From Phycisphaerales bacterium (GTDB lineage: Bacteria; Planctomycetota; Phycisphaerae; UBA1845; Fen-1342), in assembly GCA_003162245.1 (NCBI GenBank), contig PMMM01000122.1:1-42844 (forward strand): a DNA stretch of 42,844 nt, given 5' to 3'. The notes beneath the pieces are model-generated. The model was not told the DNA's origin. It searched no databases and was given only the letters and a program-made list of their open reading frames with translations. How positions within the stretch are numbered: position 1 is the first letter of the stretch; the number at the start of each line of letters is the position of its first letter. This document shows positions 1 to 42,844 of the stretch, piece by piece. The translations under genes and the position numbers were made by a program.

Positions 1-23
1 GAAAAGTGAAATTGCTCTAGAGC
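1..23 (-). repeat. Stop-codon-spanning 3' element, copy 1
   Basis: On the minus strand this reads CTCTAGAGC, three variable bases, TTCAC, then TTTTC, and its TAG is the stop codon of the membrane-fusion gene ending at 17. A closely similar element lies at 28844-28865 on the plus strand, where its TAG is the stop of the acyltransferase gene. About 17 of 22 aligned positions agree by hand. The window edge truncates whatever follows. Confidence 0.45.
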
Positions 24-1264
24 GGTGCGGACTGGCCGTCCTTGATCTGGTCGAGCGCGCCGACGGCGATCTCGTCGCCGGCGCTCAGGCCCGCCAGCAC
101 TTCGACGTTGTCGCCCTCGCGGCGGCCGAGGGTTACTGCCGTCTCCTTGAGCCGCCCGGCGTGTGCGACGAAAACGTGCGCCGTGCGCCCGTCGGCGGCC
201 AGGCGGCAGGTGGACGCGGGAATCCAAAGACCCGCCGGGCTGGTCGCGGTCGCGGAGGCGGGCGACGGGGCGAGGAATTGCACCTGGGCGGCGCCCTCCA
301 CCCGCAGATAATCGTCCGGATCGTCGATGCGCACCTTCACCTGCACGGTAGCCTTGGCGTAGTTCGCCCCGGGGTCGATCCAGAGCACGCGGCCGTGGTA
401 GCGCCGGTCCTTGTACGCGTCCGGGATCACCACGCACGGCAAATCGGGCCGCAGCCGGCTGACCGCCAGCTCGCTGACGTCGACCTCCACCCGCAGCTTG
501 GTCATATCGGCGATGGTCGCCACCTGCGCGTTGGCCATCGCCCCCAGGCCGCCCTCGGCCGCCACGAAATCGCCCACTTCGACGGTTCGATCGAGAATGA
601 CACCGGCGATCGGGGCCGTGACCCGGCAGTCGCGCAGCACCTTGGCGGCGTATGCGAGGACGGCCTCGCCGGCGTCGACCTGCGCCTGGGCTTCGTGGAA
701 AGCGCGTTGGGCGTCGGCATACTCGATGTCGGACGCCTGCCGATCCTCGTGCAGGCGTGTGATCCGCTCGAAATTCACGCGTTGAAACTCGAGGTTCGCG
801 CGGGCCTGGGCGAGATTGGCCGTCGCCTCGTCGCGGCGCGCGCGCGGCGCCTCGTCGTCGATTTCGGCGAGTACCTGGCCGGCATCGACCCGATCGCCCT
901 GCTCAAAATGCAGGGCCATGATCTGGCCGGAGACCTTCGTCGCCACCTGGACGCGATGATCGGAGACGATCTTGCCCGTCGCGGTGAGCACGGCGTCCGC
1001 ATCGGCCGGGTTCCGGGGCGTGACCTTGAGCAAGCGGATTGGCTGCCCGTCTGCCGACGCGAACGGGGCGGCGACTCCACCCGGCCGGAGCTTCCTCCAG
1101 GCCACGTACCCGGCCGCCGCCAGGATGACCAGGATCAGAAGCGTCACCAGCAGGCCCCAGCGCCGCCTGGGGACACCGGTCTTCGCGCCGGGCCGCTGTT
1201 CGCGGGGAATGCTCAGGCTTCGCAGCCGGTCCTGCATTTGGGAGGCGTCCTGCATGGTGGCCAT
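17..1264 (-). CDS. HlyD/MacA-type membrane-fusion protein of ABC exporter
   Basis: A 415-residue periplasmic adaptor, the last gene of the ABC export operon, starting 12 bp after permease B'. It has a basic cytoplasmic N-terminus, one membrane segment at about residues 36-56, a split biotinyl-lipoyl domain (first half near residues 100-140 with VATKVSGQI and GDRVDAGQVLAEID, second half near 215-235 with APIAGVILDR), an Ala/Gln/Arg-rich helical hairpin between the halves (about 140-210), and a beta-barrel C-terminal part. This is the standard layout of adaptors that link an inner-membrane FtsX/MacB-type exporter to the envelope. No outer-membrane channel gene is in view. The first ATG is used; a second ATG lies three codons later. 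The substrate cannot be read from the sequence. Confidence 0.9.
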   Translation of the reverse strand: MATMQDASQMQDRLRSLSIPREQRPGAKTGVPRRRWGLLVTLLILVILAAAGYVAWRKLRPGGVAAPFASADGQPIRLLKVTPRNPADADAVLTATGKIVSDHRVQVATKVSGQIMALHFEQGDRVDAGQVLAEIDDEAPRARRDEATANLAQARANLEFQRVNFERITRLHEDRQASDIEYADAQRAFHEAQAQVDAGEAVLAYAAKVLRDCRVTAPIAGVILDRTVEVGDFVAAEGGLGAMANAQVATIADMTKLRVEVDVSELAVSRLRPDLPCVVIPDAYKDRRYHGRVLWIDPGANYAKATVQVKVRIDDPDDYLRVEGAAQVQFLAPSPASATATSPAGLWIPASTCRLAADGRTAHVFVAHAGRLKETAVTLGRREGDNVEVLAGLSAGDEIAVGALDQIKDGQSAPL

Positions 1265-1276
1265 TCTATCGCCACG

Positions 1277-2446
1277 TTACGCCTTTCGCAGGGCTTGCAG
1301 GACGTTGATCCGGGCCGCGCGGGCGGCCGGCAACAGCGCGCCCGCCACACCGACCAGGGTGGCCAAGACGATGGCGACCAGGGCAATCTGCGGCGTGACG
1401 CGCAGCTCGTACGCCAGGACGGTCCACGTGGTCTCGGACAGGTAATCCTGCCGGGCGCCGTGGAAGAACGCGCTCGCCACCAGGCCGCACAGACAGGCCG
1501 CGGTGCAAAGCAGCCAGGATTCGACCAGCAGGGCCAGCATGATCGCCCGCCGGCTGAATCCGATCGCGCGCAGCATCGCGATTTCGCGGCGGCGGCCGTC
1601 TACTGCCGCGTAGAGCGTGTTCATGACCGCGAACGCGGCGCCGATGGCCATCAGGCCGACCAACGCCGTCGTCAACGTCACGATCTCGCGGGTCTTGGCC
1701 GCCAAATCCTCGTAGTAGCGCAGCTCCGTGCGGCCGTCGAGCTGGACGCTCGGCCCGCGGATGTACGCGAGTGCCGCGGGGACGGCGTCGGCCGAAGTCA
1801 ACCGCAGCGCGACGCTGGAGAGCAGGCGGCGTCCGTACGCGTCGCTGATCGTCGTCCGTGGCGCCCACAGCTCGCTTTCGAGCGCTCCGCCACCGGCCTC
1901 GAAGACGCCCACGACGGTGTAGCGGCGGTCGCTCTTGCGCCCCAGCCGAATCTGGCAGCCCACGTCGAGCCCGGTGAAGCGCTGCTGGGCCGCCCGCCCG
2001 ACCAGCACCTCCGCCGAGCTCGCCTCCATGTGCCGGCCGGCGATGAGCCGAACCTCCGGATGGACGACGAAGGCGATGTCGTCGACGCCGCGGACCGCGA
2101 CGTTCGCCGGCGTACCGTTGCTCCGGCGGTCGATCAGGGTCTGGACGGAGAGCTCCTGGCTCACGAGCGGGAAGCCGGCGGGGTCGAGCGCGACACCGGG
2201 CGTTTGCACCAGCCGCGCCGCCTCCTCGTAGGTCAGCAGGCTGGTGGCCTCGGCGGTCGCACCGGACTTGAGCACGATGAGGTTTTGCGGGGACCCGGTG
2301 GCGACCAGCGCGGCGCGGATGCCGGCCACAAAGGACAACAGCAGCGCGAGCACGAAGACGACAACCGCCACGATGGCAAAGGTCAGGCTGGTGCTGAGCT
2401 TGCGGGCGAGCAGGTTCCGCCAGTTGTAGTACAGCGGTAAGCGCAT
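1277..2446 (-). CDS. FtsX/MacB-like ABC permease B' (duplicate of permease B)
   Basis: A 389-residue inner-membrane permease with one N-terminal membrane helix (about residues 18-45), a large extracytoplasmic domain (about 50-260), and three C-terminal helices with the FtsX-type segment RREIAMLRAIGFSRRAI. It is paralogous to permease B at 3673-4857. Shared blocks include the N-terminal WRNL-x-RK, the central ANVAVRGV, AAQQ-FTG/FAG, a GGxLESE block and the REIAMLRxIGF segment. It starts 6 bp after permease A' stops, the same spacing as in the A/B pair, which supports duplication of the pair as a unit. Its job is presumably to form one half of a second transporter core or of a hetero-tetrameric one. 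Confidence 0.88.
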   Translation of the reverse strand: MRLPLYYNWRNLLARKLSTSLTFAIVAVVVFVLALLLSFVAGIRAALVATGSPQNLIVLKSGATAEATSLLTYEEAARLVQTPGVALDPAGFPLVSQELSVQTLIDRRSNGTPANVAVRGVDDIAFVVHPEVRLIAGRHMEASSAEVLVGRAAQQRFTGLDVGCQIRLGRKSDRRYTVVGVFEAGGGALESELWAPRTTISDAYGRRLLSSVALRLTSADAVPAALAYIRGPSVQLDGRTELRYYEDLAAKTREIVTLTTALVGLMAIGAAFAVMNTLYAAVDGRRREIAMLRAIGFSRRAIMLALLVESWLLCTAACLCGLVASAFFHGARQDYLSETTWTVLAYELRVTPQIALVAIVLATLVGVAGALLPAARAARINVLQALRKA

Positions 2447-2452
2447 CGGCGA

Positions 2453-3619
2453 TTACTCAAGCGCGCGGAACGCGTCTACGGGTTTCAGGCGGGCGGCCAG
2501 CCACGCCGGCCACGCGCCGGCCAGCAGCCCGATCGCCAGCGCCACGCCGACGGCCAGCAGGCACACGACCGGGCGCACCTGAAGCTGCTGAATGAGCGGT
2601 ACGTGGTACTCGCGCAGGCGCGTGTAGGTGAACGCGATGTAGGGAACGAGGGCCCCGCACAGTCCGCCCGCTGCACACACCGCCAGGCTCTCGGCCTGCA
2701 CGGTCGCCAGGACCGCGCCGTGGCCGAAGCCGATGGACTTCAGCGTCGCGTATTCGCCGAGCCGGTCGCGGAAGTTCATGCTCATCGTGTTGGCGGCGGC
2801 CAGCGTGGCGACTAGGACGGTGATTGCGCAGAGGATGGTCAGGTTGCGCGGCAGGTCGAACTGCTGGGTGATGAACTGATTTATGAAGGTCTTTTCGTCC
2901 TGCGTCATCGTCTCATCGGTCGCGTTCGCGAAGGACCGGTCGATCCCCGTGCGGTAGTACTCCAGGTCGCTCGCCGAGCGGCATTTCACGAAGAACAGGC
3001 TAACGCGGTCCTCCATGTAGTGGTTCCGCTTCAGCTCCTCGGCGATGTAATCCCGCCGGCAGAACAACGTGTACGTGTCGACGGCGTCGGGGGCGGTGGA
3101 GACGATGTGAAATTGCAGCGGCACGTACGGTGGCACCGACGGGTTGATCGTAATGCGGTCGCCGACCTGCCAGCCGAACTGCGTCGCGGTTCCGCGGCCG
3201 ACGATCAGGGCCTGCCGGTCAGTTTGCCAAGCCTCCAGCTCGCCGGGCCGCAGCAGGTAGTCCGGGAAGACGGCTGGGAACGTGTCCACGTCGGCGGCCA
3301 GCGTGGAGAGGGGCCGCGGGTCGTTCGGCAACTGGCCGCCAAGCCAGCGTTGCCCGCAGACGTAGACTGGACGGTGTGCGTCCAGCACCTCGAGCTTGGT
3401 GCGGTAGCCCTCGGGCAGCAGGGCGACGATGGACGCGCGGTTGATGACGACGAGCCGCAACTGCTTACCGGAGTTGTCGAGGTAGAGACTGATGCCGTCG
3501 ATCACGGCGCTGGACAGGACGACGATGGTGATCGGCAGCGCCACCGCCGCGGCCGTGAGCAACGTGCGCAGTGGGTTCCGCGTCAGGTTCCGGCCGAGAT
3601 ACACAAGCTGCAACGGCAT
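2453..3619 (-). CDS. FtsX/MacB-like ABC permease A' (duplicate of permease A)
   Basis: A 388-residue permease with the same length and plan as permease A (4864-6030). Both begin near residue 10 with an N-L-x-RNPLRTxLT block. Both carry a central DVDTFP block, the FFVKCRSA / IFWVKCRSA block, a DETxxxDExxFI block and a C-terminal GLxAGxWPAxxAxRL block. It has one N-terminal helix and three C-terminal helices around a large extracytoplasmic domain. The start at 3619 (MPLQLVYLGRNL) is chosen because it aligns with the start of permease A; the open frame runs further upstream into permease B without similarity. A 53-bp gap separates it from permease B. Confidence 0.87.
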   Translation of the reverse strand: MPLQLVYLGRNLTRNPLRTLLTAAAVALPITIVVLSSAVIDGISLYLDNSGKQLRLVVINRASIVALLPEGYRTKLEVLDAHRPVYVCGQRWLGGQLPNDPRPLSTLAADVDTFPAVFPDYLLRPGELEAWQTDRQALIVGRGTATQFGWQVGDRITINPSVPPYVPLQFHIVSTAPDAVDTYTLFCRRDYIAEELKRNHYMEDRVSLFFVKCRSASDLEYYRTGIDRSFANATDETMTQDEKTFINQFITQQFDLPRNLTILCAITVLVATLAAANTMSMNFRDRLGEYATLKSIGFGHGAVLATVQAESLAVCAAGGLCGALVPYIAFTYTRLREYHVPLIQQLQVRPVVCLLAVGVALAIGLLAGAWPAWLAARLKPVDAFRALE

Positions 3620-3672
3620 CCGAGTCCTATCGGTCTCGCCCCGGGGCTTTCGCGGCCGGCGCGTTTGCCCAC

Positions 3673-4857
3673 TTAGCCTTCCCGCAACGCCGCGATCACC
3701 TGCACGCGCGCGGCCCGCCACGCGGGCACCAAGGCCCCGACGGCGCCGACCAGCGCGACGGCGGCCAGCGCGAGGCCGACGATCGCGGGCGTCAGGCGGA
3801 TGTCGAACGCCAGCGTGGTGAACGTGCCGCTGCCGTACATGTCCTTCGTGTGTCCGATGGCTTCGAGCCAAAGCGCGCACGCCAGGCAACCAACGAGGCC
3901 GCCCAGCAGCGCCAGCAGCACGGCTTCGAGCAGGAACCCGAGCAGGATCTGCCGGCCGCCGAACCCGATGGTCCGCAACATGGCGATTTCCCGCATCCGG
4001 CCCGCCACATGGGCAAACATCGTGTTGGCGATCGAGAACGCCGCCGCCACGGCCATGACGAGCACGAGCGCGGCGACGATCGCGAGGTAGATGCGGACCT
4101 GGCTGGTCTGGCCGCTCCAGTAGCCCTTCTCGGTCTGCGCACTGAGGTCGATCGCGGGACCTTCGATCTCCTTGATGACGCTGGCGGCGTCGGCGCCGTC
4201 GCGAATGCGCAGACTGGCGGCCGAGTACATCGTCCGGTTGTAGGCGCTGAGGAGGGTCGGCAAATCGCCCCAGATCTCGCTCTCGAGCGGGCCACCGGCG
4301 GCCGTGAAGAAGCCGACGACCTTGTAGACGCGATTGTCGCTGAAGCCGAGGTTCAGAGTGTCGCCGATCTGGAGTCCGGCGAACTGCTGGGCCGCACGAA
4401 CGCCGACGATCACCTCCGAGGCCCCCGTTGAGAATGTCCGTCCCGAAAGCCGGACAGTGCGATGGACGCGGAACGCCGCGTCCGTGACGCCGCGGACCGC
4501 GACGTTGGCGCTGGTTCGTCCACGGTCGCGGAGGCGGGGCAGGGAGACCTGGACGAGCATCTCGGGACTGAGGAGCGGCTGGTCGGAGGCCGGGTCGCGG
4601 GCGAGGTCGGCGAGCTGGTTGAGCTTGTTGAAGTCGGCGACGGGCACGGCGCTGGCACCCTCGGAGTTGGCGCCGCGACGAATCACGATGATGGTCTGCT
4701 CGTCGCCGGCGACGGCCAGCGAGCCTGCGAGGGCAGCGCCGAAGCCGAGGACCCAGGCGAGGGTGCCGACGACCGCGGCGATCACCAGCACGGTCAGCAA
4801 TGTCGTCGTCTTGCGGACGAACAGGTTTCGCCAGTGGTAGGTGAAGGGCAGTGCCAT
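3673..4857 (-). CDS. FtsX/MacB-like ABC permease B
   Basis: A 394-residue inner-membrane permease. It has an N-terminal membrane helix at about residues 18-45, an extracytoplasmic domain with ANVAVRGVTDAAF and GGPLESEIWG blocks, and three C-terminal helices including the coupling-type segment REIAMLRTIGFGGRQI. Start and length match permease B' (389 residues). It follows permease A by 6 bp, close enough for coupled translation. In MacB-like exporters each permease contributes one TM bundle and partners with the shared ATPase. A and B are clearly different from each other, so the unit looks like a heterodimer. Confidence 0.88.
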   Translation of the reverse strand: MALPFTYHWRNLFVRKTTTLLTVLVIAAVVGTLAWVLGFGAALAGSLAVAGDEQTIIVIRRGANSEGASAVPVADFNKLNQLADLARDPASDQPLLSPEMLVQVSLPRLRDRGRTSANVAVRGVTDAAFRVHRTVRLSGRTFSTGASEVIVGVRAAQQFAGLQIGDTLNLGFSDNRVYKVVGFFTAAGGPLESEIWGDLPTLLSAYNRTMYSAASLRIRDGADAASVIKEIEGPAIDLSAQTEKGYWSGQTSQVRIYLAIVAALVLVMAVAAAFSIANTMFAHVAGRMREIAMLRTIGFGGRQILLGFLLEAVLLALLGGLVGCLACALWLEAIGHTKDMYGSGTFTTLAFDIRLTPAIVGLALAAVALVGAVGALVPAWRAARVQVIAALREG

Positions 4858-4863
4858 ACAGCG

Positions 4864-6030
4864 TTACACCACCTGCCGCAGCGCGTCAGTCGTGCGCAGA
4901 CGCACGGCCTGGTAAGCCGGCCACAGACCCGCCACCAAGCCGACGGTCAGACCGATGGCCAACGAGCCCAAAACGGCAATCCACGACACCTCCGGCGCGC
5001 TGATCGACTCGGAATGCGGGTTATGCCAGGGCACGAGCAGAAAGCCGACGCCCAGCGCGATGCCGACGAGCGAACCAAACAACGCGAGCAGCAGGCTCTC
5101 GGAGAGGACGATCAGAAACACGCGGCTGGACGGAAACCCGATGGCCTTGAAGACCGCCAGTTCGCGGATGCGCTCGCGGAAGCTCATCATCATCGTGTTG
5201 CCGGCGACCAGCGCGATGATGAAGACGACCACTGTGGCCATGACCCGCGCCAGGCCGGGGATGTCGCCCAGGGCCTCGATGAAACCGGCGATGAACGCGT
5301 TCTCGTCCTCGCTGCGCGTCTCGTCCGGGCTGTTGGCGAAGAGGGCGTCGATGTCCTTCTGGAGCGTGCGCAGCGCGGCCGCGCTGCGGCACTTGACCCA
5401 GAAGATGTTGCAACCCGTGCCCGTGAGGCCCCGCGCCTGGAGCGATTCCAGCAGGTAGTCCCGCCGGAGGTAGAACGCGTTGGGCGGGGAGGCATTGGGG
5501 ATGATCTTGACGACGATGAACTCGAGCCGCTGGTAGGGGGGGATCGTGCTGTCGAGGACGACGCGGCTGCCGGGCGTCCAGCCGTACTGGTTGGCGGCGC
5601 CGTCGCCGACGACGGCCGCCCGCCGCTCGTGCTGCCACTGCTCGACTTCCGCCGCCGTCATGGGCACGTCCTGGTAGACGGTCGGGAACGTGTCGACGTC
5701 GCACGCCAGGCTCATCAGCGGGTTCGGCGTGTCGGGGATGCGCCCGCCAAACCAACGCATGGCGCACACGGCGAGCAGGCGCTGCCGGTTGGGATCGAGG
5801 TCCTCGATCTTCCGCCGCATCCCCTCCGGCATGAACGCCGTGATGCCGGCCTTGTGGTGCACGGCGAGGCGGAGTTGCTGCTCGATCCGAGCCGCGGTCT
5901 TCGTCAGCATCACCACAGTGGAGATTGCGAGCACGAAGATCGCCATCGGCAGGGCGAAGGCGACGCCGGTGAGCGCAGTCCGCAGCGGATTCCGCCGCAG
6001 GTTCTGCATCAGGACGTAGCTCAGCGTCAC
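4864..6030 (-). CDS. FtsX/MacB-like ABC permease A
   Basis: A 388-residue inner-membrane permease, the second gene of the operon, 37 bp after the ATPase gene. It has one N-terminal helix (about residues 20-42), an extracytoplasmic domain (about 50-260) containing the family blocks shared with permease A' (2453-3619), and three C-terminal helices with the segment RELAVFKAIGFPSSRV, typical of FtsX-type domains. The C-terminus WPAYQAVRLRTTDALR is also typical. The ATG at 6030 (MTLSYVLMQNLRRNP) agrees with the paralogue. Confidence 0.88.
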   Translation of the reverse strand: MTLSYVLMQNLRRNPLRTALTGVAFALPMAIFVLAISTVVMLTKTAARIEQQLRLAVHHKAGITAFMPEGMRRKIEDLDPNRQRLLAVCAMRWFGGRIPDTPNPLMSLACDVDTFPTVYQDVPMTAAEVEQWQHERRAAVVGDGAANQYGWTPGSRVVLDSTIPPYQRLEFIVVKIIPNASPPNAFYLRRDYLLESLQARGLTGTGCNIFWVKCRSAAALRTLQKDIDALFANSPDETRSEDENAFIAGFIEALGDIPGLARVMATVVVFIIALVAGNTMMMSFRERIRELAVFKAIGFPSSRVFLIVLSESLLLALFGSLVGIALGVGFLLVPWHNPHSESISAPEVSWIAVLGSLAIGLTVGLVAGLWPAYQAVRLRTTDALRQVV

Positions 6031-6067
6031 GGGTTGCTTCCGGCTCTGCCCAGGCGGGCGGCGATCG

Positions 6068-6790
6068 TCATTTAGGCGCGGCGGCGGTGGTTGCGTGCGC
6101 CTCGTTCTGCACGTCGCGGTCGAGGATGCCCTTGTCCAGGTGGACCACGCGCTGACCGTGCGCGGCGCCGCGCGGGTCGTGCGTGACCATTACGATGGTC
6201 TTGCCGTATTGCGCGTGCAGCAGGCTGAGCAGGCTCAGGATCTCCTCGGACGTCCGCGCATCCAGGTCGCCGGTGGGCTCGTCGGCCAGGATCACATCCG
6301 GGTCGGTGACGATCGCGCGGGCGATGGCGACACGCTGCTCCTCGCCGCCGGAGAGTTGGCTCGGCCGGTGGTCCATGCGGTCGCTGAGCCCGACTACGTC
6401 GAGCGCGGTGCGGACACGCTGGCGGCGCTCCTTACCGGTCATGTGGAAGAGCAGCAGCGGCAGCTCGATGTTCTGGGCCGCGGTTAGCACGGGCACGAGG
6501 TAGTACATCTGGAAGATGAAACCGACGTGGCGGCTGCGCCAGGCGGTCAGTCCGCGCTCGCTCATCTGCTCGAGCTGCGCGTCGCCGACGCGAACCGTGC
6601 CGGCGGTGGGGGCGTCCAGGCCGCCGACCAGATGCAGCAGCGTGGACTTCCCGGAGCCGCTCGGCCCCATGATTACGACGAAGGACCCGGATGCGACGTG
6701 CAGGCTCAGGCCGTCGAGGGCGGAGATCGCGTTGCGGCCCTTGCGATAGACCTTGCGGACGTCAACCAACTCAATGTCGGCAGCACTCAT
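6068..6790 (-). CDS. ABC transporter ATP-binding protein (LolD/MacB type)
   Basis: A 240-residue cytoplasmic ATPase that powers the exporter. It shows Walker [10 protein letters not shown] (about residues 40-48), Q-loop [10 protein letters not shown], signature [14 protein letters not shown], Walker [13 protein letters not shown] and H-loop VTHD. The signature has GEEQ where most relatives have GQQQ, a small change that keeps the LSGG core. The ATG at 6790 (MSAADIEL) is chosen because family members begin just before this strand; an upstream in-frame ATG would add an unrelated segment. It is the first gene of the operon, with a promoter-like -10 about 60 bp upstream. Only one ATPase serves four permeases here. 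Confidence 0.93.
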
Positions 6791-6816
6791 CCTCGGCTCC
6801 ACCTGCGCCACGGGCG

Positions 6817-6837
6817 GGACCCGGACGCCCCGGGTCC
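6817..6837 (-). other. Hairpin in exporter leader
   Basis: A perfect 8-bp stem (GGACCCGG with CCGGGTCC) and a 5-nt loop lie between the putative -10 and the ATPase start codon, so the leader RNA would carry it about 27 nt before the ATG. The function is unknown; it could stabilise the mRNA or be one of the dispersed palindromes seen across the window. Confidence 0.4.
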
Positions 6838-6851
6838 AAGCGCGTGTTTGC

Positions 6852-6857
6852 ATTATA
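6852..6857 (-). promoter_or_regulatory. Putative -10 element of the ABC exporter operon
   Basis: TATAAT on the minus strand, a perfect -10 hexamer in otherwise very GC-rich DNA. The predicted transcription start lies about 55 nt before the ATPase ATG. No good -35 is visible at 16-18 bp; CTGACC lies about 20 bp upstream. Confidence 0.5.
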
Positions 6858-6916
6858 CATGGAGCCGGCGCGCCGCGGGTCAGGGGGGCCACGTTTGGAC
6901 TGCGAGGCTGGCTGAG

Positions 6917-6950
6917 AGCGGCGGGAGGGGGGAGGATTGTCGCCGCCGCT
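6917..6950 (-). terminator. Hairpin at the end of nuoN
   Basis: AGCGGCGG pairs with CCGCCGCT (8 bp) around an 18-nt loop, and the stem overlaps the nuoN stop codon. There is no U-run after it, so it is at best a weak or factor-assisted terminator. It marks the end of the nuo cluster before the exporter promoter. Confidence 0.35.
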
Positions 6951-8661
6951 ACATCGGGTGCGACAGCTCTGCGTGGGCAGCCGGCGGGCGCGCGTAGACG
7001 TCGGACGCGAGCGCCTGGGCGCGGCGGCCCAGCGGGCTGAACCAGAGCGTGCCGAGCAACAGGAGGATGATCGCGCAGGCGCTGACCAGCGCCACGCCGC
7101 CGCCCGGCGGCCGGAACGCCGGCAGCGCTGCATCGTCCCTCAGGTACATCTGGCGGATGATGCGGACGTAGTAGTACAGGCTGATGGCCGTGTTGATCAC
7201 CGCGACAACCACGAGGACCCACAGCCACGGCTGCGTAGCGGCCGACTTGCCGAGCGCGAGAAGCAGGTACCACTTGGCGGTGAAGCCGCCCAGCGGCGGC
7301 AGCCCGACGAGCGAGAACAGGCACACGGCCAGCGGCAGGGCGACCCACGGCGCTCGGCGTCCGAGGCCCGTGAAGGCCGAGAGGTGATCCGTGCCGGTCT
7401 GCCACACGACGAGCGCGGTGGCGCCGAATGCGCCGACGTTCATCAGCAGGTAAACGAACAGGTAGGCGATGACCGCGGCCATGCCGGCGTTGTACGTCGG
7501 CGCCGACACGCCGCTTGCCGCCGACGGTGCCGCGATGATGGCCGCGGCCATCATCATGTAACCGGCGTGGGCGATCGACGAGTAAGCCAGAATGCGTTTG
7601 ACGTTTTCCTGCCGCAGGGCGGCCAGGTTGCCGACCGTGCAGGTGACGGCGGCAAGAATGCCCACCAGCACGGCCACCGTCATGGCGTAGGTATGACCCG
7701 CCACGGCGGGCGGCAAATTCGGTGGGGGCCAGGGGCCGGTCACGGTGAACAGGCTGACGATTCGCAGCAAAAGCCCCACGCCGGCGGCCTTGCTCGCGAC
7801 GCTCAGCCACGTCGTGACCTCGGTCGGTGCGCCTTGGAACACGTCCGGGCACCAGTAGTGCATCGGCACAGCGGCGATCTTGAAGATGATCCCGACGCCG
7901 AGTGCCGCCAGCCCCAGCCAGAAGACGGCATCCGTAACGCCGACGTGCGTGACGGGTGCAAAGGTCGCGACGGTGGAGCGCAGCTCGGCGTACCGGGCAT
8001 CCAGGGCGCTGGCGATGACGGACAGGTCGAGCGTGCCGAACCGGCCGTAGAGCAGCGACACGCCGTAAATCATGATGGCGGACGCGGTGGCGCCGAACAT
8101 GACGTACTTGAGGGCGGCTTCGGCGCCGAGGCGCGAGCGCTTGTCGCTGGCGACGAGGGCGTAGCTCGGCAGCGAGGCGGTCTCGATCGCGATGATGAGC
8201 ACCAGCAGGTTGAGCGAGCTGACCATCAGCATCATGCCCAGCGCGCTGGTGAGCAGGAGGACGAAGAACTCGGGTCCGCCGCGCTCCGCGGTCGAATCCG
8301 TGCCGTTCCGCTTCTGGACGCCGATCAGCCACAGCCACGTGATCAGCCCCAGCGCCAGGAACAACAGCAACTGGTAGAAAACGCTGAAGCGGTCGGCCAG
8401 CAGCATCGGCGTGGCGCCGGCGGACGGCGGGACCATCCCGGCCTGCGGACCGTCGGCGACCTGCGCCGAAACCGCCCAGGTCGCGACGAGCCCGACAAAG
8501 CAGCCGAGCACCGCGATCAGCGCCGGCACCTCGGGGCGGCGGCCGACGAGGAGCGGGACAACCAGGACCGCGACGATCGTGCCGACCAGAACGAACTCGG
8601 GGCTGAACAGATGCAGCTCGTCAGCCGACGGCAACCAGGTGTTTGGGGTTGGTACATTCAT
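6949..8661 (-). CDS. nuoN: NADH-quinone oxidoreductase subunit N
   Basis: A 570-residue antiporter-like membrane subunit of complex I, one of three proton-pumping subunits. Many hydrophobic helices are visible, and the core SVASKAAGVGLLLR and LAYSSIAHAGYMMM blocks carry the conserved lysine and histidine region of the antiporter family. E. coli NuoN is 485 residues, so this one is longer, mainly in loops. The ATG at 8661 (MNVPTPNTWLP) is chosen because it follows the nuoM stop by 11 bp; the open frame extends upstream through nuoM and is not coding there. It is the last gene of the nuo cluster. Confidence 0.95.
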   Translation of the reverse strand: MNVPTPNTWLPSADELHLFSPEFVLVGTIVAVLVVPLLVGRRPEVPALIAVLGCFVGLVATWAVSAQVADGPQAGMVPPSAGATPMLLADRFSVFYQLLLFLALGLITWLWLIGVQKRNGTDSTAERGGPEFFVLLLTSALGMMLMVSSLNLLVLIIAIETASLPSYALVASDKRSRLGAEAALKYVMFGATASAIMIYGVSLLYGRFGTLDLSVIASALDARYAELRSTVATFAPVTHVGVTDAVFWLGLAALGVGIIFKIAAVPMHYWCPDVFQGAPTEVTTWLSVASKAAGVGLLLRIVSLFTVTGPWPPPNLPPAVAGHTYAMTVAVLVGILAAVTCTVGNLAALRQENVKRILAYSSIAHAGYMMMAAAIIAAPSAASGVSAPTYNAGMAAVIAYLFVYLLMNVGAFGATALVVWQTGTDHLSAFTGLGRRAPWVALPLAVCLFSLVGLPPLGGFTAKWYLLLALGKSAATQPWLWVLVVVAVINTAISLYYYVRIIRQMYLRDDAALPAFRPPGGGVALVSACAIILLLLGTLWFSPLGRRAQALASDVYARPPAAHAELSHPM

Positions 8662-8672
8662 AGGCAATCGAA

Positions 8673-10268
8673 CTACCTGAACAACGCCGTAATCTGATCC
8701 AGCGTGCCGTTCATGAAGCGGAACAGCGCCTGGTCCGGCAGAATGCCGAGAAGTAGCGCGAGGGCCGCGAAGGGCGCCAGGATCACGATTTCGCGGGTCG
8801 TGGCGTCTCGGAAGCCCTTGTATTCCTCGCGCTGCGGGCCGAGGTAGACACGCTGGATCATCCACAGGATATAGCCGGCGGTCAGAATCACGCCCGTGGC
8901 GGCGATCACCGCGAACGGCTTGGCCCAGGTCATCCACGGCCACACGGCCTGCGCTGAGAACGTCGCAACCAGCACCCAGAACTCGCCGATGAACCCGCAC
9001 AGTCCGGGCAGCCCGAGCGAGGCAAAGAAGCCCAGCGTCGCGAGCGAGCCGTACACGGGCATGCTCAGCCACAGGCCGCCGAAACGGTTGATTTCGCGGT
9101 GGTGGGCGCGGTCGTAGATGACGCCGACGAGGAAGAAGCACATCGGTGACGAGATGCCGTGGGCCATAACCTGGAACATCGCGCCCTGGAGCCCGGCGGG
9201 CGTCATGATGGCGATGCCGAGCAGGACGTAGCCCATGTGGCTGATCGAGCTGTACGCGACGAGCCGCTTGAAGTCGGTCTGCGCCATCGCACACAAGGCG
9301 CCATAGATGATGTTGACCAGGCCGAGCAAGCCGAGCGCGTATGACGCCCACATGCCGGCGGTCGGCAGGATGGGGTAGCTGATCCGCAGCAGGCCGTACG
9401 CGCCCATCTTCAGCAGGATGCCCGCCAGGATCATGCTGATGGGGGTGGGGGCCTCGACGTGCGCATCCGGCAACCACGTATGGAACGGGAACACCGGCAC
9501 CTTGATCGCGAAGCCGATGTACAGGAGCACAAACATGAACGGGGCGAAGCGGAAGCCGAGAAACGTCGCCGCTTTGAACGCGTCCTGGATCGACGCGTTG
9601 TTGGCCAGCTCGATGAGGCTGAACGTCCGCAGCCCGACCGGCGCGTAGAAGTAGAACGCTAGCAGCACGACCAGCATCAGCACGCTGCCGACGAGGGTGT
9701 AGATGAAGAACTTGATGGCGGCGTATTCCTTCCGCGGCCCGCCCCACACGCCGATGAGGAAGTACATCGGCAGCAGCATCACTTCCCAGAAGATGTAGAA
9801 CAGGAAGAAGTCCAGGGAGCAGAACACGCCGAGCATGCCCGTTTCGAGCAGCAGAAACAGGCAGAAGTAGCCGCGGATGCCCTTGTTGATCTTCCAGTGC
9901 TCGATATTCCAGCTCGCGAGGCAGGCCAGGAAGGTGACGACGGTCGTGAGGAGGATCAGCGGGAAGCTGAGGCCGTCGGCGCCGACGAAGTACTCGATTT
10001 TCGGCGCCCGCGCGCCGTCACCGAGCGTAATCCAGGCCAGCTTGGTGACTTCGTACAGCTTCTGCCCGTAGCCGGTGCCGAATACGTCGCCGGCCGCGGT
10101 GCCCCACCACGCGAAGTGCTGGAAAAGGCCGAGCGAGAGCAGCAGCGTGAGACCGGTCGCGACGACGGCGATGAGCTTCGCCGCCCGGTTGCTCGGCACG
10201 ATCAGGCACAGCACCGCCGCGATCGTCGGCAGGAAGATGAGCCAGTTGAGTAGGTTACCATGCTCCAC
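8673..10268 (-). CDS. nuoM: NADH-quinone oxidoreductase subunit M
   Basis: A 531-residue antiporter-like subunit of the complex I membrane arm. It carries the family blocks FFLFYIFWEVMLLPMYFLIGVWGG (with the conserved Glu of TM5), FAIKVPVFPFHTWLPDAHVEAPT and LVAYSSISHMGYVLLG. Its length is close to E. coli NuoM (509). An 82-bp spacer from nuoL is filled by an inverted repeat. Confidence 0.97.
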   Translation of the reverse strand: MEHGNLLNWLIFLPTIAAVLCLIVPSNRAAKLIAVVATGLTLLLSLGLFQHFAWWGTAAGDVFGTGYGQKLYEVTKLAWITLGDGARAPKIEYFVGADGLSFPLILLTTVVTFLACLASWNIEHWKINKGIRGYFCLFLLLETGMLGVFCSLDFFLFYIFWEVMLLPMYFLIGVWGGPRKEYAAIKFFIYTLVGSVLMLVVLLAFYFYAPVGLRTFSLIELANNASIQDAFKAATFLGFRFAPFMFVLLYIGFAIKVPVFPFHTWLPDAHVEAPTPISMILAGILLKMGAYGLLRISYPILPTAGMWASYALGLLGLVNIIYGALCAMAQTDFKRLVAYSSISHMGYVLLGIAIMTPAGLQGAMFQVMAHGISSPMCFFLVGVIYDRAHHREINRFGGLWLSMPVYGSLATLGFFASLGLPGLCGFIGEFWVLVATFSAQAVWPWMTWAKPFAVIAATGVILTAGYILWMIQRVYLGPQREEYKGFRDATTREIVILAPFAALALLLGILPDQALFRFMNGTLDQITALFR

Positions 10269-10289
10269 GATTCAACCTCGCAACTCTGC

Positions 10290-10354
10290 GTAGCGTCAGG
10301 CCTCTGTGCCCGACGCCGAACTGCGCTGCGTCAACCGCCGAGGGCTGACGCTAC
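10290..10354. repeat. Inverted repeat over the nuoL stop codon
   Basis: The left arm GTAGCGTCAGGCC (10290-10302) matches the complement of the right arm GGCTGACGCTAC (10343-10354), with one bulged base. The right arm contains the TAG stop codon of nuoL. The roughly 40-nt middle part is itself partly self-complementary. The element fills almost the entire nuoL-nuoM spacer and could fold in the mRNA. It looks like a REP-type dispersed element. Confidence 0.6.
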
Positions 10355-12552
10355 ACAAACGCGATCCACAGCACCACGACCGCCACCCCGGTGGCCGCGA
10401 AGAGGATGTAATTCCGAATGCGGCCGACCTGCGGGCTGCGGACCAGGCCGCCGAGCGTCCAGGTGCCGCGGCCGACGCCGTTGACCATGCCGTCGACGAC
10501 GCCCTGGTCCACGATCATGCCACTGAACCAGGACAGCCGCTCGGTCACAAACGCGGACAGGTTCACCAGCCCGTCCACGACGAACTTGTCAAACGCGTAT
10601 GAGATTGCGTTCAGGGCCATCGTCCCGCCGATGAGCACGAAGCCGTACAGCTCGTCGAAGTAGAACTTGTGGACGAGCACCGTGTACGCCGGCTTCAGTG
10701 CGACGGCCAGCTTCTCGCCCACGGCCAGGCCCTTCCGGTAGATCAGCCAGGCGAGAACAAAACCGACCGCAAAGGCCAGCCCGACGCGCGTCGCGAGCGC
10801 CGCGTGTGCGCCGTGCGAGATCATCGTCGCGTGTGCCTCCGCCGCTTCCGCCGCTGCGCCGTCATAGGAAACCGTCAGGAACGGGTGCGGCGCAGCCGCG
10901 GCGACCAGCGGCCGAAACAGGTAGTAGCTCGACACGAACGTGCCGAGCGCGAGGACGACCAGGGGCACGTACATCAGCGGGCTTTCGTGGGCGTGCTCGT
11001 GCACGTGGTGATCCCGCGGCTTGCCCATAAATGTCAGCCACCAGCAGCGCATCATGTAGAAGGGCGTGACGTAGGCCATCAGCACGGGGATCCAGAAGAG
11101 CAGGGGGTTCAGGGTTCGGGGTTCAGGCCTCAGGGCCGCGGCCTCGGCATTGTGGATTCTGGATTTTGGATTTTGGATTTCGGCGCCGGGAGCGACTTCG
11201 TTCTCTCCGTGGTTCTCCCCGTACACGCGGTGCCACGCGACCGCGAGAATCTCGTCCTTGCTGAAGTACCCGCCGAGGCCGAACGGCGTGTGCCCCGGCA
11301 TCCAGACCGCCGGTATGCCCACGCCGGCGATGGCCAGGACACCGACGAGGAACGTGACCGCCGTCACGGGCATCTTGCGGATCAGCCCGCCCATCTTGCG
11401 CATGTCCTGCTCGTGGTGACAGCCCTCGATGACCTGGCCGGAGCCGAGGAACATGAGGGCCTTGAAAAATGCGTGCGCAAGCAGGTGGAACAGGGCCGCG
11501 ATCCACGCCCCGACGCCCATGCCCAGCATCATGTAGCCGAGCTGGCTGATCGTGGAGTACGCCAGCACCTTCTTGATGTCCGTCTGTACGATCGCAACCA
11601 GCGCCGCCAGCGTCAGCGTGATGCACCCGATGGTCGCGACGAACTGCTGCGCCTCCGGCGTGAGCAGCACGAAGATCCGCGCGGTCAAGTAAACGCCCGC
11701 GGCGACCATCGTGGCGGCGTGGATCAACGCGCTGACCGGCGTGGGGCCTTCCATCGCGTCCGGCAGCCACACGTGCAGTGGGAACTGGGCGCTTTTGCCG
11801 ATCGCGCCGCAGAACAGCAGCATCCCCATCCAGGTCGCCAGGCTCAGGCCGCAGAACGTCCGGCTGAACAGCGGCCCGCCGGCCATGAATTCATGGTGAA
11901 ACTTCTCCGCAGCCCCGGCCAGCGACAGGTCGCCCAGGAACAGGACGACCATGCCCAGCCCGATGATGAACCCGAAGTCGCCGACGCGGTTGGTGACGAA
12001 CGCCTTGATCCCCGCGTCGCTGGCGCTCTTCTTGTGGAAGTAGTAGCCGATCAGCAGGTACGAGCATACGCCCACCAGCTCCCACGCGATGAACAGCAGC
12101 AGCAGGCTGTCGGCGATGACCAGCAGCAACATGCTGAAGCCGAAGAGCGACAGGTACGTGAAGAAGCGGTGGAACTTGCTGACGCCGTCGATCTCGTCGC
12201 TGTGGCCGGCCATGTAGCCGACGCTGAAGACGAAGATCCAGGTCGAGACGAACGTGACCATGAAGAACATGATCAGCGTGAGGCTGTCGAGGTTGACGCC
12301 GAACTTGATTGGCATCCCACCGAGCGTGGCCCAGAGCACGGGGGCACTGCGGGCGGCGGCCCGGCCGGCCGCGTCCAGCCCCTGCCATTGCACCAGCGCG
12401 ACCATCGCCAGCACGCAACTGGCCGCCATTGCGAGCACCGCGACCCAGCCCGACGCCGGCTTGCCGAGCTTGCTGCCCACGAAGGCCAGCAGCACGAAGC
12501 TCGCCAGCGGAAGCAGGACGCCGGTGATCAACAGCAGCTCGATTGTCGACAT
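10351..12552 (-). CDS. nuoL: NADH-quinone oxidoreductase subunit L with an in-frame repeat insert
   Basis: A 733-residue antiporter-like subunit of complex I. The family core is intact: LFIAWELVGVCSYLLIG, FPLHVWLPDAMEGPTPVSALIHAATMVAAGVYL and ILAYSTISQLGYMMLG blocks, with a long C-terminal helix region as expected for NuoL. The ATG at 12552 (MSTIELLLITG) starts the first membrane helix; an earlier in-frame ATG lies in the spacer palindrome. At residues about 458-483, between two membrane helices, there is a hydrophilic insert of about 25 residues rich in N, P, K and R, encoded by two 7-bp repeat tracts (separate entry). The reading frame stays open through it, so the protein is probably functional. 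Confidence 0.95.
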   Translation of the reverse strand: MSTIELLLITGVLLPLASFVLLAFVGSKLGKPASGWVAVLAMAASCVLAMVALVQWQGLDAAGRAAARSAPVLWATLGGMPIKFGVNLDSLTLIMFFMVTFVSTWIFVFSVGYMAGHSDEIDGVSKFHRFFTYLSLFGFSMLLLVIADSLLLLFIAWELVGVCSYLLIGYYFHKKSASDAGIKAFVTNRVGDFGFIIGLGMVVLFLGDLSLAGAAEKFHHEFMAGGPLFSRTFCGLSLATWMGMLLFCGAIGKSAQFPLHVWLPDAMEGPTPVSALIHAATMVAAGVYLTARIFVLLTPEAQQFVATIGCITLTLAALVAIVQTDIKKVLAYSTISQLGYMMLGMGVGAWIAALFHLLAHAFFKALMFLGSGQVIEGCHHEQDMRKMGGLIRKMPVTAVTFLVGVLAIAGVGIPAVWMPGHTPFGLGGYFSKDEILAVAWHRVYGENHGENEVAPGAEIQNPKSRIHNAEAAALRPEPRTLNPLLFWIPVLMAYVTPFYMMRCWWLTFMGKPRDHHVHEHAHESPLMYVPLVVLALGTFVSSYYLFRPLVAAAAPHPFLTVSYDGAAAEAAEAHATMISHGAHAALATRVGLAFAVGFVLAWLIYRKGLAVGEKLAVALKPAYTVLVHKFYFDELYGFVLIGGTMALNAISYAFDKFVVDGLVNLSAFVTERLSWFSGMIVDQGVVDGMVNGVGRGTWTLGGLVRSPQVGRIRNYILFAATGVAVVVLWIAFV
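11105..11181 (-). repeat. Two 7-bp tandem repeat tracts inside nuoL
   Basis: On the plus strand, 11105-11132 holds four units of GGGTTCA (units 2 and 4 diverged), and 11154-11181 holds four units of GGATTTT (first and last with one change each). Three 7-bp units make 21 bp, so such tracts can stay in frame. Both tracts are translated as part of NuoL. They resemble the short tandemly repeated heptamers described in cyanobacteria; the kinship is inference. Confidence 0.8.
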
Positions 12553-12567
12553 ACGTCCCTTTGGTAG

Positions 12568-12586
12568 GGTGCGTCCTCGACGCACC
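12568..12586. repeat. Spacer palindrome nuoK-nuoL
   Basis: GGTGCGTC, loop CTC, GACGCACC: a perfect 8-bp stem with a 3-nt loop, 6 nt after the nuoK stop. It has no U-run. It is one of several short palindromes in the nuo spacers. Confidence 0.55.
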
Positions 12587-12592
12587 GTTCAG

Positions 12593-12901
12593 CTAGCCGC
12601 GCAGCTCGTCGCCCTTGTCCGCATCAATCGTCGCGAGCATGCGGTAGTAATTGACGAAAATCGCGATCGCGACGGCGGCCTCCGCGGCCGCCAGCACGAT
12701 GATGAACAGCGCCGCGATCTGCCCGTCGATCGTCCCGACGCGATAGCGCGAGAACGCGACCAGGTTCAGGCACGCCGCGTTTAGCACCAACTCCACGCCG
12801 ATCAGTATCCCGACCGCGTTCCGCTTCGTGGTCATCACGAACAGGCCGCAGCAGAACAGCAGGGCGGCGAGGATCAGGTAGTGCGTCAAACCGATCGTCA
12901 A
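12593..12901 (-). CDS. nuoK: NADH-quinone oxidoreductase subunit K
   Basis: A 102-residue protein (E. coli 100) with three membrane helices. It has the family block GILIGVELVLNAACLNLVAF, which contains the conserved membrane Glu, and a second Glu in AAAEAAVAIAIFV. It starts 33 bp after nuoJ. Start and length agree with the family. Confidence 0.96.
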   Translation of the reverse strand: MTIGLTHYLILAALLFCCGLFVMTTKRNAVGILIGVELVLNAACLNLVAFSRYRVGTIDGQIAALFIIVLAAAEAAVAIAIFVNYYRMLATIDADKGDELRG

Positions 12902-12934
12902 CTTCGTGTCTCCGTCGGACAGGCTGCGCCCGTC

Positions 12935-13459
12935 TTATTCCTCGCGCTCGGTCCCTCGTCCGTTCCGCGCCGCCGGCTGCGCCAGATACGCCGCCCCGAT
13001 CATCACGGCGAGCAGCAGCACGCTCGCCAGCTCAAACGGCACCAGGTACGTCCCGAGCAGCGCCTGGCCGATCGCCGCAACCGAGTTCGGCTGCTCCGTC
13101 GGTACGACCGTTACCCACGGGCCGCGCCACAGAATCGCAACGAGGCCCGCGAACAACGCCAGCACGACGAGCGCCCCAATCAACGCTTCGCTGCGCCGCG
13201 GCTTGAGCTTCTCGCCATACATCCGGCTCGTCACCATGATCCCGAACACAATCAGGATCAGCGTGCCGCCCGCGTAGACAATGAGCTGGATGACGCCCAG
13301 GAAGTTCGCCGCCATCAGGAAATACAACAGCGCGACGGCCCCGAGCGTGCCGAGCAGGCACAGCGCCATGCGCACGATGTTCGTCGCGATCACACAACCC
13401 AGCGCCGATCCGGCCGCCAAGACCGCGAGCATATAAAACGCGATTGCTTCACCCGACAT
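12935..13459 (-). CDS. nuoJ: NADH-quinone oxidoreductase subunit J
   Basis: A 174-residue membrane subunit (E. coli 184). Five helices are visible, with the pi-bulge region LMAANFLGVIQLIVYAGGTLILIVFGIMVT typical of NuoJ TM3. It begins 3 bp after the nuoH stop, so translation is probably coupled. The C-terminus is charged (NGRGTEREE). Confidence 0.95.
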   Translation of the reverse strand: MSGEAIAFYMLAVLAAGSALGCVIATNIVRMALCLLGTLGAVALLYFLMAANFLGVIQLIVYAGGTLILIVFGIMVTSRMYGEKLKPRRSEALIGALVVLALFAGLVAILWRGPWVTVVPTEQPNSVAAIGQALLGTYLVPFELASVLLLAVMIGAAYLAQPAARNGRGTEREE

Positions 13460-13462
13460 CCG

Positions 13463-14941
13463 TCAGGCTCCCGGCAGGTGCTTGACCACCTGCGTGCCGA
13501 CCAGCCGTCGGCGGTTGATGAACCCGTAAAGGCCGACTCCGATGATCGCCAGCACCGCGGCCGCGCCGACGGCCGTGCAGACGAGGTTCGCCACCGTCCC
13601 CAGCACACTGCGGTCGCGCACCTGCCACTCCCAGAATGTGTTCGCCAGCAGAACGAGCATGGCCAGCGGCAGCATGACCTGCACGCACGCGTACATGACC
13701 TGATCGAGCCGAACCCGCGGCAGCGTCCACCGCAACCACATCTGCACGTACACAAAGAAAATGCCCTTGCCGATCAACCACAGCGGCCCGCTGAACACGA
13801 CGCCGTGCAACGCCTGCTGCCACAGCGGCCCATGCCGCCAGCTCTCGCCCCACGCGGCTGGCAGTGGCGAGTACCACGCGCCGAAAAACAGGATCGCAGC
13901 GAGCGCCCCAGCGGCGAACATCTCCGCGTACTCCGCGAAGAAGAAGAGCGCCCAGCGGAACCCGCTGTATTCGGTGTGGAAGCCCGCGACCAGCTCGCTT
14001 TCGGCTTCCGGCAGATCGAACGGCGCGCGTTTGCAGCTCGCCAGCGCCGCGATGAAGAAGATCAGGGCGGCGGCCAGCAGAAACGGGTTGCGGAACGCCA
14101 GCCAGGTCTGAAACCCGCCGCTTTGCAGGTCGCCGATGGTCGTCAACCGCAGCGTGCCGACGGTCATGATCGGCACGAGCAGCGCGAAGCCCAGCGGAAT
14201 CTCGTAGGAGATCATCTGGCAGGCCTCGCGCATCGCGCCGAACATGCTCCACTTGTTGTTCGAGGCCCAGCCCGCAATCAACACGCCCAGCACGCCCACG
14301 CCGTACATCGCGAGGATGAAGATGAGGCCGACGTCGAGGTCGCGCGCGATCCACGCGGCGCTGAACGGCAGGGCGATGAACAGGCCGAGGGCCGGAATGA
14401 AGGCGACGTACGCTGCCATGCGGAACAGCACGGGGTCGGCGCCCGCGATGAAGATGTCTTCTTTCTGGAGCAACTTGATGCCGTCGGCGAGCGACTGCGC
14501 CCAGCCGTGCCAGCCGCCCACGCGCATCGGCCCGAGCCGGCTCTGCATCCGGGCGGCGACCTTGCGTTCCCACCAGATCGCAAACATCGCAAAGAGCGAG
14601 ACGAAGCCGACCACGCCGACAACTGCGAGCACGTCTCGGGTGATGCGGAATTGGAGCAGCCAGAGGACGTAGGTGCAGGCCGCCGCGGTCGAACGTCCGA
14701 ACCGAATGTGCGCGGCGGGAGCTGATTGGCCCGCGATTGAACCCTCCAGATATTGGCGGATATTGTCCAACGTCAGCGTCGCGTGCTCGCCGCGCGGTTC
14801 CCACTTGTAGAACCGGCCCAGATCGTCGCGCATGGAATCGACCGTGCCGTAGAGCAGCGCCGGCACCCAAGCGATCACAATGATCGCGGCGACGCCGATC
14901 AGGAAGATCGGGAACGCGACCTTACGCAGAATACTTCCCAT
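13463..14941 (-). CDS. nuoH: NADH-quinone oxidoreductase subunit H with N-terminal extension
   Basis: A 492-residue quinone-site subunit, against about 325 in E. coli. The family core begins near residue 100 and includes WWERKVAARMQSRLGPMRVG, LADGIKLLQKEDI, EIPLGFALLVPIM and the signature RAPFDLPEAESELVAGFHTEYSG. Ahead of it lie about 90 extra residues: a membrane helix (about 8-30) and a soluble stretch with YGTVDSMRDDLGRFYKWEPR. There is also extra sequence between the late helices. The ATG at 14941 (MGSILRKVAF) is preferred; an upstream in-frame start would add 12 residues of palindrome-derived sequence. Confidence 0.94.
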   Translation of the reverse strand: MGSILRKVAFPIFLIGVAAIIVIAWVPALLYGTVDSMRDDLGRFYKWEPRGEHATLTLDNIRQYLEGSIAGQSAPAAHIRFGRSTAAACTYVLWLLQFRITRDVLAVVGVVGFVSLFAMFAIWWERKVAARMQSRLGPMRVGGWHGWAQSLADGIKLLQKEDIFIAGADPVLFRMAAYVAFIPALGLFIALPFSAAWIARDLDVGLIFILAMYGVGVLGVLIAGWASNNKWSMFGAMREACQMISYEIPLGFALLVPIMTVGTLRLTTIGDLQSGGFQTWLAFRNPFLLAAALIFFIAALASCKRAPFDLPEAESELVAGFHTEYSGFRWALFFFAEYAEMFAAGALAAILFFGAWYSPLPAAWGESWRHGPLWQQALHGVVFSGPLWLIGKGIFFVYVQMWLRWTLPRVRLDQVMYACVQVMLPLAMLVLLANTFWEWQVRDRSVLGTVANLVCTAVGAAAVLAIIGVGLYGFINRRRLVGTQVVKHLPGA

Positions 14942-14980
14942 CACTCGCCCGGTCCGCGCCTCTCGGCCTTCACACACCCA

Positions 14981-15001
14981 TGGCCGGCGAGGCGCCGGCC
15001 A
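14981..15001. repeat. Spacer palindrome nuoD-nuoH
   Basis: TGGCCGGCG, loop AGG, CGCCGGCCA: a perfect 9-bp stem with a 3-nt loop. On the minus strand it follows the nuoD stop by 5 nt. Its left flank, GTAGTGGCCGGCGCC, nearly matches GTAGCGGCCGGCGCC over the stop codon of the gene ending at 19135. Confidence 0.6.
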
Positions 15002-15006
15002 CTACG

Positions 15007-16200
15007 TCAGCGATCCACTTCGCCCATCACCACGTCGATGCTGCCCACGATCGCGGGCACGTCGGCCAGCAGCACCTGCCGGCACACGTGCGGAACGATG
15101 GACAGGTTGCAGAACGACGGCCCGCGAATCTTCACGCGTCGCGGGATCGGCTTGTTCTCGCCGACCACGAGGAACCCGAGCTGTCCGCGGACCCCCTCGA
15201 CCTCGAGGTACACTTCGCCGGCCGGCAGCTTGAGCGTCCGCGGCACCTTCGCCCGGAACTCGCCGGCCGGCATCTGCTGCAAACATTGCCGCAAGATACG
15301 CACCGACTGCTTCATTTCCAACATGCGCACGTAGTACCGCGACCAACTGTCGCCGACGACCACTTCCGGCGGGATGCCGTTGCTCCCGCCCGGCATGCCG
15401 ACGGGAATGTCGAACTCGAAGCGGTCGTAAATCTCGTACGGCGCGCACCGCCGCAGGTCCCATTTCACGCCGCTGCCGCGCAGGCAGGGGCCCGTGAGCC
15501 CGTACGCGATCGCGTCGGCCACCGAAATGACGCCGACGTTCGCGGTGCGCTTGACGAAGATGTAGTTGTAGCTCAGCAGGTTGTTGTACTCATCGATCTT
15601 CGGCTCGAAGTAGTCGAGGAACCACGCCAGCCGGTCGACGAAGCCCTCCGGGAGGTCGAGCGACGCCCCGCCGATCGTCAGGTAGTTGTACGTCAGCCGT
15701 GCCCCGCACGTGGCCTCGAACAGGTCGAGGATGTACTCGCGCTCGCGAAACGCATAGAGGAACGGCGTAAACGCCCCGATGTCCATGCCATAGCAGCCGA
15801 ACGACACGAGGTGTGAGGCGATGCGGTTCAGCTCGCACATGATGACGCGGATGTAATGCCCGCGCTCAGGGACCTCGAGCCCGCACAGCTTCTCGACCGC
15901 GAGGCTGTAGCCGTGATCGTTGTTCATCCCTGCCAGGTAGTCGAGCCGGTCGCAGATGGGCACAAACTGCACCGGCGTGACGTTCTCCCCGATCTTCTCG
16001 GCGCAGCGGTGCAGGTAGCCGATGTGCGGGATGGTCTCGAGCACGAGCTCGCCGTCGGTACGCAGCATGAGGCGCAGCACGCCGTGGGTGGACGGGTGCT
16101 GCGGGCCCATGTTGACGAGCATTTCCTCGGTGCGGATCGCGCCGGGGGCGGCGGGTTGAGAGCTCAGGGTGTTCTCTTCCATCTCGCGTCTAACGTCCAC
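15007..16200 (-). CDS. nuoD: NADH-quinone oxidoreductase subunit D
   Basis: A 397-residue 49-kDa-type subunit of the quinone-reducing arm. Its hydrogenase-like fold shows in MGPQHPSTHGVLRLMLRTDGE (quinone-site His), HRCAEKIGENVTPVQFVP, DRLDYLAGMNNDHGY, a TGPCLRGSG block and the C-terminal GSIDVVMGEVDR. NuoC and NuoD are separate genes here, unlike the fused E. coli protein. The start is either a GTG at 16200 or an ATG at 16182 (MEENTLSS); no strong ribosome-binding site decides. The spacer to nuoC is filled with 8-bp repeats. Confidence 0.96.
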   Translation of the reverse strand: MDVRREMEENTLSSQPAAPGAIRTEEMLVNMGPQHPSTHGVLRLMLRTDGELVLETIPHIGYLHRCAEKIGENVTPVQFVPICDRLDYLAGMNNDHGYSLAVEKLCGLEVPERGHYIRVIMCELNRIASHLVSFGCYGMDIGAFTPFLYAFREREYILDLFEATCGARLTYNYLTIGGASLDLPEGFVDRLAWFLDYFEPKIDEYNNLLSYNYIFVKRTANVGVISVADAIAYGLTGPCLRGSGVKWDLRRCAPYEIYDRFEFDIPVGMPGGSNGIPPEVVVGDSWSRYYVRMLEMKQSVRILRQCLQQMPAGEFRAKVPRTLKLPAGEVYLEVEGVRGQLGFLVVGENKPIPRRVKIRGPSFCNLSIVPHVCRQVLLADVPAIVGSIDVVMGEVDR

Positions 16201-16204
16201 TCAG

Positions 16205-16312
16205 GCGGAGCAAAGTAAAGGAGTAACAAGGTGACAACGCGCGCTCGCTCGTTTCCGTCGCGTCACCGGCCATCAGAGGGCTCCCGTTGTTACGTTGTCA
16301 CTTCGTCACCCT
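16205..16312. repeat. 8-bp tandem repeats between nuoC and nuoD
   Basis: On the minus strand the end of nuoC runs through degenerate 8-bp units of the form RRNGTRAC (for example AGGGTGAC, GAAGTGAC and AACGTAAC, around 16287-16310), and the TGA of one unit is the nuoC stop codon. At 16215-16240 a second tract with 8-bp spacing (AAAGTAAA, GGAGTAAC, AAGGTGAC) runs in the opposite orientation. The spacer therefore has an inverted pair of octamer tracts that could pair in RNA. Confidence 0.6.
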
Positions 16313-16870
16313 GCTACTGTCGCTTTCCGGTGCCGCGGCCGCCGGAATGCCTTGATATTCCTTGGGAAACTCGTAGTCCTTCCGTAACGGATGACCGATC
16401 CAGTCGTCCGGACACAGAATCCGCCGCGGGTCCGGGTGGCCGTCGAACGTTACTCCCAGCAGGTCGAACGTCTCGCGCTCGAGCCAGTCCGCCGCCGGCC
16501 ACACGTCCGCGACGGAGCGCACCCGCGGGTTGTCGCGCGGCAGCCGCACGCGGATGGCGATCGTGCCGCCGTTCTGCCATAGCTCTGCGCTCGCGGGAGG
16601 GCGAGGCTCCTGCCGAGCCGCGCCGCCGGGCGCCCGCATCGCGATTAGCTCGTAAACCACGTCGATTTGCGGCTCCGGATGCCGGTCCACGCCGCTGATG
16701 CACCGCAGCATGTTCATTGCCAGCCGCGGATCATCACGCAGAAACACGGCGACCTCGTGCCACGCCTCCGGCGTAACCGCGACGCACGGATGCGGACCTT
16801 CGACGGCCGCGTCGGCGACGGCGACCGGGAAGCGCTGCTTCAGTATGTCAGCAACCTCTTGTGCGGTCAT
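16298..16870 (-). CDS. nuoC: NADH-quinone oxidoreductase subunit C
   Basis: A 190-residue 30-kDa-type subunit of the peripheral arm. The diagnostic C-terminal block WPAADWLERETFDLLGVTFDGHPDPRRIL and HPLRKDYEFP are intact. The ATG at 16870 (MTAQEVADIL) lies 20 bp after the nuoB stop and is the family start. An Arg/Pro-rich insert (about residues 84-102, near GGAARQEPRPPASAE) lengthens one loop. The last residues, SRVTK, are encoded by the 8-bp repeat tract, so the native C-terminus has been replaced or extended by repeat sequence. Confidence 0.94.
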   Translation of the reverse strand: MTAQEVADILKQRFPVAVADAAVEGPHPCVAVTPEAWHEVAVFLRDDPRLAMNMLRCISGVDRHPEPQIDVVYELIAMRAPGGAARQEPRPPASAELWQNGGTIAIRVRLPRDNPRVRSVADVWPAADWLERETFDLLGVTFDGHPDPRRILCPDDWIGHPLRKDYEFPKEYQGIPAAAAPESDSSRVTK

Positions 16871-16890
16871 ATCCCGCTCTTGATCCAGGC

Positions 16891-17397
16891 TCAATCGTGC
16901 GAATCCGTCGCCGGCTTCTTCGCGATCGTTTCCCGCTTCATCTTGTCTTGCAGCCGCATCAGACCCTCGAGCAACGCTTCCGGCCGCGGCGGGCAGCCGG
17001 GGATGTACACGTCGACGGGGACGATCAGATCCACGCCCTTCACGACGTGGTAGCCGTACTTGAAATACGGCCCGCCGCCGATTGTGCACGCCCCCATCGC
17101 CAGCACGTACTTCGGGTCCGGCATCTGGTTGTACAGCCGCCGGATGCGCGACGCCATCTTGAACGTGACCGTCCCAGCCACGACCATGAGGTCGGATTGC
17201 CGCGGCGTGGCGCGGAAGGCGCCCGCGCCGAACCGGTCGAGGTCGAAGCGCGACGCCCCGGCGGCCATCATCTCGATCGCACAGCACGCCAGCCCGAACG
17301 TCATGGGCCAGATGCTGCTCGACCGGGCCCAATTCAGGGCCCAATTGACCGACGTGATGGCGAGGTTCTCCTCGAAGCGGTTATGCAGCCAACCCAT
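16891..17397 (-). CDS. nuoB: NADH-quinone oxidoreductase subunit B
   Basis: A 168-residue subunit carrying the terminal iron-sulfur cluster N2 next to the quinone site. Cluster ligands are visible in [10 protein letters not shown] (two adjacent Cys), GACTIGGG and [11 protein letters not shown]. The start overlaps the nuoA stop by one base (TGATG), indicating coupled translation. Confidence 0.97.
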
Positions 17398-17415
17398 CAG
17401 TAGCTCTCAGCTTTC
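17395..17415 (-). repeat. 7-bp repeat at the end of nuoA
   Basis: On the minus strand GAAAGCT, GAGAGCT and ACTGATG follow each other with 7-bp spacing. They encode the last residues of NuoA (KAESY), its TGA stop and the nuoB ATG. The 13-mer GAAAGCTGAGAGC recurs at 42760-42780 in a cleaner heptad tract. Confidence 0.5.
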
Positions 17416-18008
17416 GGCGCTGGCCTCTCAGGCAAAGGCGGCGTGGCCGTCACGCCTCGCGTCCGCGCTGTCGTTGGCGTGGCCTCGTCGGTGCGCGCGC
17501 CCAGCGAACGCACCCAGTCCAGGTAGCCGAACCGCCACAGGTACAGGAAGCCGACCACGATCACGCCAAAGAAGAACAGCATGTCCCACAGGGCGGCCGC
17601 GCGCACCGCGTGCAGCGCCTCCCAGCCTGCGTTCGGCGCCCCGCCGCCGCCGAACACGACCGCCCACGGGTAAAACAGCGCAATCTCCACGTCAAAGACG
17701 AGGAAAATCAACGCCACCACGTAGAAACGCAGGTTGAACTGCACCCACCCTGGCCCGACCGGCGCCTCGCCACACTCGTAGGCCGCCCCCTTGTCGGGAC
17801 TTGGGTTCCGCGGCCGAAAGAGCTTGCCGAACACGAGGGTGACGAACGCGTAGAGGAACGCGGCCAAGGCGAAGATGGCCAGTCCCTGGAGGAGTTGGAC
17901 GCCGCCCTCGGCTCGAATGCCTGTTGTGTCCGGCACTGCGATTCCCAATAAAAAGTCAGCCGGGCGGCCGCCACTGGCCGGCTGGATCCCGTGACGATGA
18001 AAGGTCAT
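17397..18008 (-). CDS. nuoA: NADH-quinone oxidoreductase subunit A
   Basis: A membrane subunit of complex I with three helices. The core is recognisable: [23 protein letters not shown] (the loop near the quinone site), [29 protein letters not shown] with the conserved Asp/Glu, and a third helix [16 protein letters not shown]. At 203 residues from the ATG at 18008 it is longer than usual (about 120-150). A GTG at 17936 with GGGA upstream would remove most of the N-terminal excess and is a good alternative. The C-terminus ends in a Thr/Arg/Pro-rich tail, partly encoded by heptad repeats. Confidence 0.93.
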
Positions 18009-18081
18009 AGGGTACCGTAGCTCGCCGCGCAATCAAGGGCACGCGGCTCCGCGGAACCACAGCCCGGAGCACCGGCGACGA

Positions 18082-18140
18082 GTGGTCGAAAACAGCCGCG
18101 GTTCGGGAGCCCGTTCGCTCGCGCTCGGGGCTCTGACCAC
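18082..18140. repeat. Nested inverted repeat between nuoI and nuoA
   Basis: Outer arms GTGGTC (18082-18087) and GACCAC (18135-18140) enclose inner arms GAGCCC (18107-18112) and GGGCTC (18128-18133), with CG-rich self-complementary sequence in the loop. It occupies the middle of the 185-bp spacer. It looks like another dispersed palindrome; it may also slow or stop transcription between nuoI and nuoA. Confidence 0.45.
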
Positions 18141-18193
18141 CCTTCGTGGCGATGGCTTCCTCGCCTGCCATTCGCGCCGCGTCGTGTTCCGTG

Positions 18194-18841
18194 TCAGTTA
18201 CCCGGTGGGGGCTTCGCGCCTTCCGTTGGCGCCGCGGGCGCTGCGGGTGCCGCCGGCGGCGGCTTCGGGATCGGCTGATCCGTGGTGGCGAGCCGCATTT
18301 CCTCGCGCCTCCCCTGCGAGGCTTCGAGCCACGCTTCCTTGCGCGCCTGCGCCCAATCCGGCAAGCGTGCCTTCTGCATCCACAGCGGCATGGGTGTTCG
18401 CAGGCCCTGTTTGGCCAGCTCGGCGAACTCGACGATCGCGCCCGACCGGCTGTACCCGGACAGGTCGTGGATGTCGCCCATGTGCAGGCACTCGGTCGGG
18501 CACGGCTCGCAGCACAGCCCGCAGAACATGCACTTCGAGTAGTCGATCGCGTACCGCAGCATCGCCCCGCCGCGCGATACGCCCGCGGCCTTGTCGATCT
18601 TACGCGGCCCGGCGTTCTCGATGTAGATGCAGTCGATCGGGCAGGCCCGCGCGCACGCCTTGCACGCGCTGCATTTCTCGATCTCGTACCAATGAAACCC
18701 GCGGAACCGCGGCTGAATCGTCGGCGGCACGTTGGGGTACTGCACGGTCACCGTGCGCGCGAAGCAGTATTGCAACGTGATCCGCATCCCGACGAGGATG
18801 GTCTTCAGGGTCCGCTCGATGTTCCGGAAGTACGTTCTCAT
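18194..18841 (-). CDS. nuoI: NADH-quinone oxidoreductase subunit I
   Basis: A 215-residue subunit carrying two 4Fe-4S clusters (N6a/N6b) that pass electrons towards NuoB. Both ligand sets are intact: CSACKACARACP and CMFCGLCCEPCP. An amphipathic N-terminus (TYFRNIERTLKTILVGMRITLQYCF) matches the family. The C-terminus has an extra tail rich in Pro and Ala (PKPPPAAPAAPAAP). nuoI is the first gene of the cluster rather than between nuoH and nuoJ. The ATG at 18841 is chosen; an ATG at 18856 is possible. A promoter-like pair lies just upstream. Confidence 0.96.
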   Translation of the reverse strand: MRTYFRNIERTLKTILVGMRITLQYCFARTVTVQYPNVPPTIQPRFRGFHWYEIEKCSACKACARACPIDCIYIENAGPRKIDKAAGVSRGGAMLRYAIDYSKCMFCGLCCEPCPTECLHMGDIHDLSGYSRSGAIVEFAELAKQGLRTPMPLWMQKARLPDWAQARKEAWLEASQGRREEMRLATTDQPIPKPPPAAPAAPAAPTEGAKPPPGN

Positions 18842-18877
18842 GCGTTCCGCTCTCACCGCGATCGGCTCATCAGGTTG

Positions 18878-18907
18878 ATCTTAGCACCCGCTGGCGTAGC
18901 GAACCAA
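18878..18907 (-). promoter_or_regulatory. Putative promoter of the nuo cluster
   Basis: On the minus strand TTGGTT (18902-18907), an 18-bp spacer, then TAAGAT (18878-18883). The predicted start is near 18871, about 30 nt before the nuoI ATG. It sits between tRNA-Val and nuoI, so nuo need not depend on tRNA read-through. Confidence 0.45.
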
Positions 18908-18935
18908 CGCCGCGCAGCCTTTGCGGATCCAGGTA

Positions 18936-19009
18936 TGGGCGGCAAGGGACTCGAACCCCTGACCTTCTCGGTGTAAACGAGACGCTCTAGCCAACTGAGC
19001 TAGCCGCCC
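18936..19009 (-). tRNA. tRNA-Val (anticodon UAC)
   Basis: The 74-nt minus-strand sequence folds as a cloverleaf: acceptor stem GGGCGGC with GCCGCCC (7 bp), D-arm GCTC/GAGC, anticodon stem TCTCG/CGAGA with loop TTTACAC (anticodon TAC), and T-arm AGGGG-TTCGAGT-CCCTT. The discriminator base is A. The 3' CCA is not encoded. It stands alone between the gene ending at 19135 and nuoI. Confidence 0.97.
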
Positions 19010-19109
19010 GCCGGACGACCTCACGGCCGCCGCGACGACACCATGATAACCGCTTCGGCGATGCTGGCGTAGACCTTCGATCCGTACGGTGGGGGGGCTA
19101 CGGTTGCCG

Positions 19110-19138
19110 CGGGGTGCCCCCGTGGCGCCGGCCGCTAC
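19110..19138 (-). repeat. Hairpin and GTAGCGGCCGGCGCC element over a stop codon
   Basis: On the minus strand GTAGCGGCCGGCGCC (19124-19138) supplies the TAG stop of the upstream gene and nearly matches the sequence after nuoD. It is followed by a CGGGG/CCCCG hairpin with a 3-nt loop (19110-19122). It may act as a weak terminator; no U-run. Confidence 0.45.
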
Positions 19139-20709
19139 GCGGGCGCTTGCAGGTCGCGTTGCACGACCTTAACCAACTCCGCCAGCGCTTCCTGACGGTG
19201 CAGCGCGTAGAAGTACTCGCGGTCCAGCGCGACGCGGTCGAGCTGCCACCGGTCTTCGAGTGTCTGCACCCGCTCGTCGTATTTCGCGGCCCGCCAGGGG
19301 TCGGCCTCGAGCATCTGCTCGTTGAGCCGCCGCAGCGCCCGAAACACTAGGCGCCGGCTCTCGTGGTCGCGCGGCGCGTGGGCCGCCAGCTCCTGTGACC
19401 GCCGGACCAACTCGGTGCGCTCGGTGAGCAGGGGAGCGGGCAAGCCGGCGACGTGCCGCTGGGGATTGTGGCGCAGGTCCCGGCTGTCGCGGCGGGCCGC
19501 GAGGATGTCCGCCCAGCGCAGCCGGCTGTGCGGCAGCGGCAGGTGCAGCGTCGCGGACACGCAGCCCAACGGTGCCGGTGCGACGCCGAAGAACGCCTCG
19601 GCGAATTCCTCCATCATCTCGTCGTACTTGGCCCCGCCGATGCCGTGGATGAACAGGTCGGCGAGCAAGAAGCGGGCGAAGCACGACAGGGTCAACGCCC
19701 GCGGGCGCAACTGCCACCCCGCATGCTCGATCGGCCAGGCTTCCGCATGTCGCCGGCTTGCGGCCAGATCGTCGAGTTGCAGGCGCCCGACCTCCGCATT
19801 GTCGGTGCGCAGCTCCAGGCTGCCGTCGCGCGGCGTGACAAACAGGCGTCGCCGGGGCTCATCACGCCGCACGAGCCAGAACGGGACCTCAACGGCGTCG
19901 GATGAGATCAGTAGCGGCGGCACGGGCTGGCCCGCCGCGCGGACCCGGTGGCGCCGGCGATAATCCGATTGCGCAGCGTTGTAGCACTCGGCCATCCGGC
20001 GGGCGTGCAGCAGCAGGTGGGCGGCGAAAGTCCGAAACACCGGGGTCGTGCAGAGCTGCGAGATGCGCAGCTCGCGCACGCCGTCGAGTCCGAGGGCCGT
20101 TTCGGTGGCCGCGCGTCCGGCCAACATGGCCTCGCAGTACGGCAGCGGCGCCCCCGGCGTGGCCAGCCACGCCCGGGCGAACGCTCCGAGCAACGATTGA
20201 CCGTAGGATTCGTGCAACGCCCCGATGCGGGCGAAAAACTGGAGCCAGTGCTCGCGCGGCCGGGGCGCCTGAAACTCGAACGCAACCTGCGGGTCGCAAC
20301 CGGGAATGTCTACATCGACGCGGCGGACGCCGGCCGACGTAATCTGCGGGATCGTCAACTGTGCGGTCTTCGGCAAGTCCGAATCGACGGTGAGGAAGAT
20401 GGCTTCGCCGCCGCGTTGCGCGGCCAGAGCGTGTGCGGCGATCGTCTTCGCGAACACGCCGGCGTGAAAGAACTCCGGTTGATGCCCGACGACGATCGCG
20501 GGCACACGCACGCCGAGTTGCTCACGCAATTCGCTGCGCAAAGCCCCCAGCGACGTGTCCAAAATCGCAACGCGCTCGTACGCCGCCGCGGCCGGACCTT
20601 CCAGCGTACGCCGCAGTTCCGCGACGCGCGGAGCGATCAGGACGCCGAGATGCTCGCTCGGGGTAACGAGTTCCTCGTAACGCACGGATCGGGCTGTTGG
20701 ACTCGGCAT
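19135..20709 (-). CDS. Conserved-type hypothetical protein, faint BshC resemblance
   Basis: A 524-residue soluble protein with no signal peptide or membrane helix. I do not recognise it with confidence. Two features faintly recall BshC, the cysteine-adding enzyme of bacillithiol synthesis: an N-terminal AIVVGHQPEFFHAGVFAKT block (BshC has a TGQQ-x-GLxxGP-type block) followed by FLTVDSDLP, and a central LRPRALTLSCFARFLLADLFIHGIGGAKYDEM block like the BshC C-terminal ligand-binding region. The C-terminal part is a Glu/Arg-rich helix pair. The gene overlaps the glycosyltransferase upstream by 73 bp; a GTG at 20685 would shorten the overlap. It is probably the last gene of the rnpA-led group. Confidence 0.7.
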   Translation of the reverse strand: MPSPTARSVRYEELVTPSEHLGVLIAPRVAELRRTLEGPAAAAYERVAILDTSLGALRSELREQLGVRVPAIVVGHQPEFFHAGVFAKTIAAHALAAQRGGEAIFLTVDSDLPKTAQLTIPQITSAGVRRVDVDIPGCDPQVAFEFQAPRPREHWLQFFARIGALHESYGQSLLGAFARAWLATPGAPLPYCEAMLAGRAATETALGLDGVRELRISQLCTTPVFRTFAAHLLLHARRMAECYNAAQSDYRRRHRVRAAGQPVPPLLISSDAVEVPFWLVRRDEPRRRLFVTPRDGSLELRTDNAEVGRLQLDDLAASRRHAEAWPIEHAGWQLRPRALTLSCFARFLLADLFIHGIGGAKYDEMMEEFAEAFFGVAPAPLGCVSATLHLPLPHSRLRWADILAARRDSRDLRHNPQRHVAGLPAPLLTERTELVRRSQELAAHAPRDHESRRLVFRALRRLNEQMLEADPWRAAKYDERVQTLEDRWQLDRVALDREYFYALHRQEALAELVKVVQRDLQAPA

Positions 20710-21437
20710 AGGCTGCGGGCACGCTTCGTGAACGGTCGCACCGGCTCCCGTTGGAGCTCGCGGACAAAGACCGCCAGATAATGCACCAGTCGGGCCGCGG
20801 GATCGTCAAGCGTCCCGCCGAACGTACGGCTTTTGTCGCGGTAGATCCGCCGGACCGGAAGCTCACGAATTCGCAGCCCGGCGCGCACACACTGTACCCA
20901 AAACTGGAGCGGAAAGGCATAGCCGGGCTCGTCCAATGCCAGACGCCGCATCGCCGCAATCCGATAGGCCTTGAAGCCGCAAAACGAATCGGTCAGCGGC
21001 AGGCCCAGGACCTGCCCAAGCATGTCGTTGACGAGCTGATTGATGTGGCGGCGCTCGGGCGGGGGGCGGTCGTCGTCCGGGAAGCTGCGGAGGTAGCGCG
21101 ACCCGCTGATCACGTCGGCGTCGTCGCGCGCGACGGCGTCCAGGAAGTCCGGGATGTGCGCGGGCTCGTGCTGCTCGTCGCAATCCAGCGTGATGACCCA
21201 GTCGTAGCCCCGGCGGTCGGCAAACTGGAAGGCGTCGATCAGGCTCAGCCCATAGCCACGGTTTTCGCGGTGCGTGATGACGTGCACGCCGGGCTCGCGG
21301 CGGAGCAGGGCGGGCGTGGTATCGGTCGAACCGTCGTCGATCACGAGGATGTCGCTGGCGTGCCGCCGGACGGCGGCGAGCACGCCGGGGAGATAGCGCT
21401 CCTCGTTATAGGCTGGGATGGCGACCAAGAACCGCAT
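20637..21437 (-). CDS. Family 2 glycosyltransferase (DPM1-like)
   Basis: A 266-residue cytoplasmic glycosyltransferase with a GT-A fold. It begins FLVAIPAYNEERYLPGVLAAV, followed by ILVIDDGSTDTT, the metal-binding DCDEQHEP (DxD type) and ISGSRYL, all typical of dolichol/polyprenyl-phosphate sugar transferases. There are no C-terminal membrane helices. Only a weakly conserved basic tail overlaps the next gene. The ATG at 21437 has a strong GGAGGA ribosome site 6-7 nt upstream; the longer open frame upstream is not supported. It has its own promoter-like sequence in the 131-bp gap. Likely product: a polyprenyl-phosphate-linked or lipid-linked sugar. Confidence 0.9.
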   Translation of the reverse strand: MRFLVAIPAYNEERYLPGVLAAVRRHASDILVIDDGSTDTTPALLRREPGVHVITHRENRGYGLSLIDAFQFADRRGYDWVITLDCDEQHEPAHIPDFLDAVARDDADVISGSRYLRSFPDDDRPPPERRHINQLVNDMLGQVLGLPLTDSFCGFKAYRIAAMRRLALDEPGYAFPLQFWVQCVRAGLRIRELPVRRIYRDKSRTFGGTLDDPAARLVHYLAVFVRELQREPVRPFTKRARSLCRVQQPDPCVTRNSLPRASISAS

Positions 21438-21483
21438 CGCACGTCCTCCAGGGCACGGCCCGACCGCGTCTGCCCGCGACTGG

Positions 21484-21511
21484 ATTCTTGTCGCGCCGCG
21501 CAAATTGTCAA
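21484..21511 (-). promoter_or_regulatory. Putative promoter of the family 2 glycosyltransferase
   Basis: On the minus strand TTGACA (21506-21511), a 16-bp spacer, then AAGAAT (21484-21489). The predicted transcript start is about 40 nt before the ATG at 21437, leaving room for the strong GGAGGA site. Confidence 0.45.
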
Positions 21512-21568
21512 ACCGGGACCCGCACCGCGGAATTCCCGCTGTCCGCGGTCAGGCGACCGCCCGTCGCA

Positions 21569-22702
21569 TTATCGGTGCAGCAACGTCAGCGCATCGGCGA
21601 CGATCTCGCGCGCCGCGTACGGTCGGGCGATAGCCTGTGCCGCCGCCCGTAACGCCTGCAACCGCGGCGGATCGGAGAGCAACTGACCGACGCGGTGCCC
21701 GAGCAGGCGCACGTTGTTGACCTTGATCGCCGCCCCGTGCTCGAGCAGGTAGTCGCTGTTGCGCGTCTCCTGGCCGGGGATGGGGTTCATGATGACCATC
21801 GGCAGGCCGCACGCCAGAGCCTCGGAAACCGTGAGGCCGCCGGGCTTTGTGACGACGATGTCCGCGGCCCGCATCCACTCGTGCACCTTGTCCGTGAATC
21901 CCAGGACTCGCGCCGGCCGCGGCGTGGACTCGACCTGGCGCTCGAGCCGCTGGTGGAGCTGGGGGTTGCGGCCGGCGATGACGACGACCTGCGCGTCGAG
22001 CGGCATCGAGATCAGCTCGTGCAGCAACTCACCCGTCGGTCCGACCCCGAAGCCGCCGCAGAGCAGTAGAACCACCGGGCGGCCGGCGTCCAGCTCGCAC
22101 CGGCGGCGGGCTTCGGCGCGCGGCAACGTGGCGTCGAAGCCTGGTCGCACGGGGATGCCGGTCGCGCGGATACTCGCCGGCGGGACGCCCCAGGTTGTCA
22201 GGTAGGTTCTACCGTCCTCGGTCGCGGTGTAGTAGCGCTCCATTGGCTGGTGCACCCAGATGCGGTGCGTCTCGAAGTCTGTGGTGGCCGTGACCTGAGG
22301 GCAGTGCAGTTCGCCGGCGCGACGCATCTGGGCTACGAACTCGGCCGGCAAGTAGTGCGTGTTTACGATCAGTTGCGGCCGGCGTTGCCGAACGTAGCGC
22401 CAGGTGGGCAGGCGATTCAGGTTCTGAATCCAGAGGCGCAGCGAATTGTAGAACCGCTCGCCGGGGCGATCCATCGCCTCGTACAGCCAACCCATTGCGG
22501 ACGGGGCGTACTGCACGATGCCGAGATAGCCGCCGGCGTACAGGCGGCGGAAGTAGACGTTGGAGATCGACAGCACGTCGAGCACTTCGACGGCGAGGCC
22601 GGGGGCCTGGGCGCGGAACTCGTGCTCCAAGGCGCGGGCGGCGATTAGGTGACCGGCGCCGGCCGAGGCGGTGAGGATCAGGATGCCATCGTGGTCCGAC
22701 AT
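21569..22702 (-). CDS. MGDG-synthase-type glycosyltransferase (diacylglycerol glycosyltransferase-like)
   Basis: A 377-residue GT-B enzyme. The N-terminal domain has ILILTASAGAGHLIAARAL (the GxGH membrane/acceptor loop of the MGDG-synthase group), followed by Tyr-rich segments and a conserved NTHYLPAEF block. The C-terminal sugar-nucleotide domain shows VLLLCGGFGVGPTGEL, ADIVVTKPGGLTVSEALACGLPMVI and PGQETRNSDYLLEHGAA. Relatives add galactose or glucose from the UDP-sugar to diacylglycerol, on the inner face of the membrane. The donor and acceptor are inferred from the family. The gene starts 15 bp after rnpA and is probably co-transcribed. Confidence 0.9.
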   Translation of the reverse strand: MSDHDGILILTASAGAGHLIAARALEHEFRAQAPGLAVEVLDVLSISNVYFRRLYAGGYLGIVQYAPSAMGWLYEAMDRPGERFYNSLRLWIQNLNRLPTWRYVRQRRPQLIVNTHYLPAEFVAQMRRAGELHCPQVTATTDFETHRIWVHQPMERYYTATEDGRTYLTTWGVPPASIRATGIPVRPGFDATLPRAEARRRCELDAGRPVVLLLCGGFGVGPTGELLHELISMPLDAQVVVIAGRNPQLHQRLERQVESTPRPARVLGFTDKVHEWMRAADIVVTKPGGLTVSEALACGLPMVIMNPIPGQETRNSDYLLEHGAAIKVNNVRLLGHRVGQLLSDPPRLQALRAAAQAIARPYAAREIVADALTLLHR

Positions 22703-22717
22703 GCGTTTCGCCCAGTC

Positions 22718-23149
22718 CTACTGATCCCTCGATGCCAACTTGGCCAGCCGCGCCGCGAGCCGACGCAACGACTCCATGAGTTGCGGCAGGCGCAGGTCCG
22801 CACCCGTCTGCGGCACGCATGCCAGATCGAATCCCGGCGGCAGATCCGCGTGGGAAAGCCGGAACGCTTCGCGCAGCAGGCGCTTGATGCGGTTTCGTTG
22901 CACTGCGCCACCATGGCGCCGCCCGACCGCCAGCCCGAGACGCGTGTCTGGGCGGCCGTTCGACAGGCCCCACAACATGATCGTTCCGTCCACGACGCGG
23001 GTGCCCTGCTTCATGACGCGATCGAAATCGGTCTTGTGCACGATTCGCAGGCGGCGCGGAAATCGAAAACGGACCCGGCGCTCCGGCGGGACGGGCCGCA
23101 CCTCGTTGCTGTCCGGACTCGCAGAATCGGGTCGCCGCGCAGCCATCAT
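22718..23149 (-). CDS. rnpA: Ribonuclease P protein component
   Basis: A 143-residue RNase P protein, needed with its RNA to trim tRNA 5' ends. The family blocks are present: FPRRLRIVHKTDFDRVMKQGTRV, LGLAVGRRHGGAVQRNRIKRLLREAFRL (the RNR motif) and DLACVPQTGAD. An N-terminal tail of about 27 residues precedes the core. Two adjacent ATGs (23149, 23146) follow a GGAAGACGAG purine stretch. The usual upstream neighbour rpmH is absent: the next gene upstream is selB, divergent. The downstream neighbours are glycosyltransferases rather than yidD/yidC. Confidence 0.93.
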   Translation of the reverse strand: MMAARRPDSASPDSNEVRPVPPERRVRFRFPRRLRIVHKTDFDRVMKQGTRVVDGTIMLWGLSNGRPDTRLGLAVGRRHGGAVQRNRIKRLLREAFRLSHADLPPGFDLACVPQTGADLRLPQLMESLRRLAARLAKLASRDQ

Positions 23150-23195
23150 GCTCGTCTTCCACAGCTTCGACAAACCACTTGCCGCCGCCGCCGCC

Positions 23196-23236
23196 ATTCT
23201 ACTTGCCTGACGCGTCCGGCTCGACTGCCCTACAAT
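23196..23236. promoter_or_regulatory. Divergent promoter region rnpA/selB
   Basis: For rnpA (minus) a -10 TAGAAT lies at 23196-23201, about 45 nt before the ATG pair. For selB (plus) a -10 TACAAT lies at 23231-23236, and the selB ATG at 23244 starts 7 nt after it, where transcription itself should start. No convincing -35 is visible for either. Confidence 0.5.
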
Positions 23237-23243
23237 AGCCCGC

Positions 23244-25178
23244 ATGTCGGAGGCACCCGCACTCGTCGTCGGAACCGCCGGGCACATCGACCACGGCAAG
23301 AGCCGGCTGGTGTATCGGCTGACCGGGACGGACCCGGATCGGCTGCCGGAGGAGAAGGCCCGGGGGATGACGATCGATCTGGGCTTCGCCCACGCCGCGA
23401 TCGACGGCTGCGACGTCTGGTTTGTCGACGTGCCCGGACATGAGCGGTTCATTCGCAACATGCTCGCCGGGGCGACGGGGATCGACGTGGCGCTGCTGGT
23501 CGTGGCGGCGGACGACTCGGTGATGCCGCAGACGCGGGAGCACGCGGAGGTGCTCAGCCTGTTGGGCGTCGAGCGCTGCGCGGTCGTGCTCACGAAGATG
23601 GACCTGGTCGATGACGAGTGGGCCGACCAGGTCGAGGAGGAAGTGCGGCTGCTTTTTGGCGGCCTGGGGCTGGAGACGCTCGCGTTCGTGCGGACGTCCG
23701 CGGAGACGGGCCGTGGGTTGGACGAGCTAAAGAGCCTGTTGGCGCGGCTGGCGCGGGAGCAGACGCAGCGGCGCGACGCGCGGCCGTGGTTCCGAATGCC
23801 GATTGACCGCGCGTTCGTGGTCGCGGGGCGCGGGACGGTCGTGACCGGGTCGGTGACGCACGGGGCGGTGGCGTGCGAGGAGACGCTGGAGCTGTGGCCC
23901 GGCGGGCAGCGGGTCCGGGTGCGCGATTTGCAGTCGCATCACAGCGCACGCGAGGCGGCTGCGGGGCGGATGCGTCTGGCGATCAACTTGGCCGGCGTGG
24001 GGCAGGAGGAAGTGCACCGGGGCTGCACGCTGGCCACGCCGGGATACCTGGAGCCGGCCCGCTACCTGGACGTGTGGGTCGCGCGGCTGCGGATGCCGGG
24101 GAAAATGCGGCGACAGGAGTTGCGCCTGCGGCTGCATGTCGCGACGAGCGAGGTGCTGGTGGGGCTGAGATTGCTCGAGAAGCCGGCGGCCGACGTGGTG
24201 CAGGGGCAATTCGCGCAGCTTCGCGCCGCCGAGCCGATTGTGGCGAGTTGGGGCGAGCGATTTATCCTGCGCGACGAGAGCGGCAGCCGCACGCTGGGCG
24301 GCGGGCGCGTGTTGCGACCGGTGGGGCGGCTGTGGACGGCGAGACACCCGGCGCACGTCGAAGGCCTGCGCGTGCTGCTGGAGGGCTCGCCGCAGACCCG
24401 CCTGGAGGAGGCGATTCGGGCGGCGCACTGGCAGCCGGTAGATGAAAAGCGGCTGGCGGTGTTGGCGGGGCTCGACGATGAGAAGGCGGCGGCGGACGGG
24501 TGCCGGCGGTTGATGGGCGCGGGCAAGATCCGCGTGCTGGAGGCGGCATCAGTGCGGTTGTACATCCATAATTCACACTTGCAGGCGCTGGCGGACGACC
24601 TGACGCGGCGGCTCAAGCAATACATGGTGGACAATCCGCGGCAACCAGGCGTGCCGCGGTCGCAGTGGCCGGGGTGGATGCCGGGGGCGTGTCCGGCGCG
24701 GCTGCGGCCGGCACTCGCGGAGTGGTATTTGCAGAGCGGACGAACCACGCTGGTCCACGATCATGTCGCCCCGGCGGGGGAGAAAGCGGCGATGTCGGCC
24801 GACGACCAGGGCTTGCTGGAGCGGGTTCTTGCGGAGTTCGACGCGGGGGCGTTTCAGCCGCCGGGGTTGGAAGCGCTCAAGTGCCGCACGCCGCGGAATC
24901 AGAAGCGCGTCCGCGAGTTGGTGGATTTGGCAGTCGTGCGCGGGGAGCTAGTGCGGGTCGCAGACGGGCTGTGGCTGCATCGGCGGCGTTGGGACGAACT
25001 GACGCAGCGTGTTGCGGCGGCGATCCGCGCGCGCGGGCAGCTTGCGGTCGCGGACATCCGCACGCTGCTGGATTCATCCCGCAAGTTCGTCGTGCCGATC
25101 GTGGAGCGGCTGGACGCGCAGGAGATTACCCGGCGGACGGGTGATTTCCGCACCCTGGGCCCCAAAGCGCCGGCGTAG
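23244..25178 (+). CDS. selB: Selenocysteine-specific elongation factor SelB
   Basis: A 644-residue translation factor that carries selenocysteyl-tRNA to UGA codons marked by a SECIS hairpin. The GTPase motifs are intact: G1 GTAGHIDHGKS (residues 10-20), the DRLPEEKARGMTIDLGFA switch region, G3 DVPGHERFI and G4 TKMD. Beta-barrel domains II and III follow (FRMPIDRAFVVAGRGTVVTGSV), and winged-helix repeats fill the C-terminal half, where SECIS binding occurs. The ATG at 23244 is confirmed by the family N-terminus. The transcript is probably leaderless. No selA, selC, selD or candidate selenoprotein is in the window. Confidence 0.96.
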   Translation: MSEAPALVVGTAGHIDHGKSRLVYRLTGTDPDRLPEEKARGMTIDLGFAHAAIDGCDVWFVDVPGHERFIRNMLAGATGIDVALLVVAADDSVMPQTREHAEVLSLLGVERCAVVLTKMDLVDDEWADQVEEEVRLLFGGLGLETLAFVRTSAETGRGLDELKSLLARLAREQTQRRDARPWFRMPIDRAFVVAGRGTVVTGSVTHGAVACEETLELWPGGQRVRVRDLQSHHSAREAAAGRMRLAINLAGVGQEEVHRGCTLATPGYLEPARYLDVWVARLRMPGKMRRQELRLRLHVATSEVLVGLRLLEKPAADVVQGQFAQLRAAEPIVASWGERFILRDESGSRTLGGGRVLRPVGRLWTARHPAHVEGLRVLLEGSPQTRLEEAIRAAHWQPVDEKRLAVLAGLDDEKAAADGCRRLMGAGKIRVLEAASVRLYIHNSHLQALADDLTRRLKQYMVDNPRQPGVPRSQWPGWMPGACPARLRPALAEWYLQSGRTTLVHDHVAPAGEKAAMSADDQGLLERVLAEFDAGAFQPPGLEALKCRTPRNQKRVRELVDLAVVRGELVRVADGLWLHRRRWDELTQRVAAAIRARGQLAVADIRTLLDSSRKFVVPIVERLDAQEITRRTGDFRTLGPKAPA

Positions 25179-25209
25179 CCGCACGCGAAGGCCGCAGACT
25201 GGCCGCGCC

Positions 25210-26538
25210 CTACTTCACTGGTTCGGGCGTTCCGCGAAGATCGCTTTCTTCGGTGCTCTTGGGCAGCCCGGGCGGGACTTTCTGCCACTCGTAGCCGGCG
25301 CGGGCGGATTCGTACCCAAGCTCGAACAGCCGCTTCATCTCGCACGGGTCGAAGTACTCCTTCGACGCCGGCACGAAGTCGTCCGGGATGTACGCGAGGT
25401 TGAAGTCGATCCCGTCGTGCTTCGCGATCGTGTAGATGTAGTAGAGGTCGCCGACGACCTGCGCCCCGATCAGGCCGTTGATCGTACGTTCGGCGATCGG
25501 CAGCAGCCGCGGCATGATCACCTGCCAGGCGACGGCGAGTTGACCGTTGCGGATCACGTAGAGGCGAATCGGGATGTGCTCCGTCACGCCCGCGTCGCGT
25601 CGCGCCGCATCCAGGTCGAGGGCCGAGCCGTAGAAGAAGACTTCCACCACGACGCCGCCGTCCACGTGCAACTCGTCGTACCGTTGGCCGTCCGCCTCGA
25701 CGTCGAAGCGGACGGGGGGAAACGCGATCGGGATCGACGCGGACGCGAGCATGACCTTGCGGAACAGCTCCAACGCCTCCGGCCGGCCGCTGGCCGCGAT
25801 CGCACCCATGTCCCAGATGACGAGCCGCCCGGCGTCGAGGTTGGTGGTCCCCATGAACAGCCGGCGGCCACGGCGGTGCTGTTCGGCGATGGCGGCGAGC
25901 ACCTGTCCATCGACCTGGCGCGCGATCAGGTTTGCCAGCGGCGTGCTGTCGGCCAGCGACTGAAAGTCGAACAGAATCTCCAGCAGCGACTTCTCCCGGT
26001 ACACGTCCTTGGTGGTGATCGCGGTGAACGCCTGCCGCAAGGTCGCGTCATACTGCGGACCGAGAAAGGCAAACGGCGCGATCATCGCACCGGTGCTGAT
26101 GCCGGTGACCAGCTTGAAGGTCGGACGCGTGCCGGCCGCGGACCAGCCGCAAAGAAAGCCCGCGCCGAACGCGCCGTTGGCGCCGCCGCCGGAGAGCGCC
26201 AGCACGTTCGCGGCGCCGGTCTCGTCGAGCGTGCCGCGCGGGCTGGCGGCACGCGCTTGTCGCACGGATTCGACGACGCTTTGCTGCAACGCGGGGCTGA
26301 ACCGGTCGGCAAAGTCGCGCACGTTGGACATTCCGATCGGCGTGGCCGCGGAAACGAACTCCTTGGGCACGGCGTGGCGCTGGGGTGCGGCACAGCCCGC
26401 GGTGCTGAGCACCAGAATCGACACCGTTGCCCACGCCAGGAATGCGGCGCGGCTCGCGCACAGCGTTCGGCGGCGGGCGCACGGAGGCGGGGCGCAGGCA
26501 GGCAGCGCGGAATGGTCGACAAACACCCTGGAGGTCAT
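25210..26538 (-). CDS. Patatin-like phospholipase, predicted lipoprotein
   Basis: A 442-residue protein of the patatin family of serine lipid acyl hydrolases. It has an N-terminal hydrophobic segment (about residues 31-48) ending in a lipobox with Cys49 (LSTAGC), then the oxyanion motif GGGANGAFGAG (117-127), the nucleophile elbow GISTG with Ser148, and the catalytic Asp293 in DGG. All dyad residues are present, so it should be active, probably anchored in the envelope. The ATG at 26538 has AGGAG upstream; an upstream ATG would add 24 residues ahead of the signal. The N-terminus before the hydrophobic core is long (about 30 residues) and Cys/Arg-rich. It converges on selB with a 31-bp gap. 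A damaged partial copy lies upstream at 26671-26861. Confidence 0.9.
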   Translation of the reverse strand: MTSRVFVDHSALPACAPPPCARRRTLCASRAAFLAWATVSILVLSTAGCAAPQRHAVPKEFVSAATPIGMSNVRDFADRFSPALQQSVVESVRQARAASPRGTLDETGAANVLALSGGGANGAFGAGFLCGWSAAGTRPTFKLVTGISTGAMIAPFAFLGPQYDATLRQAFTAITTKDVYREKSLLEILFDFQSLADSTPLANLIARQVDGQVLAAIAEQHRRGRRLFMGTTNLDAGRLVIWDMGAIAASGRPEALELFRKVMLASASIPIAFPPVRFDVEADGQRYDELHVDGGVVVEVFFYGSALDLDAARRDAGVTEHIPIRLYVIRNGQLAVAWQVIMPRLLPIAERTINGLIGAQVVGDLYYIYTIAKHDGIDFNLAYIPDDFVPASKEYFDPCEMKRLFELGYESARAGYEWQKVPPGLPKSTEESDLRGTPEPVK

Positions 26539-26670
26539 GTCCGGTCTCCTCGCAGCACCGGAGCGGGGCACGCTCGGCCGCCACACGCCCCGGTATATGA
26601 GGGACTTCATGCGAAGGGCAGGTTACAGACCGGACGGCCCGGCCGCCACTCCGGCCAGTCGACCGCCGCA

Positions 26671-26861
26671 TCGCGATCGTGTAGATGATGTGGTACAGGA
26701 CGCCACCGACCTGCGCCCCGGCCGGACCGTTGAGCGTACGTTCGGCGATCGGCAGCAGCCGCGGTGTGATCACCTGCCAGGCCACGGCGAGTTGACCATC
26801 GCGGATCACGTAGAGGTGAATCGGAATCTGCTCGGTCACGCCCGCAGTGCGTCGCGCCGCA
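26671..26861 (-). pseudogene. Fragment of a patatin-like gene
   Basis: About 190 bp matching 25421-25610 inside the intact patatin gene at roughly 85% by eye. The encoded stretch (IPI-x-LYVIR, GQLAVAWQVI, PRLLPIAERT blocks) is about 80% identical, with one inserted codon. It lacks the signal, the GxSxG and DGG regions and the last 70 codons, so it cannot be an enzyme. It is the same orientation as the intact gene, upstream of it. Confidence 0.8.
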
Positions 26862-27036
26862 CCAGGCGGACCGGCACGGGGTTGCGCTCGGCGTAGGCCA
26901 GCGCGGCCCGCGTGGGGCGTTGGGCTGTGCTGCTCCAGCCATTCTCCGGCTGAATCACGCCGTCCATGCCGACCAGTTCTCCGAGGTCAGCCAGAGCCGT
27001 GCTTGTATCAGTCGGAGGCCCGCCAAGGCTCACCAC
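26836..27036 (-). CDS. Short hypothetical ORF after tetR
   Basis: A 66-codon frame with a GTG start 7 bp after the TetR gene stops. It contains GELVGMDGVIQPENGW and ends RRDALRA inside the start of the patatin fragment. I do not recognise it. No ribosome site is clear. It may be the remnant of a longer gene cut by the rearrangement that left the patatin fragment. Confidence 0.2.
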   Translation of the reverse strand: MVSLGGPPTDTSTALADLGELVGMDGVIQPENGWSSTAQRPTRAALAYAERNPVPVRLVRRDALRA

Positions 27037-27043
27037 GGCATGG

Positions 27044-27667
27044 CTAGTTCCCCTTTAGGTGGATTCTCTCGAAGAAAATCGTCTTGGACAAATCTGCCAT
27101 CGTTTCGGCAGGGAGGTCGTCTGGCCGCTCAATCAGTTCGAACACAAACGCGTTGCTCAGTCCCTCCAGTCCGAGCACGAGCATTTTGGGGTCGATATTG
27201 GCGATCAGTTTCTTGCGTATGCCGCTGCGGAAGACGGCCTCCAGCATGCTGAGCACCTTTTCGTAGATTGCGCGGGCTTCCTGATCGAGCCCCGCCGTCG
27301 GCAGAAACCCGGCTCCGGTGGTCTGCGCGAAGTAGAGCCGGGCCGTCGGGATGTTCTGCGCGAACAGGGTCGCCTTGGTCTCGATGTAGCGTGCGAGCCT
27401 TTCAAGCTCGCTGCCAGGCGTCGTCAGCACCGCGGTCAGGGCCTGCGTGAACCGCTCTACGGCGTCGAGGATCAGGGCGCGGTACAGCGCGTTCTTGTCC
27501 TCGAACAACTTGTAGAGCGTGCCGACCGCGAACTCGGCCTGCTCGGCGATGTCCGCCATGGCGGTCTTCTCGAATCCCTTGCGGGAAAATAGGTCGAGCG
27601 CGACCGCCAAGATCTCTCGCCGGTGCTGCTGACGTTCCCGTTCTCTGCGCGTGGGTTGTGCCGCCAT
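27044..27667 (-). CDS. TetR/AcrR-family transcriptional regulator (first copy)
   Basis: A 207-residue one-component repressor. The N-terminal helix-turn-helix is clear: ILAVALDLFSRKGFEKTAMADIAEQAEFAVGTLYKLFEDKNALY (about residues 18-61). The C-terminal ligand domain is helical and not informative. The ATG at 27667 (MAAQPTRRERER) has GAGGTG 5 nt upstream. It is divergent from the acyltransferase gene, and a short palindrome lies between the -35 and -10 of that gene's promoter, the expected place for its operator. The ligand could be a lipid, given the neighbours; this is inference. Confidence 0.9.
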   Translation of the reverse strand: MAAQPTRRERERQQHRREILAVALDLFSRKGFEKTAMADIAEQAEFAVGTLYKLFEDKNALYRALILDAVERFTQALTAVLTTPGSELERLARYIETKATLFAQNIPTARLYFAQTTGAGFLPTAGLDQEARAIYEKVLSMLEAVFRSGIRKKLIANIDPKMLVLGLEGLSNAFVFELIERPDDLPAETMADLSKTIFFERIHLKGN

Positions 27668-27713
27668 CGTGCACCTCAGGAATCCGGCGCGGCCCATGCG
27701 GGCCGCCAGCCGT

Positions 27714-27742
27714 TTGACAAAGTGAACGGCTCTTCATAGATT
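27714..27742 (+). promoter_or_regulatory. Acyltransferase promoter with operator-like palindrome
   Basis: TTGACA (27714-27719), 17-bp spacer, TAGATT (27737-27742). Within the spacer, 27723-27736 reads TGAACGGCTCTTCA, an imperfect palindrome. The same core, TGAACGG-x3-TTC, recurs at 29851-29864 by a second promoter. Likely bound by the divergent TetR protein. Confidence 0.6.
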
Positions 27743-27865
27743 ATGTTCGTCGTTCGCGCCCGTCAACCGGTTGGTGCGGGTAGGTCCTGGCAGGCGGGGC
27801 GCGGGTGTCCACCGCAGAGCGAACCGGACGGCGTGTTGGGAACCACGGGGCCGACGCGTGAGAGC

Positions 27866-28849
27866 ATGAGCCCTTTGCAGCGCGACCAACGCGCAGGCAG
27901 CGCAGTCGCTCGCACGCTGGTCCGCCTCAGCAATGCCTATCGCCGAGTGCTCGCGCTCTTCCTGGGTGTGATCGGCCCAAGAGCCGCATACTCGATCCTG
28001 GCGATTCTGGCACGTTGGATGTACCGGCTCTATGATCCTCTGCGTCTCCGCAGCGAAGCGCAATGCCGGGCGGCGCTCAGCAACAGGTATCCACCGGATG
28101 AAATCCCCCGCGTCGCCGAGCAGGCCTTCGTTCATCGCGCGTGGAACCTCGCCGACCTGATGCTGGCCGACCGGCTTATCCATCCTGGCACGTACGACCG
28201 CTACGGCGGCCGCATCCCCGAGCCGTATCGAGGCCTGATTCTGGATGCCCAGCGCCGCCGGCAGCCCGTCATTCTGGTCACCGGATACTACGGACCCTTC
28301 GACCTGCTGCCGCTGTTCCTGGGCTTCAACGGCATCCGGGCTGCTGCGGTCTACCGCCCGCACGCGAACCCGGACTTTGACGCCTACCGGCGAGCCATCC
28401 GTGCGCGCAGCGGCTGCGAGATGATCCCCGACACGCAAGCCGTCAGTCGCCTGCCCCAGATACTGGAAAAAGGCGGCACGGTAGCCATCCTGAGCGACCA
28501 CCATGCCGCCCGGCGAGGGATTGCGCTAACCTTCCTGGGCCTCGAAACGGCTGCCTCGCGCTCCGTGGGGCTACTGGCCTGGCATTACGAGGCCGTGGTT
28601 GTCGTGGCGGGCATCCGCCGTCGGAACGACGCGTTCCACTTCGAGATCGTCGTCTCCGACCTCTTTGAGCCGAGTGCGTGGCGCGGCGAAGACGATCCGA
28701 TCCTGTACATCACCCAGCGGTACGTACGCGCGCTGGAGAACATCGTCCTCCACGACCCGACGCAATACCTCTGGGCCCACGCCCGCTGGGGCCCGGACCT
28801 CGCCCGCCGGCTGACAGGCGAGGTCCAGCCCGCGGACGCCGAACGCTAG
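27866..28849 (+). CDS. LpxL/HtrB-like lipid acyltransferase with altered active site
   Basis: A 327-residue member of the lysophospholipid/lipid A acyltransferase family, which adds acyl chains to lipid A-type lipids at the inner membrane. The plan matches: an N-terminal hydrophobic segment (about 28-50), the substrate block ILVTGYYGPFDLL (136-148), a GGTVAILSDHHAARRGI block and SVGLLAWHYEAVVVVAGIRR. The normal catalytic motif is H-x4-D/E (as in GHFGNWE), but here residue 141 is Tyr, with the acid (Asp146) kept. The ATG at 27866 is chosen; the open frame reaches back to 27743, but that ATG touches the -10 box. The stop lies in a repeat element. Confidence 0.82.
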   Translation: MSPLQRDQRAGSAVARTLVRLSNAYRRVLALFLGVIGPRAAYSILAILARWMYRLYDPLRLRSEAQCRAALSNRYPPDEIPRVAEQAFVHRAWNLADLMLADRLIHPGTYDRYGGRIPEPYRGLILDAQRRRQPVILVTGYYGPFDLLPLFLGFNGIRAAAVYRPHANPDFDAYRRAIRARSGCEMIPDTQAVSRLPQILEKGGTVAILSDHHAARRGIALTFLGLETAASRSVGLLAWHYEAVVVVAGIRRRNDAFHFEIVVSDLFEPSAWRGEDDPILYITQRYVRALENIVLHDPTQYLWAHARWGPDLARRLTGEVQPADAER

Positions 28850-28865
28850 AGCGTCTTCACGTTTC
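28844..28865 (+). repeat. Stop-codon-spanning 3' element, copy 2
   Basis: CGCTAGAGC, GTC, TTCAC, GTTTC. The TAG at 28847-28849 ends the acyltransferase gene. It is similar to the element at 1-23 on the other strand, which likewise supplies a stop codon. Confidence 0.45.
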
Positions 28866-28948
28866 ATTTGTTGCATAACCGCAGTGTCGGAAGAAGCCGG
28901 CGGCGATGGTTGGCGCCGTGCTGGCCGCCTTTGCGTTGGAGCGGCGGA

Positions 28949-29269
28949 TCACGTTTCGCGGCCGACCCGCTTCCGCATTGCCACGCAGTCCGGCGCGCCG
29001 GGCACCAGCTCGCGGCATAGTGCCGGACGCTGCGCGTAAATCATGCACGCCCAGTGGTTGTCCGACCCCGCCAGGGCCACGCACCGCTCCGTGTCCATGT
29101 GCTTCTTCATGAGCCGCACCACCAAGCCCGGCGCGCAATCGTCCAGCGTCGTGAGGGCCAGTAGTTGCGGCGTGCGCTCAAAGTGCGCTGCCTCGGCGTC
29201 GTTCAGGAACACGTCCAGGCCGAAGCAACATGCGCCACAGGTTTGACAGTCGTACTTCAGCGGTCTCAC
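28949..29269 (-). CDS. YkgJ-type Cys-cluster protein
   Basis: A 106-residue protein of the YkgJ (UPF0153) group, thought to bind zinc or iron. The N-terminal motif YDCQTCGACC and the later CV/CM/CR positions (ERCVALAG, HWACMIYAQRPALCREL, PGAPDCVAMRKR) give the family Cys pattern. The start is a GTG at 29269, since the family begins a few residues before the first Cys. It is on the minus strand between the acyltransferase gene and its duplicated tail, and the breakpoint of that copy is only about 8 bp from this start. Confidence 0.8.
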   Translation of the reverse strand: MRPLKYDCQTCGACCFGLDVFLNDAEAAHFERTPQLLALTTLDDCAPGLVVRLMKKHMDTERCVALAGSDNHWACMIYAQRPALCRELVPGAPDCVAMRKRVGRET

Positions 29270-29277
29270 TCACGAAA

Positions 29278-29534
29278 CCGTGGTTGTCGTGGCGGACATC
29301 CGCCGTCGGAGCGACGCGTTTCACTTCGAGATCGTCGTATCCGACCTCTTTGAGCAGAGTGCGTGGCGCGGCGAAGACGATCCGATCCTGTACGTCACCA
29401 AGCGGTACGTACGCGCGCCGGAAAACGCCGTTATCTACGACCCCACGCACTACCTCCGGGCCCACGCCCGCCGGGACCCGGACCTCGCCTGCCGGCTGAC
29501 AGGCGAGGCCCAGCCCGCGGACGCCGAACGTTAG
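29278..29534 (+). pseudogene. Duplicated 3' end of the acyltransferase gene
   Basis: It corresponds to 28592-28849 of the intact gene, about 90% identical in DNA by hand. The frame is kept to a TAG stop. In the protein about 69 of 84 residues match, including LTGE-x-QPADAER at the end. It lacks the catalytic region. Several substitutions are drastic (two Trp to Arg, Leu to Pro), as expected for a decaying copy. Its 3' end overlaps the stop of a small minus-strand gene. Confidence 0.88.
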
Positions 29535-29689
29535 CTGTTGCCCACTGCGTCCATGATGGCGGTCCACAGTGAAGACGCGCTGTCGAAGATACTGCTGGCA
29601 TCATCGGCCATGGCCTTCTCGGCCAGGGGGACTCCCATCAGAAACGCAACTAGGCCGGCCGCGTACCAGCGCAAGCTCTTGAACCTCAT
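29531..29689 (-). CDS. Small secreted or membrane-anchored peptide, 52 residues
   Basis: An unannotated-size gene with a very good ribosome site: AAAGGAG 6 nt before the ATG at 29689. The protein starts MRFKSLRWYAAGLVAFLMG, a basic end plus hydrophobic core, followed by a likely processing region (PLAEKAMADD) and a short Ser/Asp-containing tail (SSIFDSASSLWTAIMDAV). It could be a signal peptide with a 25-residue amphipathic mature peptide. No family is recognised. Its stop overlaps the end of the acyltransferase fragment on the other strand. Confidence 0.5.
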   Translation of the reverse strand: MRFKSLRWYAAGLVAFLMGVPLAEKAMADDASSIFDSASSLWTAIMDAVGNS

Positions 29690-30057
29690 CTGCGACTCCT
29701 TTCAATGCTGACTCAGTTTTGTCCTCTATTGTCCATCTCCCAGGTCGTGCTGGGAGCAAACACGCCAACTCGATGGCCGCGTCGTCCGTCCGCGGCTCTC
29801 GCGGCATGCCGTTCGCGCCGCCTTGACAGACGAACGTCAAGTCCGTAATGTGAACGGTGGTTCGGGTATTGTCAATGGCATTCGCGGGTTCTTTTTTGTG
29901 CCTCTGCTGGCCCTCCAACGGTGCGGCCGAGGGCTAAGCGGAGCGCGATCATGATAACCGGGAGCAGGGCCAAGCGTCAGGCAGCTCATGATCCAGGTGC
30001 AACGCTGAGGACGGCGGCCCGACCGAAACTTCCTGATGCCCGATCCGGAGCGTCCGT
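29690..30057. other. Intergenic region between small peptide gene and hydrolase
   Basis: 368 bp without a convincing gene. It is less GC-rich than its surroundings and contains the promoter and operator-like sites at 29822-29864, plus a T-run (TTCTTTTTTGTG) near 29890 that may be the tail of a weak terminator. Nothing else was seen. Confidence 0.5.
29822..29864 (+). promoter_or_regulatory. Promoter with two operator-like palindromes upstream of hydrolase
   Basis: TTGACA (29823-29828), 17-bp spacer, TAATGT (29846-29851). Palindrome 1, CTTGAC-x8-GTCAAG (29822-29841), covers the -35. Palindrome 2, TGAACGGTGGTTCG (29851-29864), overlaps the predicted start and shares TGAACGG-x3-TTC with the acyltransferase promoter. 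It suggests co-regulation with the acyltransferase by the TetR protein at 27044-27667. The leader to the hydrolase ATG would be about 200 nt. Confidence 0.5.
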
Positions 30058-30927
30058 ATGACCAGTTTTCGTCCGGCTTGCCCGTGGGCCCTAGTAACGG
30101 TGCTGCTCGTGAACGGTTGCGCGGTCGAACCGATCGAGCCAGGTTGGTTCAGCCTGCCGGCCCAGAAGCCAATCCCGTTCTCGCCCTCGGTGGTCGGGCT
30201 GGCATACGAGCCAATCGAGTTCGACGGGCCGAGCGGGCACACCATCTACGGCTGGTTCATCCCGGCTGATGACGCGCCCGCGACCGTGCTGATCAACCAT
30301 GGGGCCCTGTTCAACCGCAGCGCGCTGTTTAGCTATTACCTGGCTCTGCATGACCTGGGTTACAACGTCATGGTCTACGACTATCAGGGGTTCGGCGAAA
30401 GCCCCGGCTTCGCCAGCCTCAGCACGCTCCTCCCGGATGCCGACGCAGCGCTGGACCACCTCAAAAGCCGATCCGAACCGGGCACCGACCGCATCATCCT
30501 GTTCGGCGTCTCGCTCGGCACGCTGTCCACGCTGGCGCAAGCGGCACGCGCGCCGGACGGCGTCGTCGGGATGATCCTCGACGGGTCTTTTGTGCCCGAG
30601 TCCCTTCCGCCGTGGTCGTTCGTGCTTGTCGGCGTGATTCCGCTGCCCGAAGTGATTGAGAGGGTAGCCGCAGAATGCGCGGAACTCGACCCTTACCGCT
30701 ATATCGGGCAGATCACGCTGCCCAAGCTCTTCATCCAGTCGCCGCAGGACGTTGTCACGCCGTTTTTCGGAGCTGACCGGTTGTACGAACTCGCCCCTGA
30801 GCCGAAGCAGCTCGTCGAGGTCTTTGGCGGCCACATTCTCCCGTCCATCCTCGACCCGCACTACGCCGAGTATCTGCAGAGATTTCTGGCGCAGGTGGCA
30901 AGCGAGCAGCCGTTAGATCCCGAATAG
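30058..30927 (+). CDS. Alpha/beta-hydrolase lipoprotein
   Basis: A 289-residue hydrolase of the BAAT/prolyl-oligopeptidase-like alpha/beta group. A short signal ends in a lipobox (LVNGC, Cys21), so it should be lipid-anchored. The catalytic triad is visible: Ser152 in GVSLG, Asp231 in SPQDVV and His259 in FGGHI; NHG (80-82) forms the oxyanion region. The ATG at 30058 fits the signal peptide. The substrate is unknown. Similar proteins act on acyl esters, and the patatin and acyltransferase neighbours point to lipids. Confidence 0.85.
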   Translation: MTSFRPACPWALVTVLLVNGCAVEPIEPGWFSLPAQKPIPFSPSVVGLAYEPIEFDGPSGHTIYGWFIPADDAPATVLINHGALFNRSALFSYYLALHDLGYNVMVYDYQGFGESPGFASLSTLLPDADAALDHLKSRSEPGTDRIILFGVSLGTLSTLAQAARAPDGVVGMILDGSFVPESLPPWSFVLVGVIPLPEVIERVAAECAELDPYRYIGQITLPKLFIQSPQDVVTPFFGADRLYELAPEPKQLVEVFGGHILPSILDPHYAEYLQRFLAQVASEQPLDPE

Positions 30928-31152
30928 CGTCGCGCCGGAAAACAGACCGGTTAGTCGATCATACGTTGGGCCTCGCGGACGGGGTCGGCCAGCGGAACAC
31001 GTAGCTTCATTTACCGCAGTTCTCACGGGCCGGCTACCGGGCCGTCGGATCCGGGACGTGCTGCCGCTGGGGCCCGCCCGGGCCTCCAGCTCGGGCTCGG
31101 TCAGCGGGGCGGCGGCGGCGCGGCCCACGGCCCTTCAACACGTCGCGCGCGA

Positions 31153-31413
31153 TCACGCACGGTCATTGGTGACTTTGGTGACTGCCCTCGCCGCTCCAAG
31201 CCGGCGAGGCTTCCTTCCGAACGCCTGATATATGACCACGAAGAACAGCGGGATAGAGAAGATCGCCAAGAAGGTTGCCGTGACCATCCCGCCCAGGACG
31301 CTGGTGCCGATGGCCGCTTGCGCCCCGGCGCCGGCGCCACTGGCCATGGCGAGGGGCAGGACGCCGAAGCCGAAGGCCAGCGAGGTCATGAGGAAGGGAC
31401 GCAACCTGAGTTT
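31153..31413 (-). pseudogene. 3'-terminal fragment of an RND efflux pump gene
   Basis: About 85 codons matching the last membrane helices of HAE1-type RND pumps: [41 protein letters not shown] and [12 protein letters not shown]. It begins abruptly at KLRLRP with no upstream domain in any frame. It resembles the C-terminus of the intact pump (31500-34679) but is clearly divergent, so it derives from a different RND gene. It lies immediately downstream of that pump, same strand. Confidence 0.85.
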
Positions 31414-31499
31414 GTTTCTCGTTTGCGGCGTCCGGGCACCGCCACCCGGTGGTCTTCCTGTGCGTGCGGGGGGCATGTCGCGCGCGGGGCGCGTGCATA

Positions 31500-34400
31500 T
31501 TAGCTCACTTCGGGGATCCCGCCGGAAGCGAGAGATTGCCCCGCGGGTAGCTGAGGCTGCTTCTTCGCGAACAGGTCGGTTATGAGCACGAAAAACAACG
31601 GGATGAAGATCAAGTCGATGAATGTGGCGGAGAGCATCCCGCCGGTAACTGCGGTTCCGATGGCGTTCATTGCGCCGGCGCCGGCGCCGGAGGCGATGGC
31701 CAGGGGCAGCGTGCCGAAGAAGAACGCCAGGGACGTCATGATGACGGGGCGAAAACGGATTTTCACCGCCGCAAGGGTCGCCTCAATCAGCCCCATTCCA
31801 TGCCGCCGCTGCTCCTTGATGAACTGGATGATCAGAATGGCGTTTTTGGTCGAAAGACCCAGGGTAGTCAGGAATCCGATCTGGAAGTACACATCGTTGG
31901 GGAAGCCGCGCAGGGAAGTCGCGAGCAACGCGCCAAACACCCCCAGCGGCAGCATCAGTAAGTTGACGAAGGGGATGGTCCAGCTTTCGTACAACGCGGC
32001 CACGCAAAGGAAGATCACAAGTATGGAAAAGGCGTAGAGAATCGGTCCCTGGGCCGTCGCCATGCGTTCCTGATAGGAAAGTCCGGACCAGTCATAGCCG
32101 ATCCCCTGCGGCAGCTTCGCGACGGCCTCTTCCAGGGCCTGCATGGCCTCGCCGGAACTCCTGCCCGGCGCCGGCTCGCCCCAGATGTTCAAGGACGGGA
32201 ACCCGTTGAAGCGTTCCAGCCGGGGGGACCCCATCGTCCAGCGGGTGGAAGCGAACGAGGCAAAAGGCGTCATCTTCCCGGCGGTGTTTCGCACGTAGAG
32301 CTTTTCCAGATCGGCGGGCAACATACGGTAGGGGGCGTCGGCCTGCACGTAGACCCGCTTGACGCGCCCGCCCTGGATGAAGTCGTTGACGTAGGCGCTG
32401 CCAAAGGCCGCCGAGATGGTGTTGTGGATTGAGGTGATGGCCAAGCCCAGCGCGCCGGCCTTCTCCCAGTCCACGTCAACCCGGTACTCGGGCACATCTT
32501 CCATGCCGTTGGGCCGGACATTCACCAGCCTACGGTCCTGCGCCACCATGCCCAGGAGTTGGTTGCGCGCGTTCATGAGGGCGGCGTGACCAAGGCCGCC
32601 ACGGTCCACCAACTGAAAATCGACCCCCAAGGCATTACCCAGTTCGATGACAGCGGGGGGCGGGAACGTGAAGACCATGGCCTTGCGCATGCCCGCAAGC
32701 CGCGCCATGGCCCGGCCGGCGACGGCTTTGGCCCTCAAATCCGGCCGGTCGCGGAGCTTCCAGTCCTTCAGCTTGGCGAACACCATGCCGTTGTTCTGCG
32801 CTCTGCCGGAAAAGCCCATACCGGCAATCGTCAAACAGGATTCCACCGCCTCCTTTTCGTTCTCCTGAAAATAGCGTTTGACTTCATCGGCGACTTCCAG
32901 CGTCTGCTCCTGAGTGGCGCCCGTCGGCATGAGAATCTGGGCGAGGAGGATGCCCTGGTCCTCGTCGGGCAGATAGCCGGTGGGCAGCCGCAGAAACAAG
33001 AAGCCAATCGTACCCAGAAGCAGAACGTAGACCGCGAGGTAGCGTAGTTTCCTGGAGAGCGAGTGCCCGACCACGGCGACATATCGATCTCTGATCCAGA
33101 AGAAGGCGCGGTCAAACCCGAGAAAGAACGGGCGCAGGAAAAAGACGGCGCTCTCGGCCGGCTCGTGCCCCTTGACCACGGGTTTGAGAAGCGATGCGCA
33201 GAGCACGGGCGTCAGGATCAAGGCCACCGCCACCGAAAGAAGCATCGAGGCAATGATGGTTATGGAGAACTGGCGATAGATGACGCCGGTGGAGCCCGCG
33301 AAAAAGGCCATCGGGCCGAACACGGCTGCCAGCACGAGGCCGATTCCGATCAGCGCGCTGGTGATTTGGCCCATGGACTTGCGCGTCGCTTCCCGCGGCG
33401 GGAGCCCCTCCTGGCTCATGATCCGCTCCACGTTCTCCACCACCACGATGGCGTCGTCCACCAGAAGCCCAATGGCCAGTACCATGGCGAACATGGTCAG
33501 CATGTTGATGGAAAACCCGAACAGCCCCAGCACGGCGAAGGTCCCCAGGAGTACTACCGGCACCGCGATGGTCGGGATCAGGGTGGCCCGTATGTTCCCC
33601 ATGAACAGCCACATGACCAGAAAAACCAAGAGGATCGCCTCAAAGAGGGTCTTTACCACCTCATTGATGGACACCCGGATGAAGGGGGTGGTATCGTAGG
33701 GATAGATGACCTTCATCCCCGGCGGGAAGTAGTGGCTCATCTCCGCCAGCTTGGTCTTGACGGCATTGGCCGTATCCAGCGCGTTGGCGCCGGGCGCCTG
33801 CCGGATCGCCAGCGCGGCGGTTGGTGCGCCGTTGTAAAAGGCCTGGACATCGTAGAACTCGGTCCCCAGTTCCGTTCTGCCCACGTCCTTGACGCGCACA
33901 ATGGACCCGTCCGGGTTGATGCGCAGCGGGATGGCGGCGAACTCCTCCGGGGTCTGGAGCAGGTTCTGGACGACGATGGAGACGTTCAGACGCTGGCCTT
34001 CCACCGCCGGCGTTCCGCCGAACTGTCCGGCAGAAACTTCCACGTTGTAGGCGCGCAGACCCGCGATGACATCATCGATCGTCAGTTTGTAATCCGTCAG
34101 CTTGTCCGGATCCAGCCAGACCCGCATGGCATACTGAGATCCGAAATTCTGGACTTCGCCGACGCCCGGTACGCGCGCCAACACCTTCTCGATGTTGGAC
34201 TGGGCATAATCCCGCAGGTCGTCGCCGCTCATGCTACCGTCTTCAGAGATCACCCCCACAATGATCAGGTAATTCCTGGTGGACTTGCTGACCGTGACAC
34301 CCGAGCGTTGGACCACTTCCGGCAGGCTGGCCATGGCGAGCTGGAGCTTGTTCTGCACCTTGGCCCAGGCCAGGTCCGGGTCCGTTCCCGCCCTGAACGT

Positions 34401-34679
34401 CAGTTCGATGCGGGAGGCCCCGGCCGAATCGCTCGTGCCGGACAGGTACAGCATTTCGTCAAAGCCCGTCATCTTCTGCTCGATGATCTGGGTCACGCTA
34501 TTTTCGACCGTCTCCGCCGAGGCCCCGGGGTAGAGGGAATCGATGGCGATGGACGGCGGCGCAATGGGAGGATACTGGGAAATGGGCAGGTTATAGATGG
34601 CCAGCGCGCCCAGCACCATCATGACAATGGCGATGACCCAGGCGAAGACCGGGCGGTCCAGAAAGAAGTTCGATAACAC
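31500..34679 (-). CDS. RND multidrug efflux pump (HAE1 / AcrB family)
   Basis: A 1059-residue inner-membrane proton/drug antiporter, close to the family length. It starts with the canonical [20 protein letters not shown]. The proton-relay motif [16 protein letters not shown] (two Asp in TM4) and the TM10 Lys region [17 protein letters not shown] are intact. There are two large periplasmic domains and twelve membrane helices. It follows the membrane-fusion gene by 12 bp. No outer-membrane channel gene follows. The coding sequence looks less GC-rich than its surroundings (35 of 60 bases G+C at 33241-33300), compatible with acquisition from another lineage. Confidence 0.96.
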
Positions 34680-34691
34680 CGCGGTACTCCG

Positions 34692-35933
34692 TTATTTCGC
34701 GTCTGCGAGCGGTTGGCTGGGCTTGGCGTTCCCGACGTGCCCCTTCTGCCCGTCGAATGGAACGACGCGCACCGCGGCACCCGGCCGCAGGTTCAGCGTG
34801 CCCTCGACGATCAGGCGGTCCCCGGCCGACAGGCCCGCTGAGACGAGCCACCGGTTGCCGAGGGCGCGGCCAAGCGTGAGCGCCCGCACTTGGACGACGC
34901 CGGCGTCATCCACAACCAGTGCGATGGCTTCGCCCTTGGGATTGCGGCTCACGCCTTGCTGAGGAACAAGGATGGCCTGTTGGGCGGTGCCCTCCTGTAC
35001 GATGGCCCGCACAAACATGCCCGGCAAGAGCAGGTGTTCCGGGTTCGGGATCACGATGCGCACGGTGAAGGACCCGGTGCTCGGGTCCACCGTGATGTCG
35101 CGGAATTGCAGCGTGCCCTCCAGCGGATAGGGCGTCCCGTCTTCGAGGAGCAGGCGCACGGCGCGCTGGTCGCCATCGGTGCTCAACGCGCCGGTTTCCA
35201 GATTGCGCTTCAACCGCAGCAGTTCCGTAGAGGATTGCGTGACGTCCACGTACAGCGGATCGAACTGCTGGATCGTCGTCAAGGGCGTCATCTGGTCGGC
35301 GGTCACCAACGCGCCCTCGGTTACCGACGAGGAGCCGATGCGCCCGGAAATCGGTGCCACCACCTTGGTCCATTCCAGGCTCAACGCCGCAAGCCGCTGT
35401 TCGGCCAGCGCCAAATCAAGTGCTGCGTCGGCTCCGCGCTCGGCGAAGAGGGCGGTTTGGTACTCTTTCTCGGCGATGACCTGGCTCTCCTTCAGGTTGG
35501 TGAGCCGTTGCAGCTCGTACTGGGCATCTCCCAGCTCAGCCTGCGCCCGCTTGACGTTCGCATTCGCGCGCTCCAGCTCGGCGGCGAACCGGCGGGGGTC
35601 AATCTGGTAAAGCTGCTGGCCAGCTTGGACGTCGGCACCTTCAATGAACAGCCGCTCCAGAATCACGCCGCCAACCTGTGGCCGCACCTCGGCGATGCGG
35701 TAGGCCGTGGTGCGACCGGGCAGCTCGGTCGTCAGCGACACGTTCTGCGCTTCCAGCGTCAAGGCCGCGACTTCCCGCGGCGGGGGGGCTCCGCCTTTCT
35801 GCGGCTTCCCACCACAGCCGACGAACGCCGCCAGGCCCGCGACAGCGGCGAGTCGCAGGCAAAGGCCCACGGGGCCAGACAGCCGCCCGAGAGATGACTT
35901 GGGATTTCCGATCAGCATTGGTTCTGTCCTCAT
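34692..35933 (-). CDS. RND periplasmic adaptor lipoprotein (AcrA/MexA family)
   Basis: A 413-residue membrane-fusion protein. Its signal ends in a lipobox (LAAFVGC). The mature part follows the AcrA order: beta-barrel strand, lipoyl half (RPQVGGVILERLFIEGADVQAGQQLYQID), alpha-hairpin with coiled coil, second lipoyl half (APISGRIG), and beta-barrel and membrane-proximal domains (VDVTQSSTELLRL, LLPGMFVRA). It links the RND pump to an outer-membrane channel. The ATG at 35933 overlaps the tetR stop by four bases (ATGA), so translation is coupled; an ATG five codons later is an alternative. Confidence 0.95.
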   Translation of the reverse strand: MRTEPMLIGNPKSSLGRLSGPVGLCLRLAAVAGLAAFVGCGGKPQKGGAPPPREVAALTLEAQNVSLTTELPGRTTAYRIAEVRPQVGGVILERLFIEGADVQAGQQLYQIDPRRFAAELERANANVKRAQAELGDAQYELQRLTNLKESQVIAEKEYQTALFAERGADAALDLALAEQRLAALSLEWTKVVAPISGRIGSSSVTEGALVTADQMTPLTTIQQFDPLYVDVTQSSTELLRLKRNLETGALSTDGDQRAVRLLLEDGTPYPLEGTLQFRDITVDPSTGSFTVRIVIPNPEHLLLPGMFVRAIVQEGTAQQAILVPQQGVSRNPKGEAIALVVDDAGVVQVRALTLGRALGNRWLVSAGLSAGDRLIVEGTLNLRPGAAVRVVPFDGQKGHVGNAKPSQPLADAK

Positions 35934-36622
35934 GTCTCTGGCTGTGTCGTAGCCCGGCCGCGCGCCGCGTTGAGCCGCTGCGCACGCTCCGCATCGGTTA
36001 GCAGTCCCACGAGCACCACCTCGAGGATCTCGTCGGCCTGCTCCTCGAGCGACCGCCGCCGGCCGGTGAAGTAATTCGTGAACATGGTGCCGTACAGCAA
36101 GTCGCCCATTACGCGTTCAACCGTTTCGTAAGGCAGGTTTCGCCACCGACCGCTCGCGACCAGACCCTGCTGGAGGGCCTCGAATTTTCGCAGGTTCGCA
36201 TCGCGGTACTCAAAGTAGGTCGGCTTGGGGCGATCTCGGAACTCCGCCCGTTCCTGGATGAGCAGTTCGGCGAACTCGGGATTCGTCTCGAAGAAGCTCA
36301 GGTACGCCCGAATCGCTTGTTCGATCTGGTCGAGCGGGTCGGGGGCGGTCATGCTCGTGTCAATGTAGGCGGTCAGGCGCTGCATGCCGCGGTCGACGGC
36401 CCCGAGGAACAGCTCACGCTTGGTTGGGAAGTAACGATAGATCGTGCCCTTGCCGACGCCGAGCTCGTCCGCGACGACCTGAACGTCGGTGTTCCGATAG
36501 CCGCGGGCGGCGAACAGACGGGCAGCTACATCGAGAATCTCGTCGGACCGCCGCGCGACGAGTTGCTCGTCCTTCGGGCGGCCACGGTGTCGGGCGGGGG
36601 TACCCACGGCGTTCGCGTCCAT
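35930..36622 (-). CDS. TetR/AcrR-family repressor of the RND operon
   Basis: A 230-residue regulator, the first gene of the efflux operon. The helix-turn-helix is DEILDVAARLFAARGYRNTDVQVVADELGVGKGTIYRYFPTKRELF (about residues 28-72). The C-terminal domain has the helices typical of drug-responsive TetR proteins. A 20-bp perfect palindrome begins 5 bp upstream of the ATG, so it should repress its own operon, with release by a pump substrate. The stop overlaps the adaptor start. Confidence 0.93.
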   Translation of the reverse strand: MDANAVGTPARHRGRPKDEQLVARRSDEILDVAARLFAARGYRNTDVQVVADELGVGKGTIYRYFPTKRELFLGAVDRGMQRLTAYIDTSMTAPDPLDQIEQAIRAYLSFFETNPEFAELLIQERAEFRDRPKPTYFEYRDANLRKFEALQQGLVASGRWRNLPYETVERVMGDLLYGTMFTNYFTGRRRSLEEQADEILEVVLVGLLTDAERAQRLNAARGRATTQPET

Positions 36623-36626
36623 TTAT

Positions 36627-36646
36627 GTGACGGACTAGTCCGTCAC
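36627..36646. promoter_or_regulatory. Perfect 20-bp palindromic operator
   Basis: GTGACGGACTAGTCCGTCAC is identical to its reverse complement. It begins 5 bp upstream of the tetR ATG and would overlie the transcription start set by the promoter at 36655-36683. Binding of a TetR dimer here would block initiation, and if transcribed the palindrome could also mask the ribosome site. Confidence 0.85.
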
Positions 36647-36654
36647 CACAATCA

Positions 36655-36683
36655 AATGTACGCCGCCACACGCTCGCCGTCAA
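36655..36683 (-). promoter_or_regulatory. Promoter of the RND operon
   Basis: On the minus strand TTGACG (36678-36683), a 17-bp spacer, then TACATT (36655-36660). The predicted start falls within or next to the palindromic operator about 9 bp downstream. Confidence 0.65.
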
Positions 36684-36811
36684 GGGCGAGCCCGTCATGG
36701 AACCGTGGGTCGGTGAGCTGATGCCTTTGGGTCTACGCCAATGTGAGACCATAAGACATTGTGTATAAAAATCTTACGAATGTACGGCTTGGCTCAGCGC
36801 TGACTGCGGAT

Positions 36812-38164
36812 TCAACGCCGATGTCCGCCCGCCGCTCCGCCGGACGGACGGCCGAACGAGGCACTTGGGGCGAAGGCCCGTGTTGGGGCGGGCGACGACC
36901 GCGCCGGCGGCGAGGAGGACCGCGTGGGGGTCACAAACGACCGTCCGGGGCTGCCGGACGACGGACGCACCGATGACGGCGTCGCCTGGGACGGCGCAGA
37001 GCGCCCCCAGGTTGAGCGGCTGAAGGATGGTGCCGGCGTGAGGGGCCGGCCGCCGGAGCGAGACGGCGGGGGAGGCGCAAGGCGCCAGCCGGAGGTGGCT
37101 GGGCCTAACGAACCACGCCCGAGCCAGGACCAGGTCGTACGTGCCGGACGGTCGCGACCGTTGAGCAACCCGGTGTACGCGGGCAGGGCCGGTGCGACGA
37201 GTCGGTGATCGCCAGAGCGGCCGCCGCGATCGTGATCCCACTGTTGGCCCCGGGCGCCACGACCAAGCCACCAGGAACGGCCGTGATCCAGGTCGAGGTC
37301 GTGGCGGCGGAAATGGCCGCCGGAGTAGACGAAGACCGGCTCGGAGGGCCACCAGTACGACCCGGAGTAGGAGTACGCGCCGAGCGAAGTACCCAGCGGA
37401 TACGCGTACGGAGAATAATCGTTGATGTAGGTCTGGGCGGGCGGGTAGATCTCGTAATTGTCCTCAGTGTAGCCGTTATCCACCGGGATGGGCGGCGGCT
37501 GGGGCAGAGGGGGTTGGAACGCGGGTTCGGTTGGCGCCGACTCTCCGGGCTGTCCCTCGGCTGCGTTTGCCTGTTGGCTGAGCGCACGCGCCTGCCTGTA
37601 GGCCTCGTCGAATGCCGCACGATTGATGAACTCTTGCCGCGTCGCGTCCAGCGACTTCTTAAGGTCGGCGCTCACGAGCGACTGGTCCGCCTGTACGTCG
37701 TACCAGGCGAACAACTGGGCCGCGACCCGCTGCACGAACGCGTCGGCGGGTAGTCGCCGCGCAGCGGTCACCATCTCGGACAGCGCCTGGACAAAGTCGC
37801 CCTGCCGCGCGTGCACGTCGGCCACGACGGCCCACGCCAAGCCGTTGTCGGGCTCGCGGCGCGTCAGGTCGCGGGCTTGTTGATACGCCATGTCAGGGAC
37901 GCCGAGTTCGATCATGCGCTGCAGGTAGGTGTCGCTGGCGGCCCAGTCACCGCGGTCGACCGAGAGCGCACGGGCATAGGCGGCGACGGCGGCGGAGGGA
38001 TCGGGCGCGTTGCGGATGGCATCGATGTACGGCGCGATGCGGTCGGCCACTTCGGAACTTGTCGCGGATTGCGAGAGCGGATCGCCGGCGGCGGCCACCG
38101 CGGGTCGCGCCATTCCGATGACCGCCCCGAACGCGAGGATCAGGATGATGTGGTCGGCTTTCAT
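36812..38164 (-). CDS. Secreted TPR-like protein with low-complexity C-terminus
   Basis: A 450-residue predicted extracytoplasmic protein. A signal peptide covers about residues 1-26 (cleavage near PAVAAAG). Residues about 40-190 are helical and TPR-like (AYARALSVDRGDWAASDTYL, AYQQARDLTRREPDNGLAW, ADVHARQGDFVQALSEMV). A Pro/Tyr-rich linker follows with PPPIPVDNGY and a tract rich in Tyr, Ser and Trp. The last third is His/Arg/Gly- then Ser/Pro/Arg-rich with no fold. The ATG at 38164 (MKADHIILIL) starts the signal. No close function is recognised. The low-complexity tail could be a surface or cell-wall contact segment, or relaxed sequence. Confidence 0.8.
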   Translation of the reverse strand: MKADHIILILAFGAVIGMARPAVAAAGDPLSQSATSSEVADRIAPYIDAIRNAPDPSAAVAAYARALSVDRGDWAASDTYLQRMIELGVPDMAYQQARDLTRREPDNGLAWAVVADVHARQGDFVQALSEMVTAARRLPADAFVQRVAAQLFAWYDVQADQSLVSADLKKSLDATRQEFINRAAFDEAYRQARALSQQANAAEGQPGESAPTEPAFQPPLPQPPPIPVDNGYTEDNYEIYPPAQTYINDYSPYAYPLGTSLGAYSYSGSYWWPSEPVFVYSGGHFRRHDLDLDHGRSWWLGRGARGQQWDHDRGGRSGDHRLVAPALPAYTGLLNGRDRPARTTWSWLGRGSLGPATSGWRLAPPPPSRSGGRPLTPAPSFSRSTWGRSAPSQATPSSVRPSSGSPGRSFVTPTRSSSPPARSSPAPTRAFAPSASFGRPSGGAAGGHRR

Positions 38165-38245
38165 GGGCCAGTCTCCGACCGTGCCTTCGCCCCCGCCTGC
38201 CACACTCCATCATAACATGTAAGACACCCGTTTTGTTCCGTACGT

Positions 38246-38291
38246 TAGCGTGGGGCGTCCGGTTTTCCGAGCGCGTTCGGGCGCCACGCTA
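38246..38291. repeat. Imperfect palindrome upstream of the M3 peptidase
   Basis: TAGCGTGG (38246-38253) pairs with CCACGCTA (38284-38291), and inner bases also pair partly (GCG/CGC, CCG/CGG). It begins with TAGCGT like the nuoL-nuoM element. It lies between two divergent genes, so it is not a terminator of either. Confidence 0.5.
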
Positions 38292-38423
38292 GCCCCGGGG
38301 CCCGAGGGGCCGCCGCGACCCATGCCCGGCGTGTCCGATTCTCCCTTGCTGGCGTTGGTCGTTCGCCGATAATGCCCGCTACGATGCGCGTCGCTGTCGC
38401 GCGCAGAGAGGAAAGGCAACCGT

Positions 38424-40130
38424 ATGGCCAATGTGTCCGCCGTCGAGTTTCCTCGTCGCTACGTGGCCACCGACGCCGACTTCGGCGAGTGGGCCACCGC
38501 CGAGCCGTACTTCCAGGAGCTATGCACCCGCCAGATCGCCAGCCTCGAGCAGCTCGAGAAGTGGCTGATCGACATCAGCGAGCTCGAGGCCTGCTTCGAG
38601 GAGGAAGGCGCCCGGCGGTACACCGCGATGACCTGCCAGACCGACGACGCCGAGCGCCAGCAGCGCTTCATGCACTTCATCGAGAACGTCCAGCCGCATG
38701 CCGAGCCGTGGCGGGACAAGCTGCGGCGGAAGTTCGTTCGCCATGCGGAGCTGCTCTCGCTGCCGCCCAAGCGCTACGAAGTGCTCGTGCGGAGCATGAG
38801 GAACACGATCGAGATTTACCGCGAGGAGAACATCCCGCTGCTGGTCGAGAACCAGAAGCTCGTCACCGAGTACCAGACGATCACCGCGGCGATGACCTGC
38901 CGCTACGACGGGCAGGAGCAGACCCTCCAACAGATCGCCAAGTACCAGGAAGAGCCCGACCGCAAGGTGCGCGAGGAGACCTGGCGGCTGGCGGCCGATC
39001 GCTTCCTGCAAGACGCGGAGCCGCTCGACCGGCTGTACGAGAAAATGGTCGCGCTGCGGCACCAAATCGCCCGGAACGCCGGCTGCGAGGACTTCCGCGC
39101 CTATGCGTTCAAGGCGATGGAGCGGTTCGACTACACGCCCGCGCACTGCCTGGCCTTCCACGACGCGATCGAACGGGTGGTCCTGCCGGCGGTGCGCGAG
39201 CTGGCGGACGAGCGCCGGCGGAACCTGGGTCTCGACACGTTGCGGCCGTGGGATCTGGCGGTGGACCCGGACAACCTGCCGCCGCTGCGGCCGTTCCAGA
39301 CCGATGAGGAGTTGGCCGCGGGTTGCAGCCAGGTTTTCCATCAAGTGGATCCGGAGTTGGGCGGGATCTTCGACGCGCTGCGAACGCGCGGCTCGCTGGA
39401 CCTCGGCAGCCGCAAGGGGAAGGCCCCGGGCGGGTATCAGGTGAACTACGCGGAGCGACGGCTGCCGTTCATCTTCATGAACGCGGTCGGCACGGAGAAC
39501 GACGTGCGGACGCTGCTGCACGAAGGCGGGCACGCGTTCCACAGTTGGGCCTGCCGCAACGAGCCGTTCCTGGCGTATCGCGGCGCGCCGCTGGAGTTTG
39601 CCGAGGTCGCGTCGATGGGCATGGAGTGCCTCTCGCTACCGTACACGGAGGGGTTTTTCGGCCCGGAAACGAGTCGGGCGACGAAACGCTTCTTCGAGAA
39701 GATCGTCGCGTTCCTGCCGTACATGGCGTCGATCGACGCGTACCAGCACTTCGTCTACACGCACGTCGATGCGGGTCTGGAGGCGTGGAAGGGCTATTGG
39801 CAATCGCTGACGAAACGGTTCGCGCCCGAGGTGGACCTGACGGGGTTGGAGCGGCACGACCGGCACGGTTGGCAACGCAAGCTGCACGTGTACGAGGTGC
39901 CCTTCTATTACATCGAGTACGGCATCGCGCAGCTCGGCGCGCTACAGGTGTGGAAAAACGCGCTGGCGGACTATCGCCAGGCGGTCGCGCTCTACCGCCA
40001 CGGCCTGGCGCTGGGCGGTTCGCGTCCGCTGCCGGAACTATTCCGCGCCGCCGGCTGCCAGTTCGACTTCTCCGAGCCCACGCTCCGGCCGCTGATCGCA
40101 GCCGTAATGCAGAAGATCGCAGCGCTCTAA
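38424..40130 (+). CDS. M3-family oligoendopeptidase (PepF-like)
   Basis: A 568-residue cytoplasmic zinc peptidase that cuts short peptides. The catalytic motif HEGGH is at residues 366-370 (LLHEGGHAFHSW), followed by LEFAEVASMGMECL with the third zinc ligand Glu. The N-terminal helical part (EYQTITAAMTCRYDG, RKVREETWRLAADRF) and C-terminal FYYIEYGIAQLGALQVWKN are typical of the oligoendopeptidase F group. The ATG at 38424 has AGGAAAGG 7 nt upstream. It stands alone. Confidence 0.93.
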   Translation: MANVSAVEFPRRYVATDADFGEWATAEPYFQELCTRQIASLEQLEKWLIDISELEACFEEEGARRYTAMTCQTDDAERQQRFMHFIENVQPHAEPWRDKLRRKFVRHAELLSLPPKRYEVLVRSMRNTIEIYREENIPLLVENQKLVTEYQTITAAMTCRYDGQEQTLQQIAKYQEEPDRKVREETWRLAADRFLQDAEPLDRLYEKMVALRHQIARNAGCEDFRAYAFKAMERFDYTPAHCLAFHDAIERVVLPAVRELADERRRNLGLDTLRPWDLAVDPDNLPPLRPFQTDEELAAGCSQVFHQVDPELGGIFDALRTRGSLDLGSRKGKAPGGYQVNYAERRLPFIFMNAVGTENDVRTLLHEGGHAFHSWACRNEPFLAYRGAPLEFAEVASMGMECLSLPYTEGFFGPETSRATKRFFEKIVAFLPYMASIDAYQHFVYTHVDAGLEAWKGYWQSLTKRFAPEVDLTGLERHDRHGWQRKLHVYEVPFYYIEYGIAQLGALQVWKNALADYRQAVALYRHGLALGGSRPLPELFRAAGCQFDFSEPTLRPLIAAVMQKIAAL

Positions 40131-40596
40131 CACTCCGCCGCAGAAGCGTCGGCCCCCCGTGGCCGACGTAGACCGTCAGAAAACCTGTGCGCCGCGCGAA
40201 GATCCCCGACGCTTGTAGTACCGAGACACAGAGCGGGACACTCACGGGTCCTGCGTCAAGAACTTGGCACGCGTCGCAGCCCCGGAGCGGGCAGGCTGGG
40301 TCGAGTCGGCGAGACCTCGCCCGCGGGGCCATCATCGGGTTGGACAAGGGCTGGCGTCGAAAGCAGGAGAACGTAAGGAAGTGTGCGACAGCGGGTACGT
40401 CAGCGCGGCGGAGGCGTTCGCGGTGCCGTGGCAAGACGCGACGCGCCGATTGCTCCATCGGTCTTGACTCTGGAGTCCTCGGTCCGCGCATTGCAGCGTC
40501 GCGGCTTGGGACCTCTCCGCGCGTCAGCCACGCGACCCGCCGGATTGGGATATCGCGTGCCGCTTCGCCGCCAGCCCGAACGAACCCAATTGACGC
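40131..40596. other. Intergenic region after the M3 peptidase
   Basis: 466 bp with no convincing gene on either strand. It begins with the hairpin at 40147-40168. A plus-strand frame to 40467 contains a short HTH-like phrase (GYVSAAEAFAVPWQDATRRLL) but has no start signal or family support. No tRNA or other RNA gene was recognised. Confidence 0.5.
40147..40168. repeat. Hairpin after the M3 peptidase
   Basis: CGTCGGCC, 6-nt loop, GGCCGACG: a perfect 8-bp stem, 16 nt after the stop codon. It has no U-run. The same CGTCGGC/GCCGACG stem occurs at 42742-42759. It may serve as a transcript end or be a dispersed element. Confidence 0.5.
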
Positions 40597-42213
40597 TCAG
40601 GGGCCTTGGAAAACGACCTCGAGAATATTCCCTTGCAAGTCAACTTTGGCGACTGCGCTGTTGCGTACGACACCACCGAAGGCGTTCTTGCCGCGAAACT
40701 TCGTGTAAACGATCAGATGGTCGCCTTTGTCTATGTAAGTGGTCTCGTCGTGTTGGTACGAATCGGGGTCGTTCATGCTCTTCTTAATGTATTCTGTGAG
40801 ACCCCTATGCGAGCCATCCCAACCGCTGAACTGCTTCTCGATCAGCTCCTCTCGCGCCTTGCGTGCGGCCTCGGCTTCCGCTGCCGCCCTCGCTTCGGCC
40901 GCCTTTATCCGTTCCTTGGCCTCCGCCGCTGCCTCCGCCGCTGCCTTCGCCTTCTCAACCCTTCTGCGTTCCTCGGCCTCGGCCGCCGCCTTCTGCTTCG
41001 CAGCCTCCGCCTTCTGCTTCGCGGCCTCCGCCTCCTGCCGCGCGGCTTCCGCTGCTTCCTGTTCCCGCTTCCTTATCTCTGCGCGCTTCGCAAGGGCGGC
41101 GTCAGTACTCGCGCGGGCGTTGGCGACGGCCTTACGGGTGAGGACCGGGTAGCCTAGATCGAGCGACGCGGGCGGCGCGCCGTAGGCCTTGAACGCGGCT
41201 AATTCGGCATCGGACAGCCGCACGAGCACGTCGAGCGCCCACGCCGGATCGTCGGAGTTTTTGATCGCCCCTTGCAGGGCTAGCGCAACGTCCCGATTCT
41301 GGGCGGCGCTGAGCTTGAGGGCTTCGTCGATGTCTTGCCGGGCTCTGGCAACGTTGGCGGCCGTCAGCGACGCCTTGGCCCTGTCCACAAGTCGGGTTAC
41401 TCGTGCGTTCGCGTCTACTTGCGCCCTTGCGCGCGCCGCTGCGAGGCGCGCGTCGGCCTCTACTTGGGCCTGTACTCGCGCCGCTTCGTCCGCCGCGAGT
41501 CGCTGGTCGGCGGCAACTTGTAGCTGTACTCGCGCTGCTTCATCCACCGCGGGTCGTTGGTCGGCGGCAATCTGTGGCTGCGCTCGCGCGCCTTCCTCGG
41601 CCGCTTTCTTGGCCGCCCGTTCGGCGGATGGCCGTTGCGCGATGTACCCGGCCGCAGCAAAACCCATCAGGGCGACCGCGACCAGGCTAAAGGTCGTCAA
41701 CTTGACCGTGCGCCATGTCGGCCTGTCCGTCGACACTCGCAAAAAATGACCAACACCCCGCCGCATGGGCCCGGTTCGATCGTCTGTGAGATACAAACTG
41801 ATGAGTACCGCAAGAACGACTCCGACGGTCAGTGTGAAACCGGGGAAAGACGGCGCGAGGAAGGCCGAGATGACGAGAAGCAGTCCAAACCAAAGCCGGG
41901 GCTTGGACGGCGCGATATTGATAGTGGGTTCACCCGGGTGCTGGCCCCGGTTCACATCTTGCGACGGCGCGACGGGCGTCACGATAGCGACTGCTGGCAT
42001 AGATTTCGGATCACACACCGCGTGTGCTTGGGCGAGCGGTGCGGGAGGCCTTGGCGGCCGCGATGCGACCTCCGGACTTGGGGCAGAGGGTATGAAGCGT
42101 TGGCCGCATACCGCGCAGGTCACGCTCTTCCCGAGCGATTCCGACTCGACGCGAAATTCGCGTCCGCAGGCTGGATTGGGACAGCGCGCCTGGATGTACG
42201 TGTCGGCCGGCAT
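40597..42213 (-). CDS. Zinc-ribbon, two-helix, coiled-coil protein with conserved C-terminal domain
   Basis: A 538-residue predicted membrane protein. The N-terminal zinc ribbon has Cys11-x4-Cys16 and Cys33-x2-Cys36 (the MJ0042-like CPxxACGREF type). A Pro-rich linker leads to membrane segments at about 107-142 (probably two) and 170-192. A long Ala/Glu/Lys/Gln-rich coiled coil follows (about 195-310 and 385-465), including an exact-length 18-residue repeat. The last 70 residues (FSGWDGSHRGLTEYI, NDPDSYQHDETTYIDKGD, KFRGKNAFGGVVRNSAVAKVD) resemble a small domain found at the ends of varied bacterial membrane proteins and lipoproteins. Its function is unknown. The ATG at 42213 starts the zinc ribbon. 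A promoter lies about 150 bp upstream. Confidence 0.85.
   Translation of the reverse strand: MPADTYIQARCPNPACGREFRVESESLGKSVTCAVCGQRFIPSAPSPEVASRPPRPPAPLAQAHAVCDPKSMPAVAIVTPVAPSQDVNRGQHPGEPTINIAPSKPRLWFGLLLVISAFLAPSFPGFTLTVGVVLAVLISLYLTDDRTGPMRRGVGHFLRVSTDRPTWRTVKLTTFSLVAVALMGFAAAGYIAQRPSAERAAKKAAEEGARAQPQIAADQRPAVDEAARVQLQVAADQRLAADEAARVQAQVEADARLAAARARAQVDANARVTRLVDRAKASLTAANVARARQDIDEALKLSAAQNRDVALALQGAIKNSDDPAWALDVLVRLSDAELAAFKAYGAPPASLDLGYPVLTRKAVANARASTDAALAKRAEIRKREQEAAEAARQEAEAAKQKAEAAKQKAAAEAEERRRVEKAKAAAEAAAEAKERIKAAEARAAAEAEAARKAREELIEKQFSGWDGSHRGLTEYIKKSMNDPDSYQHDETTYIDKGDHLIVYTKFRGKNAFGGVVRNSAVAKVDLQGNILEVVFQGP
41461..41568 (-). repeat. Two tandem 54-bp repeats in the coiled-coil gene
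   Basis: Two units encode AADQR-x-A-x-DEAARVQ-x-QV, 18 residues each, followed by a degenerate third. The 18-residue period gives an in-register helical extension, so copy-number change would lengthen the coil without breaking the frame. Confidence 0.75.
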
Positions 42214-42365
42214 GTTTCGCGCCCCTGCTGTCGCTGTTGGCGTTTCGCTCCGCGACCCGTTGTGCGTAATCCGCCTTGCCCGGTGCGACATGGCCCGGGC
42301 GCACCGGGGCACCTTTGGACCGGTGGCGGGCGTCCCCGCCTGATCCGGATCCGGGGAACAAAGCT

Positions 42366-42394
42366 ATTATACCACAATGTGATCTCGTGCAAAA
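42366..42394 (-). promoter_or_regulatory. Promoter of the coiled-coil protein gene
   Basis: On the minus strand a perfect TATAAT (42366-42371) stands in a short AT-rich patch. TTTTGC lies 17 bp upstream and TTGCAC 15 bp upstream as possible -35 boxes. The transcript would carry a leader of about 145 nt before the ATG at 42213. Confidence 0.6.
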
Positions 42395-42844
42395 GGGCGA
42401 AAAGCGCGACCCGTTGCGCATCCTTCCGCTGCAGGCCCTCATAGCGTGCGGGAGAGCACCGGCACGGTTCCGGGCGCCGTTGGGGCGGAAGGGGCGCCTG
42501 CCGACGCTGCGCGCTCGGAACGCGCGCAGACGCACGCCGGCCTCACGGTCGCGACTCGGATGGCGAGACGCCGCACGCGGGAGGGGATTCCCACACGCCC
42601 GGGTGCGAGATAGGAACCACGCACCAGCGGCGCCCCGCTAGTCGCGGCCGGGTTGGGCGCGGGGGCAGGTCACCCCCTACCAGTCGCGCCTCGGATCGCA
42701 CGCGACCAGGGCACGGCGGGTGCCTTGCCAACCCCCGTTCGCGTCGGCACGGGCCGACGGCTGATAGCTGAAAGCTGAGAGCCTCCTCTCTTTCTCCGCC
42801 AATCTCCGCCAGCCGCCAACACCATCGCCCCCGTCCCTTGCTTT
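42393..42844. other. Right-end intergenic region
   Basis: About 450 bp to the window edge with no recognisable gene. Short open frames on both strands are explained by the high GC content. It holds the hairpin and heptad repeats at 42742-42780 and a pyrimidine-rich stretch after 42780. Confidence 0.5.
42742..42780. repeat. Hairpin followed by a 7-bp tandem repeat
   Basis: CGTCGGC, 4-nt loop, GCCGACG (42742-42759) is the same stem as at 40147-40168. It is followed directly by three 7-bp units, GCTGATA, GCTGAAA and GCTGAGA (42760-42780). The 13-mer GAAAGCTGAGAGC here also occurs at the end of nuoA. Confidence 0.65.

Follow-up and report, generated by a model that had tools for sequence, protein, structure and literature searches.

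Two tandem tracts with units of seven bases lie side by side in the gene for subunit L of NADH-quinone oxidoreductase (nuoL), within the 42,844-nucleotide stretch of DNA that was analysed (the window). The product of this gene passed the cut-offs of two NCBIfam models (PRK06590, 604.9 bits against 556; TIGR01974, 574.5 against 407.5) and contains the Pfam domains Proton_antipo_M and Proton_antipo_N. The sequence-only reading had compared the tracts with short heptamer repeats of cyanobacterial genomes; the cyanobacterial STRR sequences are a bacterial heptamer repeat family. The host is not a cyanobacterium but a planctomycete of the class Phycisphaerae, as judged from the closest NuoL relatives: among named ones, these come from MAGs of uncultured Phycisphaerae (Planctomycetota), and the NuoL of an uncultured Phycisphaerales bacterium is 95% identical. 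Contig C169 of the same genome carries another NuoL-like gene, which has a short loop and is 49% identical across the matching part. Therefore, the copy with the tracts need not be essential, and its earlier description as such is doubtful.

Table 1. Positions of nuoL and of the features in and around its repeat-derived loop (window coordinates).
Feature	Position	Strand	Details
nuoL, NADH-quinone oxidoreductase subunit L	10351-12585	-	start GTG 12585 or ATG 12552
Start of the next transmembrane helix (LLFWIP)	11086-11103	-	immediately follows the tract
Repeat-derived part of the variable NuoL loop	11104-11187	-	peptide GAEIQNPKSRIHNAEAAALRPEPRTLNP
GGGTTCA-type tract	11105-11127	+	GGGTTCA GGGTTCG GGGTTCA GG; coding strand TGAACCC CGAACCC TGAACCC; peptide PEPRTLNP
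GGATTTT-type tract	11154-11181	+	GGATTCT GGATTTT GGATTTT GGATTTC; coding strand AAAATCC units; peptide IQNPKSRIHN
Upstream loop part, following the conserved SKDEIL motif	11188-11244	-	AVAWHRVYGENHGENEVAP

Tandem Repeats Finder detected two arrays of period 7 in nuoL (11105–11135, 4.4 copies, 79% matches; 11149–11180, 4.6 copies, 92% matches) and listed no further period-7 array of at least four copies in the window. The first three GGGTTCA-type units (11105–11125, plus strand) are followed by GGCCTCAGGG, and the two tracts are separated by 26 bases. Both tracts are real and the reading frame runs through them without a stop. The insert GAEIQNPKSRIHNAEAAALRPEPRTLNP occupies residues 456–483 when counted from the ATG (467–494 from the GTG), against approximately 458–483 in the sequence-only reading, which was also right that it is polar and lies in a loop between membrane helices. 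The motifs conserved in NuoL are intact on either side, and the insertion site is just past the helix that bears the SKDEIL motif. By homology with E. coli NuoL, it is presumably the periplasmic loop that joins TM12 to TM13.

This loop tolerates very different lengths. Measured from SKDEILAV to the next conserved helix (AYVTPF), it ranges from 34 to 182 residues across relatives, in which its sequence is unrelated, polar, and often rich in His, Ala, and Gly. The alignment thus does not show an insert of fixed length, which the sequence-only reading had named as the mark of an old structural loop. In an AlphaFold model based on 23 homologues, pLDDT is below 50 at residues 447–477, flanked by helices at 427–444 and 484–508, and the loop that holds the insert is predicted to be disordered.

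The two units differ in how they can be read. AAAATCC gives NPKSKIQ in all three frames without a stop, and its complement gives GFWILDF. Because 7 mod 3 is 1, any pure heptamer tract encodes the same heptapeptide, rotated, in every frame. A TGAACCC tract meets a stop whichever frame is read, and the one in nuoL escapes it because the in-frame unit is CGAACCC. Selection of CGAACCC for avoidance of the TGA stop was considered and rejected, since the same variant is present in a tract just past a stop codon (C31). It had been argued that a change by one unit would shift the frame and a change by three would not, and this arithmetic is correct.

The nuoL tracts are not due to chance, and the insert is not special: it is one case among a genome-wide repeat family that reaches several genes. 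We searched with a degenerate 23-mer covering three units of either kind (GGRTTYNGGRTTYNGGRTTYNGG, up to two mismatches) and used the reversed pattern as a control. There were 62 matches against 0 in the genome of the window, and 70 against 1 in a genome of the same genus (G298); neighbouring matches overlap, and these numbers therefore correspond to about 25–35 places, roughly 25 of them for the genome of the window. Of 294 genomes sampled across the phylum, 21 contain the exact GGATTTT pattern, while the reversed control gave zero in nearly all, with two exceptions. A 439-kb sample that had not been selected for tracts contained more tracts of periods 7 and 8 with other units; its three period-7 arrays, against two in a single simulated control, are too few to show a general excess. 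About 16 other loci were inspected by open reading frames and Pfam, with no formal gene calls. Three lie within known genes, two are pilin-like N-termini on C89 that likewise read through tracts, and the others have no family match spanning the tract.

The genomes compared are mostly MAGs, one per species, and include one close species pair, formed by our genome (G000) and G298. The NuoL loop of G298 has the identical length of 67 residues, and its tracts are recognisable but altered. DNA identity between the two species is 76% in the 84-base insert and 93% in the remainder of nuoL, although another 84-bp stretch of the gene is equally low; at third codon positions, identity is 71% inside and 85% outside. 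Sequence constraint is relaxed within the loop. Because the G298 insert is homologous and of the same length, though diverged, no change in unit number is seen. The ongoing expansion that had been envisaged was not observed: the lengths are exactly equal, there are many substitutions, and the tracts are common to other genera.

Among these other genera, the loop of G308 contains an AAAATCC tract only (IQNPKSKIQNA), and that of G311 contains, of the two kinds, only a TGAACCC tract, placed as in our genome at the junction that precedes LLFWIP. AAAATCC is thus found in our genome, G298, and G308, and TGAACCC in our genome, G311, and, eroded, G298; the loops of G295, G296, and G301 have neither. 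The reading frame is open in every genome that carries the nuoL tracts. A NuoL tree calculated without the loop places G311 outside the others and does not fix the position of G308; therefore, the tracts may be old and lost in some lineages, or may have been gained more than once. Misassembly is an unlikely source of the insert, since independent MAGs from further species and genera contain it as well. Beside its TGAACCC tract, the G311 loop (L163) also has an 8-base tandem tract, GTGGGAAC, which encodes HVGTWERGNVGT.

In-frame GGATTTT tracts were found in loops or linkers of three further genes, so that the arguments about frame are based on four genes in all. Glycerate kinase (C95; Pfam Gly_kinase, TIGR00045) has CPPTPLHYKGHTIPRAAKTLSGSGPLQSKIQNPKSKIGLRA in a loop that is short and free of tracts in G298, a difference of 114 bp. 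In UvrA (C147; assigned from its sequence and ABC domain), an AAAATCC tract encodes STDAPQSKIQNPKSKM before SHTAAAL. The same loop in G298 has NSELRIRNEGGGRIAHEQDAAAGSSFLIPNSQFPIP, a GAATTGG-type heptamer arranged as an inverted pair, with a net difference of 33 bp. The third is an AAA_25 ATPase (C236) with AANPKPKIQNPESS in a linker; the G298 linker has no tract but contains PPPSQGGVGGGS, and the net difference is 90 bp. All three length differences are multiples of three. AAAATCC is the sense strand in four of four in-gene tracts, which is the orientation of the polar peptide. PPPSQGGVGGGS is present in two unrelated G298 proteins, UvrA (L248) and the AAA_25 linker (L246), and is probably another dispersed coding repeat.

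Some tracts are lost or gained between the two species and others are retained. An intergenic difference of 90 bp on C203 carries a tract, and G298 has a clean empty site. At certain sites, a tract is replaced in the other species by one whose 7- or 8-base unit is unrelated. An inverted GGATTTT pair between groES and groEL (C93; L152:1490–1605) is, like some other tracts, conserved: it is nearly identical in G298 and is predicted to form a strong RNA hairpin (z −4.4 against shuffled sequences). Because certain loci are so strongly conserved, some copies may be functional.

Taken together, these observations make it probable that the nuoL insert consists of members of two heptamer families with dispersed copies, GGATTTT and GGGTTCA, which lie in frame in a disordered, length-tolerant loop and are tolerated there rather than kept as a selected switch. 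The insert peptide most likely has no specific function. The tracts would arise and spread by local duplication, and by being copied or inserted when DNA is repaired or recombined. Their survival in genes would depend on a net length that is a multiple of three, an orientation that yields the polar peptide (NPKSKIQ, not GFWILDF), and a site in a loop or linker. Short tandem repeats with units that are not multiples of three can thus be recruited into housekeeping proteins, because every frame of a stop-free heptamer reads as one and the same heptapeptide. Where closely related species have different tracts in one loop (UvrA), or one of them has none there (glycerate kinase), it can be tested directly how tracts are born, replaced, and tolerated.

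Neutral slippage alone leaves unexplained why exactly GGATTTT and GGGTTCA are so frequent and why they occur elsewhere in the phylum. A bolder extension, which we regard as unlikely, is that tandem tracts of 7 and 8 bases are written or copied into loops and gaps of the genome by a sequence-specific process of this lineage, with tract-for-tract replacement between species, heptamers being favoured in genes because of their frame-independent reading. If so, housekeeping proteins would receive a continual supply of ready-made polar linkers.

The tracts might instead be functional nucleic-acid elements, that is, candidate binding sites for a protein on DNA or RNA, or G-quadruplexes on the G-rich strand, which act wherever they lie and of which the nuoL copy is one. 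The recurrence of identical units at many loci, and in further families of the phylum, is consistent with this, as are the highly conserved intergenic copies and the well-folding groES-groEL pair. Among comparable heptamer families, some form G-quadruplexes in vitro (PMC4692102) and others adjoin start codons (PMC4679880). However, two close species differ in where the tracts lie and in which unit they have, and unrelated units can take over a site. The nuoL tracts are diverged in G298, and the RNA of the insert folds no better than shuffled sequences (z +1.15). We give this reading a low probability.

It is quite improbable that a small mobile element with defined ends, of the MITE or Rickettsia palindromic element (RPE) kind, carries the tract and transposes. 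The clean empty site on C203, the 114-bp in-frame difference in glycerate kinase, and the inverted tract pairs at certain loci would fit transposition. However, a short-word BLAST comparison of 18 tract loci found nothing shared beyond the tract, except for a repeat of approximately 21 bp at two loci and a weak two-copy motif. The terminal bases are not fixed; end bases CGATTTT...GGATTG were suspected by eye, and a stricter count did not support them. The nuoL tracts have neither an inverted pair nor a stable fold. The two-copy motif (GTGTGANNNTTGTAGTGC/GTGTGANNNTTGTAGTGCNNAGG) is found at C95:12744–12766 and C236:28362–28384, each approximately 70 bases from a heptamer tract. At C31:70291 (L143) and C63:15244 (L144), longer repeats built on GGGGTCGGCCGCTACAT adjoin heptamer tracts.

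A contingency switch, in which a change in unit number would turn NuoL on and off by frameshift, is very improbable. In its favour, seven is not divisible by three, and heptamers rank with the commonest long simple tandem repeats of bacterial genomes (Mrazek 2007, via PMC4679880). Against it, there are only three to four imperfect units per tract, the length is the same in G298, frames are open wherever the tracts occur, glycerate kinase, UvrA, and the AAA_25 gene differ from their G298 counterparts by net lengths that keep the frame, and the varying unit number with a change of frame among close relatives that marks phase-variable loci was not found between G000 and G298.

Coding repeat elements are best known in intracellular bacteria, and the heptamer tracts lie outside this group. 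The RPEs are dispersed and occur in frame in housekeeping genes that are not related to one another, usually where the protein is unstructured (Ogata et al. 2000, as outlined in PMC10969869 and PMC2996958). The same accounts describe them as palindromes of about 100–150 bp with a conserved peptide (PMC10969869, PMC2996958). Like RPEs, the heptamer tracts are inserted in frame in several unrelated genes (nuoL, glycerate kinase, uvrA, and the AAA_25 gene). Unlike them, they are 7-bp tandem tracts of three to five copies with no common element beyond the tract, and the nuoL insert lacks palindromy and a significant fold. The outcome is therefore comparable, but membership fails on palindromy and on the conserved element.

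Heptamer families have been described with the units GGGAATC in Xanthomonas and GGGGA(C/T)T in Nostoc (PMC4692102), and TAACTGA in Beggiatoaceae, Cyanobacteria, and Bacteroidetes (PMC4679880). Rehm et al. (PMC4692102) reported that tracts at corresponding sites of related species differ in length and sequence. The tracts described here share the period of 7, the small number of units, the dispersal, and the occupation of the same loci by sequences that vary between related species. The known families are mostly intergenic. The present units, GGATTTT and GGGTTCA, are different ones, their host belongs to the Phycisphaerae, and several copies are read as part of known genes; we found no relevant publication on tandem families of these two units. 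In surveys of long simple sequence repeats and prokaryotic satellites, heptamers are a generally over-represented bacterial class (Mrazek 2007, via PMC4679880; PMC6749651). Repeats in genes have mostly units that are multiples of three in such surveys, whereas several genes of the present genome contain heptamers in frame.

Two minor observations were made on repeats elsewhere. Further tandem repeats, with units of 12, 21, and 54 bp, are located at 40919–41052 and 41436–41589 of the window. Exact GGATTTT tracts of at least three units are present in 13 stretches of IMG/VR viral contigs (L293–L305).
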